Below are positions 1 to 64,000 of a DNA stretch of 64,000 nt, one piece after another. The stretch comes from Isoetes taiwanensis (Eukaryota; Streptophyta; Lycopodiopsida; Isoetales; Isoetaceae). The stretch covers positions 16,420,283 through 16,484,282 of the forward strand of contig JAJEKV010000026.1 in assembly GCA_021234155.1 (NCBI GenBank), read 5' to 3'. How positions within the stretch are numbered: position 1 is the stretch's first letter; the number at the start of each line of letters is the position of its first letter. The translations under genes were made by a program, and so were the position numbers. The notes under the pieces were generated by a model. That model ran no database searches. It was not told the origin of the DNA and worked only from the letters and a program-made list of their open reading frames with translations.

Positions 1-3000
1 GTTTGCAGCCTTGGCAAGGAGGGAGAAGGAAGTATTATGGTGGGGACATGCTCAAATCTAGAGTTTTCTGTCTATGCATAGTCTGGTAAACTTGACCTTA
101 GGGTAGGTATTTCTTTGTTGTTGATAAAATAGTGCACAAGAGATCAACAAAGAGTTGCCATGATGTTACACGTGACAGGCTGATGCCAAACATGGGATTC
201 ATACTGTTTTATATGGCATGATTACATATAATATGTATCAAGCAATTACTGGACTGGCTTTTAGGCAGATATATGGGAAGTCAGGCATATTTAAGGAGTT
301 CATGGGATGTCGTACTTCAAGAAAAGAATCTTAATGGTCAGACCAGAAACAAGGCATTTGTGAGATTTGCTACATATGTGCTAGATTGGAGGAAATGCTT
401 TTATGGACAAAAATTTAGTTCTTCTGATTATCTCCTCTGCCCTCTCATGCCATTTTTTGATTAGGAATGATCAAATTACAGTTAGAAGATTGTACTCTCA
501 TTTGTTTATGCTTTCGAGGATGACGCTCAAGTGGGAAGTACATTTTTACAGCAGGAACCTATCCAAGTGCAGTACGAGACGAAGCATTCTTGAATTTGAA
601 GAGACCAAAGGTAGTATGGCTTCATATTCTCTTAGTGTAGGGCAAGAGGAGCATGTAAATTCTTCCATCTGTTCTAATGGCTTAAGGCAACTATAGTGTG
701 CTTGCATCCAATCGTTTTGCAGCTCTGTTAGATAAAGTACTTCCCCTCTTGTATAGACAAAGGAAAGTGAAGAAAGAGGAGTTATATCAACATATCAAGT
801 TGAGAAATATCTAAGATATATGCATCCTTGACCCTAAGTCTGCGGGCTTAACAAATATCTTGGGGCTTAAAATTGATATCAATTTCACGAAAGATAAGCT
901 GGATTTTTTCTTTATGACTGGATTTGTTGTTATTGTTGTGGAATACTCCTCGCGATCTTATGTTTGTTGAATCTTAAAATGGCATGATGCATTGGCATGG
1001 AATCAATATGATTATGCTTCTAATTGATTGGGTCTATGTGCTCACTGCACAAATACATGATCTTATCAGTATAATTTATACACGATATAAACTGTAATTG
1101 CATTCAAACCAAAGTAATAGTTAAAAGATGCAGTTTTATGCTGCATTTGTTTCATTTTGGTGTGAAGAACTGCCACTAATGTCTTGCATGATAAATATAT
1201 GATCTTCAGTGAGCTGCGTAATCCCTCGCACAATCCCATTAGATATCTGACGACTTCATTTTCAAAGGCTTCAAACCAGTACATGATATCCAAAAAAGAG
1301 GTGATTGCTATCAAGCCAAAGACAAAAATACTTTATAAATGTGGCAACATGGAAAATAATTACTATCATGCACAAGATTTGCCTTTACAACCCCTTGACG
1401 ATCCTTACTTCAATAAATAAATATACGTACATTGCCAATTATGAAATGCCCTTACCTTTTGCTAAAATTAGCATTTTGGTAACATAATTTGAATGTCATG
1501 TCATTGGAAAATCTCTCTCTGATCTATAAGCTTTGTGAAGGGCACTTATTTGATCCGTTTGTTTAAGTATTTAGTGGCATTCTTCACTGCACTCACATCA
1601 CCAACATATTTGAATATTTCAAGATCTACTAAATCCCCTGTCCTACTTGAAAGGGCAACGCTTCATATATTTTTCCTCCCCCCCTTTGTTTTGGATGGTG
1701 AATTACACTAATCTACAACCCAAAGAACTCCCACTATACACCTTTACAATTAAAATTTAGGAGCAATACACAATGATAATTTTAGAAATTTTGATGACGA
1801 GGTATAGATTCTAGATTGTCAAAACTCGGAGGTATGTGGTAAAATTCGTGAAAACGTAAGGGTATTTTGTACTTTTTTCCTACTTAATAAGCAATAGTTT
1901 TCTGCTAATAACATTATGCAATTTCAAACGAAGATGAATACAGAGGCTATTAAAAGGAATATCACCAACTAAGCATTTGCAAAAGAATGTTGTTTTGAGG
2001 TATACTCACTGCAAATGCTTTGCAACGCCACATAAAAGTTGTTTTGAGGTATACTCACTTCAAAGGCTTTAGAAATATCTAATGCTCTTGTGACTTGTGA
2101 GCTCTTAGAAGGAGCTTCTTCTATCGATCTTAAGTTTCTACAAGGAGGTCAAGCATATTCTAGAATGTCATGGAAGCTTCCCTATTCTCCTTAAAGGTCT
2201 GCAAGTTCTAGACAACCCTAAAAGCTTCTGGATTCTTCCTTGCTTCGTATAAAAGATATTAGACAACACAATGAGCTACTTTGTTACATAGAACATTTAT
2301 CCCAAAAGCTTCCTTCGGCTATCTAGCTCCAAGTTGATCACTCGCAAAAAAAAAAAATCTTAAGAAAATATAGAAGCTCTACTATCCATCAACACCTAGG
2401 AACTACATCTGGTTGTATTGCAAAGGATGCCTCCTTTGATGCCTCAGATTTTTCCAATAAAAAAAGGTGGGTCTTTTTATTTCTTTTGGAAGAGATCCGA
2501 GAGTATAGCTCTGGTGATTTGTTCAGAAAAATCGTCCCCCTGGTACGATTTAATACTAGCTTGGGGAAGTAGGTCTCAAGTCAACAAGAAACCTTTTGGA
2601 TTATTAAACAAGCATAAGGCCCTAGCTACTTTATTCTAAACCTTAGGTAGTTAAACATTACACTAAATATTAATGACCGAATGAGTAACGCCTATACAAC
2701 CCATATCATGCATTTCTAACGAACTACATCGGATATAATTTCTCTTTTTGTTCCGTTTGGATGTTTCAAAGCCCGCCTTTTTTTTAAACAAAATACCCTT
2801 TTGCTAACAATTTATGTGGAACTGGTTTTTACATTATCATCATCATCAAGCCTTGACTACATCGTTCCTAAAGATTAGATTTACTTCCTTTTCTTGCTTT
2901 CACCATTCAAAGTTCTCATGAGCTTGCAGGGAGGGATTCGCTTTCAGGCACATGTAAGAAGGCAATCAACATGTTTCAAAGCGGACACGTTTCTGCCAAT

Positions 3001-3079
3001 GTATACCACTTAGTAGCACTTGCGACCATAGTTGCCTCAATAAGTATATGAAAGTCGTTACAATGGCTAGAGGCAATCC
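1..3079. other. AT-rich region without recognisable genes
   Basis: Open frames here are short and have no recognisable domain. The longest (403-696, plus, 97 codons) has no motif I know. A direct repeat of about 35 bp with period 49 lies at 1989-2072 (see its own entry). A short A-tract sits near 2346. Nothing here supports a gene, RNA gene or complete mobile element. Confidence 0.6.
1989..2072. repeat. Short direct repeat, period 49 bp
   Basis: The phrase GTTGTTTTGAGGTATACTCA starts at 1989 and again at 2038, each time followed by a similar CAAA-GCTTT stretch. This is a two-copy local duplication of roughly 35 bp separated by unrelated bases. No function is suggested. Confidence 0.7.
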
Positions 3080-3226
3080 TCACATCCTCCACCTCCTAGG
3101 CATTCACCACCCCCTCCCACACCTTCTACATATCTGCATATGCCTGCTCCCCCACCTCCAAGGCATTCTCCACCAACCCCAATACATCCATCTCCAGTGC
3201 ACCCCCCACCGCCCCACCTACTCTAA
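3080..3226 (+). pseudogene. Proline-rich (extensin-like) coding fragment
   Basis: This 49-codon frame ends at TAA 3224-3226 and is closed upstream by a TAG at 3068-3070, so it has no start of its own. The peptide is made of repeated PPPPRHSPP-type blocks with interspersed His, Tyr and Thr. That composition is typical of extensin or hydroxyproline-rich cell-wall proteins and of proline-rich linkers in receptor kinases. It is too short and repetitive to assign a family. It could be an exon remnant of a wall protein or a chance low-complexity frame. It sits just left of a LINE fragment. Confidence 0.35.
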
Positions 3227-3439
3227 AATGGGTTTGCCTTCCAAACTATTGATCATAGGTTCAAATTGATTTGTATTGTATAAAACAAATCATGGAAATA
3301 GAAAGTTCGTATCTCTTTGAATTGTTTGTTCACGTATGTGTCATAAGATGAATAAGTGGTGTTTTGTTGTACATCTCATATACCAAATGGTCCAATTAAT
3401 GTTGAAAAAATCATGCTCCTAATAAATCAATATCAAGTG

Positions 3440-5010
3440 GGCAGGACCATCCATGGCACCGGTACTAACCCCCATGTTCAACAAGGCATTGCGGGAAGGT
3501 TTCTCCCTACAGTGGACCACTAGTAGGGTTGTCCCAATCTACAAGGTAGGAGATCTGCATTGCCCGGCCAATTACTGGACCATCATGATCAGCTCGGTAT
3601 TTGCAAAGCTCCTCGCCGGGATCCTCGAGCAGCAATTGACAAGATGGGCAGAGGCAGCAGAAGTGCGGGCACTCACGCAGGCAGATTTAGGTCGAGGCAC
3701 TCAATCATTGATCACATCTTCACGCTGCGGACTATGGTCGAGGACATCAGGAACCCTCGACAAGATCTGTATTGCTGCTTTGTAGACATCGCCAAGGCTT
3801 TTAACACTGTGCCTCGGGGAAAGCTATGGACAAGATTGCAACAGCTAGATGTCCCTGTGGAACTGAAGAACGCGGTTAATGCGGGTTATATGAGTCATGT
3901 TCAAAGCACTACAACCCGGTAGCCAACTATTCAAGAGCGTGATCAAGGTTTGCCGGGGATGCCTTGTCTCTCCCACAATCGCTTTGACCCGTACATTGAT
4001 CAATTGGAGAGATGGCTTACTGACAATGGAGCCAATGGGGTTTAACTTCTACACCAAATCACCACGCAACTGATCTATGCTGATGATGCGGACCTTCTGG
4101 AAGGTGGTCATCATATCATCCGCACGCCAACCAAGGGCCCCAACCCTCACTTATCGTGGTTAAAACGTTGAAGTGGTACCCACTTACAAATATTTGGGGT
4201 GGAGTTCTCGTCCGCCATGAACTGGAACAATTCCATCCGGTTGTCTGCGGCGAGGTTGGAAGGCACTCTATGCAATGCGAACAATAACCATAAGGTGGAG
4301 TCAGATGATTGGCCCCACCGGTCGCACCTATTCAAGGTATTAGTGGAACCTATGCTTTTGTATGGAGTCGAGGGTCCGGCCCCGATGGTTTCTCTCGCTT
4401 TGGAATGACTTGGAACAGTGCGTAAAAGCTTTCTTGGCACAATCGCTGAGGGTAAAGTCCATAGTTCCATACCAGATGCTGTTGCATGAGACAGTTTCTT
4501 GCTTCTTCAGAGGGGGGCCCTTGACAGACACATCATCTACTTCCAAAAGGTGTATGGACGATACTCACCTCCCTAACCTCGCTTACACTGTGGCAATAAC
4601 CTCAATGCCTAAAGGTCTGCTTGCGGGAAAAAAGAGCTCAGTGGCTGGTCAGATGGAATATGCAGAAGCACAGGTGCATCCGAGTGCAAACGGAGGCAGA
4701 TTGCCACAGCCTCAAACAGTACCTTCATACATGCTTCCACATGGGATGCCAACACCCTTGAACAGGTCAAGACGACACATTACCAATGCCACATAAACGC
4801 CATGCTGGAGCGGGGCCTGCAACGCTATCTGCGCACTCATCTACCCATGAAAAAGCGCAAATCCATTGCTTCTATTCGCACAGCCGCACACCATCTCTGG
4901 ATTGACACAGGAAGATGGATTGGGGAGCCGCACCAGGAGAGGCTTTGTCAATGCTGCCAAGTTGGAGCTGTTGAAGACGAATGCCACACCCTTCATGCAT
5001 TCTGCAGTAC
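3440..5010 (+). mobile_element. LINE fragment 1 (reverse transcriptase to C-terminal zinc motif)
   Basis: This is part of a non-LTR retrotransposon ORF2, broken by several frameshifts. In order it shows the RT segment with VFAKLLAGILEQQL (about 3595-3640), the RT block FVDIAKAFNTVPR (about 3780-3820), the catalytic YADD at 4076-4087, and a C-terminal domain with LRTHLPMKK and a Cys/His motif of the form C-C-(x)n-EDE-H-x-L near 4950-5010. The 5' part (endonuclease) and the 3' untranslated tail are both missing, so this is an internal fragment rather than a typical 5'-truncated insertion. The same family occurs at 19.8, 21-23.5, 52-61.5 and 63.5-64 kb. Confidence 0.85.
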
Positions 5011-5135
5011 TTCAAGAAAATTTGTATTTTCATTTGTTGCATTTACTTAAGGTAAAGTTGGGCGTCATCTTATATATCAACTTGACATGCATGGGATCTT
5101 AAGTCTCCATATTATTTGAAGCAGAAAAAATGCAC

Positions 5136-5321
5136 CTTTGATCGAACTTGTCCAGCTTCTATGAACCAATAGCCTACTACAATGGCACGAAGAGCTGGCC
5201 ACGAAAGCTTTTCAGGAGCAAAGAAATGATAGAGAACATCTTTGGAGTCGGAATGCAAAGCCCATACCAATAATTTTGATGGAATAACTACTTTACAAGG
5301 GTCAACAAGCACTCCTGTTTT
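5136..5321 (-). pseudogene. Exon remnant of an unrecognised gene
   Basis: On the minus strand this is a 62-codon open block in phase 0, bounded by a good acceptor (TGCACAG, ending at 5322) and a donor (GATCAAAG followed by GTGCAT). The peptide begins KTGVLVDPCKVVIPSK and contains APEKLSWPALRAIVVGYW. It is rich in Trp, Leu and Ala and reads like a genuine conserved protein segment, but I do not recognise the family. It lies downstream, in minus-strand order, of the 5375-5605 block and of the PGAP1-like exons now displaced to 17.4-18.0 kb by gypsy 1. Whether it belonged to the same gene is unclear; standard PGAP1 C-termini do not contain it. Confidence 0.5.
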
Positions 5322-5374
5322 CTGTGCATTGTGAAGAAAAAATGATCTTACACCAACTGCAAACCTTCATCAAC

Positions 5375-5605
5375 CAGAGCACTCATGAGCAGTGATTGCA
5401 AGAAAAACATGGACAAGCGAAAAACCTTCTAGAATGTGTGTAATCTTATATAGAGCAGCCCCAGGAGGAAGAAAGCTTATTGGAACCAGATATTTCCATA
5501 TTTGCAGCCTAGTGTGAAACTTCTGAGCAAGTCCCACACAGCAATAGAATGATGCATCGTAGAGTGCTGAAGGGGGAAATTTTGATTTGACTCCCTTTCA
5601 CGAGC
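5375..5605 (-). pseudogene. Exon remnant of an unrecognised, partly hydrophobic protein
   Basis: The minus strand has an acceptor (GTAGTGCAG, ending at 5606) followed by an open block encoding LVKGSQIKISP and, after a one-base shift in a run of five C, SALYDASFYCCVGLAQKF, then VPISFLPPGAALYKITHILEG and a hydrophobic stretch ending ITAHE. The frame stops at a TGA at 5370-5372. The splice donor is not resolved; TCTG followed by GTTGAT is possible. The frameshift is a homopolymer length difference, so it may be a sequence error. The family is not recognised. It shares a locus with the 5136-5321 exon. Confidence 0.45.
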
Positions 5606-5713
5606 CTGCACTACCACCAAAAAATGAGTGATTATATACACGCAGCTCTTTAAGAAAAAGGGAATGGAAGTAAAATGCACACTCCCAAGAAGATTTAAGC
5701 CTGAAGTCAAAAG

Positions 5714-6294
5714 TGTTTGGGGTCTGGGTTCGGGAACTCCTGGAAGACAGCCCTCTGTGAGGACCCGTGGATCTAACAGGAGAGTCCGGGGGACTATGTC
5801 ACGCGGGATTTGCAAGAAGAGAAGAAAAAGAAGAAAACAGAACAAATGAGAGAAAGATGATAAGCTTCCTTGATATCAATGATGAAAATACATGAGCTCT
5901 GTAATAGAGAGAAAACCGAAAAGGAGACAAGACTCAAAACTCATCTAAAAAACTTATGTGCTAACTCTACTCATATATATAGTACAATGGCCTTGGGCCC
6001 AATATAGACACTCGACCGATCTCGGTGCCGACTCGAAGGAGGCCCGATTTGCGAATGTTGGCGGTGCCTCTTGAAGTGCCTAGAATCACTGACGCCGACG
6101 CTGGGCGGTGGACGGGTCCACTTGTCCGAAATGGCGCTCTTGTTGACAACCACGGCACTTTGATCAAGCGTGGGTCTGCCGCTTGGTCTTCATGGAGCCT
6201 TGGATGTCTGACCCGGTACGACCGAGGATCCTTGAGCTTGACCTCGGTCCGTCAGATGCATGAATAGTCCCGCACTGTGAGGCACAGATCAACA
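5714..6294 (-). repeat. 3' LTR of gypsy element 1
   Basis: This 581-bp direct repeat is clearly homologous to 16773-17360 over its whole length. On the minus strand it starts TGTTGATC and ends CCAAACA, giving TGTT...AACA termini. Relative to its partner it has many small indels, often CTGG or CAGG in one copy against CG in the other. Confidence 0.93.
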
Positions 6295-6308
6295 CTCCCC
6301 CACCAAAA
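6295..6308 (-). promoter_or_regulatory. Polypurine tract of gypsy element 1
   Basis: Read on the minus strand, the bases immediately before the 3' LTR are TTTTGGTGGGGGAG. This is a T-run plus polypurine tract at the expected site for plus-strand DNA priming. It fixes the element's orientation. Confidence 0.8.
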
Positions 6309-9300
6309 CGACACTCGAGTGAAGAAAAGGAGGAAGCGCCGAGGGCGGAAGCCATCCGTCTCGAAAGTGATCCTCACGGAGTGAGGACGGGCACCATTAT
6401 GGTAATCGGGCTTATGAGATCTTGGCGTGATTGAAGAGCTTGAGGAGTGTTTTGGCCAAGGGGCGTGATCAGCATCAATAAGAAAGCGAGCGCACCATGT
6501 CTTCAAAGGGCGCTGCGTGCGCCTCGAGGAAATGTAATACGACATTCCATGAGGAGACAGTCCGGCCAAAGGCACCGACAATCGGCATTCGATTGCAAGT
6601 TGAAAAAATGGGACGGCCGATTTAAGGAGCTTAGCAAAATGCATTTGAGAGCAGCGCAAAATCCCGCTTGAAGATGGACGTAAGGATCGTGAGGTGGAGG
6701 CATTCTCGCAAGAAAGTGTTGAGACCATGAAGCGCATCCGCTGGCTGTTGCCAACCACGCCATTAGCAATGTAGATCCAATTGGTGGTGTTGTCCGAGTG
6801 GCACCTTCTTCCCAATGGGAGCGGGCGAACAAAAACGTGGATCCCACCGGAGATCCGTCGAGATCCGAGGTGGTGTCCAGCCTGCATGACCATCCATGAC
6901 CTTGGTCCAAAAAGGAAGGCCAATCGAAGTCGAACCCGGGGGCGGGAGGTACACCCTGGGGAAGCATAGGGAGAAGGAACCATGCCCGTAGGTGGGTTCT
7001 GAGCGGTCTCCCCGAATTGATCGACAAGATCCGATCAAGTGCCCGACACCAATGATCCCAAAGAGAAGCAGAGAGAGTTGAGAGTTGACGTGGAGGGCTA
7101 TCCCATCCCGTGGGGACCGTCTTGCTATCCAACGAGCTTGTAACTCGATTGTAACCAGCGAGGTGTCGCATATAAATTTGTGCATAGGGAAGATCCTGGG
7201 ATGTCCTAGATACTTCCCGATTTGTTGTTCTGGCGGGCTTAAACGCCGAGAGATAAATGATTTGCAAGCTCGTGCATGTACTCGATGAAGAGTTTGGGTC
7301 CGAAAGGGATCCGCAAGATATGGATTGTTATCCCTGAAGCACCCATTGCACAGCTGGGGTCACCCCGAAAAAAATGGCGTGGCCCATTTCCAAAGTGTTC
7401 CCCGTATCACCCGGATAGAAATCATGAAATATGTAAGCCATGGGCTGAACCACTCTGAAGGTGATAAAGTCTGGATCGGCACAGTGTATGAGATCAAAGA
7501 CGACAAGGGCACAGCACAACCCTTTGTCTTCAATGGAGAGTTCTGGCCAAATCCGAATAAAATCTGCGACCGCCGTGGAATATCCACAGGGCCATCGGCC
7601 GCATGCCACTTCGAAAGGAAGAGGTGGCGTCGAGCAAACCACATAATCGTGATAGCGGAGGGAACTGAAGTCAACAGGCATTCGTGAAGAATGGCGCGTA
7701 TGGGCGCCAAGTTTTGCTTGAGCCTCATCGCCAGATCAATAGCTTTGCCGCACTGTTGTTCGAGATCACGGATCCGGTTGTCCCTTTCGAAAGCAGGCGT
7801 GACTGGTCACGGACCCGTTCCTGAGAAGGGTTGACCTGGGAGGAAGATTTCCCCGGTGTGTTGAGACGAAGCACGGCAATCTCCGCGTCATCCAAGATCT
7901 TCGCTTTACGCACCTCTCGTAGGCGATCTTGAAGAGAGGTGAGCCGAGAGGTCCGTGGTAGAAAGCCGAGCCGCCAAGGAGGCGAATTTGAGCGTCCCCG
8001 GGCTGAAAAGATTTTGAACCCGAAAGTGCTGAAATTTTCACACGATTCGAGTACAAGGCATTGAGTTTAGCAATATCTCGCCCTTGGTACTCGTGGAGAG
8101 CGGCTTTGGACTTGTTGTGCTCCAATAAAGTCTGAATTTCCGACCGAGCCGAACTGTTGATCTTCGAAGTTGGCTGACTTGAGCTTGTGTACTTTTGAGA
8201 TCCGCATGAGCCCGTAAGAGAGCTTCATGCTTGTCTTGAAGTTTGGCCTCCAAAGTTGCAACTTGGGCGCTTCTGCGGCTTGAAGGTCCCGTGTACCGCG
8301 ATCGAGGCCTCTAGTGCCTTGAACCCCGGCCATAAGAGCGCCTTGGGATTCTTGTAACTTGAGAGCCGCAGCTTGAGCATCCCCGTTGATACCGATACAA
8401 CAACCGACGAGGGTGTTGTGGTGGTGGAGCTTGTCGCTGCCCGGTTTGGGATGTTTGGGAAAAATGGTTTGAAGTGGATGGTGTGGGAGAGGAGGAGACA
8501 AAGGACATGGGTGTGACTGTGGACATGACCAAATGGAAGACGGGCGTGAAGTGCCAACTTGGTGAGTGATTGGAAGGGGAGCTACTGAAAGTGGAATTAT
8601 GAGAATTTGGTGGTGTGGGAGGGAAGTAATGACGGATGAGGGCTTGAAAGTGGCCTCCCACGTAAACTTCAAATAGAAGTGGTACCGGGCGGTCCATTTC
8701 TTGGAGAAGACGATAGAACATCATTTGGGGCCAATCTATGTGGTGTTTGGAGTGTGTAGCAAAGGAGGACCAGGTTATAGAAAGGCTTATTGATATGGGT
8801 GTTCTTGATAGAATACCCAAGGAATTTTCGCCACGAAATTTGACAAAGGTTTCGTGGAGGCTTGTCGATATTGGTCGACGTTGGACATTGGCATGATAAG
8901 CGAGGTGCACCAAACTCGTGACATCGATATCCTCGTATAGCGCACCATGATACACAAGGGGTGTGCAAGGGAATATGAAATACCTCAGAAATCAAATGTT
9001 GAGTCAACGAAATAGTGGTGCCATCGACCACGGTGGTGTAACCTTATGCGGGCTGCTTACGATATTGGCGATGAACCGCCTTCAACCGAGATTTGGAGCC
9101 GGAAGTTCCATTTGAGAGAATTCAAAGGCTGGTGTCGTTCAAATGACTTCTTTATTTGGGCCAACAAGGGCTTCCGCGGAAAGTGGGCGTCAAGAAGGAT
9201 ACAGATGCAAAAAAGGGCGGATCCTTGGGGAGCGGTAGCTTGAAGTGTAGAAAATCTTGGGGCAGCCATGGGAATGATGTGCGTGAACGAAGAGGGATGC

Positions 9301-10194
9301 CAAAGGCGAAGACGAAAAGTCGAGCCACGAGGACAAAGGCGAGAGGAACGAAAAGGTTTGTTTTAGGGCGCATGGCCGAGGCGAAGAGGTATGAAGAGTC
9401 TGGCTGGACCGCTGATGGTGCAGGTGTCAAAAGATGCCAAGAAGGGTATTGAGAGGCAAAAATTTGGCTAAGTCCCAAAAACGTAAGGGAGAAGCAATGA
9501 ACGGTGAGGATGAGGCGTGAAAGAAAGATCGGATGGGACAAATGGCAAAGGACACCCATTAATGTTCGACGGGCGTGAAAAGAAGGAATGGCATTCAATC
9601 CGGCAACTTCGAAGTGGGATATCGCGAAAAGGAATGTGTCGAGGTACCATGGCTAGATATGCGGCGGGAGAAAAGATTCTCATTTTAGAAACAAATTTTG
9701 CATTGCAAACACGTTGGCGATTTGTGTGATTGGTCCACGCCGACAAGGAGTGCCTCATGGGCTATATAAGACGAACCGAGAGGAACGAAGGCATCCGATG
9801 GCGCCGCATGGCTCTTCGCCGCTTGAACGAAGACCGCATCGATGCCCACTAACCGCCGAGAGTGGATCACTTGCAAGATGAATTGTTCCGGATCTTCGGC
9901 GCCACCACAACCGTGGCATTCGAATGGACGGCCGGGTGTGCCGGGATGGCTGAACATCCCGACCAAGACCAACGGATGGAGGTGGTTCTGCACCTTCGGC
10001 CGATCCGGAGCGTAACCTCTACCATCTCCTCGCATCACCTCTCCCCAACCCGAGTAGAGGGTTTTTCCTCTTAGGACTTAGTAGATAGGGCTCTGAGCCC
10101 GTTTTTGTATATAGGGCAGTGCCCATAGCGGAAATAGCTGGGCTGCGCCCACATTTTGTAAAAAATCTCCACTATAATATAATATACCGCCTTT
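6309..10194 (-). other. 3' accessory region of gypsy element 1 with degenerate extra ORFs
   Basis: This is about 3.9 kb between the pol stop and the polypurine tract. Minus-strand open stretches include 6503-7267 (254 codons), 8311-8955, 8669-9031 (starting near VDGTTISLTQHLISEVF) and 9152-9598. A Glu/Gln/Leu-rich, coiled-coil-like stretch lies near 8040-8340 (KLQDKHEALLRAHADLKSTQ). The sequence suggests one frameshifted accessory protein. Athila and Tat elements are known to carry env-like or accessory ORFs here, and the 8.6-9.0 kb block is reminiscent of plant transposon-protein domains. I cannot place it in a named family. There is no clear transmembrane or signal architecture, so I do not call it env. 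Confidence 0.5.
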
Positions 10195-12160
10195 CTAGTC
10201 ACTTTCTGTGGTGTTTGCTTCTTGAACTGGCTCTGTGTGTTGATGTTCACTTTCTGTCAATGTTGTTAAAAAACCCGTTTTTTATTTTTAAAGTACCTCT
10301 ATAAAAATCCTCAAGTTTTTTAAAGGATTTTTATGATATGGTATGGCCAAAAAATAAAAATGAAAAAGATTGCACATTTTGTGCACTACTTTATTGGATA
10401 TATTTGCTACTGTTAAAATGCTCATTTGTGCTACAAGTTATAACACGTAGCATGCCAACAAGTAAATCGGAAGATTATGCTGCTATTAGAAATTATTAAG
10501 TTCAAGTACGAAGATATCACAACTTTTTTGCCATGCAACTCTTAAGAAAGTTCAGAAAAACATAATTATAGAGGTTAAGAGATATAGGAATCTTATATAC
10601 AAGTATAAATAAGTTCAAGAATATCATCTATTTGGATAAAAAAATCACAATCTAAGGATCTTTAAGGATTTTTAAAGATTTTTAAGGATTTTTAAGATTT
10701 TAAAGATTTTTAACGTATTTTATATGAAATACGTTTTTAAAGATTTTTTTCAAAAATCTTAAAAATCTTCAAAAAATCTTAAAAAACGTTTTTTAAACGT
10801 ACGGATTTTAACGTACTTAACAACATTGCTTTCTGTGTGATGAAATGCTTTGAGACGAAAACCATTAACCAATGTAGGTAATGGAGTGCCATCTAACTCA
10901 GCTAGTTGGAAAACGCTTGGTCTAACCACTTGAACAATTTGATAAGGGCCAAGCCAACGAAACTTGAGTTTACCCGGAAAATTTTTGTACCTGGAATCAT
11001 AAAGAAGAACCAAATCTCCTTCTTTGAATGTTTTTGTCTTCAAACGTTTGTCATGTAAAGATTTTTGCAACTGTTGTCCATGAAGAACACGAATATAAGC
11101 ATCCCTTCGAAGTTCATCCAACCGTTCTAATTGATAGACCCGTTCTTTGAGTGCGGCGGGTGGATTATGAGCAAGAGCCGATTGAAAACGGAGTGTTGGA
11201 AGGATGTATTCAAAACGGCATGAGAGCTTCCTCGACCATAAACCAATTTAAAAGGAGTGTGACCGGTAGCAATCTTGAAACAAGTATTGTAGGCCCAAAG
11301 AACAAGAGGAAGTTTTGTGCTCCGCCAACTGCGGGGAAGCGTCACAAATTTTCTTGAGAATGTTGACCCGAGTTTTGTTGGTGCTTTACGCCAACCCATT
11401 GCCTTGAGGATAGTAAGGTGTGCTCTTGTGATGATGTATCGAGAGATAATCCGTCGGCTCCTTGATAGTATGATTGATGAAATGAACACCACGGTCACCC
11501 ACCAGCCCCGCGGTAGCGGCAATCGCGTGATAATTTGTTGATAGAGGACTCTAGTCGCTTCTTTGCCGCAAAGTTTGTCCGGAAGTGCACAAGCTTCGCC
11601 CATTTGGTGGCGTGAGTCGGTGAGAACTGAGAATGTATCGGACACGAGTGTGCAGCCTAGCGGGAGGATCTATAGGTCCCACAAAGTCCATTCCCCATTT
11701 GTTGAAGGGAAGTGGCATGCACGGCCGGCGTCAAGGGAAGAGCATCACGGGCGTGGAGGCCCCACCGGCCCGGCAAAGCGTCACACGTGCGGGCGTGGGC
11801 GTGAGCATCTTTGAAGAGCGTGGGCCAATAATACCCGGCTAGAAGGATTTTGCGTGCCGTGGTGTCACCATGAAAATGACCACCACCGAGCCCTTGATGA
11901 GCTTCTCGAACAATGTCTGGAACTTCATGAGGTAGAACACAGCGTCGAAGGATGGTGTCCTTACCCTTTTTGTAGAGATGTCCGGCAACCATGGTGTAGT
12001 CACGGACCTCTCGGAGAAATTGATGGCGACGGGATTGTCGCCATGGCGAGAGAGGCGTCTCGTCTTCTGGTGGAAGAGCACCTGTGAGGAGGTACTGCTG
12101 AAAATCATGGAACCAATGTGGTGTTGCCGTGACTAAAAAGAGCTGAGCATCAGGAAAGGC
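10195..12160 (-). pseudogene. Gypsy 1 integrase region of pol (frameshifted)
   Basis: Reading right to left, the integrase zinc-binding region is near 11.85-12.0 kb (GGGHFHGDTTARKIL, AGYYWPTLF, then HARTCD). A degenerate core ends in LWAYNTCFKIATGHTPFKLV (about 11.25-11.35 kb). The C-terminal segment has DKRLKTKTFKEGDLVLL and FPGKLKFRWLGPYQIV (10.85-11.08 kb). The frame then continues past the hAT-type MITE to a TAG at 10195-10197. Integrases join element cDNA to target DNA with a DDE active site; the first two acidic residues are not readable here because of frameshifts. No chromodomain follows. Confidence 0.85.
10250..10836. mobile_element. Non-autonomous hAT-type MITE inside gypsy element 1
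   Basis: The element is 10258-10828 (571 bp). It has perfect 12-bp terminal inverted repeats CAATGTTGTTAA / TTAACAACATTG and an 8-bp target duplication CTTTCTGT at 10250-10257 and 10829-10836. An 8-bp duplication with CA...TG termini is the hAT superfamily signature. The interior is extremely AT-rich with repeated AAGATTTTTAA words that can fold back, and has no transposase frame. Removing it restores the end of the gypsy pol frame, which shows that it landed after gypsy 1. Confidence 0.9.
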
Positions 12161-13700
12161 GTCTGAGACCCCAGTTGCGGGATCATCTGTGTGGATGCGT
12201 GAAAGATAATCCGGAACAACATGAGATTTGCCAGCCTTATGAACGATTTCAAAAGGAGCAAATTCTTGGAGAAGAAGGACCCAACGAGCAATGCGGCCCG
12301 TGGGCGTGGACTTGTTGATCAAATAGAGGAGTGCTTGGTGGTCCACAAAGAACTTGATTTGACTGCCCAAAAGGTAATGACGAAGCGTTGGACACGAGAA
12401 AAATGAGACCCAAAGCTTCACTCCCGTGGCGAATAGTTGCGCTCAGCAGAAGTGAGTTTTCGGCTGGCGTAGCGATTTGGTTTGTCAGTGTGCGCATCAT
12501 ATTCTTGAGAAAGAACAGCTCCAATAGCAAACGCCGAGACATCGACATGAACGTGAAAGGGCTTGTCCCATTGAGGAGGAACAAGAACCGGTGCCTGAGT
12601 AAGCAAAAAGCTTCAAATTATTGAGCGGCTTCCGCTGGGAATTCCAAGCCCGTGGATTAGCCACCCGTGAGTTTATGAATGGGATCTGCAATGGTCGCGA
12701 TCCGTGTATGAAGGTGGAGTAATAATTGACCTTTCCTAGGAAAGAGCGTGTCTCCTTGATATTGGCTGGTGCTTGAGCCTTGAGCACACAACCGATTTTG
12801 GCGGGATCGGTGGTGATTCTGCTTGCGACAACATGGCCTAACGAACACCGAAGTGGCGCAAAAGGTGCATTTCGGGATTGAGACTAATGCCCACTCATCA
12901 CATTTCTGGAAGACGAAGTTCCAATTTATCCAAATGGTCACCATGGAACTGTAGGCGAGAAGTCATCTTGAAAAATTTGCAAGAAGGGATTTTCTTTCAT
13001 GAAATCATGAAAAAGCGGAGAGCATGATGCGTTGAAATGTTGAAGGAGAGTTGGATAATCCAAAAGGAACCACCTTGTAGGCAAAAGTGCCCCGCCTGGT
13101 GGTGAAAGTGGTCTTGAGTTGATCGAGTCCTTGATGGAGATCCGATTGTAGCCAGAAAAACCATCCATAAAGGAGTACATCTCATGTCCACCACTTCTTC
13201 CGAACTTGGTCCGTGAAGGGAAGTGGAAAATGATCACGCTCCCGTGGCCCGATTGAGTTTTCGATAGTCCACACAGGCGCCGATCTTACCATTGTGCTTA
13301 AGGGCAATGACGATGGGGCTCACCCATTCGTAATGTTTGACCTCATAGATCAAACCTGCAGCAAGGAGTTTGTCAATTTCGCCTTGACGCGATCACGGTA
13401 ATTAGGGTTGAGCCTTAACCGCCGTTGCTACTAATCGTGGGTGCATCGATTTGGTAGGAATGGTGAGTTCCCCAAGCTTTTGTTGATTCCCCTAAGATCT
13501 TTGTAACTCGGTGCGAAAATGTGTTTGAATTTTTTGAACAGCTTGACGGCCCTGTTACGATAAGGAGCCGGAAGATTTGCAGCAATGCGGACAGGTTGAT
13601 TGTTGCCGACGTCCACAATCTCCGACTTGAGAGTCTGAATATGGGGTATGACTTCGTATCCCGGACAATGTGTGCGGGGAGGTTGGAGCATAACCGGATC
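12160..13700 (-). pseudogene. Gypsy 1 reverse transcriptase and RNase H (frameshifted)
   Basis: The minus strand shows an RT block with YSFMDGFSGYNRI (catalytic Asp, about 13.15 kb) and a second catalytic block reading FQDDFS instead of the usual Y/FMDDF (about 12.95 kb). RNase H follows with KPFHVHVDVSAFAIGAVLSQ (about 12.53 kb), YASRKLTSAERNYS and FVDHQALLYLINKS, ending with an IVHKAGKSHVVPDYLSR-type motif (about 12.19 kb). The enzyme would copy element RNA into DNA and degrade the RNA strand in virus-like particles. Frame changes occur every 100-300 bp, so it is inactive as read. Confidence 0.88.
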
Positions 13701-13739
13701 GTGGCACTTTTTTGGTGAAAAAAGAGGTTGCTTTCGGTT

Positions 13740-14400
13740 TCATCTAGCGAGAGGTTGCTTCATGACAGGCGTGTATATCAACGAGTTGCGGGAGTGTCGG
13801 ATCTGAAAAAAGTGATCAACGCGTTGGATTCGATTGCAAGGAGCCGTGGGGGTCAAGCAAGGCAGCCACGGCCGGTCCTCTTCAAGAGTCATTTCTCCCC
13901 AAGGATCAGCATATTCGGGGTAAGATGACAGAGGCATACTCACAGGTGGAGCCTGAACGTGATAAATATTCTGAGCTTCTTCTTCGATTAATGCGAGAGA
14001 GGGTTCCGCATTGTCAACAGAAATGATCCTGCCTGTTTGCAAGTCCATGGTGGCATTGAGATGACCATCAGTGATGACTAACTGGTCCGAGGCCCAGTAA
14101 TGGATACTCTTTGCCTGGCGGAGAAAAGGTCTGCCTACCAGCGGTTCATAGTCACCGGATCTTCGCCCGCTTTCCAAACTCCAAATTCCATGGGAAAGCG
14201 GAGATCACCAATGTTGATGTGAAGAATAGGTGTGACGCCTTGAGGTCTCGTGATATGGCCATTAGCCAATTTGATGTCATATGGGGCACGAAAGAGTTGT
14301 GTGATGCCCATTTGTTTGGCGGAGTTTATCCGTGATGAGATTGATCTACGCTACCTCCATCGATTTGAACATGGTTGACTTGCTGATTTCCCACCGTGGC
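13740..14400 (-). pseudogene. Gypsy 1 aspartic protease region
   Basis: The catalytic motif is VQIDGGSVDQ near 14338-14382. The downstream C-terminal half has YEPLVGRPFLRQAK, where GRPFL is the usual retropepsin end motif. DGGS rather than DTGA/DSGA is common in Athila/Tat elements. The protease would process Gag-Pol. The frame changes between the two halves. Confidence 0.75.
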
Positions 14401-16671
14401 ATGGACCGTGGGTGTAGAGGTAGCCACGGCCCCAACTAAAAGCAGGGGGGAGTGGTAACGGTCCTGAGAGCGGAGACGAGAGTTTTAAAATGGTTGCCAA
14501 GCTTAAAGGAATTTTGATCTTGGCTAGCTCCTCTTGGAGTTCGAGAGGTACATGAGAAAAAGGATCTGCTGGTTCCACCGGTGCGGGAGTGCATGGCGGG
14601 GAAGCAAAGAACTTTGAGTAAGTCAACCTCGGCTGCAATATTGGGATATGTCCGAGGCGTGGAGGTTGAGATGTTGAAGGGTATCTTGTCTTTGTTGAGC
14701 TCTAGTGGTGGCATGAACATTTGCCAATGTCGCGGCCTTCAACGGCTTGCATGAGGTTCAAAATGCTTTGGCGAACTTTGGGCATGACATGTGGCATGAG
14801 CTTTTCCAAGTCGGTGCAAAGTGAACCTTTTTTTCGTCCTCATGAGGAATGGTGTCAACTGCAAAAGGCGGGTTGCGTGCCCTTCGAATAATAGTCAAGG
14901 GACGTGATGCCTTGATGCGGCGTGAAACTAAACCAACCCAATTTGACCACCGGACGGGAGGATTAAGTGCCCGAAAAATTTCCTCTTGGGCTTGTTGATC
15001 CAGGTTGAGGTTGATTTTGGAGAGCGGGTTGATAAGCGTGATTCTTTGGCTCTTGGTGGCTTCTTAAGAACTGGTCGCGGGCCTTGTTTGCCATTAGCGA
15101 GCGAGTTGGTAAGCCATGAGGCGGACCGATGTGGTCTGATTTGTGCCGAGAAGTCGCACACGAACTTGGGGAAGTTGAGGACACGCCGTGGTGGTATGAC
15201 CCCATTCTTGGCAGTGATAACACCGAGCTTTAGAAGGATCAAAAGGAGGGCGTTGGTTGGATCCCGTGGTTTGGTCCCATTCGGTGATAGAGTTGCGTGG
15301 GCTGCACTTTTTGAAGAGGTGGCTGAGCGATAGTCGCGATTGTTGCTGAGGTGTGGTTTGCACTTGATAAACCATTTTGTTGAGCGGTGTGGGATGAGTG
15401 CGAAAGTGCACTCTTAAAGTGGCATGATTGCACATGTTGCATCGCTTGCAATGAGGCGGGCCATTGGTGGAGTTGCACTCATTGGCCAAATGGCCTTGGT
15501 ATTTGCAAATATGGCACCGATTTGATACATGGCTGTGGATTAGCGTGTTGAGGCTGAACAGCCGTTTGTGGAACCATGGCGAGGTGGAATGAGCGGGAGC
15601 TCTTGAAGAGCCGCCTCTGGGAAACATTGACTGAGTGATTGACAAGGTCGATAGCCTGCTCCCAAAGTTTTTGGGCCTTGAGTATTCATCATGAGTCAAT
15701 AGCGGGAGGAAGTCCTTGGAGAAACCGGACCAAAATCTGGCTCGTAGGGTACTCCTTGAGCTTACTTAGCGTAGAATGTGAAGTCGATCCGCAAAAAATC
15801 CCTGGCGGAACTCAGTGGCTCTTGTTGAAGTTCATTGAGTTGCTTGAGATGAAGTTGATCATCATCCGTGGTCCGTAATGAGACGTAAAAAGCGATCGCG
15901 CATTTCGACCAGTCTTGTTTCCAATGGCTTTTGTTGGACATAAGCCATTGATGAGGAGAGCCACGAGGTGGTGGTGGAAAAAGATGTGGAATTTCAGTTG
16001 AGGTTGCGCGTGACCATTTAGGACGACTAGAGCCTCAAATTCTTCCATGTGGGCCTGAGCACTTTGGTCTAACGGTTTGCCTTTTCGTGTTGCCAAAGGT
16101 GGGATAAGTCGGTTCAGTCCGAAAGGTAGATGTGAAAGTCTTTGGGCTGGAGGAACAAAGATAGTGAGGATATTGAGGTTGAGGTGGATGTGGCATTGTG
16201 CACTTTGAAAAGCCGGACCACGATGAAGGGGTGGCTACCGGTTGAGAAACCGGGCGAAAATTTGGAGCATTGGTTTTGAGATCCGTAAGGTTGTAAACAG
16301 GAAGAGCAAAGGGGAAACGTAGGGAAAGGATATTCACCGGTAGGCGCAAAGGAGACATGTGGATAGCCGTGCCCACCCCGGGAGATGATGGTTCTTGAAG
16401 GAAGAGCGTGGCCCGAAGAATGATGGATGTAGGCATGTTCGGGGGTGTGAAAGTACGGGTTGAGAAGGTTGAGCCCCATAAGGCTCCCCGATAGTGATGA
16501 GGAGACCGAGGTTGTGAGCAATGTTTGCACGCTTTGGGCGGGGAACCGGACGAGACCGACACGGGGGTGGGTGGCGCGACCGGCCCCCCTAGACCGAAGA
16601 TGGCCTCCCTCTATGTCATAAGCGCATCCATATATGTCACGGCAACGGTTCCCGACCGATGGCGCCTCCAA
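14400..16671 (-). pseudogene. Gypsy 1 gag with repeated zinc knuckles
   Basis: This region lies between the 5' LTR side (right) and the protease. The N-terminal part (16.1-16.67 kb) is Pro/Ser/His-rich and frameshifted. Three Cys/His modules follow: CHICKYQGHLANEC (about 15475-15516, perfect C-x2-C-x4-H-x4-C), a variant CKRCNMCNHATLRVH just downstream, and CYHCQEWGHTTTAC (about 15188-15229, perfect CCHC). Gag forms the particle and the knuckles bind RNA. Three modules is more than usual. A later segment (14.5-14.6 kb, ELQEELAKIKIPLSL) resembles the gag-protease linker of Athila/Tat elements. Confidence 0.75.
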
Positions 16672-16772
16672 GCGAGGCCGTCACGAGAAAGGAGTTCTTC
16701 ACGGCGTGAAATTTCTACGCACATGGCGGCAGTAAGAAAGTAGGATAAAAATCGCACCCCGCGGTGCACTGC

Positions 16773-17360
16773 TGTTTGGGGTCCGGGTTGAACTCCCGGA
16801 AGACAGCCCTGCAGTGAGGACCCGTGGATCTAATGAGAGTCCGGGGACTATGTCACGCGGATTTGCAAGAAGAGAAGAAAAGAAGAAAACGTAACAAATG
16901 AGAGAAAGATGATAAGCTTCCTTGATATCAATGATGAAAATACATGAGCTCTCGCAATAGAGAGAAAAACCGAAAGGAGACAAGACTCAAAACTCATCTA
17001 AAAACTTATGTGCTAACTCTACTCATATATATAGTACAATGGCCTTTGGGCCCAATATAGACACTCGACCGATCTGCGTCCGACTCCTGGAAGGAGGCCT
17101 GATTTGCAGGAATGTTGGCGGTGCCTCTTGAAGTGCCTAGAATCACGCTGACGCTGACGCTGGACAAGGCGGATGGCGCCGTCACTTGTCCGGCCGGCGC
17201 CTCTTGTTGACAGCCACGCACTTTGACTAGCGTGGTTCCGCCGCTTGGTCTTCAAGGAGCCTTGGATGTCCTGACCCCGTGGGTCGACCGAGGATCCTTG
17301 AGTTTGACCTGGTCTGTCGTATGCATGAATAGTCCTGTACCAGGAGGCACAGGACTAACA
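16773..17360 (-). repeat. 5' LTR of gypsy element 1
   Basis: This is a 588-bp direct repeat of 5714-6294, TGTTAGTCC...CCAAACA on the minus strand. Its outer edge abuts the target duplication AAAAG at 17361. The bases just inside (minus strand from 16772: GCAGTGCACCGCGGGG) do not begin with the TGG expected of a tRNA primer site, so the primer site is diverged or unusual. Confidence 0.93.
17020..17036 (-). promoter_or_regulatory. Candidate TATA box in 5' LTR of gypsy 1
   Basis: The minus strand reads GTACTATATATATGAGTAG here. A matching block is present in the 3' LTR near 5970-5986. It is a plausible core promoter element for element transcription, judged by composition and by position within the LTR only. 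Confidence 0.4.
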
Positions 17361-17419
17361 AAAAGTTGAATTGGAAATTATCTATACGGTTTGAATATAT
17401 TGTATAGAGAAAATCTTAC

Positions 17420-17992
17420 CTTTAGTTTGTAAGAAACAAAGGGCAAAATGCTTGATCTATACTTGTATCAACATATGTAGCATAGAGTCCGCGAAGAATA
17501 ATCCCAAAGGAGAGGACCGAATCAAAGAACCAAAGCATTGTGTGCTCAACCTACCAACAGCAACAAGAGCATTGTAAAAACCTTCGAAAGAAGCTGCAAC
17601 ATACCTTTGCCCAAGCTATCAGAGATGGAATCAATATGACTAAAGCTGTAAGATGCAACAGCAATAATCCCTGATAGAATTTAAACAGCTCGAGTTGCAT
17701 TAGACGTGTCATCTGCATTTTTTCCAATACCCTTTAATTTATGATAACTTCGGTTTTCGTTTTGCTGACGATAACTGGTGAGTTGCACAGTTCAAACATA
17801 CAAAAGATGCTCAGAAGAAATAATAAATTCCATAACCAATTCCATTGCTTATCAAAATAATGCAGCATGGCAATTCCAGACATGAAATCCAATCAAAATG
17901 AGGAGACCGAGAGCAGGATGAACAAAGAATACTAGTGTAGTTGCCAGAACTCCTATTGCAAGAGCTGGCCTAGATCTCATCCTCCGGATTGT
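17420..17992 (-). pseudogene. GPI inositol-deacylase (PGAP1-like) C-terminal exon remnants
   Basis: Three minus-strand blocks occur in gene order. Block 17992-17852 follows an acceptor (TATATGCAG) and encodes RPALAIGVLATTLVFFVHPA then GLLILIGFHVWNCHAAL. Block 17712-17605 (36 codons) follows AAAATGCAG, encodes LFKFYQGLLLLHLTALVILI-PSLIAWAK, and ends at the consensus donor AAAG/GTATGT. Block 17550-17422 follows GTTGGTAG and encodes MLWFFDSVLSFGIILRGLY. From family knowledge, plant PGAP1-like proteins end with hydrophobic segments of this kind, including a WFLDS...GVILHG motif. PGAP1 is an ER membrane hydrolase that removes the inositol acyl chain from GPI anchors. The intron between blocks 2 and 3 is only 54 bp, the first block ends in TGA, and catalytic exons are absent. 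Gypsy 1 cuts the locus at 17360. Confidence 0.6.
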
Positions 17993-18012
17993 CTGCATAT
18001 AATGACGTCACG

Positions 18013-18990
18013 TTGTTAAGACACCTACGGGTGTTTCCATATTAGAAATTTAAGGAACATATCAAACCTAGTTTAGTTCTGGATTTGACTCGTTTTCGTT
18101 TTTATCCTAGTGACAATTCTTTGTAGATTCATGCATTTCATGGAGCATGTATAAAATGATTATTTTCAATTATTTCCAGATCAAAATTCTTTTCCTTTAG
18201 AATAATTGGGTCCTAACCCAAATGAAGATCCCCTCGCTACATTGTGCATGGCTACAATAATATGGATGGTATCAAGTATTTTAGGCTTGCAGTAGATTCG
18301 TTGTTGTCATATTGGAAGACTTTATGCTTTGCATTTAAAATTGGACATCAAGGTGAACCAATTCTCAATTTCTGCCACAGACTACTCCACTTGTACTTCC
18401 ATGTTTCAGCCCCGTAATCGATGCACCCATAATCAAGTCTTCTTAATCCCAACATAAATCGTGATTAGATATTCTTAGTCTTGAAAGGCTTACCTTCTGT
18501 CTTGTATAACAAATCTAGATCCAAATATAGCTATAAGAATGAATGAATGAATATTCTAGAGCAATTGAATGAATCAGCCTTCAATTTTGTGGGAAGAAAG
18601 TTGTGCAAAAAACCTTAACGCAAAAGACAATGGCAACAATGCAAACAGTTCAAATGGTCATTGAAACAGATAAAATTATAAATTACAATGTTTACAAACT
18701 GAGATATTGAACTTAAAATTGAGATTTACCTTCTTTCCTCTAAGTCTAGAAAGGATTTAAGGGTCTAGACTGGTGACAATGCTCCAAGCAAGGATCAACT
18801 TTTCTCAAACACACAATGACAATGAAATTCATCTTCTGCAGAAGTAATATAGTTGGACATGGCTTGGCGTCCCTCACAGCTAAGTAGGAGCCTTTCTATA
18901 CTTAGAGGAGGGGAATGAATGTTTTTTGCTCTGCCATTTCGACACAACCCGAAGACATTGTTTGCTGTTGCCGATTGCGGGGCCCCCTCG
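18013..18990 (+). repeat. Dispersed repeat R, copy A
   Basis: 18013-18208 matches 62424-62601, and 18209-18990 matches 62602-63385. Part also matches 51542-51954. Within it a plus-strand open block reads GYNNMDGIKYFRLAVDSLLS and SYWKTLCFAFKIGHQ in all three copies. The origin is unknown: it could be an old element or a duplicated gene/intron segment. A (GAAT)n run lies near 18538-18553. Copy A adjoins the PGAP1-like remnants on its left. Confidence 0.75.
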
Positions 18991-19004
18991 CTGTGCCCCC
19001 CTAG

Positions 19005-19072
19005 TGTGTAGATAACGGCTAGTGTGTAGATAGCTAAGATAACGGCTAGTGTGTAGATAGCTTGACGTCTAG
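19005..19072. repeat. Short tandem repeat, GATAACGGCTAGTGTGTA unit
   Basis: The phrase CTAGTGTGTAGATA occurs three times, with GATAACGG between copies, in a 65-bp stretch. It lies at the junction between repeat R and the old LTR mosaic and may be a replication-slippage product. Confidence 0.7.
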
Positions 19073-19746
19073 CTAGAATTAACCCTTATATGATTAGATA
19101 AATGATCAATCTTTTATTGTTGTTTAAGTTGAGGTTATGATGGATTTATGATAGTTCCTTTGCTGCACCTCTTGTGCTTGTGGGATAAGGGAGGGTAGAG
19201 ATCTAAAGGTTTAAATACATGACACGTCACTACGAATAATTAATGGTGCATTAACTATTCATAAGCTAAGGTTAGCTATGTAAATCATTAATTATTAAGG
19301 TGGAAACCTAACCCTAAACCCTAATTCGAATTTAGTGCTTAACCTAATATTAAAGAGGCTAAAATAGTAAATTAGTTAATGAAAACTAATCTGGAATTGC
19401 CACCATGCCCAAATCGATTGGGCAAGGTAGAACTGCTAACTTGGGACACCCAAATCCAATTTGCCCCAAAATCGAATTGAGGGACATTGGTGGAGGAAGA
19501 GCTGTTGTTCAACTCTGTTCTAGCCAGAGGGATGGAGAACCAGAGAGATAATGGGTCTAGTTCTATGATTCCGGTTAGTAGTAGATAGCTTGGATTCCTA
19601 GTCAGTCATAGGATTAACCTTTGTATGCGTAGTTGTTTGATTAGACTTTATCTCATGTTCTATCTGATATTATAGATGGATGGATGTTCTGTGATAGTTC
19701 CTTTCTGTTCCTCTTGTGTTGTATTTCTTAAGGGGCGTAGAGACCT

Positions 19747-20285
19747 AAATAGAATAGAATAGACTTTTTAACGTCCACCTGAGACCCATAGGTCATGGGA
19801 CCCATACAATGGGCTAGTACAATCATTACTACTAGGATTAGAAAACCCCTCACTTTTCGAAGGTTTTCAAGGGAAAAACCTTTGCAAAGAATGATGATAC
19901 TAGACAAGCGGAGATAATGACTACTGAGGGCTCAGTAATTGCAGATGTTTATCTAGAACCTCAAGTATGTATAAGGCCAAGTCATGCACAGATGGTGCTC
20001 TGAGAAGTTGTGGAAGCGTGGAATGGAATGCTAAGGTCAAAAAATGATTCTGGACTATCTCAAAAGTAGGGCAACTCAGAAGAGTATGGATTTCATCTTC
20101 AATAACCTGTAACTGGCAACAGGCACATAGTCTCGCTTCTCGCGGCAATTGCGGCCGCTCCCATCTACCTGTCTCAATCCGTAGCTACAAGCTTGTTCCT
20201 GGACAATGAAGCGAGCAAATAAGCTTGGGGCCTTGGTGCCAAGGTGGGATTTATGTGTGCATGATAATGACCATCTAGAAAATAG
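19747..20285 (-). mobile_element. LINE fragment 2 (5'-truncated, 3' end intact)
   Basis: The minus-strand insertion 19753-20279 lies within the old LTR, with a likely target duplication AAATAG (19747-19752 and 20280-20285). It keeps the last 75 codons of ORF2, including the zinc motif CACCQLQVIEDEIHTLLSC (about 20070-20130). It also keeps the 3' UTR, with the family phrase GGGTCCCATGACCTATGGGT, and a tail of TATTC repeats at 19750-19765. It is a typical 5'-truncated LINE copy. Confidence 0.85.
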
Positions 20286-20984
20286 AGATGCTCCTAGCTA
20301 GGACCCCTTAGATCCCATTAAATGCGACATGTGCACAAGAGCCCACCGGGTTGTGGATGCTATGATGTGGTTCAGCACCAAATAACAGTCACAAGTGGTG
20401 AAGTGGGGGCGGAGCCTTGCTGAGCGTGGCCACTGGGGCTCCTACATTGTGCTAGACTTATAGTCGGTCACTATGTGTGGGCGAGGTATGGGTCTGACAC
20501 CTCCTGGGTTGCAGGAAGCGTGCCTATATGGACGCCCTGGACTCGCTATAGATTTAGGGGGATAAGTCGGGTATGGATGCGTGTGCGTCCGGGTGGCATG
20601 TATCCTCTAGTACATCCATGGAACCATTGTGATTATGGAGGGGATTCATCCCTTTCCTGCCTCATCGGACTGGGGAGATTTAACCTGGAGTAGTTTCATG
20701 GGTAACTCCATGAGATTGCATCTTCGGACGGCTACAACTATGCCATAGCATGATTCAGCCTATCTGCAAGGTGTGCATAAGAGGGGCAGATGGATTGGAC
20801 TACCCTAGCCATTGTTCTATGCCAGCCAACGCCATGTTATACTTCTGTCTGCTATTATCCGGAGGCCTTAACTGTCAGTCAGCCCCACAGAGTCTGAGCC
20901 CGGGGTAGAGCCTCATTTATGGTGTATTTCTTATATTATGTTGGCATTGTATTGTTGCCTATATGGAATATGGATGGACCACCC

Positions 20985-23551
20985 ACAGACCAGCTGACTT
21001 CGCTATTACGGGATGCAGCGGACAGGTGCTTTGGCAGACCCCCCCCCGCGTCGCCGCTCAGGGTCAGCAACATTCCCACGTAACCGATGGTTTGATGCGG
21101 ACTTAAAGAACGCATGGCGGCAGCTCCGCCACATTCGGATCCAGTACCGCTTGCAGGCCACCACACAATACAGCGCCCATCCCGAAGGACACAAAGGTCG
21201 CGGTACCTTGCCAAGCATCGGGGGGAGATGTTAGGCTGGCGGACACTCATCCTCGAACCTTTGGCCTTGAGAGTGCTTCGAAGGCCAGCCCGACCCTCTG
21301 AGGGACATCACACCGGCGAACGGAGCGATTTGCGGCAGCTCTATGACCCGCCCGGGGGGCAGCGTCGCCCATACCCCCACAGGATGGCCCCCCATTGGTT
21401 CACGTGGGCGAGGATGTTGAGGAGGGCACGAGCGGCCGGCTAATGGGAAGGCAGCTGACCTTCGATGGGTATGCGCCGAGTTACTCAAGTGGGTAAGGGG
21501 GGCAGCGCTTGTGCGGTCCTCACTACCCTGTTCAACGAGCATTGCGGGAGGTTTCCCCAACAATGGACCACAAGCGGGGTTGTTCCCATTCACAAAGGCG
21601 CGACCCACCTTTGTCCCGGCCAATTCTGGGACGATCATGGTCGATTCGGTATTTGCCAAACTGTTGGTCGGCATTCTCGAAAGCAGCAGTTGACCCGCCG
21701 GCGGAGGAGGCGTGAATGTCGCGACCCTCACACGCGGCGGGCTTTTGACCCCGCCACTCAACGATTGACCATATCTTTTCTGGCTAAAGACCGATTGAAG
21801 ACGGCCGGGAATCATCGGCCGGACTTGTATTCTTTACTTTGTGGACTTCGCGCAAAGGCTTTTGATACGGTCCCCCTGAAAAGTGGGCTAGAACTAGCGT
21901 CAGCTGGGGCTCCAGCATGCTGCGTCGCGAGAATGCCATATATCTGAGTTGTATGAGAGTTGTTTTGGCGAGGATGCGACCCGGCGGGCCAAGCATTCAC
22001 CCATTAGTATCGAGGTCCGGCGAGGTTGCCCCCCTCGCCAACACTTTTGGCCTCTACATTGATCGGTTAGAGCCCACGCTTACCGAGCATGGGGATGGCA
22101 TACGGCTTTTGCACCGGTTATCCGCCCGGCTCATCTATGCGGACGATGTTGGCTGGCGGCCCACACCCCGTGCTATGCGGTCTCACCGGATGCCCTAGAC
22201 ACATTTTGTGTCGCTCTGAGACATCTTGCGTCAATCCGCCCAAGACCGGGTGGTTCTCATATCCTCTTCCGTCACCCCATGCCTCCTCCGCACTCACATA
22301 TCGGGGGCGGCTGTGGGCGTCACGCCCACCTACAAGTACCTAGGGGTGGGAGTTCTCCTCCTCTCGCTGAGGCGCGCTTATCCGCTATGGCGACGCAGGC
22401 CGAAAGCGCTTTATGCCATGCGTAACAACAAATACCAGGCGTAGCTATATGATTGGGGCCATCACTACACTGCTCGCAATCGGTCGTAGCCCGCCCTTCA
22501 GACGGGTCGGTTTGGGGCCCGGGCCGCCTTTGGCTTAATTGGAATGACTGGGAGCAAAAGTGCGGCGGTATTTTTGGCACGGGGCACTTGGGTGAAACCT
22601 TCGCCCCTATCGCATTCTCGCTACGTAGTAATCCGATTCTTGCCGCCGCTGGCAGCCTTGATAGACATTATCGCCTATTTTCGAAAAGTGGTTACTATGG
22701 TGATGCTCTGGGCCTCGACCGGGCTTACACCGTGGGCATGAGTCCCCAGGGCTTTAGGCCTCGCTGAGGGGTAGAGATCGGGTTCGCCGGATGGAACGCG
22801 GGCAGGAGCACGTAGATGCGCACCGGGCGGCGCAATGGGCCGATCGTGGCGACCTGGCGGGGAGTACCTAGATGCTTGTTTCCTTGGCAAACTCTGGGGA
22901 CCCCATTGCTCTAGAGCGGTCAAAATGGCCCATTACAAGGAGCACATCAACCCGTGTTAGCCGGGGCCCACTCTACACTGCGTTCCCGTTTTCCCCGCCT
23001 TGAGACTCATTGCCTCCATTCGCCCGGAGTGCCCACCATCTTCGATCGAGACAGGCGGGTGGATTGGGGAGCCCCCCGGGACAAAGGCTCTGTCAGTCTT
23101 TGTCAAGCGGGTGCCATTGAGGATGAGTCTCACACTTTCCAGAGTTGCCCGGTGTTGGTCGGATCCGGGCGAGATCGCGCCCTTAGTACCGGTCGGGCGT
23201 GCCCTTGCATTTGCCGGATGAACACACCGGCCGATCGTGCCCCCGGGGTTATACATCCAGGAGATACTTTGGACCTCATGAGGTCACATTTGCCCCCACT
23301 TTGGCTGTCCGGTGACTAGGCACTCACGGGTGGGGCATGACCGTATATATTGGGATGTTTCTCGCATTTTATATGATTAGCATTACGCTTTGTCGGCCAG
23401 GCCGATTGTTGCCATGGTTTTTCCTCGAAAACCCTTGGTGCGGGGTTTTAATCCGGCAAGAATCCGCTTGCTGCGTTTTTGTATTGGGTCCCATAGACCG
23501 ATTGGTCTCCGTGGACGATAAAAGTACCTTCCTTCCTTCCTTCCTTCCTTC
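20985..23551 (+). mobile_element. LINE fragment 3 (RT to 3' end)
   Basis: This plus-strand copy starts in ORF2 upstream of RT (NAWRQLRHIRIQYRLQATTQ). It shows the RT segment FAKLLVGILESSS (about 21.65 kb), a degraded KAFDTVP block (about 21.86 kb), catalytic YADD at 22134-22146, and the C-terminal EDESHTFQSCPVL zinc region (about 23.13 kb). The family 3' UTR follows (GGGTCCCATAGACCGATTGG), ending in a (CTTC)n tail at 23527-23551. It is rich in small indels, many of which replace CAG/CTG with CG. It interrupts the old LTR. I could not define a target duplication. Confidence 0.85.
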
Positions 23552-23689
23552 ATGATGGTATATTATTTTGTGTATGGTTGCTAGGTGCTAACATGTATGT
23601 ACGCTTCTGCTGTATAGGATTCCCATCGAAGGCGTGGAACGAATGACACCTCCGTACCCTTCACCCCGATCCTTTGAAAGAAACCCAAG

Positions 23690-24170
23690 AGAGAGAAACA
23701 AACCATATACTATCTAATATCTCTCTCTTATATTACGTTCCAAAATACAAAGGATATAAGTCTCAAATGAAAGGTCATGTCCCAAATGACATGTACAAAA
23801 GTATAAATACTGTATAAGTATTTATGTACAAAAAATACGTGACCATGGTCTTGTCGTATACGTGTCTTAGGTTCCTTACATTCCCTCCGACTTAAAGAAG
23901 ACAATGTCCTCATTGTCGAAGTCCCAAGTATTCTTCCAGAATCTCAGGGAAATCTGCCACAAATGAAGATGGTTCCCATTCCGTATCAGGAGGAACTGAA
24001 GTACTTGCCTCGGGCTTGGGATCGCTAGGGGGCACTTCTTTGGGTGGGTCTCTAAGGGGAGATGACCCCACCTTTGGACTGGTACTTGATTCTTTTGGAG
24101 AGCCGTCTTTTCTTAGAGGATACGGGGAGCGCGTTGGCACCACCCGTGGCTTGTCTTCTTTAGGCATCTT
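23690..24170 (-). mobile_element. 3' end of a third gypsy element (pol tail plus LTR start)
   Basis: The minus-strand frame 24167-23910 (85 codons) encodes a Pro/Ser/Glu-rich tail (KEVPPSDPKPEASTSVPPDT) running into FVADFPEILEEYLG. A shifted frame ends NEDIVFFKSEGM-stop. A purine tract (GTCGGAGGGAA) follows, and then TGTAAGGAACC, which looks like the start of a 3' LTR near 23883. Gypsy 2 has the same arrangement at its pol end. The LTR is lost where it meets the old LTR mosaic near 23690. The assignment rests on this layout, not on a catalytic motif. Confidence 0.5.
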
Positions 24171-25840
24171 AAATAACCTTAAAAAATAGGTAGCATAAGC
24201 TTAAGCTTCTTATGTCTCTCTTAACACTAGAGTTGTCCCTTGATGGACCATAAATGATTCATTTGTACAGTTCACTTTAAAATTCATATAAAATCAATGG
24301 CATAAAATTCAATTAAACCCTTTCTACATGTTAATATATGGCAGTAATGTTGCGTAGGAAAAATAGTTAAAATTGCATATACCCCTAAAATTGAAAGTTA
24401 TGCTTAGGTGAATCAAGGGGGGTCAGGTCCAGTTTGCTTCATGTTTACATAATGTAAAACTGTCTCAATAAAAGGATTTTTTTGATTTTTTTCATTATAA
24501 TGATATTTTTCTATACGAGATAAGGATGAATACACAAAAAACCTTGTTCCATTTTGAAGTCTAGAAAGGAAGATATAGTCAGTCAAACATGACAGGGTCA
24601 AAACAGTTTTCTGTCTTCTGTGGACCAATAATGGTTCCCAGAAGGCTGTTTCAATTAAAATTCTACAACTTTTGCATGAAAGTGATTTCTTACTTCAAAT
24701 TTGGTATATAAATAGTTGACTAATTGCTTCATGCATAAAAAATATTTGTTGGCCTGTAATTTGAAGGTTCAGCTTGGACATATAGTAACAATTTTAAGTG
24801 ACTTTTAATTGATGTTTATTTTGTTATATTTGAAGGAAATTTATCGAAATTGTATGTCATTGAAAAAATCATATATGAATGCTTGTATGGACATGAAACC
24901 AATGAAAAAACAAGTAAAGAAAAAGAGCAAAAGGTATGATCATGATAAATCAATAAAGGTTTCTGTACCTAAGACCATTACTGGTCCACATGTTTATTTT
25001 AAATCAATAACTTCTTTATCTTAGTCGATCTCAAGCTGAATTTTAGGATATCAGTATTTCATGAGCTCCTCTATAAATAAAAAATATCTATTGCTAGATT
25101 TGGGCTAAAACTTTTAGTATTAATTCCAAGTTATCATCAAATGTTTTCCATGTTTGATCTCTAGATTTATACCTTGAGAATAAACTTCAAACACCATATT
25201 TCAAAGCTTCCCAAAGTTAAGAAAGCAATGCAAGATGAACCAAGGAAAAAATATGAAAAGGTATGACTAAAGAACAAGATAGACTGTTATGCCGATGCCA
25301 ATTATTGGTCCGCATGACCTCTCATTTAAAAGTCAAGAACATCATCATCTTAATCAATTCTTTAGAATATAGTTTATACCACATTATATATGATATGAAT
25401 ATGTAGCATTATAACAGGGGGTTTTTTTTGTGTTTTTGTACGCTTTTTGGCATGGTTTTCCTATGATTTCGGTGCTGTATTCATTGGGCCATACTAAACA
25501 GTATTTCTAGAGTGCAGCTTTTCTGGAGCGTTGATGTGGATTAGCTTTAACAATCTAACGGTTCTTATGCCGAGCTCCTTATTCATATGCATGAACCCAG
25601 CAAAGCTCTGTTCTCTAAGCTCTTGTGGTGGTATTACCCGTCGTGCCGTCGCGCTGAACCGTCTCCCTCTATCCTCATCCAACAGTTGTGGTATGGAAGT
25701 TTGTGCTCTTTCATGACAGACAATCTTTCATGGCAGAGATTGGAACAATGCATGATACGGTGTTATTGTGTTTTTGCTGTTTTTTGCTGTTTTTTGGTTT
25801 TTATGCTTCATATTGCATTCATCTTTTTTAAACATTCTAC
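24171..25840. other. AT-rich region without a supportable gene
   Basis: Two related Lys-rich stretches near 24895-24990 and 25205-25310 share an AAAAGGTATGA and ATTGGTCC(A/G)CATG layout and could be duplicated exon ends with donor sites. No protein family is recognisable. The rest is low-complexity AT-rich DNA with short open frames only. Confidence 0.45.
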
Positions 25841-26475
25841 ACAAAGTGTTGTGTTATTTGGTTTTGGTTCTCAAGATTGTAACGTGCAGGGAGATTTCTA
25901 GCATGGTGAAGTGGAGATGGAAAGAGATCAGGCTATAACATCCTCAACTTCCCCTCTGCTTAGCATCTGTGCATCCTCAACTTCACCTCTGCTTAGCATC
26001 TGTGCCTTAGTACGGAACTGAAGCCCAGAATCTGCATGCCAGACCCAATCCTGTTGTACTGTTTAATCCGGGACAGCGAAAACCTGCATGGCAGGGCCAA
26101 ATCCGAAACCTAGCAATACACCTAGCATTAGAATCTGCATGCCAGGCCCAATCCTTTTCTTGAATCCCAAACATTCCCACTGTATTTATCTTCTTTAAAC
26201 AGTTTACAGAAAGTGTTGTGTTATTTGCTTTTGGTTCACGGGATTCAAACGTGCAGGGAGATTTCTAGGATGGTGAAGTGGAGATGGAAAAAGATCTGGC
26301 TAAAACATCCTCAACTTGCCCTCTGCTTACCATTTGTGCCTTATTACGGATCTGGAGCCCAGAATCTGCATGCCAGACCCAATGCTCTTTGCACTGTTCA
26401 AACCGGGACAGCGAAAGCCTGCATGCCAGGGCCAAAACCGGAACCTAGCATTCTTTTCTTGAATCCAAAACCTGC
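25820..26475. repeat. Two-copy tandem duplication, period 367 bp
   Basis: The phrase AAGTGTTGTGTTATTTG begins at 25844 and recurs at 26211. It is followed in both units by ACGTGCAGGGAGATTTCTAG, GTGAAGTGGAGATGG and CCAGAATCTGCATGCCAGAC. The first unit also contains an internal 35-bp duplication (CCTCTGCTTAGCATCTGTGC twice, about 25955-26010). No coding function is evident. Confidence 0.8.
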
Positions 26476-27389
26476 ATAAACCTGCATGGCAGCGTGAATC
26501 CGAAGCTGCACGATTCCGAGACTCCTGCACGATTCCGCATGCCAGAACCGATACCCTAACAAGAAAAACTTTGATGATACCCTGCTGGCTTGCTCCCCCG
26601 CCAAACGCAACTGCATAAATCTCCATGGCATGGCCAATCCGAAAACCCTAACCTCCTGCAAACGCAACTCCTCAGGAAACCCTAACCCTGCCCCAACAAA
26701 TTTGCCTATCCATTTTCTAAACAACTCTGAAATGACGACCTTCGAAACCATCCTTTATTCCTGGAAAACAAAAATGGAACCCCTCCTCTCAAAAACCAAC
26801 CATTGCTTAGATTAATATCCAATTACAATTACAAGCTTGTGTTATTCTTACTATAATGCTACATATTCCTTCTAACCTTGTGTTGTCTAACGTGACCAAC
26901 CATTGCTTAGGTTAATTTCCAATTACAATAAAAAGCTTGTGTTTTTCTTATTATAATGCTATATAAAACTTTTAACCTTGTATTGTTTTTTTAATGGTCG
27001 CAGCTATTACAATGAGACGAATGGCACGAAACAGACGAGGCTCAACCTCAACATCACGAATGGGAGTTATACAAGCAGAAGGCAAATCAACCAAGATTTG
27101 TATCAAATCTTAAACCACTATCCACTTTAAGTGCTCCAAAACTATTATAATACCTTTGCTATTTTCAATAACTCAATAAATTTCTAAATAAAATGCTTTT
27201 ATAGCATATATAATTATATTACATTATACTTTAATATTATAGTTAGTCATGTTTCATTTTACTATATTCCCTTTTTTTCCTTAATGCTGCATATTACATA
27301 ACACATATTGCTACATGTTTTGGATGTCTTTTATATTCTCACGTCTGTTTTTTTATTTATGGCCCGAAGGGCCAAAAAATTTTTTTAGT
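26476..27389. other. Non-coding AT-rich stretch
   Basis: This holds related short direct repeats (AACCATTGCTTAG-TTAAT near 26800 and 26900) and AT-rich sequence. I see no gene, RNA gene or element terminus before the inverted-repeat element at 27390. Confidence 0.5.
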
Positions 27390-27846
27390 ATAATAACCAA
27401 CACATAACTACCATTGACATTAATAAATATAACCATTGGATCCAACACATTTAAATTAAAATCCCCCTTAAACCCCCTTTGGTTTGGGTGCATATTCACA
27501 CGGGGGGTGACTCCGGGCATCGAGAGCTGTCGGATTGGCATATTCGCCCCTTATTCCTTAATCTACACCGTACGTAAAGTTCCTCATTTGTGGGGTATGC
27601 AAGTACAAGATTTGCTATACTGTATAACAAGATTCGCAAAATACTATAAGATTTCAACCGGAATACTATATGGTGTTGATTTCGTACGTTCAAAATACAA
27701 TTATAAGGGCTCTCGCTGCCCTACGTCACCCCCCGTGTGAATATGCACCCAAACCAAAGGGGGTTTAAGGGGGATTTTAATTTAAATGTGTTGGATCCAA
27801 TGGTTATATTTATTAATGTCAATGGTAGTTATGTGTTGGTTATTAT
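27390..27846. mobile_element. Foldback/MITE element with 122-bp terminal inverted repeats
   Basis: The left arm 27390-27511 (ATAATAACCAACACATAACT...) and the right arm 27725-27846 appear to be perfect reverse complements over all 122 bp, with 213 bp between them. No transposase is present. Arms this identical suggest a recent insertion or gene conversion. The flanking target duplication is ambiguous because the ends are AT-rich; TA or a longer TA-rich duplication would fit. A second, incomplete copy of the left arm plus interior lies at 49046-49378. Confidence 0.85.
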
Positions 27847-29022
27847 GAAGGATTGTCTATCTAAAAGGTAATATCGAAGCACTAAAATTAAGTAGTTAAG
27901 GGCTACTTTGAATGTATGAGAATGTCTACTTACACCTTTCAAAGATTATCTTATAGACGATGAGAAATCATAATATCATTGTAGGGGACAAAATGAATAG
28001 AGCGAGCGCAAATAAATAGAGAAATTTTCTCAATCCAGTTGGTTTAATTCTGGACCTGTAAATTGTCCATGCTTATTTATATTCAAATCTTGTATATAAT
28101 ATATTATTCTAACATGAAATTTGATATTTATATTGCCAACAAAGGTTCAAATTTATAAAAGTTATAGCCTATCATCAAAGTTTATCTACATGTACTATGG
28201 TCCTACTTAGACTACAACACTTTGGAGCGGCCACACATTGACTAACTTTATAATAGTGGAAAGTAAGTAGGTTTCTTCATTTATAAGTTAATATTTTAGA
28301 TAAACTAGAAAAACAGGTACAGAAAGTCTTTTGATCTATTTATTTATAGTCATGGCTAAACATCGTGATATTGTCCTCCATTCATCAATAACCATCACTA
28401 CCTACATCATTGTTGAGTTTTAGACCTATAAGGGTATAATCAACGCACTTTGGAACCTTCCTTTGTGTTCATCCTGTTATATTAGATCTTGTTTAGATCT
28501 AGATAATGCATGGTTATACCCTAGTTATACTATAATTATGTTGATAAAGTAAATTCCTATATAGAGTTAATTAGAATGCATCATTTACTATCCTTATAAG
28601 ACTTATAAATGGGGTTTATTGGAGCACTTTAACCTATATTTTTATTTTGAATTCTGTACAATAATTTCTTTAGTTAATAACGATACTAATATAATATATA
28701 AACATCTAAAAAATTCCATGGACTATAGCTTGTCTAGTTAAGGACTCATTGTCACAAAAATTAAGTCAAAACTTGTAATAATAAGAGAGAAATAATTCTT
28801 GAACCTCATGCGGTATTTTTAAGAAAAATAGGGTTTGGCGAGTTAAATTGATATCAAATGATAGCGGCCAAACATGGAAACATGCAAATCGATATGTTTT
28901 ATCATAATATATCAATTAATTTCATATTTAGCAAGGTTAAGACACTTTTATGCTAGAAAATTGAAGAATGCAGTTCTAGAGTGCTGTAAAAACTGCCAAA
29001 TTCTCCAAAATTTGAACAATCA
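27847..29022. other. AT-rich region, no gene seen
   Basis: Only short frames and AT-rich sequence lie between the inverted-repeat element and the Helitron 5' end. There is no recognisable domain, RNA gene or repeat structure. Confidence 0.55.
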
Positions 29023-29460
29023 TCTATCTATATATAATAATAAAGCCGTTTTATGATAGTTTGTGCGCGATCTTGCCCGTTCATTTTGTTATGTTTTATG
29101 ACTTTCATTTTGGGCCGTTTAATAATTATTATTTTATTTTATTTTTTTTGGCTAGGTCAATACGATGCCGTTCGATTTTTGTTAATTTATTCTGCACCAT
29201 TAGATTTGCCGGTTACTTCTTTGGAAAAGGCGCGCTCCGGTAATAGGAAAAGGCGCGCTCTGGTAATAAGGTTGTGGGTTGGGATGTCTTCTGTGAAGCC
29301 TCAATCTACACCGTGGTCTAGATCCGGCAGCAATTAGCATGGAGCTATTCTATAATAAGGAACTATTACAACACTGCTGGCCCCTTAATTATTTTAATTT
29401 AGTTTGATCCGTTAGATTTACGGTTTTGTTTGACGCGCACTTTTACAAAAACTATTACAG

Positions 29461-29535
29461 ACCACAATGGCTAGGTATTTTCGACCGAGCGGTCCATTTG
29501 AAAGCAAGACGATGAGGCAGATGATCTATACACTG
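29461..29535 (+). pseudogene. Captured exon fragment, family not recognised
   Basis: A 25-codon block lies between a good acceptor (ACTATTACAG, ending at 29460) and the donor ACACTG/GTGCGT. It encodes MARYFRPSGPFESKTMRQMI and four further residues. Phase 0 boundaries on both sides and a non-repetitive peptide suggest a real exon carried by the Helitron. The parent gene is not identified. Confidence 0.45.
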
Positions 29536-30491
29536 GTGCGTGATTCTAGAACTCATATTAAACACTTGAGAAAACTGAAATTACTTATGATCATTCCGAG
29601 AATTAATTGAAGGTAAAATTCGTGAATGTCGGCTACCATAAAGACCATGCCATACTACTCTGGTGGCCATGAAATCATTATGATGACAACAGTAGTGCAG
29701 GATTTGTTTAAGAACTGTGGAAAGATGGATAAGAAACGCAGGGAGAGGGAAAGGCTTTTAACAGAGTCAACCTAGGCCAACAAATTTTGGCAAGCGAATT
29801 TGGATAATGCTAGCGGATTTTGGCAGCATGCAAGTAGGTTTTGGCAAGGGAGGTTTTTTATTTTTCTTATTAAGAGATTTTCTCCTCTGTCCATAAGTGA
29901 AACGAAGCATTTCTTTTATGTTTCTTTGAAGGTAGAAAATCCCATTGGATTTCTGGAGATGGTGATATCTCATTGAGCCGGTGACTACCGACTTGCATGT
30001 TTCCTCCATTTTACATTTATGTATGCCGGTTTTCTCAGCAAATATAAAGCCTCGCGAGTCTTGAGGTATTGGCTCTGTGTTTCAAGCATTTTGTTTCATG
30101 CATTGCTTTATTTAAAGTATTTGCATAAATGAAATCATGTTTAGATCTGTAGTAGTTTTGAATCAAGAGCATGACATGAAAATGATAGGAAATGGTTGTA
30201 TTTCTGGGGACTCTTCTGAATTGAAATAAATTAGTTGGAAGGGTGTTACTGTATTATTACATTCACAGTGATATATAGAGACCAAGTAGGAAGCACCTTG
30301 AAAGATCCATGTGTTCAACGTTCTGAGGCCACGATTGTTCAGCATATGCAGTTGTCGCAAGGTCTTTATTCATGCATTCTGGCCCGGTATTAACATTGAG
30401 AGGCTGCAGAGATCGGTCACAGCGGAGAAGTTTTTGGCACCACCCATTATCTTTTCATTTCTTCAAAGAGGAGATTGTTAGTTGGAAGGCT
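29536..30491. other. Helitron interior left of gypsy 2
   Basis: This is intron-like AT-rich DNA with degenerate coding-like patches near 30300-30490 that run up to the gypsy 2 insertion point. No family is recognisable. The reading across the insertion is described with the 43627-43923 block. Confidence 0.45.
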
Positions 30492-30496
30492 CCAGA

Positions 30497-32084
30497 TGTG
30501 ACGTTCCACGTATTTATACGGTCTACTATACGGGACACGTACAAATACGAGCACGTCACTCCCTAAAGGTACGCTACCATGGGGGTATGGGAACTTAATT
30601 GCAACCTTACAAAGGATTAAATTAGCTATGCTAATTTAACACATTATTAATAATAACCTATAACCTAGGAAATTAGGATAATTACCAATTGGGAAGGCGC
30701 CACCTGCCCCAATCGATTGGCAAAGATGGGGATTGCCAAGTTTGGATGCCAACTTGACCCCTATCCCAGGATTGACTCAAGATCGACCAAGGAAGGCCGG
30801 AGCTGAGCCATCAACCACCAGAGAACCGCCATACCGCGTCCCCTCGAAGCCACAAATGAATCTTCAACCGCCAGAGATGGAGGCCCATGGGAATGAGTCC
30901 AGCCAAATTCGTAGGTGGCTATGTGAATTCTAGTTAACACTTGGTTGTGTCCGGCTTTTCTCTGTTCTTTTTTTGTAATTCACCATAGAAACTAACCCTT
31001 GTTTGTACAAACAAGTTCTCTTTATATTCAATTTTGGTTCTTACTCAAAGGATGGATTGTTAATTCTTTGTTTGATCCGACTCAAAAGCGGGGGGATTAC
31101 GGGGTAGAGGCCTCGAACCGTATCTGATAGTATGCTCCTAGATAGCGCCCTGTAAAGTCCCATTACTTGCGGCCTGTGCACAAGAACCCACCGGGTCCTA
31201 GATGCTATGGTCTGGCTTAGCACCAGACAAGGAACACAATGGTGACATGAGGGGTGGGGTCTTGCATGAGCATACAAGGCTCCCCGAGACTCCTACAAGC
31301 AATGGGGCTAGGCGATGGCCGGTCACGTTGAGGGCCGGGTATGGGTCTGACACTCCCTGGGTGTAGTGGTGTGATCCGTATGGAGCACCATGCACTTTGA
31401 GTAGATTTAGGGTGAGTAAGTCGGCTACGGATGCGGGGGTCGCTGATGCGGCACGTATTCTCTAGCTCACCCATGGAACCACTGTGATTCTGGAAGGGGA
31501 CGCCTCCCCACTGCCTCATCTCATCGGACCAGGCGTCATGAACCTGGAGTAGGCTCAGAGGGTGATGCCCTGAGTCCTGCGTCTCCGGAAGGCTATAGCG
31601 AAGCCATAGCATGAATTGACCCATCTGCAAAGTGTGCACAGGAGGGGCGGATGGAGTGGACAACCCTAGCCAATGTTCTACGCCAGCCAACGCCATGCCA
31701 AGACTCGGTCTGCTGATCTCTTGAGGCCCAAATACGGTCGATCCCCCACGGAGTCCGGCCCGGGTAGAACCCGGGTTTGGGTGTTTTCTTAGGATTAGAT
31801 GCATATTCTATGCCGTTGGTATTTTGATGGATGTGCCACCCTTCGGGTGGTTATTTATGTATATTATATCGTCTGTGTGCTAACCCTTGTATTCATGCTT
31901 CCGCTGACGTAGGAGTCCCATTGAAGGGGCGAATGAATGACCCTTCATGTCCTTCTTCGGGCCTCATTTCATAGATGGCCCGAAATAGACGGAGGGCCCT
32001 GCTCATGGTGAGATGATCGCCATGGGAGGGGAAAGTCCCCGTATGTATACGTCCGAGGGTCGTATATATTCTGGGAGCGTCACA
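30497..32084 (+). repeat. 5' LTR of gypsy element 2
   Basis: This 1588-bp LTR is highly similar to 42000-43604. Its termini TGTGACG and CGTCACA are perfect 7-bp inverted repeats. A TATA-like stretch (CTCTTTATATTC) sits near 31018-31029. Differences from the 3' LTR include several CTG-versus-C or CG changes, for example CCTCGAACC here against CCTCTGAACC in the 3' LTR. Confidence 0.95.
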
Positions 32085-32085
32085 G

Positions 32086-32098
32086 TGGTATCAGAGCC
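32086..32098 (+). promoter_or_regulatory. Primer-binding site, tRNA-iMet type
   Basis: TGGTATCAGAGCC begins one base after the LTR end. It is the standard plant LTR-retrotransposon primer site, complementary to the 3' end of initiator methionine tRNA. Confidence 0.93.
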
Positions 32099-33232
32099 GT
32101 GATTTCGGTTGTTCGAAATCATAGCACTCGCCAAACACTAACTTCGTAACGGGTAGTTAGGGAGGAGGCTAAGTCAATGTGTCGTTAGTTCTCTTTGTTG
32201 TTTGGTTTGGTGTTAGGTTAAGTTAAGAGATTGTAGCTTTGAAGTGGAGGGGCCAAGATTGAGGCCTAGCGGGTGCCGATGGGTAACTCAAATGACAAAG
32301 ATGATGGCTCCATTGGATTGGGCGCACTCAATTACCCTAGAACAAATAACTCCAGCTTAAAAATAGTCAAGGGCAGGCCCAAAAACGAATTCGGGCGCCG
32401 CTTGCTTTTTGTCGCTTTGCAGTCAAGTTAGAAGCGCCGAATTTGCCGGCCGCCCGCCGTGATTCGAAGTCAACGCTGGCCGCCAGGTCAACTTCGAGCG
32501 CCAGTATTTTGACGACACCCGGTCGAGGCGTAAACCCGTTATAATGCCATCGGCGCCGACCGCATGTGGCGTATTTCCGCCGTATATTTTTTAATAATAA
32601 AATTTTGAAGTTAATAAGAAAAAATTTGAAATTTTAAAAAGTTAATTGGCGTTTAGCAAACCATTTTCGTCATTTGCTTTTGCTTCGCGCCTCCAACCGC
32701 TGAGCCGCCCTCCGCCATCGCCAATCGGACCGACCTTGATATCAGCCCTTTGTGCTTTGTGCCTCCTAGCGCCCCTCCCTCTTATCCCGGCGCCTCACTA
32801 TTCCCTATGGCTATTACCAAGAGCTCCCGGACCCGTCCACCATGAGCATCGTGGAGATCTCACGCCATGATTGCTAAGCACATAATACTTGACCCCAGCC
32901 CTCATCGACATCTTGTTGGATGAGCCGGGTCAATAGGTTTGAGAACAATGATAGGATTCCATATCCCGCCTATCACTTCTCGAGCCATTCCTCATCCCGG
33001 CTGAACCTCGCGCCAGCCCCTATACCCTTGTTGAGCAACCTCGATATGGTGATGATGCTCATCAAATTTTATCCTCCCCAACAAGAAGGCCATACGGAGG
33101 GAGGAAGATGTCGAGGCCGGAGGCCGACCGGGATTAGGGTTTTGCCCGGAAGACGACCACCGGGAATTGAAGCGGTCTGACCGCGGCAGCGGGGGTAGGG
33201 AGTACGGTACCTGAGACGGTTTTGCGTCATCG
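32099..33232 (+). other. Leader of gypsy 2, no clear coding block
   Basis: Apart from short frames (such as 32646-32870 and 32920-33180) with biased Pro/Ser/Arg composition, nothing recognisable lies between the primer site and ORF A. The stretch alternates between GC-rich and AT-rich parts. Confidence 0.5.
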
Positions 33233-33556
33233 ATGGCGAGAGCCATTGAGGTTCCCCATACCAATGGCATGAGGGTTCCAACAGCTTTGTATGGGGGAGA
33301 AATCCCGACATTAGCATAGACTATCCGACCACTATTCGGATAGATATGGGTCTCAAGCGGCCACAAAGGTACCATCAACTTAATCGCCGTGTCCGCAGCC
33401 CAACTTTTTGCTCAGATCCAAGAAGACCTAAGGAGAGCTTCGAAGAGCGCCGAGAAGTTGGAGCAAGAGGAGCGGGACCGACAAGATCACGGGACCAACA
33501 GGGAGGAGGTGCATCCGGGAGTGGCTCAACCCAAAACCGACGCATCCGACCGCTAA
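33233..33556 (+). pseudogene. ORF A of gypsy 2 5' region, with two in-frame TAG codons
   Basis: From ATG 33233 to TAA 33554-33556 there are exactly 108 codons in one frame, with only two interruptions, both TAG. The predicted peptide starts MARAIEVPHTNGMRVPTALY. After the second stop it continues IWVSSGHKGTINLIAVSAAQ and then a charged, helix-prone stretch (LRRASKSAEKLEQEERDRQD). Both TAGs lie where CAG (Gln) would read well, consistent with C-to-T change at CHG sites. The family is not recognised; it is not a typical gag. It lies just upstream of the histone-like block, and the two might have been one reading unit. Confidence 0.5.
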
Positions 33557-33744
33557 GCTCAAGGAAGGGAGTTGCTCATAAGGCCTGGGCAATAATACAA
33601 GGATAAGTTAAAGACCGGCTTCGGCTTTTGGGAAGAAGACCAGCTCCGGCCGGGAGGCAAAGCAGAGTGGATAACTCCCGGTTCTTTGGGGCTAAGACTC
33701 GGTGCCAACATCGCCGGGGCCTCGGCCGCAATGGAAGCCTCATC

Positions 33745-34039
33745 TGCCCGACCGGCATCGCGGGCATTGCGGGGAGATCCGCGAAATTTCGAAGTCCACG
33801 GACCTTCCGATCGAAGAAAGTGCCCTTTTCAGAGGCTGGTAACGGGAGATCGCAACAGCAATTTAAGACCGATCTCCGTTTCCGCACCTTTTGTAATTTT
33901 GGCGCTCCAAGAGGCTGCTGAAGCCTACTTGGTAGCACTTTTTGGTGATGCCAACCTTTGCGCTATCCACGCAAAGAGGGTCACCATAATGCCTAAGGAT
34001 TTAGCCCTCGCCCGTAGGATACGGGGGGAGCAACCTTAG
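33745..34039 (+). pseudogene. Histone H3-like histone-fold domain carried by gypsy 2
   Basis: Blocks of histone H3 follow one another in the correct order, in alternating frames. ALREI-like sequence lies near 33760, PFQRLV at 33824-33841, FKTDLRFR at 33862-33885, and then a continuous frame to TAG 34039 contains [32 protein letters not shown] and [14 protein letters not shown]. These cover alphaN through alphaC of the histone fold. Loop 1 has canonical H3 length rather than the longer CENH3 form, but residues such as GDAN and KDLAL differ from canonical H3. Most breaks are one-base homopolymer changes or CAG/CTG shortened to CG. An H3-type protein would enter nucleosomes with H4. A recognisable N-terminal tail is not clear; an Arg-rich stretch lies upstream. 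It could be a captured host H3 variant. Confidence 0.85.
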
Positions 34040-34241
34040 CCTACTTGCGGGGATCCGCATTTGTACATATTTTTTTTTGTGATAATTAATAAAGAAGCTT
34101 TTATTTTGAATTAAAAGTTTAATGTTTTTTTCATGTTAAAATTAAAATAAAATGCTGACATCAGCTTTATTAAGAGGGTTTAAAAGGGGACTGTAGGGTT
34201 ATTTTAAACGCTTCTTTTCCTCTCTCCTCCCTTCTAGCGCC

Positions 34242-35650
34242 ATGGCTGCCGCCGCCGACCTTGCTGCCTGGTACCTTGATGGAGAGAAATGGGATCCACA
34301 GGTTCCCTTCGACCTGCTGCAGCCTTTGCTATGCCAACGCATAGATCTCCTTGCCAACATGCAGCGGCATCCGGACTATGCCGGATTCCTTGACTTTTAC
34401 ATGGAGGAAATGCTTCCTCTGTGTATTCCTCTAGGGGATCCTCCCCACTTGTATTTGGAGAGGGAGATAGTTCGGCAGATGCTAGGCGGGGACACACATG
34501 CTTATGACGTCTTGAAGGGGAAACTCCGATGGGGTAAACACCTACCTATGTGGTCCAAAGATCGTGGGCAGCAGATCCGGAAGCTACTTTAAGCTCTAGC
34601 CATCCTCATGGACCAATACATTGAGGATGAAACCTTGCTTACGGGCAGAGAAGGGCAAGCTGCGGGGAATCCTCGAGAGGAGGGGATGACGAGCATATAG
34701 GAATGGGCTTACTTTGGCGTTGGAAAGAGCTAGCGGAGGAGCTACCACCGCCGCGTGACCAATCTATAGGCTTGTCGGGGGTTAGACGGCCTTCCGCTTA
34801 TTTATCACCGGGGCGGGAATACCTTCTCTTGGATGATATTATCCGGGCGTATCACGTGGTGGCGGATTTAGACGCAAAGCGCAAAGACCATGTACTTTAT
34901 GAGCTTGCGGAGTATTGTATGGATGATTTCATCGACTTCACTTCTACCGAAGCCTCGAGGTGCACCAGCTGCCGCTTGCAGTTCCGTCCGAGACCCTAGA
35001 GCCTACGGAGACTCTATTACGTCTTCATGACTTCGTGATGCGAGAACCGGCTTCGCGCTTTCGCACTGAATGCCTTCACGGCTATGGGACCTCACGCCCC
35101 AAACATTAATATGGTTGAGGTTCCCTCCCACTTCGGATGATGAGGGTGAAGATTTATATCATAACCCTCGCGATAAGAAGGAGGAGCAACAGGAGCTCAA
35201 GGAGGAAGAAGTCCCCATGGACTTGGATAAGGAAGTGGCCGATCCTAAACTCCAAGGGGGAAGGTGCCGGGTAACCACCTCACCCGTTTCTTTTTATCGG
35301 CCTTCAAATACGGGCGAGGTTCTCTTTATAGCCCCGACTTAGGGCCTGGAGGCTGAAGCTTCATGGTGGGCCCTCCGCACTTTCTACACTCGCCGGCCAC
35401 AAGAAGCTTCCCTATCGACGCTTTTCGTATGTACTGCATCGACGGGATCTTGCCCTTACGCCTTGGGCCAGGATATTGCGCCTTGGATGGGCATGAAGCT
35501 CCTCACGGCAGCCCCATTGGCCGTTGCCTATCCACCAGAGGTTGCATCTGTTGCGGCGGCCACCGTGGACCCTGGGGTAGCTCTGCTGCGACACCGACCG
35601 CCTCCACCACCTCCTAGGGCTAAGGATAAAGAGGCAGGGCCTAGTTCCTG
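34242..35650 (+). pseudogene. ORF X of gypsy 2 5' region, unknown protein in several frames
   Basis: The frame begins at an ATG in a strong context (GCGCCATGGCTGCC), about 200 bp after the histone-like block and a short AT-rich gap. The first 116 codons (34242-34592) are intact and encode an acidic/Leu-rich protein with LAAWYLDGEKWDPQVPFDLL and GFLDFYMEEMLPLCIPLGDP. Coding-like sequence continues in shifted frames through 34703-34999, 35070-35342 (Glu-rich, EEEVPMDLDKEVADP) and 35363-35650. A CT-rich leader (TTTTCCTCTCTCCTCCCTTC) precedes the ATG, so it may have its own promoter. I do not recognise the family. Confidence 0.5.
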
Positions 35651-35673
35651 ACTAAGGGTGCTATATAAATTTT

Positions 35674-35674
35674 G

Positions 35675-35704
<30 letters not shown>
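35674..35704. repeat. (TA)n microsatellite
   Basis: This is an uninterrupted TA run followed by CACACA, immediately after the end of ORF X. Such tracts are slippage-prone and serve as local markers. Confidence 0.9.
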
Positions 35705-35706
<2 letters not shown>

Positions 35707-35869
35707 GTTGTTATGAGATTTTGGATTGGCAATTGTTTAAACCATATTGAAAAATGTGTACCTTATCTACTTATTAAATACAAAGTTTTCTTGATGAGTA
35801 TAACTAAATTGTTTTTTTATGACATCCTCTTCCAAAGCATTAAAGTTTAGGGTATAGTGGAATTACCAA

Positions 35870-36151
35870 ATGTTCTCTATTCACTCCAACTATGTTGCAG
35901 AGGAACCCATTTGGGAGTATGAGGAAAGAATCACCGACATGGTTAGGAGGGACGATCCCGGGCTGCCAGACCAGGACTATGGTCAGAGATATGGTGAATA
36001 TCCAGAGTGGGAGGAAGGCTATGAAACCGAACCACCGCCACCAGGGGAACTCTACCACGACAAAGGGCCGGAGATAGTTAACATCCTTAGGGATCGAAGC
36101 TTTCGAGGATCCAAGATGACCCCGTATGCGCACAGGACTACCGGAATATGA
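35870..36151 (+). CDS. ORF Y of gypsy 2 5' region, acidic small protein
   Basis: This uninterrupted 93-codon frame encodes an acidic, Tyr-rich peptide (WEYEERITDMVRRDDPGLPD, then YPEWEEGYETEPPPPGELY). There is no known domain. It lies between ORF X and gag in an element where the 5' LTR is normally followed directly by gag. It may be part of the gag N-terminus displaced by frameshifts, or an accessory protein. The initiation codon is uncertain because the upstream sequence is also open in this frame for a short distance. Confidence 0.35.
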   Translation: MFSIHSNYVAEEPIWEYEERITDMVRRDDPGLPDQDYGQRYGEYPEWEEGYETEPPPPGELYHDKGPEIVNILRDRSFRGSKMTPYAHRTTGI

Positions 36152-36993
36152 CCAGCACGCGAAGCCTTCGAGGGCGCCAACGACCATCTTTGGCAACTCT
36201 TTTTTATGCGATGCGAAGGCTCTTTAACCTTCGATTATCAGCCCAACATGGGAGTACCAAGCAATCATTGTCCAAGCACGGCACGCTATAAACTTCGTCC
36301 GAAGCCGCGGGGAGAGTACCCTTCTGTGATCCTCAGTACCCCTTCGCCAACCCCTAGGCTTGGTCTCTTCCGTTGTGTTTTCGTTCTTTGTGGTTACTGT
36401 TGGTGCCATGAGAACTTTAAAAGTTCCCATTGTATCATACCTACTTTTGTCTCAATCCATGTATCAATCAACCCGTTGTTATAATCAACTTGAATGAAAT
36501 ACAAATATTGTCTTCCGCTTGTATATACTTTTGTTCAATTAACTTAAAAAGGGATTGCACATTAATGTAAATCGCTTATATATTCATGAATGACTCCTAT
36601 AGGCGGTTATGCGTAATGTAACGCAGCAAACACCCTCCAACGCCGATAGGGCTCACCCCTAACGAGAATTGATGTTAATGAAAAGGCAACTTCGGCGAAG
36701 TTTCTGAGGCTTATGTGTTGCATACCAATCCATCGCCACATACTCGGGAGGACGGGACCCGAATTACCTCAGCGACCATTGAGTCCACACTGCAAGACAA
36801 CATCTCCTCCCGAGCTAGCCCATGCACTGCATGAGGAGGACTCATGCTAAGCGTCATCGGTTCCTCTAAGGATAGCGCCGCTTCCCTCACATTCAACCAC
36901 TTCGGTTCTTCGGGTCCTCGCTATCGAGGCGATGATCATTCAAAGGCGTAAGGATAAGGAATACCGAAAAACCGTTGATACCCATCACTAGTA
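36152..36993. other. Gap between ORF Y and gag in gypsy 2
   Basis: This is mostly AT-rich spacer with two short frames on the plus strand and none with a recognisable motif. A purine-rich stretch near 36940-36990 leads into gag. Confidence 0.4.
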
Positions 36994-37900
36994 TATGGAA
37001 GAACCTAAGCCGGCTCGGTTTGATGGGAAATCCAGAGGAGGCTTGAACGCCTTGAGAATCTTGGTTGGACGAAATGAAGGAATTCGGGAAGTCCTATGGA
37101 ATGACAGAGAAAGATACAGGGAAGGTCGCCACCACGAACCTTTACCGAGCTGCCGTTTTGGTGGAAGGGTTACGCCGAAGCTAAACACCGGATAGGAGCG
37201 GATGCAAGTTCGGAAGTTTGCTAAGGCTTTTAAATCGCATTCGTGCCTCGCTAGCACAAATGCCAACAGATTCAGACCTTCTACAAAAGTTGGAACGTAA
37301 GGGCATGTCCGCGCAGGCCTACAATCGGCAATTCATCGCGCTTGAGGTTGTATGTGCCAGGAATGAATGAGAAAAGAGCAAAGAGAGGGCTACATTGAAG
37401 GGTTGGCCCCATCTATTAAACGAATGGTCAAGGCTATCGACCCAAAGTCGATGCAGAGGCGAGGGAAGCTAAGGCATTAAGCCTAGAGGAAGACACGCCA
37501 AGGAGCCAGATCCGCGACCTGTTCCTTACTGCAGCCACCGGTCAGCCCACACCTTACAAACCCCGCTAAGCCAAGTCCGGGGCCCTCTCAAAGACAATTC
37601 TTATGGACGCCAGAGAAGAAAGTTGCTTTCAAAGACGGATAAGCGAGAACAATGCCGGCAAGGAAATTCGGGCCTCCTCTGTCCATTCCTAAAGAGGCGG
37701 AGAACAGCTCCCGCCGGATAAGGCATGCTACCGGCAGATGAGGCCTGACACTTCATGCGACTGTCCGTGCGTCCACGCAGATCGCTCAAACCGCCATGGC
37801 CGGCCTGGATTGGGAAGATTTGGAGTCCAATCTTGCTGCGCGGAAGACGAGGCTCCCGAGTACATTCATGGTGCGCCTCATATTCTTGCCGCTATAGAAA
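36994..37900 (+). pseudogene. Gypsy 2 gag (frameshifted)
   Basis: The block starting MEEPKPARFDGKSRGGLNAL has the PxxFxG pattern with which plant gypsy capsid domains begin. It is followed, in other frames, by a block with SAQAYNRQFIALEV-like sequence (about 37305-37350) and a polar, Arg-rich stretch. No intact CCHC zinc knuckle could be read. The assignment rests on position directly upstream of the protease and on the capsid-start pattern. Gag would form the particle and package element RNA. Confidence 0.6.
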
Positions 37901-37929
37901 CAGTAACGCCGAAAGTCACCTTACATTAT

Positions 37930-38290
37930 TTCTACAATAGGCCAAGTAGACAAGAAGCCCTTCATAATTTTGATGGACACGGGTAGTAATGCATAATTTT
38001 GCTTCTCCTAGAATGGCCCGTCTTCGCGGTGGAAACATTGAGATCCCGACCTAAGCCGGTCCACATTAGCTAGCGGTAAGATCGTACACACACTCATGGC
38101 CAGCCGTATTAACCTTAAAAATGTACCGCCAGTGCACCAGTTGCCTTGGGTGCCGAAAGTTAATGGACATTGGCAAATATGATCTTATTGTGGGAATGGA
38201 GTTTTAGCGTCGCTAGGGCCCACATAGACTGTGAGAAACGGAGGGTCACCTTCAACGCGTTGCTAATGGAGCACGTGTGACAATAAAAGG
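37930..38290 (+). pseudogene. Gypsy 2 aspartic protease
   Basis: KPFIILMDTGSNA (about 37955-37993) contains the catalytic DTGS at 37976-37987. A downstream block KYDLIVGMEF (about 38175-38205) corresponds to the conserved ILGMDWL-type motif of chromovirus proteases. Frameshifts and stops separate the two. The enzyme would cleave Gag-Pol. Confidence 0.8.
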
Positions 38291-38394
38291 TGATTCATTA
38301 CACTCAAGCTATGCAAATAATGTCAATAAAGCGACTAGGAAAAGCTATCGCGAGAAATGAACTTCTTTGCCTCATTAAACTTGCTTTCCCTTGA

Positions 38395-39840
38395 GCTCGG
38401 ACTCCAAACAAAGACAAAGTAATCGACGCTTTACCATCGGACATTGCTACCCTTCTTCGAGAATTTAGCGATCTTTTTTCGGATGAGATCCACAAGCTTC
38501 CTCCTTTTAGAGGGGTGGAATGTGAGATAACTCTTGAACCGGGTACTAAGCCTACCAGCAAAGCCCCGTACCGAATGAGTCCTCCGGAGTTAGCAGAGCT
38601 TAAGAAACAGCTACAAGAGTTACTGAATTTGGGGTTTATTCGGCCTAGTGTTTCACCATTTGGCGCTCCTATTCTTTTTGTCAAGAAGAAAGATGGCTCC
38701 TTAAGGATGTGTATTGATTATAGGCAACTCAATAAGCATACCATCAAGAATCGCTATGCTTTGCCTAGGGCGATGATCTTATGGACCCGATTACAAGGAG
38801 CAAAAATATTTCTCAAAAGATTGATTTAATTTCTCGGGTACCATCGATAAGGATTAAGGAAGAGGACATCTATAAGTCTGCTTTTCGTACCAGATATGGG
38901 CATTACGAATTCACTGTCATGCCTTTTGGATTGACCAACGCCCCTGCAACGTTTATGCGGTTGATGAATGACATCTTCCGCCAATACTTGGATGACTTTG
39001 TTGTCATTTTCTTTGATGACATTCTCATCTATAGTAAAACCTTGCAGCAACATGAACAACATCTTCGATTAGCTTTGCAAAAGCTAAAGGCGCCATCGAC
39101 TCTTTGCCAAGTTCTCTAAATGCAAGTTCGCCACTCCGAGGGTAGACTATTTGGGACATATTATCTCAGCAGAAGGAATTGCTACAGACCCAGCTAAGAT
39201 AGAAGCAGTAAAGGATTGGCCCATTCCAGCTAATGTTTCAGAGGTCCGGAGTTTCTTGGGACTCGCAGGATATTATCGGAAATTTGTTAAGGATTTTGCA
39301 ACAATTGCCGCACCTCTTACTAATCTCACAAGGCATGAAAAAGTAAAGGATTGGATGGAACATTGGAAAACAAAAGTCCAAGTCGGCTTCCAGAAGCTCA
39401 AAGATGCCTTAACATCTGCACCAGTCCTTACCTTGCCTGATCCTGAAAAGGATAAATCAGTAGCCACCGACGCTAGTAAGATAGCTACTGGTGGAGTTCT
39501 AATGCAGGAGGGGAGAGTTGTTGCTTACGATTCAAAGAAGATGAACGATGCGAACAAATGATACCCTACCCATGACCGTGAATTGTTGGGCGGTTGTTCA
39601 TGCTCTCCGTATTTGGAGACACTACCTTCTTGGTAGAAGATTTCAGCTTTGGATACGGATCATCGAGTCTCCGTTATTTATCCACCCAAATAAATCTGAA
39701 TCTCCTTGGCAAGCGAGATGGATGGAATTCCTCGAGGAATATGACTTCGAGATTGTATATAAACCAGGGAAGCACAATGTAGTTGCGGATGCTTTGTCAC
39801 GTCATCCCTTCATAACCCGCACCCATTGTAATGCCATTTC
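38395..39840 (+). pseudogene. Gypsy 2 reverse transcriptase and RNase H (frameshifted)
   Basis: RT blocks occur in order: [47 protein letters not shown], a broken LMDRL-GAK segment at 38775-38830, [26 protein letters not shown], and the catalytic [13 protein letters not shown] (about 39000-39040). The connection domain ([16 protein letters not shown]) and RNase H follow with [14 protein letters not shown] and IVYKPGKHNVVADALSRHP. The break near 38775-38850 consists of single-base homopolymer additions and a CAG-to-CG change within a conserved motif. It may therefore be a consensus error rather than decay. Confidence 0.93.
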
Positions 39841-39989
39841 CACACTCACCAGTGAGTTTGGGAAGCAAATAGAACAGACCTTGGTCACAGATCCCGAATT
39901 CTGTAATATTTGGGAAAGCTTGGGTAAGGAAGCCCGTACAGATAGAGAACGGGAAGCATTCCGTTCATATAAGAAGGAGGGCAATTTAT

Positions 39990-41105
39990 TATATTACAAA
40001 GATAAGTTGTGTGTTCCAGCGACTTGAAGGTGCGAAAGCCGATGCTCCATGACACACACACAACGCCCTATAGCGAGACATGCGGGTTTTATGAAAACTT
40101 ACTTTAAGATCCGCTCCAGCTATTTTTGGCCTTCCATGAAGAGGGATATTGCTAGGTACATCAAACAGTGTCAGGTTTGTCAACAAACCAAGGCTGAGCA
40201 ATTAAGAGTTCCCGGGGAGTTGCAACCTTTGGATGTGCCCAACGCCAAGTGGGAAGTCATAACCATGGATTTCATTGTGGGGCTTCCACGTACTCTCCGT
40301 GGGTATGATGCCCTAATGGTCGTGGTCGACAAATTATCAAAGATGGCTCACTTCCTGCCATGTCGCACCACGGATACCGCCTTCGACACCGCCTTGCTCT
40401 TTGCAAAAGAAATTTTCAGGTTGCACGGGGTGCCGAGAGTAATTGTATCGGATAGGGATCCTAAGTTTGTCAGTGCATTCTGGAAGGATTTCTTCGCCAC
40501 CATCCAGACCAAGCTTGCCATGAGTACAGCCTACCATCCTCAGACAGATGGTCAAACAGAACGTGTCAATCGTATTATCGAAGATATGCTAAGAAGCTAT
40601 GTATGGAGTAAACAGTCACAATGGGCGGATTATATTTACCTGGTGGAATTCGCCTACAACAGTACAAAGCAGGAGTCTTCTAGAATGTCTCCCTTCATGA
40701 TAAATTATGGCTATCAATGTCTTACTCCAGACACATGGCATAATCCTGTTTCTAAAGTGGAGGTCTCTCAACAACTCCTTTTAGAAATGCAGGCCTTGGT
40801 GGAAGAAGTTCGGGGTTACTTATTGGCTGCGCATGCGTCCGTCGAAGAGTTTAGCGGATAAGCACCGAACCCCACGAATCTTCCAGGTGGGCGAATCAGT
40901 TTGGCTTAAGATCAAAGTAAAACAAGCCAAGCTTAAAATTGGTAACTGTAAGAAGTTGGCACCCAGATGGGCTGGGCCATTCAGGATTACTGAACGTGTG
41001 GGAGAACAAGCATATCGCTTGGACTTGCCACCCCGCTTGAAGATCCACAAGGTCTTTCACGTGAGTCTTCTGAAGCAACACACCCCTGATCCAGAGGAGG
41101 TTTTG
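39990..41105 (+). pseudogene. Gypsy 2 integrase, core nearly intact
   Basis: The zinc-binding domain spans 40045-40200 (His residues in HDTHTTPYS and HAGFMKTY, then CQVCQQTKAEQ). The DDE core runs in one frame from 40049 to 40861. First Asp is in ITMDFIVGLPRTLRG, second in VIVSDRDPKFVSAFWKD, and Glu in QTDGQTERVNRIIEDML. The C-terminal part (40833-41105) has LAPRWAGPFRITERVG and KIHKVFHVSLLKQH, the GPF/Y module of chromovirus integrases. One frameshift near 40070 lies where CAGG would be expected but CGA is read. Confidence 0.93.
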
Positions 41106-41109
41106 GATA

Positions 41110-41340
41110 CCCCTACCCTCCTAGAAATGACCAAGAGCAGTTGGAAATAGTGCCCCTCAAGCTCTTCTTGATCGAGCTTACAAGCAGTACGAGGAAGGAC
41201 TCAAATGTTGCAATACTTGGTCAAGTGGAAGCACTTACCGGTTGAAGATGCTACCTGGGTGATGAAGATAGACCTTGAGAAGCACTATCCGGACTTCATG
41301 CGGGAATCTCAAGGCCGCACCATCAACGATGCTATCAACC
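41110..41340 (+). pseudogene. Gypsy 2 chromodomain at integrase C-terminus
   Basis: After a frame change the sequence reads LLDRAYKQYEEG, then LQYLVKWKHLPVEDATWVMK and LEKHYPDF. This is the YLVKWKxLP...ATW core of chromodomains found at the end of chromovirus integrases, where they guide integration to particular chromatin. The aromatic cage is only partly recognisable. A chromodomain beside a histone H3-like block elsewhere in the same element is noteworthy. Confidence 0.8.
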
Positions 41341-41986
41341 CCGCTCCCGGCGGTAAGCTTGAAGGCTTGATTGACCGAGAATCATGTTTTAGAGGGGTAG
41401 ACGCATCGTATATGATAGTAATAACCGATGATGAGATCACCTTCGTGTTCTCTAGGACGTGGTGTATTGTTGATGTTGACATGACCGCGAATTGCTAGGA
41501 AGGCATCTAGTAAATAGATCTGCGTTAGTTTACGCTATAAGAGGAATTGCAAGCCGCATAACATGATAGATTCCCTTCTAGATATTTTTTCTTTTATTTC
41601 TAGGGGTGGTCCCCGCAACCACAACTTAATCATATTATTAACCTACGGTGTATATGCTTCGTGGGGCCAATGAACAAGTCGTCCACCGCCTTGTATAGAG
41701 GGTTGCCGATGACCCAACTTGTCCCGTATTGGTTTTGTCTACATGTATGAATTTTGTTGTCGAATGTTTTAAATGGGACTCGGTCCTAAACTCCTTTGAT
41801 CATAAGTTTGTATCGAGCACCACGGTGCTTGTACTTTGATATTTTAACTTCAATGTATTCTTGTCCAAATTACTATAATCTCAACGTATTAATAATGTTA
41901 TATTCTTAACTTCATTCTCTAATTCATTGCTTTTACGATATGTATTCAATTAGCTAACCCTAATGCCGAGGGGCGGCATTATTTTT
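41341..41986 (+). other. 3' untranslated part of gypsy 2
   Basis: This is AT-rich sequence between the chromodomain and the purine tract. One short open frame (41205-41498) overlaps the chromodomain end. No second gene is visible. Confidence 0.55.
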
Positions 41987-41999
41987 AAGGAGGGGAGAA
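41987..41999 (+). promoter_or_regulatory. Polypurine tract of gypsy 2
   Basis: AAGGAGGGGAGAA lies directly before the 3' LTR start at 42000, the expected plus-strand primer. Confidence 0.9.
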
Positions 42000-43604
42000 T
42001 GTGACGTTTTTACGTATTTATACGGTCTACTATAATGACACGCATTACAAATACGAGCACGTCACTCCCCAAAGGTACGCTACCATGGGGGTATGGGAAC
42101 TTAATTGCAACCTTACAAAAGGATTAAATTAGCTATGCTAATTTAACACATTATTAATAATAACCTATAACCTAGGAAATTAGGATAATTACCAATTGGG
42201 AAGGCGCACCTGCCCCAATCGATTGGGCAAATGGGGATTGCCAAGTTTGGATGCCAACTTGACCCCTATCCCCGGATCGACTCTGAAGATCGACCAAGGA
42301 AGGCCGAGGGAGGCTGAGCGCCATCAACCACACAGAGAACCGCCATACCGATGCCCCTGTGAAGCCCGCAAAAATGAATCTTCAACCGCCAGAGATGGAG
42401 GCCCCCATGGGAATGACTCGGCCAATTCAGTAGGTGGCTATGTGAATTCTAGTTAACACTTGGTTGTGTCCGTCTTTCTCTGTTCTTTTTGTAATTCAGT
42501 CATAGAAACTAACCCTTGTTTGTACAAACAAGTTCTCTTTATATTCAATTTTGGTTCTTACTCTGAAAGGATGGATTGTTAATTCTTTGTTTGATCTGAC
42601 TCTGAAACGGGGGGGATTACGGGGGGGTAGAGGCCTCTGAACCGTGTACAGTAGTATGCTCCTAGATAGCGCCCTGTAAAGTCCCATTACTTGCGGCCTG
42701 TGCACAAGAACCCACCGGGTCCTAGATGCTATGGTCTGGCTTAGCACCAGACAAGGAACACAGTGGTGACATGAGGGGTGGGGTCTTGCATGAGCATACA
42801 AGGCTCCTGAGACTCCTACAGTGGGCTAGGCCTGATAGCCGGTCACGTAGAGGGCCGGGTATGGGTCCGACACTCCCCAGGTGTAGTGGTGTGATCCGTA
42901 TGGAGCACCATGCACTTTGAGTAGATTTAGGGTGAGTAAGCTCTGCACGGATGCGGGGGTCGCTGATGCGGCACGTATTCTCTAGCTCACCCATGGAACC
43001 ACTGTGATTCTGGAAGGGGACGCCTCCCCGACCTGCCTCATCGGACCAGGCGTCATGAACCTGGAGTAGGCTCAGAGGGTGATGCCCTGAGTCTGCGTCT
43101 CCGGAAGGCTATAGCGAAGCCATAGCATGAATTGACCCATCTGCAAAGTGTGCACAGGAGGGGCGGATGGAGTGGACAACCCTAGCCAATGTTCTCGCCA
43201 GATAACGCCATGCCAAGACTCGGTCTGGCTGATCTCTTGAGGCCCGGCCGTCCGGTCCGATCCCCCACGAGTCTGAGCCGGGGTAGAACCTGGGGTTTGG
43301 GTGTTTTCTTAGGATTAGATGCATATTCTATGCCGTTGGTATTTTGGATGGATGTGCCACCCTTCGTGGTGGTTATTTATGTATATTCGTGCTGTGTGCT
43401 AACCCTTGTATTCATGCTTCCGCGACGTAGGAGTCCCATTGAAGGCGTGGGCCGAATGACCCCTTCGTGTCCTTCTTCGGGCCTCATTTCATAGATGGCC
43501 CGAAATAGACGGAGGGCCCTGCTCATGGTGAGATGATCGCCATGGGAGGGGAAAGTCCCCGTATGTATACGTCCGAGGGTCGTATATATTCAGGGAGCGT
43601 CACA
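42000..43604 (+). repeat. 3' LTR of gypsy element 2
   Basis: This 1605-bp partner of 30497-32084 has the same TGTGACG...CGTCACA ends and is followed by the target duplication CCAGA. Small indels against the 5' LTR recur at CTG/CAG sites; for example CCGCGACGTAGG here is CCGCTGACGTAGG in the 5' LTR. Confidence 0.95.
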
Positions 43605-43626
43605 CCAGACTCACTCAAACGTACAG

Positions 43627-43926
43627 TTTTGGTCATCTGACTGTAGTATCTGGGCCTCTGATTGCAATTATGACAGGATCAAAAATTGTGAAAGAAATAA
43701 GTGGAATTTCGTAACGCAGGAAGGGATATCATCTCCCTATTATCCTATATGCACTGACTTGGATTTATATGATGAAGCTTCACCATGTCCATTGTGCACT
43801 CAGCCAGCGCTTCTTCTTGGTGATGGCAGTGGCCGCCTGCCTATGGAGAAGGCTCAAAGCATGTTTTGGGGTGAGCACAGCTCCATGCAACGAATCAAAG
43901 ACCAAACCCATCCGAATTTAGCATAG
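43627..43926 (+). pseudogene. Captured Cys-rich exon in the Helitron
   Basis: After an acceptor-like CGTACAG (43621-43626) a single frame runs 99 codons to TAG. It encodes FWSSDCSIWASDCNYDRIKN, ICTDLDLYDEASPCPLCTQP and LLLGDGSGRLPMEKAQSMFW. The paired Cys and Trp residues look like an extracellular or lumenal domain. The family is not recognised. The same frame is open leftwards across the gypsy 2 insertion point (through the target duplication into 30400-30496), so the fragment was continuous in the Helitron before gypsy 2 arrived. Confidence 0.5.
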
Positions 43927-44879
43927 GGGACCGGTTGCTTTGAAAGAAGGAAGACAAGAAATGGCGAGGCAAGCACATTCTTTGATGAGTCATTGAAGCC
44001 ATGCCCAATTGTGATTCGATCAAGATACATTTTGTTTCTCTATATCTATGGAGTGCCAATGGCCATATCTATGCAAGTTTCAAGCTTTTGTTTATGGAAC
44101 AGAGTTCTGATGTATCACCATGTATACTGTTATTCCTTTATATGATGTTTATTACCCAGGGATAATTATGTTTCTGGTTAGATGAAATGTTTGTGAAAAT
44201 CTTTCTTACAGAGTTTAGAAGCATGGCCGCATGGCACCAGGTGTGTGCAAGATAGAGTCTGTGATAATGGACGGACATCCCACGCATCTCTTCCTCAAAG
44301 AACATTAGTATTTAGATTATTTGTGAGCAAGATGGCTTTTGCATCACATGCCTTCGTGTATTGGAGTTTGAAAAATGCTTATGCCAGAAGTATGTGAATG
44401 ACAAAATGGCCAGGGTTTTAACTTCTTTTCCCGATATATGTTGTGATCTGGACAACATTTTTGTTCTAGAAATTGAGCCAAGGAGGCAGATGATGCAGGA
44501 CATTCAAAACATAGTGAGCTTGGAAGTTATTTGGGTTCAAAATAATGGTTTTGTGGAACTCTATGGCATCACGACCTTTTTTCCTTGCCGGTGGTGGGGA
44601 ATGCCAGTTGGATTCAGATTTCCTGTTGTCTTCAGCACGTTGCAATAGCGAGTCTCCAACATAATGGCCTCGGCATTTTGTGCCCCACGAATTTATTTGC
44701 ATATCTGCTGCTACTGCTTCAGGGCTTGTCTTTGCAGGTTGAGATCTTGTTTGTGCTTTTGTGATTGGGATAGTTGTTTTCTAATCCAGATTGCCTGATC
44801 CTCCTTTGCCCACGTTGCTAGAGTTTGTATTAACTTTGTGTGCTTGGTCATTTTTGTAGGGTGGAACAACATAGATACC
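43927..44879. other. Helitron interior, no clear gene
   Basis: This is intron-like sequence. A 95-codon plus-strand frame (44361-44648) has no recognisable motif and modest Cys content, and could be a further degraded captured exon. Confidence 0.4.
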
Positions 44880-45055
44880 CGGGTCTGATCGTGTCTGGTT
44901 TGCTCTAGAAACGAAAAACAGTGCCGAAAATCCCGTGAGCTCAATTTCTGGGGCCTAGTCCCCAGGTTTTAGATGGGTTGTTGCCCTTGCATGTGCCGTC
45001 CCATAACCCGTTGGGTTCCCGTGGACGTAAAAATTTCTTATCTTATCTTATTATT
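44880..45055 (+). mobile_element. LINE 3' end fragment
   Basis: GTCCCATAACCCGTTGGGTTCCCGTGGACG-type sequence followed by AAAAATTTC and (TTATC)n matches the 3' UTR layout of the other LINEs (GGGTCCCATAGACCGATTGG then GGACGATAAAA). Only the terminal part is present. It lies inside the Helitron. Confidence 0.6.
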
Positions 45056-45653
45056 TAGCAAATTCAAGGTTAGATGTTTTAGCTTTAAGTTGAAATAGAC
45101 GGCAAGAGATACATTCAACATAGTTGAAAGGCCATCCAAAGGGCTTTTTCTAATCGATGTTGCAGGTCTCATTGGTGTGAGATCGAGTAGACAAAGGCAG
45201 AGAGAATACTATTTTTTTGTGTAATCAAGGCTTTTTTCTTGCTAGATACAAGCAAGGGATGTACGATGATAAGCTTCCAAAATTTATGTTTCGTGAGAAG
45301 CTTTAACTTGCTTTATAATGGTAGGAAAACATCATTTATGCTGGCATTTGAAATGGTTACACCTATCCCTTGGTAATAAAAAATTACCCTCCCACAGGAG
45401 GCCAAGTCATAGTAAGTAATCATATGCTTACATCTAAAGGCAACAATGTATTCTTTTCCATAAGGATTTTATTTGCCACATAGTTTGCTGAATTACTGTT
45501 AATTTTGTTTTTTACCCCAAGCTTTGAAATTATATAAGCATTTTCCATTCCCTTGGTACAATGTTTCTCATCTGAATCAGGTCATGCCTTCAATGCAAAC
45601 ATTGGGCGAGTTTTACAATAGATTGTTAGGTAAATTGCATATGTTATTATCCT
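45056..45653. other. Helitron interior between LINE tail and HSP90 fragment
   Basis: AT-rich intron-like DNA; nothing recognisable. Confidence 0.45.
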
Positions 45654-46358
45654 GATGATGAGCATTATATTTGGAGTCCCAAGCTGATGGATCAATCACT
45701 GCAACTCGTGACACTTCTGGAGAGCAGCTTGGTCGTCGCACAAAGATCACCCTTTCTTTGAAGGAAGATCAGGCAAGAAGTTACTTGCTTCTGCTATTTA
45801 AGTTCTGTTCATTTCTAGACTGGTTAGATGCACGGATATTAACTTGATTATGGTATGATGTGGTTTCTGGTACTATGTTTCATTGCGTTTCTTTAAAGTG
45901 TTTAGTAGATAGTTCTGTAGGAGAATATGCATTTGTCCAGATTGCAAATTAACTTGGTTTTGGTATGGTGTGCATTACTGGTGCTATGTTTCATTGCATA
46001 AGATGAGGACACTGCATTTTGCTTGTTTACGTTCTACTTGTGCATTTCCGTGTTTACATTCCATTTGTCTAACTCGATTCTGTTTATTTCTTCTCCTTTT
46101 CTTAAAAATAAATAATACTGTGTGCAGCTTGAGTATTTGGAAGAAAGGAGGCTGAAAGATCTGATCAAGAAAGCTGTTTTGCATGCTAGAGATGGTGGTT
46201 GTTTGAGATCAATAAGCTTTGCTGAAATGAAGGGGAATGGAAAATCTTGTCATGCAAGTCTCATGCTCCATGGTATTCAAGTTACTTGTCTCATTATGGA
46301 GAAACAACATTTGCTGTGGCATTATCGTGAGGCAGAAGACTTTGATCCTATGTTGTAA
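45654..46358 (+). pseudogene. HSP90: Captured cytosolic HSP90 fragment with intron, fused to an unknown tail
   Basis: The first block 45654-45772 reads DDEHYIW, then (after a one-base loss in GGG) ESQADGSITATRDTSGEQLG and RRTKITLSLKEDQ. After an intron of 355 bp starting GC and ending TGTGCAG, the second block 46128 onward reads LEYLEERRLKDLIKK. These match the N-terminal ATPase/linker part of cytosolic HSP90 (a dimeric protein-folding ATPase). After IKK the frame leaves HSP90 and continues AVLHARDGGCLRSISFAEMK to a TAA at 46356-46358, so the ORF is chimeric. A retained intron shows capture from genomic DNA. The donor is GC rather than GT. Confidence 0.85.
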
Positions 46359-46720
46359 GTTGTACTGCCTTTTAAGAACCAATTTGTACTGCAGTAAGCA
46401 GTTTCGATTTGAACTACCAAACAATTTTTGTAGCAACATATCTGCACTATTTTTCTGCATTCACTCTTTGCTATAGCAATTGAGTTGGATAATGCATTTG
46501 TTTATGGGTCATTTCATCAATCAAGTCAGAATTTCATATGGCATGCAAACACTATCACCTTGAACTTACTGAATTGTGCATGCAGTGAATCTTGCTATGC
46601 CAGACTGCAGTGGAAGAAAAGGTGTTTCCTCCGTTTGGCATTTGTAACATGGTGGTTGTGATATTCAGATGTGTTTTATGCCAGGGTTGATCATCATTCC
46701 CAAGGGGAAATGAAAATCCT
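46359..46720. other. Helitron interior
   Basis: Intron-like sequence between exon-like blocks; no recognisable domain. Confidence 0.4.
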
Positions 46721-46840
46721 GCACATTTCAGATCTGTGCGAATGAGCTGGAATGGAGTGATATCTAGGATTGTTAAAGAAGATGAAAGAATTAATTTTAC
46801 TGCTATAACTACTGTCTGGACCCGCTTTGTGATCAGTTGA
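46721..46840 (+). pseudogene. Captured exon-like block, unknown family
   Basis: This 40-codon frame to TGA encodes VRMSWNGVISRIVKEDERIN then FTAITTVWTRFVIS. The composition and lack of repeats suggest coding origin; an acceptor-like TTTCAG lies at 46727-46732. No family is recognised. Confidence 0.35.
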
Positions 46841-47247
46841 CATGTAAGTTATCGAGGGTCAATATGTTGTACTTGACATGTGGGATATTTTTTCATTAAG
46901 ATTAAAAAATCAATACAATTCTTTTGAATTTAGTTCTCTGTAAGTCTGTTCATGAATGCCAGCATATGTTTTGGCTGAAACTAAACTGACAGAAAGAGAT
47001 CTTCTATTTATGGAGCAGAATAAATAACATAAGTAGACATACCTCTAGGTCATCACACCATGGTAGTATAAGCAGAAGGTACGACTGTTTTAAGCCTTAC
47101 AATTTTTTAAGTAGGCAGGTAGATTAAACTTACTTCTTTGGCTGTCAAAGTGATGATGGAAAGAAAACAAAACATTTAGAAGCTTTGCCTTTATAGGATC
47201 ACTATCTATTGAAGTTGTTTTCAAATATGATAGATTTGTTTATGCAG

Positions 47248-47381
47248 GAGTAGTGGCGATCTTGCAATATAATGATGCTCACATGGGGGAAAAGATACGA
47301 TTTGCACTTGAATTGCTTCCAGCTAATGTCGGTGGTCAAGAGTAGGTTGAGGCTCAGGATACTCTCACTGCCAATGATTAA
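47248..47381 (+). pseudogene. Captured exon-like block, unknown family
   Basis: Following the acceptor TTTATGCAG, the frame reads VVAILQYNDAHMGEKIRFAL-ELLPANVGGQE, a TAG, then VEAQDTLTAND and TAA. The in-frame TAG may derive from CAG. It looks like a C-terminal exon of a host gene carried by the Helitron. The family is not recognised. Confidence 0.4.
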
Positions 47382-48072
47382 ATAAGTTATTAGGCTTTGA
47401 TTCTAATTAACTGCAAAATGATGTGCAACACCATCGATACATCTCTATTCATGCACAAGTTTTTTGTGCTTAGATTTAACGGTGTATGCTAGAGTTACTA
47501 TTGCTTTAGCTGACCCGTGCCACTGTCTTCTCAGGATAGAAAGAAAAGTCAATAAGGTTGAGAGAGAGTACATTGAAGTCCTTATATTTGTCTTAACAAT
47601 CATTGACTGGTCAACTAGCATAGTCATTGGCCAACTGGCATGAAAACGACCTCAGAGCCTCAGATCAGATCGTCACATAGAAGTTGTTTACAAATATAAA
47701 GAATGCACTTTTTGCCATTGCTTTGAACAAGTTTATCTTTCAAAGTCAAATAACTTATGATCATGTTGCAACATATTAATCCCAAATGTAGGTCACAACT
47801 TTACATTGAGGACCTAACATCATTTAATAACTGGAGAGAGATTTGGTACAATAAAACCCTATAATAAAGGGAATGTTTGGACATAGTCCTATATGGTAAA
47901 AATTAACCTCAAAAGTAGGTTAGATCATAAATGTCTCTAACAAAATGTTTGGACACAATTCTATGTGGTCAAAACACATCCCCACATTCAATAAACACAA
48001 ACCCAACATGAAGCATTATTTTTCTTTAGCTATTTTTTGTTAGTTTCTTTTTTAAATTACACCTAGCAAGAA
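47382..48072. other. Helitron 3' subterminal region
   Basis: AT-rich DNA without coding features, ending in the terminal hairpin. It contains a short direct repeat, AATGTTTGGACA(T/C)A around 47868 and 47944. Confidence 0.5.
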
Positions 48073-48100
48073 GCCCAGCAACGCTGGGCACTTTTTCTAG
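48073..48100 (+). terminator. Helitron 3' hairpin and CTAG end
   Basis: A perfect stem GCCCAGC/GCTGGGC with loop AAC is followed by ACTTTTTCTAG and host T. This palindrome just before CTRR is the rolling-circle termination signal of Helitrons. Confidence 0.9.
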
Positions 48101-48215
48101 TACCAATATAAAGGTGAATCCAGTGGTCATTAAATTCTCACAGGTCGTTAAGAATCAAGTGAAGACTCGAATAGTGGTGGTATAGTTTAAAATTAAAATT
48201 TCTCTTGTGAGATAT

Positions 48216-48240
48216 AAACCCTAAACCCTAAACCCTAAAA
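48216..48240. repeat. Interstitial plant telomere-type repeat
   Basis: There are three and a half units of AAACCCT (CCCTAAA), the Arabidopsis-type plant telomere repeat, 115 bp right of the Helitron end. It is too short to be a chromosome end and probably reflects break repair or a promoter telo-box cluster. Confidence 0.8.
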
Positions 48241-49045
48241 CCTGAAGGGCCATTGATTTTAGCCTTTTTTTTTCAATGGTCAAGAACCAATGGCTCACAA
48301 CAAAAGCCCTCTTTTTGTGTGTGTGGTGCATAATGGGCACATGAAGGGCTTGAAGGGCGCATGTAGTGCAGTTTCCCCGCCGGCAACACATTTCTTATCA
48401 TAACTTTTGATCCAGAGCTCTGTTTGAGATGATTTTTATTGCGTTGGAAAACTCTCTCCAAGATCTTTTTGATAGTTTATGATTTAGTTATCTATGCTAA
48501 AACAGCAATTTTTCGGCCGGGTTTGGTAGGCTTTCACATCCTACCAGCTGATTAATACAGGATTGCGCTATTGGATATTGTCTTATAGCTCATTCCGAAT
48601 GAAGCTTGCAAAAAATTACCATGCATTTTTAGATTTTGAGGCAGTTATTAAGCAAATTCCAAGGCTTCTAGATCCTTGTGCTAACAAGCAGAAAAGTTCC
48701 CCACTTTGGTTTCTCACCACAAGAATCCATGGAGGCCAAAGGCTGTTGTTAAATTCCAGTTGAAAAATGTTTGTGTATGGGTGTTGCAAACTTTATGACT
48801 TTCAAAATAATGGGATCAATATGCTCTATCTTTATGGTAACTTTTACTTATGTTCTATTTGTTTTATTGTGATCAAATTCAAAAGCTACAGGTGATGAAA
48901 GCCTCAAATGAATTCTAGTTTTTTTTCCTTTTGAATTCTAAAACTTTTTGTCACGGGGGCGTTCCTAAGGCCTCCGGGGGCCAAATTTTTTTTTTTTTTT
49001 TTTTGCAACACAAACCATTAATATCCAACATATAAAAAATTAAAT
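48241..49045. other. AT-rich region, no gene
   Basis: Short frames only. An 18-base T-run near 48988-49005 borders the inverted-repeat element copy and could mark the end of a retroposed sequence. Confidence 0.45.
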
Positions 49046-49378
49046 CCCCAACACATAACAACCATTGACATTAACAACCAACACATAACTACTATTGACA
49101 TTAATTAACACAACCATTGGGTCCAACACATTTAAATTAAAATCCCCCTTAAACCCCCTTTGGTTTGGGTGCATATTCACACGGGGGGGGTGACTCCGGG
49201 CAACGAGATCTGTTGGATAGGCATATTCACCCCTTATTCCTTAATCTACACCGTACGTAAAGTTCCTCGTTTGTGGGGTATGCAAGTACAAAATTTGCTA
49301 TACTGTATAACAAGATTCGCAAAATACTATAAGATTTCAAGCAGAATACTATATGGTGTTGATTTCATACGTGCATCA
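49046..49378. mobile_element. Partial copy of the 122-bp inverted-repeat element
   Basis: This matches the left arm and most of the interior of 27390-27846 (GGTTTGGGTGCATATTCACA, then CGTACGTAAAGTTCCTC and TATACTGTATAACAAGATTC) but has no right arm. The outer end carries an extra partial duplicate of the terminal ~35 bp. It is either truncated or the edge of a longer relative extending into 49379 onward. Confidence 0.75.
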
Positions 49379-49549
49379 CAAAAATTACAGGTAGCTACAC
49401 ATAAGAACATATGTTCTTGCGTCAAGATATATGTTCACATTTTTTTAAAGGGCTTATTTGCATCTTCACTCCATATTTTTCCTACCATTGTTTGTTTGTA
49501 CAAGTACCCAAATTGGGAACATGGTATAACTTTTATAGTAAAATCTTCC

Positions 49550-49716
49550 TATGGAAAGGTTTTTTTTAAATGCTATGCTTTTCAACATGTCCCAAAATAT
49601 ATCCCTTACTATCTAAGCATTGAGGAGAACATTGCCTATGGAAAGGTTTTTTTTAAATGCTATGCTTTTCAACATGTCCCAAAATATATCCCTTACTATC
49701 TAAGCATTGAGGAGAA
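49550..49716 (+). repeat. 87-bp tandem duplication
   Basis: TATGGAAAGGTTTTTTTTAA starts at 49550 and again at 49637. The two units are essentially identical over 80 bp. The period is 29 codons, so the frame 49160-49828 keeps reading through both. Identity suggests the duplication is young. I doubt that the frame is a gene because it begins within the inverted-repeat element. Confidence 0.85.
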
Positions 49717-50071
49717 AGGAAAAAAAAAATTATTTCATTTCATTATGCTCACGATAAAACGGGTTGGACAAAAAACAAAGGTTTTAATCAAAATAGACAA
49801 TTACTGTATTCTTTTAAAGGCAATTTAAAGTGCAAATTGTATGAAAAGGACTGGAAGACATTTAATGCTTTTCTATCAAACCAAATTAGCAAGTGCTTTG
49901 ACCAATACATAGATGGAATGAGATGATATATATAATTGAGAGCAAGTAGTCAATATGATTGTATGTGTAATGTGTGAGTTTGGCTTTATTCGTGTGTGCA
50001 TTCATGAACCCAAGACAGTGGTAGTATGAACGTTATGTTTGTGTCATTATACAATTACTAGTAGATGGCGA

Positions 50072-51954
50072 TCATAAAACAACTTGTGGAAATGAATAGA
50101 TGTAATGGGTACATGTGATGATAGTTGAATGTGGAATGCACATGCTCTTTCTTCATTGGATACACAAGAAATGCTATGTACATCAAGATGGAAATAAAAT
50201 TTGCACACTGGCTATCTGCCCTTTTTTTTTTTTTTTTGAGAGAATACTACAGGAGTCAAGAATATATTTTCCAAAAGCTGCAGATATATCTTGAATGTTC
50301 AAAATCCTTTTGCAAGAGTAGAGAAGATGAGAAAAGAAACAGGAATAACATGAGAAATCTGCCACATTTCTCAAAGAAGCTGCCAATGCCCCTATATTTT
50401 GATCAGAACTGCAAATTAGTTAGCCAGAAAATGAACCCAAATGAGATGCTGCATTGTCGGGAAGTGAAACAATCAACCTGAAGCTAGCTAGACACATAAG
50501 CCCACCCACCAGACTTCCCCTCAAAAATCTGGCTTATGATATAAAGGCGTCATCCTGTACCACAACATATCCCTAGCTCGGCAATCACAATTGAGTCCAT
50601 TTCTTTAAACGGATCTGTAGAATGGATCAAACTACCCTGTTCTTTTCAAGAAAGACAACTCTAAACCTTTCTGCTAGCAAGAAAGAGCAAAAGGAAGAGA
50701 AGGAAATCAAACTGCTGTTTAAAGAACCTGGAATAAGATGATACTGCAAGTAGCCAAATAACTAGAAGAATTCTTTCCTCAAGAGCTAAACATGATTTCG
50801 CTCCACCTTATGGACACATGTATCCTTTCGGTGTGTTCCTATCAGGAGAAAATAGGTTGTCTTTGCAATTTTCCAGGCCGGCTCAATCACAAAGATCCAG
50901 ATAAAAGATCCAGATATGATGGCTGGAAGTCTTTGGATTGCAGAAAAATCACAAAAACCTGCCAAGATCCTCCATGCTTGCAAGGAAACATAATGCATCT
51001 GATGCATTAGAGCAAAAAGATCCACGTTAGTGGATTACCTGTAAGCCTTTGAGAGAATTGCCCTGAAAAAGACTTCAAGAAAAGAGGAACCAGCAGCCTT
51101 GATTTGTACAGATCCTCTAAATTGACAGAAGGAGCCTCCTACTAGCCCTATGGATTTCGAAATCTCCTCAAGAATGCAGCAGCAGTGCCGAATTGAGAGA
51201 AGAGGAGGGCGGCCTCCCTTTTCTCCCACCGCCCTAGCCGCTAGCCGCTACCTGCGCCAAGAAGCATTTTCAAATATCCTCGAAAATAATCGTTTTTGCT
51301 ATCTGCTTTGTAGTCATGGTTGTGGGAAAACCCAAGATGTTCAAACGTTGAACCATGAAAACCAAGAGTTATAACTGTATGTTGGAGGGAAAAAGAATAA
51401 ATAATAACATGGCTTCCTACTTATCAAGTGGAGTGAAACAGATATTGGAAATGAGAAACCATTATTTCAAGAAGGAAAAAATATGAAAAGTGAAGAATAC
51501 AACATCCATTATGTGTGTAAAAAATTTGGAATGATTGGTAGATCCCCTCGCTACATTGTGCAGGGCTACAATAATATGGATGGTATCAAGTATTTTAGGC
51601 TTGCAGTAGATTCATTGTTGTCATATTGGAAGACTTTATGCTTTGCATTTAAAATTGGACATCAAGATGAATCAATTTTCAATTTCTACCACAGACTACT
51701 CCACTTGTACTTCCATGTTTCAGCCCTGTAATCGATGCACCCATGATCAAGTCTTTTTAATCCCAACATAATTTGTGATTAGGTCCTCTTAGTCTTGAAA
51801 AGCTTACCTTATGTCTTGTAAAACAAATCTAGATCCAAATATAGCTATAAGAATGAATGAATGAATATCCTAGAGTAATTGAATGAAGCAGTCTTCAATT
51901 TTGTGGGAAGAACGTTGTGCAAAAAACCTTAACGCAAAAGACAATGGCAACAAA
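50072..51954. repeat. Duplicated segment, copy B (with repeat R part)
   Basis: 50072-50219 matches 61917-62065, 51298-51541 matches 62057-62300, and 51542-51954 matches 62622-63036 and 18225 onward. Copy B lacks about 325 bp present in copy C between GGTAGAT and CCCCTCG; the junction lies at a shared AGAT. It has gained a retrocopy (50220-51297) and is cut at 51954 by LINE 4. After LINE 4 homology resumes at 61475 (with 63449). Confidence 0.85.
50211..51306 (-). mobile_element. Retroposed transcript (processed retrocopy) with 9-bp target duplication
   Basis: The insert 50220-51297 is flanked by GCTATCTGC (50211-50219 and 51298-51306). The uninterrupted site is present in copy C at 62057-62065. 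The left end carries a run of 16 T (50222-50237), i.e. a poly(A) tail on the minus strand. The far end is GC-rich like a 5' UTR. This is LINE-machinery retroposition of an RNA, about 1.08 kb, minus strand. Minus-strand frames 51229-51035 (64 codons) and 51025-50786 (79 codons) have no family I recognise. A GTAAT-type donor near 51044 hints at a retained intron or a non-coding source transcript. Confidence 0.85.
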
Positions 51955-51965
51955 TAGAATAGAAT

Positions 51966-52009
<44 letters not shown>

Positions 52010-52339
52010 CGTCCATTGAGACCAATCGGCCTATGGGACCTAGAAGGAGCGCAGCAAACTTATTACTGTCCGGGTTAAAAAACCCCCGCCCCGAAGGGTT
52101 TTGGAGGGAAAAACCGTGGCAGTAATAAGAATGCTGTCAAACTGTACAAGTATACATCATCGTGAAATAAATGTGTATGTACATGTCAAGTGCGTGTTCG
52201 GGACATAGCTGATCTCGCATGTCCATGACCTCCTCGGCGTATGATCCTAGCATCCGTACGGATGTGTCGTGCTCAATGTCACATGTAGCGGTCTGGCGGG
52301 CCCAGACCGGCATAAAGATAGCGTCCGGATTTGATCATA

Positions 52340-53943
52340 TCTTTGGGCAACTTTGAAGGGTATGAGATTCATCCTCAATAACTCCCATTTGGCGGATTGA
52401 CAGAGCTGTCTGGACGTGGCTCACCAATCCATCCGCCTGTCTCAATTCGAAGATGATGTGCCCGTGCGAATGGAGGCAATGAGTCCAAGTCTTTTCATGG
52501 GCAAGTGGGTGCGCAGTAGCATTGTGGGCCTCGCTCCAATGTGGGATTTATGTGGCCGGTAGTGTCTTTGTCTTGACCTGTTCAAAGGCTGGCATCCCAA
52601 AGCTTCTTGATGAAGCAAGCGTCAAGATATTGCCTCAAGCTATGGCGATCTGCCTCTGTTTGCACATGTATGCACCTGTGTTCTCGCACATTCCATCTAG
52701 CCATCCATTGAGCTCTCTTTTTCCTCCAAAGAGGCCTTGAGGCATTGTGGCCCCATTGCCATGATATAAGCTAGTTTTGGGAGACGAGCATCGTCCATGT
52801 TGACCACCTTCCGAAAATAGACAATGTGGCGATCAAGGGCACGCCCTCAAGAGGCAAGAATCCTGCTTTCCTGCAGTAGAATTTGATATGGGACTGTGGA
52901 CTTCACCCCTAGTGCTCATACCAAGAAGGCTTTCTGCACTTTTGCTCCAAGTCATTCCAAGTAGCGAGGGATACTACTTGGGCCCCATACTTCAACCCCG
53001 TATAAAAGGACGGGGCTCCACTAAGACTTTGAAATCAGGTGTGACTGGATGGGTCCAATCATACAACTCCGGCTCTATGACTATTGTTTTGCATTGCATA
53101 TAGTGCTTTCCAGCCCGTCGTAACTTCGTGAGCCGCATGGATGTGTCCCGGTGCATAGTAGACGGAAACTCCACTCCCAAATATTTATATGTGGATGCTA
53201 CTTCCACATTCCTCCCTCGGTAACGGAAGGAGGGGATCCTCGGCGTCGTGGAAGATGATATGAAAACCACCTTAGTCTTGGCCAAGTTGGCGCCATCGAT
53301 ATAAACGACAAAATGTGTCCAGGGGCATCGAGATGTCGTTGCATGTCCGCTGGTGTGTAAGCTAGGAGGTCCACATCATCGGCATATATTAACCGCTTGA
53401 TGATCTGGTAGAGAAGGTGAGCCCCGTAAGCCCCCATTATCGCCAAAGCCAGCTCTCCAATTGATCAATGTAAAGCCCAAACAATGTTGGGGAGAGGGCA
53501 TCCCCGGCGAACCCCGATACTACTATCAAATGGTTGGCTTGTCTACCGCAACCGACACGAGCATCTTTCATAAAGCACGTACCTTTCGCATTACGCAAAT
53601 CTACCGAACCCCTAGTCGTGCCGCAATCTTGCCCATAGTTTTTCCCCGGCACGGTGTCAAATGCCTTTGCAAAAATCCACGAAGCAACAATATAGATCCC
53701 GGCGGTTCTCTTTGCCTTCAACCGTGAGCTTCGCAATGTGAAGATGTGGTCAATGGTTGAGTGTCGGGGTATGAATCCTGCCTGGGTGAGGGCCCGTATC
53801 TCTGCTGCCTCTGCCCAGCCCGTCAACTGCTGCTCGAGAATCCCAGCAAGCAATTTTGCAAACACCGAACTGACCATGATTGTTCGGTAATTGGCTGGGC
53901 AGTGCGGGTCACCTGCCTTATAGATGGGAACAACTCTGCTATT
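52340..53943 (-). pseudogene. LINE 4 reverse transcriptase and C-terminal part
   Basis: The minus-strand frame 53943-53437 reads SRVVPIYKAGDPHCPANYRT, SSVFAKLLAGILEQQL, FAKAFDTVP and ALSPTLFGLYIDQLE. Catalytic RLIYADDVDLLAY follows at about 53360-53400. Downstream are TSAGKHYMQCKTIVI-like sequence and the C-terminal zinc motif near 52350-52480. It would copy element RNA at a nicked target. It is separated from its upstream part by the TIR element and has several frameshifts. Confidence 0.88.
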
Positions 53944-54077
53944 GGGTATAAAATCACTAGTCGGGTACAAAAAAACGCGAAAAAGCAAAGCAAAAAGCAA
54001 AGCAAAAGCAAACTTTTTCGGTTCACATTTCGGTTAGCTCCGGAATCAGAATTTTGGCGCCATAACTACCTCTGGCG

Positions 54078-54416
54078 ATGGCGATGAAGCTTTCTGACGA
54101 AGGAATGGTACCGCAGAAATGGATTAAATGGTTGGAGGATCAAATTACTGACGAGGATTGGGAATCAGTCTGGAATCATGGCTTCACTGACGGTAAAATT
54201 AAGAAATTTTATGTGAAGCCTCATTTAAAAGAACTAGATTTTCTTATCTCGAGCTTTATCCTCATGGTCCAAGCGAACAATGAGCTCGGGAAGAAATTTG
54301 CCTTTGCATTTACTTGGGAGAATTGTAGTCGAGCAGCTCTTAACCCTGACGAACACAAGATAAACCGGGTTTCATTTAAAGAACAAGTTGACAAAATACC
54401 CAAGGAAGCTAGTTAA
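54078..54416 (+). CDS. 112-codon ORF in the TIR element, unknown function
   Basis: This intact frame starts at the first of two near-adjacent ATGs (GGCGATGGCGATGAAGC) and ends TAG. The peptide is charged and Trp-rich: MVPQKWIKWLEDQITDEDWE, GFTDGKIKKFYVKPHLKELD, FAFAFTWENCSRAALNPDEH. There is no known domain. The start lies about 130 bp inside the element end, so it could be the element's own first gene (a DNA-binding accessory protein is common in such elements) or a captured exon. The intact frame among decayed neighbours is notable. Confidence 0.5.
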   Translation: MAMKLSDEGMVPQKWIKWLEDQITDEDWESVWNHGFTDGKIKKFYVKPHLKELDFLISSFILMVQANNELGKKFAFAFTWENCSRAALNPDEHKINRVSFKEQVDKIPKEAS

Positions 54417-54504
54417 GCTCGAACCAAAACATTCCCCTGGCGAAACAGCCTCTCCGAGCAGCAGCGAAGAACCACACCAAATCCCACACCATTGAAGCCA
54501 AGTA

Positions 54505-55260
54505 ATGCATGTGTTTTACTCTCAGGCAAGTGCTGTTCCTTTGCTAAACAGAGGTAGCTTAATGTTTAATGTTAGGGTCTTGGATGAAGAAGTGAATAGG
54601 TTGGAGGGTGAATTTGAATTGTGCAAGAAAGATCTGGCAGACATTGCAAGCAAGATCACCCTAAACGGACATGTGAATGAGAGAGATATTGCCAGGATCG
54701 AAGCAAGAAGAGAAGACATAAGCAGGTTGCAGGCTGAGATCAATTTTTTGGAATCCAAAGTAGAAAAGTCTGATTCTGATAAGAAAAGAATTGAGGACTT
54801 GATGCAGGACTTGATGCAGGAGAAATTCTATTGCAGGAAATTAGAGAGCCTTATTGAAAAGGTGGATGATCATCAAGTTGAGAAGAAGAATGAATTGGAA
54901 GCATTACATGGAGTGCTAGAAAGGGACCTGCTCAAATGGAAGAATTACGGGGGCTAATTGCTATAACTTGAGTAGTGTAAATGCCTCCCTATTTCAGTTC
55001 AAGTTATTGCAAAGCAGGTTGCCATTGTGTTATGAAATACCATGTTCTCGCATGTGGATTAGCTTTCCAAGATGACTACAAGATTAGTGCGGTGCTACCA
55101 TGCCAACATGCTTATCATTTAATTTGCACCGCTTCTTGTAGAGAATAAAAATGCCCGGATTGTTCTATGGATGTCCCAATGAAATTCTTTGAAGAACTTG
55201 GCTTAGAGACCAATGCAAATGAAGGAGAAGAAAAAGAAGAAAAAGACAAAAACGTAAGAA
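54505..55260 (+). pseudogene. Coiled-coil plus RING-like zinc-finger fragment
   Basis: The frame 54505-54957 (150 codons) is a long heptad-rich helix (RLEGEFELCKKDLADIASKI, RIEARREDISRLQAEINFLE). Beyond its stop, other frames read YHVLACGLAFQDDYKISAVL then PCQHAYHLICTASC and KCPDCSMDVPMKFFEELGL. That is a C-x-H-x2-H-x2-C...C-P-x2-C arrangement like the second half of a RING-H2 finger. RING proteins are ubiquitin ligases; coiled coil plus RING is a common plant layout. An internal 12-bp duplication (GACTTGATGCAG) occurs at about 54796-54820. It is frameshifted and so probably a captured fragment. Confidence 0.55.
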
Positions 55261-55558
55261 TCATCTAAGAAAGTAAGTATTATTTATTTGCTTTGCTTTA
55301 TTTGTGAAAATTGCTTTTGTTGAAAAGTTTTGGTCATGTTATTTGCGGGAAAAAGTTACCAACAAAAAGGAAACATGATGACTATGTGGATTTAGATGAA
55401 TTTGGTGAATTTGCTTGATGTGAATGAAGATGCCGGGTGATTCGACCGTGCATATGAAGGTATTTTAGAAAATATTCCAAGTTCTTCGAGGGAAGGAGCT
55501 TCTTTGGGAATTAAGAGCGGGTTGAGAAGAGCTACAATCAATATCAAGGAAACTAGCC
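55261..55558. other. TIR element interior, no clear coding
   Basis: AT-rich and Glu/Lys-codon-rich stretch linking the RING-like fragment to the next ORF; nothing recognisable. Confidence 0.4.
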
Positions 55559-55942
55559 TTGAACCTCAGCGAGACTATTCTTCCCGATCCTCGTAACTCC
55601 AACTCGGATATTCACATCGAATCTTGGGAACGTATAACTCCGCATTGTGGATCGCCAGGAGCTGGACAAATTGGTGGTCACAATTGCGGATGCCACAAAT
55701 TAATTACCAAAGAGTGGATGAGCAAGACAAAGAAGCTGATCGGGAGGATGGAAGAGAAGTTCAAGAGGATGCAACAAAGAATACAAAGAATTCCAAGGAA
55801 GCGTGCTTGGCGGCCAGCAAAAAAAGAAGAAAGCAATCAAACCTATTCCCAAAGTAGTTCTTTGAGAAGGTGCAAGTTACAAAAGGTGACAAACGCGACT
55901 CCAATAGAAAGAATATTAGATGCCTATAATGGGAAGGGCTAA
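55559..55942 (+). CDS. 127-codon basic ORF in the TIR element, unknown
   Basis: This open frame to TAA encodes a basic, Lys/Arg-rich C-terminal half (KKLIGRMEEKFKRMQQRIQR, then PRKRAWRPAKKEESNQ) after a Gly/Cys/His stretch (CGSPGAGQIGGHNCGCHKL). It could be the C-terminal part of the RING-like protein or a DNA-binding segment. The upstream reading is open through several codons without ATG, so the start is uncertain. Confidence 0.35.
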   Translation: MNLSETILPDPRNSNSDIHIESWERITPHCGSPGAGQIGGHNCGCHKLITKEWMSKTKKLIGRMEEKFKRMQQRIQRIPRKRAWRPAKKEESNQTYSQSSSLRRCKLQKVTNATPIERILDAYNGKG

Positions 55943-56162
55943 ACTTTGAACCCAGAAACCACTCTGTATTTGACATTGTCATATTTTCAATTTGTAAGAT
56001 TTCTGTTAAAATAAAATCTTTTCTAAATATTAGAATCAGTAAACTTTTCATTAAAATAAAATGTTTTCATTGAATATGTGAATCAGTAATCTTTTCATAG
56101 TTGACAATGTCATATCTTAGTTTGTGTCTAAAGTGTTTTTAAAATGTATCTCTTGTTTGTAG

Positions 56163-56720
56163 GGAGGCACAAAGACAAACCGTTGGTCCTTGATTTGAAT
56201 GGTGTGCTTATGAAGAGTTGGCATAAGCATGACAAACACGAGAACACCAATACACCGCAAATCAAGAAACCGTACACAAACCAACAAAGTGCCGGGTTTG
56301 CGCACCAGGTTTGCATAATTTCATGGACCGGGCCCTAGAACATTTTGAAATTGCTATTTGGTCCAAGTATGAACCGCTACAACATCATTGAGTGCCCCGC
56401 AGCAGATGTTGCCTGCGCAGATTATCTTATTAAGTTCAAGTTCATTTGGGAAGGAGCACAATGTTTGAAATTGCCTTATCCACACCCAGCCAATCCAGAC
56501 AAGCCGGTCTATTTGAAGCCACTTTCTTATGTCATTGAAGCATATCCTGAAATGAAGAATGTCTTGTTGGTGGATGATTCTCTGTATAAATCTTTTTTTT
56601 CACCAGTGTACCATTCTTTAATAGTTAGCTCATTTCAGTTTGATGAGGGCACAGAATGGTTTGAAAAGATGAAGGATGTATTGTTTGGTTGGGCTGAAAG
56701 TCCTGAGGCTATAGTTCTCA
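56163..56720 (+). pseudogene. FCP1-homology HAD phosphatase-like fragment
   Basis: After an acceptor-like TTGTTTGTAG the frame reads RHKDKPLVLDLNGVLMKSW. In a shifted frame VCAPGLHNFMDRALEHFEIA-IWSKYEP follows, then FIWEGAQCLKLPYPHPANPD, KPVYLKPLSYVI and MKNVLLVDDSLYKSFFSP. These are the motifs of the FCP1/NIF domain (HAD superfamily): DxD loop, APGL/RPGL, AIWSK, KxLxxV, and VDDS. The motif is DLNG instead of DLDG, so the second acidic residue (general acid/base) is Asn. Plant relatives with DLNG exist and are of uncertain activity. The 3' end abuts the transposase on the opposite strand near 56700, as expected of a captured fragment. Confidence 0.75.
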
Positions 56721-58508
56721 GCAAAATCAATTACTGATACAATAGTATTCTTTGGAAAGTTGGCTAAGCATTGCTTAAATTGCTTTGCCTGCCAATGTGC
56801 CGTGTAATTATGTGGAACAAATTGCACAAGTGTCTTGTTGGCATACTGAATAAACTCTTGTACTGGAGCAGACTTGTATGCTAATCTTGTGACTTTAGTT
56901 GGTTTTTTTCCTCCCCTCTTACGAATTGAACTCTCCTTCAAATTACCAGGCTCTTGCTGCAATACAGCAGACAATTTGGTGATGTTAGGTCCTAAACAAG
57001 TTTCGTAAAAAAGTAAATAACACTAAAACAAATTAATATACCTTCTCAAACCAAGTTTCCACTCAACGAAAATGTCTTTCATTGTCTTTTCCTTTGGACA
57101 GATTGGCAATCTGAAAAGCTACAACGTTAGCTCATTTCCAAAATAGATATACATGAATGTTAAATGTACCTTTTCAAACCACAAGATTTACAAGCAACCA
57201 TCGACAGAATGCTTGTGCCATTCTTCTAAGGGATCTTGCTTTTCACATACAAGTTCCCTCCACAACTCACTAGTAGACTTGTAAGTCATCAATTTAGCTT
57301 TGCATTCATCTCCTTCTCCACACACACTGCAATTGCAGGAACAATTTTCATGAACACCTCTAGGGTCTGCTTTCTTATTCGTCGGTGTTTGAAGAACAAA
57401 TTCCAAATGGATGTGATAATTGGCGGCAGCAAGTTTCCCTCTCATGAAGTCTTCTAACAAATGAAGGCTTCAGCCCTCTCAAATGTTTGTTGTGCAATGT
57501 TGATATGTGGATATTGTTGCTTGAAAGCCATATAGAACTGAGCTCTTGCAGACAACATGTAAAATTCATTTTGTAATGCATAAAGCAAAATCATGAAAGT
57601 ACTGAAACAATGAAGCAAATCAATCATAATAAGTAATTAATCAAAGATACTGAGACATTGCAGAATGCAAATTTATAAAGCAATAGGGACTCAAAACAAT
57701 GCGAGATAGCAAATTCATACATAAAACATGTGAAGCATAAATTGTTCAACTTCAACATGAAAAGTTTTATCAAACACTACAAATTAACAGCTGACCAGAA
57801 ACATTCCAGATATAAATACCTGGGAGACCTCAAGCAAATGGATTGGATGGTCAACTTTATTGCCATTTTCTGTCTTAAACTTCCTCACATGTTTTTTGTA
57901 TGGAGAAACTCTTGTGTTTTCAGTCCAGAAACTGCAGACAACCTTTTTCATCACCGACGAATCGGACCTTTTCTTCCTCAAAAACATAGACCGGAGACCT
58001 GATTCCCTTTCTGCCATTACTCTTCTTCTATAGGCTGCACAAATAGATTTTCTAGGCACTTCAAGCAGCACCGCTCTTTGAGAATGATTAAGTTTATTCT
58101 CCGTGGATGTAACCATTTGTAAAGTTGACCTTTTGTTTTCCGCGAATGTCAATCTTTACGGTTCGTTTGTGCACCGCATAGTTTCCTTCACATTAGCAAT
58201 CACTTTTTGCATAACCTTTGTCTCTCTTTTTGTGCATGCAACGCTTACTTGTAAAGGTACATTTGGTTTTATCTTTCTTACAAATCTGTCACAATAGCAG
58301 CCTTATCTAAAGCATTGGCATGTTTTGTCGGATCCTCAAAATAATCATGCATATCCTTTGAAATCTCCCCGAATTCTTCTCACACTTTGAGGCTTAATTC
58401 TTTGGAATTAGCGGGCGCTTCCATCAATTCCCTTTTGCGTTTCCTTGATTCCCTTTTCCGGCAAAGATCAATTTCACGAAAAATCAGTCTCTTCTCATCT
58501 TCATCCAT
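56700..58508 (-). pseudogene. Degenerate transposase-like gene of the TIR element
   Basis: The minus strand starts at ATG 58508: MDEDEKRLIFREIDLCRKRE with basic residues following. Blocks are KVVCSFWTENTRVSPYKKHV (about 57930), HLLEVSQ ending at the donor CAG/GTATTT (57820), FYMAFKQQYPHINIAQQTFE (57500-57560), and a Cys-rich block CSCNCSVCGEGDECKAKL leading to ELWRELVCEKQ and HSVDGCL (57200-57330). LPICPKEKTMKDIFVEW follows, and finally YTAHWQAKQFKQCLANFPKN-TIVSVIDFAENYS (about 56740-56860). The pattern resembles uncharacterised transposase families with a DFAENY box. Several introns with consensus sites are present. The C-terminus is lost at the junction with the FCP1-like fragment. Confidence 0.65.
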
Positions 58509-58838
58509 TCAAATTATGAATATGAGAAACTCCAATCCACTGATTCTCCACCGTAACCAAATTAGAGAATGGCAAGAGAGGGCCAGTTCCCCGCCAACCT
58601 GCCTCCTTCAATTTCGCAATTACACTCCATCATTCCTCCCGCCAAAGCCAACCGTGAATCGATTCCCCAATAATCGGACAGCCATGTCATCGATCCGTAG
58701 GGAGGATCGAGTTTGGGGAATTCCTGATTATTTGTGTCTTTGAAAGAACGAGCAAAGCAATTCGATAAAGCAAAAGCAAAAGCAAAGCAAGCGACGTCCG
58801 GACACTACTTTTTCAACCCCACGAGTGATTTTATACCC

Positions 58839-60400
58839 TATTGGTCCATCGCATCGGGAAGCCTTCTGTAATGCCTTGTTGAACAAAGCTGGTCAGCGGT
58901 ATTATGGACGGCCCCGCCCAATTAAGCAATTTCGCCTGCATGCCATCCAGGTCCGGGGCTTTCCCATTGGCAAGACGCTTTGTAAGCCTTGTTCCACGCC
59001 CGAATCTGTGATTTCCAGCACCGGCCTTCTTGCAGGGTAATGCGCATGTGCACCTCGAGGGTCGTTAGTAGCTGTTGCAAATTTGCCTCCACCGCCGGGA
59101 GTGATGTTCCCATGCGGCTACCGCATTGGCTTTCTAAGAACCCTTCGAGAAGGTCCCGGGGTGACGCTCCAAGAGATAAACATTTCCCTTTGATGTGCCG
59201 CAATGTACCGCTTTCTTAGCTTTTAAGGAAGACGCGATGTCTCGACCGCATGTGGGCGAGTGCGGTCTGCGTGACTTGGCGGAGCCAGGCGTTTGTGTTC
59301 CTTTGCACTCGTGCATCAAACCATTGATTACGGGGAAGGTTGTGTTCCTGGAGGTCCGTCGTCGCGGCTTATCCCAAAGCATCTCTCTCGCCAAGATCCC
59401 TAAGCACATCGGGCCACCGGTGGCTGTTGCTCTAGTGTAGGATATTGCAAAATTTCTGCCATATTATCTATAAGCATCTGGGCATAAGCCCCCGCATGTT
59501 CATAATCCAATCGCAAACAGGCATGTGAGGAGTCAGCGGGCACGGGGGGGTTCGCACAACCCCGCCAAGCCAACTTCAAGTAAAGTGGTAAGTGGTCCGA
59601 GTCAATCTCTTCATCCCTATTAGTTGTTCCCACACGGAAGTGCTTGACGACATGCATATCCCGCTTTCGAGGCACCAAAGACATAGTCCACCACACTAGA
59701 TCCTCCCCACGGTTTTCCTGTCTACAAGTGCTCTTAGCGGGTGGGCGGCCACCGTACCATTCGCGATTACCGTGTCAAAGATACCCAGAGCAAAAGCAAT
59801 TGTCTACCATAGCGTGTGACCTGATTGTCATCGATGTCCGTGGGCAAAGGCGCGCTTCGCGGGACGCCTTACAATATATCATCGATCAAGGGATCAAATC
59901 TCATGGGTTGTTCTACCCGGTCGCGGCGCATTGAAGTCTCCAAGGAGTATGACACTGCCCAACTGCTTATCTGCTGTATGTCATCATATAGATCGACATA
60001 GGGGTCCAGCCTATCCACATCCGAGTGGGTGTGATAGAAGTTGCTTTCTGCATGTGGAAAGTAGCAGTCGCCACAAAGAGGGTCACTCATCGCGGTTTTT
60101 ACACACGCACCCACAAGTACCGGTTGTGCTTGTGCGTCTTGAACAAGGAAACCGACCGTGCCAAGGCCGCTCGATAGTAGCAGTAACTCCCCATGCCCCC
60201 TCTTTCTGTGCAATCATTGAAGATTGAGTAGCCGTATCCCGGCAAGTCGGGTATCCCGTGTCTGCGCATGCTCCCATGTTTCCATAAGGAAGATCAGATC
60301 CATATCCGCAGCTTAATGAGTTGAGACTATCTCCCTTCGCCATGGGAAGCCCCGGCAATTCGAGGAGACCATGCGGGAGGCACAATTCCTATTTGTCGGC
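58839..60400 (-). pseudogene. LINE 4 endonuclease and RT N-terminal part
   Basis: Minus-strand blocks are GLPMAKGDSLNSLSCGYGSD (endonuclease start, about 60320-60350), a region with VGFLVQDAQAQPVLVGACVK (60090-60150), DSDHLPLYLKLAWRG (the SDHxP end motif of AP-type endonucleases, about 59570-59610) and AWNKAYKASCQ (about 58970) leading into RT. The endonuclease would nick the target for target-primed reverse transcription. It is frameshifted throughout. The interruption by the TIR element lies at 58839. Confidence 0.75.
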
Positions 60401-60699
60401 AGGGGCGGCAGCTAGGGGATTCGATGGCGGCAGCGCGAAGGGGATGGCGTAAGTAGAGGCAGCCCGAGATGTGCGAAAGCAACGAAGGTGAAGCAACTTG
60501 AGCAGGCGTCGCGGCAGAAGGGCGAAGAAGTGGCATGGTCGAGAGCTGCCGGAGGGTTAGCGGGATTCGGCAGCAAAGATTTGGCGGCTTGAAAATTTGC
60601 ATCTTACCCGAATCGTCCCTGCAGCTCCTCCCCGTCTGCGAATGCTTTTTAACTTTGGCCAACTTCGTGCCTGCGGTCTTCTTGTTGGGCGGGGTCGTC

Positions 60700-61454
60700 T
60701 CGGTCAACATACAAAGCGCCCCTTCAATGCCTACTACCCGGGCGTAGGATAGCCGCTTTCACTTGGCGCATCTCGCATCGCGTGAACGTGACTACCCGGG
60801 CGGTTGCGGCCTTTGAAGCCATGGCGTCTCACCCTAATAATATGTACTTGCACGGGAATGTCATTCGAGCAAGAATCAACATTTGGAGCCGGTTAATGAG
60901 GTCCTCCCCGCCTCTTCTCGTTAGGCCCGCGTGCCACCACATTGTGGCTTCTCGCCTCGGCTCGGAACTCTCGATTTTTGGGTCAATCACGCCCGCAACA
61001 ACAGGAGTTGTTTGTTGTCGGCGTGAGCATAAGGGCAATGGCCTACGTTGGGAGTAGGGGTGGCATAAGCGTGGCTTGGGGTGCGATAGCGATGGTCTGG
61101 CCGACACCTTGCGGACTCTTGGGCGGGTGGGGCTAGCCGTGGCGGTATAAGCGGTCTCTCCTTCCTGGCCGGGAGCTTAGCTCCTGCTGAAATTATTCTT
61201 TGCCTTTTCAATTCACGCATGCACCGCCGCAATTGCTCATGAGCCTGCATTGAGGCCCTTGCCTTGTTCGGTGATGGCTGCCCTCGGCTCCCTGCACCTT
61301 CCGATCTCGAAGCTGCGGAGCTATGCTCCGGTGCATAGCGAGAGTCCGGCATAGGGTTCATTGCAGAGGCCACTTCTTGTGTCTCAACCCTAGTTTGAAG
61401 GGCTCTCAATTGTGACTGGCTCTCTTCAAAAGCGACCTGAACTTTTCGCATCAC
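60700..61454 (-). pseudogene. LINE 4 ORF1-like region
   Basis: The minus-strand frame 61454-60987 (155 codons) starts MMRKVQVAFEESQSQLRALQ with a helix-prone N-terminus, followed by an Arg/Pro/Ser-rich segment. It occupies the place of ORF1 (RNA-binding protein) in LINEs, but no RRM or CCHC motif is readable. The remaining 60700-60986 is GC-rich with broken frames. Confidence 0.45.
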
Positions 61455-61474
61455 AGTAGCAGCCTCCTCAGCCT

Positions 61475-61542
61475 CGACTTATAGAAAATGAAATATTCTA
61501 AAGATATTGGCAAAAAACATTTCGGAACATTCACCCCGCACT
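61475..61542. repeat. Shared 68-bp segment resuming copy B after LINE 4
   Basis: CGACTTATAGAAAATGAAAT and the following sequence to GCACT match 63449-63515 almost exactly. This defines the right border of the LINE 4 insertion and the target segment lost in copy B. Confidence 0.9.
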
Positions 61543-61764
61543 AAAAGAAAGTTTTCCCTTTGGGCCACCCAAAAAGTGCAACAAAACTTTAGAAGATGCA
61601 TTATATGTGCATGCTATAAAGTAAAGTGCAAATTTAAAAATTGCCCCTAATTTTTTGCAAAATTGCGAAAATACCCCTGTTTTAAGGGCATTTTTGGTAA
61701 AATGACCATAACGTTTCTCTGATGATCCAAATAGGAATATGTCCTTCAGAAGAATTATAAATGA
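61543..61764. other. Spacer between copy B end and hairpin
   Basis: AT-rich sequence with no coding or structural feature that I can support. Confidence 0.5.
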
Positions 61765-61922
61765 GAATGATATCTTTCCACTAAAGCTAAAATCATCTGA
61801 ATTGGAGGTCGGAATCGTAAGTTATGATTACGATTTTTTTGTGTCTACGATTTCACATAACTTGTGATTACAGACTCCGACTCAGGTGATTTTAGCTTTG
61901 ATGAGAAGATATCATCCTCATA
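61765..61922. repeat. Imperfect 158-bp inverted repeat (foldback)
   Basis: The left arm ATGAGAATGATATCTT...CTAAAATCATCTGAA...GGTCGGAATCGTAAGTTATGA pairs with the right arm TCACATAACTTGTGATTACAG...CAGGTGATTTTAGCTTTGATG...GATATCATCCTCAT, with a short loop near 61830-61850. The arms are about 70 bp with mismatches. It lies exactly at the left border of copy C and may be a small MITE. No coding frame. Confidence 0.7.
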
Positions 61923-63515
61923 AAACAACTTGTGGAAATGAATAGATGTAATGGATACATGTGATGATAGTTGAACGTGGAATGCACATGCTCTTTCTTC
62001 ATTGGATACGCAAGAAATGCTATGTACATCAAGATGGAAATAAAATTTGCACACTGGCTATCTGCTTTGTAGTCATGGTTGTGGGAAAACCCAAGATGTT
62101 CAAACGTTGAACCATGAAAACCAAGAGTTATAACTGTATGTTGGAGGGAAAAAGAATAAATAATAACATGGCTTCCTACTTATCAAGTGGAGTGAAACAG
62201 ATATTGGCAATGAGAAAGCATTATTTCAAGAAGGAAAAAATATGAAAAGTGAAGAATACAATACCCATTATGTGTGTAAAAAACTTGGAATGCTCGGTAG
62301 ATTTATCTAAAATGTTTTTATTAATGTGGCACAATGTTATTGAGGTAACAATCTCATCATGAAGTAGAGATCAACTTCGTAATCTATTATGTAGCATGGC
62401 AAGATGCAATCTATAAAATATTGTTGTTAAGACACCTCCAGGTGTTTTCATGTTAGAAATTTAAGGAACATATCAAACCTAGTTTAGTTCTGGATTTGAC
62501 TTGTTTTCGTCTTTATCCTAGTGACAATTCTTAGTAGATTCATGCATGTCATGGTGCAAATATGTATAAAATAATTATTCTATTCTATTCTATTCTACAA
62601 TAATTGGGTCCTAACCCAAATGAAGATCCCCTCGCTACATTGTGAGGGCTACAATAATATGGATGGTATCAATTATTTTAGGCTTGCAGTAGATTCATTG
62701 TTGTCATATTGGAAGACTTTATGCTTTGCATTTAAAATTGGACATCAAGATGAATCAATTTTCAATTCTGCGACAGACTACTCCACTTGTACTTCCATGT
62801 TTCAGCCCTGTAATCGATGCACGCATGATCAAGTCTTCTTAATCCCAACATAATTTGTGATTAGATCTTCTTAGTCTTGAAAAGCTTACCTTATGTCTTG
62901 TAAAACAAATCTAGATCCAAATATAGCTATAAGAATGAATGAATGAATATCCTAGAGTAATTGAATGAAGCAGTCTTCAATTTTGTGGGAAGAAAGTTGT
63001 GCAAAAAATCTTAACGCAAAAGACAATGGCAACAAAGCAAACAGTTCAAATGGTCATTGAAACAGATAAAATTATAAATTACAATGTTTACATATTGAGA
63101 TATTGAACTTAAAATTGAGATTTACCTTTTTTTCTCTAAGTCTAGAAAGGATTTAAGGATCTAGAGTAATGGCAATGCTCCAAGCAAGGATCAACTTTTC
63201 TCAAGCACACAATGACAGTGAAATTCATCTTCTGCAGAAGTAATATGGTTGGACATGGCTTGGCGTCCCTCACAGCTAGGTAGGAGCCTTTCTAAACTTA
63301 GAGGAGGAGAATGAATGTTTTTTGCTCTGCCATTTCAGCACAAGCCGAAGACGATGTTTGCTGCTGCCGATTGCGGGGCCCCCTCAGGCTGTGCCTGAAT
63401 GGCATCATTCCCCTATCCAAACAAATCGGGTCACAAAAACCTGGCCAACGACTTATAGAAAATGAAATATTCTAAAGATATTGGCAAAAACATTTCCGAA
63501 CATTCACCCTGCACT
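61917..63515. repeat. Duplicated segment, copy C (longest copy, includes repeat R)
   Basis: This contains the uninterrupted versions of sites disrupted in copy B: the retrocopy empty site at 62057-62065 and the LINE 4 region (63037-63448 is absent from B). 62424-63385 also matches copy A at 18013-18990. (TATTC)4 at 62578-62597 is absent from copy A. The block near 62640-62760 encodes the same GYNNMDGI-YFRLAVDSLLS peptide as copies A and B. Confidence 0.85.
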
Positions 63516-64000
63516 CACGAGGGGCCCACACCACTACCTGCGCACCCATCTACCCATGAAAAAGCGTAGGGTGATTGCTTCCATTCGCACAGGTGCACAC
63601 CACCTCCGCATTGAGACAGGGAGATGGATTCGGGAGCCGCGTGAGGACAGAGTCTGTCCCGTCTTTGCTGTCAGCGAGCCCATTGAGGATGAAAGTCACG
63701 CCCTCCGGGCTGTCCGTGTGGAGCATATCCAGGGCTCGGTATGCTCGGTTAGTTGTGCCCCATCGGGCCTTGCATGAGCTCTTGAGCCACGGCCTCTGTA
63801 GGCTTGTTGGGATCGTACCTCAGGAGGTAATGGATCACGCGGACTCGGTTATGCCCCACGTCCGGGCATTAACCTCAATTTGTACTTGTGATTATGTATA
63901 TAAGCGTGCGATATATCGGCATCCTTATTGCTACTAAGGTTTTCCCGAAAACCCTTTCGGGTGGGGTTTTAATCCCGGTAGTAATACCGCTTTCTTTGCT
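63516..64000 (+). mobile_element. LINE fragment 5 (5'-truncated, runs off the window)
   Basis: Starting directly after GCACT of copy C, the sequence reads HYLRTHLPMKKRRVIASIRT, ETGRWIREP and PIEDESHALRA, the C-terminal ORF2 region of the same LINE family. The family 3' UTR follows (GGTTTTCCCGAAAACCC, GGGGTTTTAATCCCGG) up to the window end. The A-tail and target duplication would lie to the right of the window. Confidence 0.85.

Follow-up and report, generated by a model that had tools for sequence, protein, structure and literature searches.

The 64,000-nucleotide stretch of the Isoetes taiwanensis genome analysed here (contig JAJEKV010000026.1, positions 16,420,283 to 16,484,282; hereafter the window) harbours a chromovirus LTR retrotransposon whose additional first gene (ORF1) encodes a protein with a histone H3 fold at its C-terminus, and copies of this element elsewhere in the genome encode the same fusion as a single open protein. 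ORF1 is under strong purifying selection, and its neutral carriage is excluded. On the strength of the sequences, we consider it somewhat better than an even chance (probability approximately 0.55) that this chromovirus family carries a captured and selected H3-fusion protein that enters nucleosomes and marks or tethers chromatin for the element. Such retrotransposons may, in other words, supply a chromatin building block of their own.

The element occupies positions 30497-43604 of the window (all of its genes and signals being on the forward strand) and has both ends present: it is flanked by a 5 bp target site duplication (CCAGA, 30492-30496 and 43605-43609) and bounded by a pair of LTRs (5' LTR 30497-32084, 3' LTR 42000-43604; K2P distance 0.077) that both open with TGTGACG and close with CGTCACA. 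The 5' LTR is directly followed by a primer binding site, TGGTATCAGAGCC (32086-32098), which we take to be of the initiator-Met tRNA type, and a polypurine tract (41987-41999) lies ahead of the 3' LTR. Downstream of ORF1 (32807-34039) the interior comprises an AT-rich spacer (34040-34241; 95-97% identity in three copies), two further genes designated ORF A (34242-35651, approximately 470 aa, broken in the window and open in some other copies) and ORF B (35870-36357, approximately 160 aa, open in three other copies), a gag region (36590-37900, end approximate, broken), a reverse transcriptase (RT) region (38395-39561, frame-broken) and an integrase (40028-41150; PF17921, PF00665 and PF24626). 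The chromodomain found at the integrase C-terminus (41172-41495; PF00385, E 2.5e-7, over the cut-off) identifies the element as a chromovirus. Because the window frames are broken, the Pfam matches for gag (Retrotrans_gag PF03732, in L029) and for protease and RT (RVT_1, in L031) were taken from relatives; the window pieces of gag, RT, integrase and chromodomain align with sister copies at 85-98% identity, and the order gag, protease, RT, integrase (window and sister copies combined) is that of Ty3/Gypsy elements. Elsewhere in the window, a segment at 20288-20933 is 72% identical to the LTRs of the element and perhaps represents a related LTR, with no H3 match nearby.

A sequence-only reading of this DNA had placed an H3-like block between the primer site and gag, inside the LTRs of a chromovirus, and this placement is borne out. 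For the stop-free frame at 33596-34036, the match to solved H3 sequences has an E of 1.9e-24 and that to the Pfam Histone family (PF00125) an E of 1.2e-18, a similarity far beyond chance (by which a fortuitous H3 resemblance was ruled out), and the second-best H3 match anywhere in the window has an E of 0.25. In a frame-tolerant alignment the block covers H3 residues 13-135 at 33653-34033 and is identical to plant H3.3 at 80 of 116 aligned residues. It lacks introns and is interrupted by 7 frame breaks; taken alone, it would resemble a captured pseudogene. The block is thus real and in place, but it does not stand free, as it is the C-terminal end of the protein that begins at 32807, and while it does lie upstream of gag, ORF A and ORF B are situated in between.

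Within the window, ORF1 consists of an N-terminal domain (N-domain) of approximately 176 aa (32807-33334, end approximate), a coil-like stretch with a basic linker that replaces most of the H3 tail (33335-33734, limits approximate) and the H3 histone fold (33735-34039), which contains the block noted at 33745-34039. It is frame-broken here and open in relatives, the open copies encoding 400-425 aa with the same succession of N-domain, coil, basic linker and H3 fold. This fusion of H3 to a conserved N-terminal domain had been absent from the sequence-only reading. An open ORF1 protein (P0001, from locus L008) matches PF00125 at 3.2e-41 and the H3.3 chain 7ux9_E at 3.3e-52; the N-domain has no match in Pfam or in the PDB, and an AlphaFold model of ORF1 (24 sequences; mean pLDDT 45.2) was too poor for use. 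Codon 55 of a 463-codon frame is the probable start of the protein, since the leader upstream of this codon has dN/dS values of 0.32, 0.52 and 2.1 in three close pairs (L008, L014 and L024), as against approximately 0.1 or lower in the parts downstream; with such a start, the histone would make up the last quarter of an ORF1 of approximately 409 aa.

The position of the H3 part is shared among unlinked elements. Three elements on three contigs have the order LTR, primer site, ORF1, AT-rich spacer, ORF A, spacer, ORF B, gag and RT, two of them being followed on through integrase, chromodomain and 3' LTR and that of L014 being traced from the 5' LTR to RT, where the fetched stretch ended; the elements of L008 and L024 have target duplications of their own (GACAT and CCAAG) and LTR distances of 0.064 and 0.042, respectively. 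Furthermore, ORF A lies 3' of the H3 part in 15/15 further element loci (1.5 kb flank each), and the most divergent ORF1 (L084) has the same integrase and chromodomain at the expected distance (chromodomain match in L085); near L061 (stretch L086) neither was found within the 3 kb examined. That a host gene or another transposon is nested in one element only, so that the block would belong to a single copy, is contradicted by this shared gene order and barely conceivable. Support for nesting was not found either, as the inverted repeats are at most 24 bases long and imperfect (among the 25 of 61 pairs listed), and a Pack-MULE or other nested transposon was rejected, no long framing terminal repeats being among those listed.

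ORF A and ORF B, the two extra genes between the H3 gene and gag, each lie behind an AT-rich spacer, and neither has a Pfam match. For ORF A the median dN/dS is 0.10 (8 loci open over at least 380 aa; 21 of 28 pairs, 7 being excluded with dS not computable or <=0.02), which indicates purifying selection. In L053 and L059 the H3 part is of the same type as in L033, and the ORF A next to it shares only approximately 46% identity with the ORF A of L033; it perhaps constitutes a second, older ORF A lineage. A weak ORF A-like match (24%, E 7e-9) is located upstream of the H3 part in L051 (2454-3170); the idea that ORF A is a copy of the ORF1 N-domain was dropped, as this match was not upheld by further comparisons, and the corresponding idea for ORF B was likewise not borne out. 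In L031, which belongs to the element of L014, a nested insertion of approximately 4.9 kb splits the spacer between ORF A and ORF B.

A search of the plant's own genome (1.66 Gb) with the 444-base H3 block of the window (40 places scored of 1,372 candidates) recovered the window and at least 39 other places at 86-89% identity and nearly full length. Among the 28 of these 40 places that were read, the H3 fold runs from KPH to its end in a single open frame in 14, and an unbroken frame of 463 codons is present in three (L008, L014 and L024). When canonical plant H3.3 served as query, 150 of 9,031 candidates were scored, and these comprise at least 15 host-type H3 genes (97-99% identity, full length in one piece) and at least 135 element-type copies (72-87% identical to canonical H3.3), the latter class being confirmed by an adjoining ORF A in the 15 of 135 with fetched flanks and assigned by identity in the rest. 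In 45 of the 135 scored element-type copies the frame stays open for at least 400 aa, measured from stop to stop, with the H3 match free of stops; in 8 of the 135 a stop falls inside that match. The N-domain, used as query, gave at least 150 matches at 80-100% identity (150/150 scored, of 3,299 candidates). Scored copies are spread over dozens of contigs and set a lower bound for the copy number of the family, which could possibly reach thousands. As a separate observation, L092 (5.4 Mb of contig C1052) contains an rbcL-like open frame of full length, which may be plastid DNA that resides in the nuclear genome, and L093 a plastid-like one. Four LEAFY matches and the plant-like rbcL are in keeping with a land plant.

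These copies bear on the possibility, raised in the sequence-only reading, that a host histone was captured passively and is carried by chance as a dead pseudogene, an impression that the frame-broken window copy and the lack of a full open frame in 25 of the first 28 loci read would favour. The dN/dS values, far below 1 in all three parts of ORF1, argue against it. They were obtained from loci whose open frame spans at least 395 codons (n=27); L057, L078 and L080 were removed (no start fitting the pattern), and the 24 with a recognised start were aligned. Median dN/dS is 0.029 for the H3 fold (275/276 pairs), 0.063 for the N-domain (205/276 pairs) and 0.212 for coil plus linker (269/276 pairs), after exclusion of pairs with dS not computable or <=0.02 (1, 71 and 7 of 276, respectively), with median dS of 0.7-1.2 across the parts. 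The choice of open frames favours intact copies, which alone cannot make silent changes exceed others tenfold. In the L008, L014 and L024 set, dS of the H3 part (0.04-0.06) is lower than that of N-domain and linker (0.10-0.42), a possible sign of gene conversion, of recombination or of constraint acting on synonymous positions.

Part of the frame breaks, moreover, may not be genuine. Differences between the two LTRs of the window element are clustered (58% of neighbours within 3 bases versus 23% by chance), and ORF1 indels recur at the same sites in a set of 26 copies (L003 lying outside it), with one 6-base bin hit in 16 copies against a shuffle maximum of 11 (n=1,000). The 436 indels of 23 broken copies (a set that does not include L003, L008, L014, L020 and L024) fall at CAG/CTG 2.25 times and at CCG/CGG 1.86 times as often as expected, and at A/T runs only 0.52 times as often. 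We infer that methylated sites in a long-read assembly would yield such a pattern, and a part of the breaks are possibly assembly errors in methylated transposon DNA; shared descent may lie behind some indels. On this account, the copy in the window may in fact be more intact than its letters suggest. With recurrent CAG/CTG-enriched breaks pointing to assembly errors for a part, at least 135 copies (45 of the 135 scored being open) and the dN/dS medians above, passive carriage is very improbable.

A tree of the fold DNA (99 codons; 62 rows, all of them element or host-type H3 of this one genome) places 47 element rows, among them the frame-broken L022, on one side and 15 host rows on the other (100/100). 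This clean split agrees with a single old capture of a host H3 by the element, which is what we infer. Between element (n=45) and host (n=15) H3, median dN is 0.119 and median pS 0.96, the latter being beyond correction and therefore partly a matter of codon bias. Shared position, tree split and low dN/dS together uphold the proposal, made earlier from the letters alone, of a co-opted divergent H3 over that of a passive capture.

The 99-residue element fold aligns without gaps to host H3 and keeps the host majority residue at 85 of 99 sites, the 14 changed sites being 36, 41, 54, 59, 77, 86, 87, 89, 102, 105, 107, 124, 125 and 134. Lysine 36 is replaced by arginine in 45/47 element rows, and site 87 is phenylalanine in 46/47. 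The motifs GDAN and KDLAL, previously singled out as departures from canonical H3, prove to be near-fixed features of the family (105 G in 44/47 rows, 107 A in 45/47, 124 L and 125 A in 46/47). Host chaperones distinguish between types of H3 at sites 86-90, of which 86, 87 and 89 are changed in the element. Lysines 56, 64, 115 and 122 are retained in 23/23 proteins (tallies covering 23 of the 24 proteins, L068 being left out).

The N-terminal side of the fold is a different matter. A canonical tail (K4, K9, K14, K27, K36) is not present, and the linker and the N-domain stand instead; a K27-like lysine (KTxP) nevertheless occurs in 24/24 proteins, in only 2 of them at the canonical distance from P38, and the string ARKS is found within the linker in 6/24. 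Judged by these motifs, the tail has not simply been cleared of marks. Beyond KTxP and ARKS the canonical tail is not traceable, its place being taken by the basic linker, a long coil-like stretch and the N-domain.

Centromeric H3 variants (CENH3) are characterised by a longer loop 1 and a strongly divergent fold. The element might be thought to mimic such a variant and thereby steer its insertion to centromeres, the more so as some plant chromoviruses are centromeric (PMC3059260, as far as its accessible text goes). We regard this as improbable: the fold is near canonical H3, with no CENH3-type loop-1 insertion relative to host H3 (in keeping with the initial judgement that the block is H3-like rather than CENH3-like), and copies lie on dozens of contigs.

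The fold sites are as well conserved as those of a functioning histone, and on this ground the H3 fold of ORF1 may pair with host H4 and enter nucleosomes as an element-encoded H3 variant. The N-terminal domain would then be displayed from the nucleosome in place of most of the H3 tail and could bind a partner encoded by the element (ORF A, ORF B, Gag or integrase). A selected histone fold could also serve a different task, and the main rival to a nucleosomal role is that the H3 fold acts as a DNA-packing or dimerising part of the virus-like particle or pre-integration complex (nucleocapsid-like), or as an H4 trap. In favour of this alternative, ORF1 immediately precedes ORF A, ORF B and gag and has a long coil-like stretch and a basic linker, such as a particle protein might have; the fold dN/dS of 0.029 is tighter than simple DNA packing would seem to need, and retention of the host residue at 85/99 fold sites likewise weighs against it, which leads us to see it as rather unlikely.

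Host plants silence transposons via histone-tail marks. Under the nucleosomal role that we prefer, the changed tail and the lost K36 might blunt the marks set by the host, either by way of nucleosomes on the element's own copies that would resist tail-based control, or by way of marked host nucleosomes that would direct the particle, along with its chromodomain integrase, towards permissive sites. We propose, tentatively and at less than even odds, that a private H3 variant with a displayed N-domain and a chromodomain integrase constitute a self-made landing and anti-silencing system, which the lineage would have maintained for a long time. The H3-fusion nucleosomes that it would load on to chromatin would be devoid of K36, and the tail marks used by host silencing and transcription would no longer stand in their usual context. 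The K27-like lysine in 24/24 proteins and the ARKS string in 6 weaken this proposal.

In the open-licence literature (subscription papers and preprints being outside this scope) we found no retroelement-encoded histone. The nearest likeness is found in Dothideomycete fungi, where hAT DNA transposons transduplicate histone H3 and many of the copies in Pyrenophora tritici-repentis are putatively or transcriptionally active (PMC6710886, accessible text). In both cases an intron-less host H3 coding sequence was captured and multiplied by a mobile element; the fungal carrier is, however, a DNA transposon rather than a retrotransposon, the copies of the Pseudocercospora group are mostly truncated and RIP-inactivated whereas those described here are under purifying selection, and the available passages of that source mention no fusion, in contrast to a retrotransposon ORF fused to another domain (PMC6710886). 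Orchid Ty3/Gypsy elements offer a parallel, in that a plant Gypsy lineage has there fixed an additional domain of host origin, an AlkB-like m6A demethylase proposed to counter host control (PMC9289625, main text). The same survey reports 15 extra LTR-element domains in 121 angiosperm genomes, and the nine that one of its sections names (PMD, G-patch, AIR1, DUF1409, YgdH, L26, B3, ArgoL2 and 2-ODD) include no histone; the main text, figure and supplement aside, mentions histone twice and never as an element-encoded domain (PMC9289625). Retrosat2, RIRE3 and RIRE8 resemble the present family as long plant elements with an extra gene between the 5' LTR and gag-pol, but their ORF0, for which the portion of the article at hand mentions no histone, evolves faster than the retrotransposition genes (PMC3485330).

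Outside retroelements, the bracovirus histone CpBV-H4 is likewise a histone supplied by a parasite, and its N-terminal tail is of consequence once it has been built into host nucleosomes; it is, however, an H4 of an insect polydnavirus and bears a tail rather than a separate N-terminal domain (PMC5423620, in the part available). Giant viruses and their relatives also have genomes with core histones of their own, yet these are DNA viruses and their fused forms are doublets to quadruplets; the accessible text of the review concerned makes no mention of a retrotransposon or retrovirus (PMC9145170).

Among LTR elements the H3-fusion gene is an accessory gene of a new kind; the family also brings with it three conserved proteins without an assigned fold (ORF A, ORF B and the N-domain). 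Element copies may swell the number of histone genes counted in such genomes, and the element H3 offers a natural test of which parts of H3 are dispensable. If the nucleosomal reading is true, a transposon-encoded H3 with a replaced tail would amount to a direct attack on, or use of, the very chromatin meant to keep the transposon in check.
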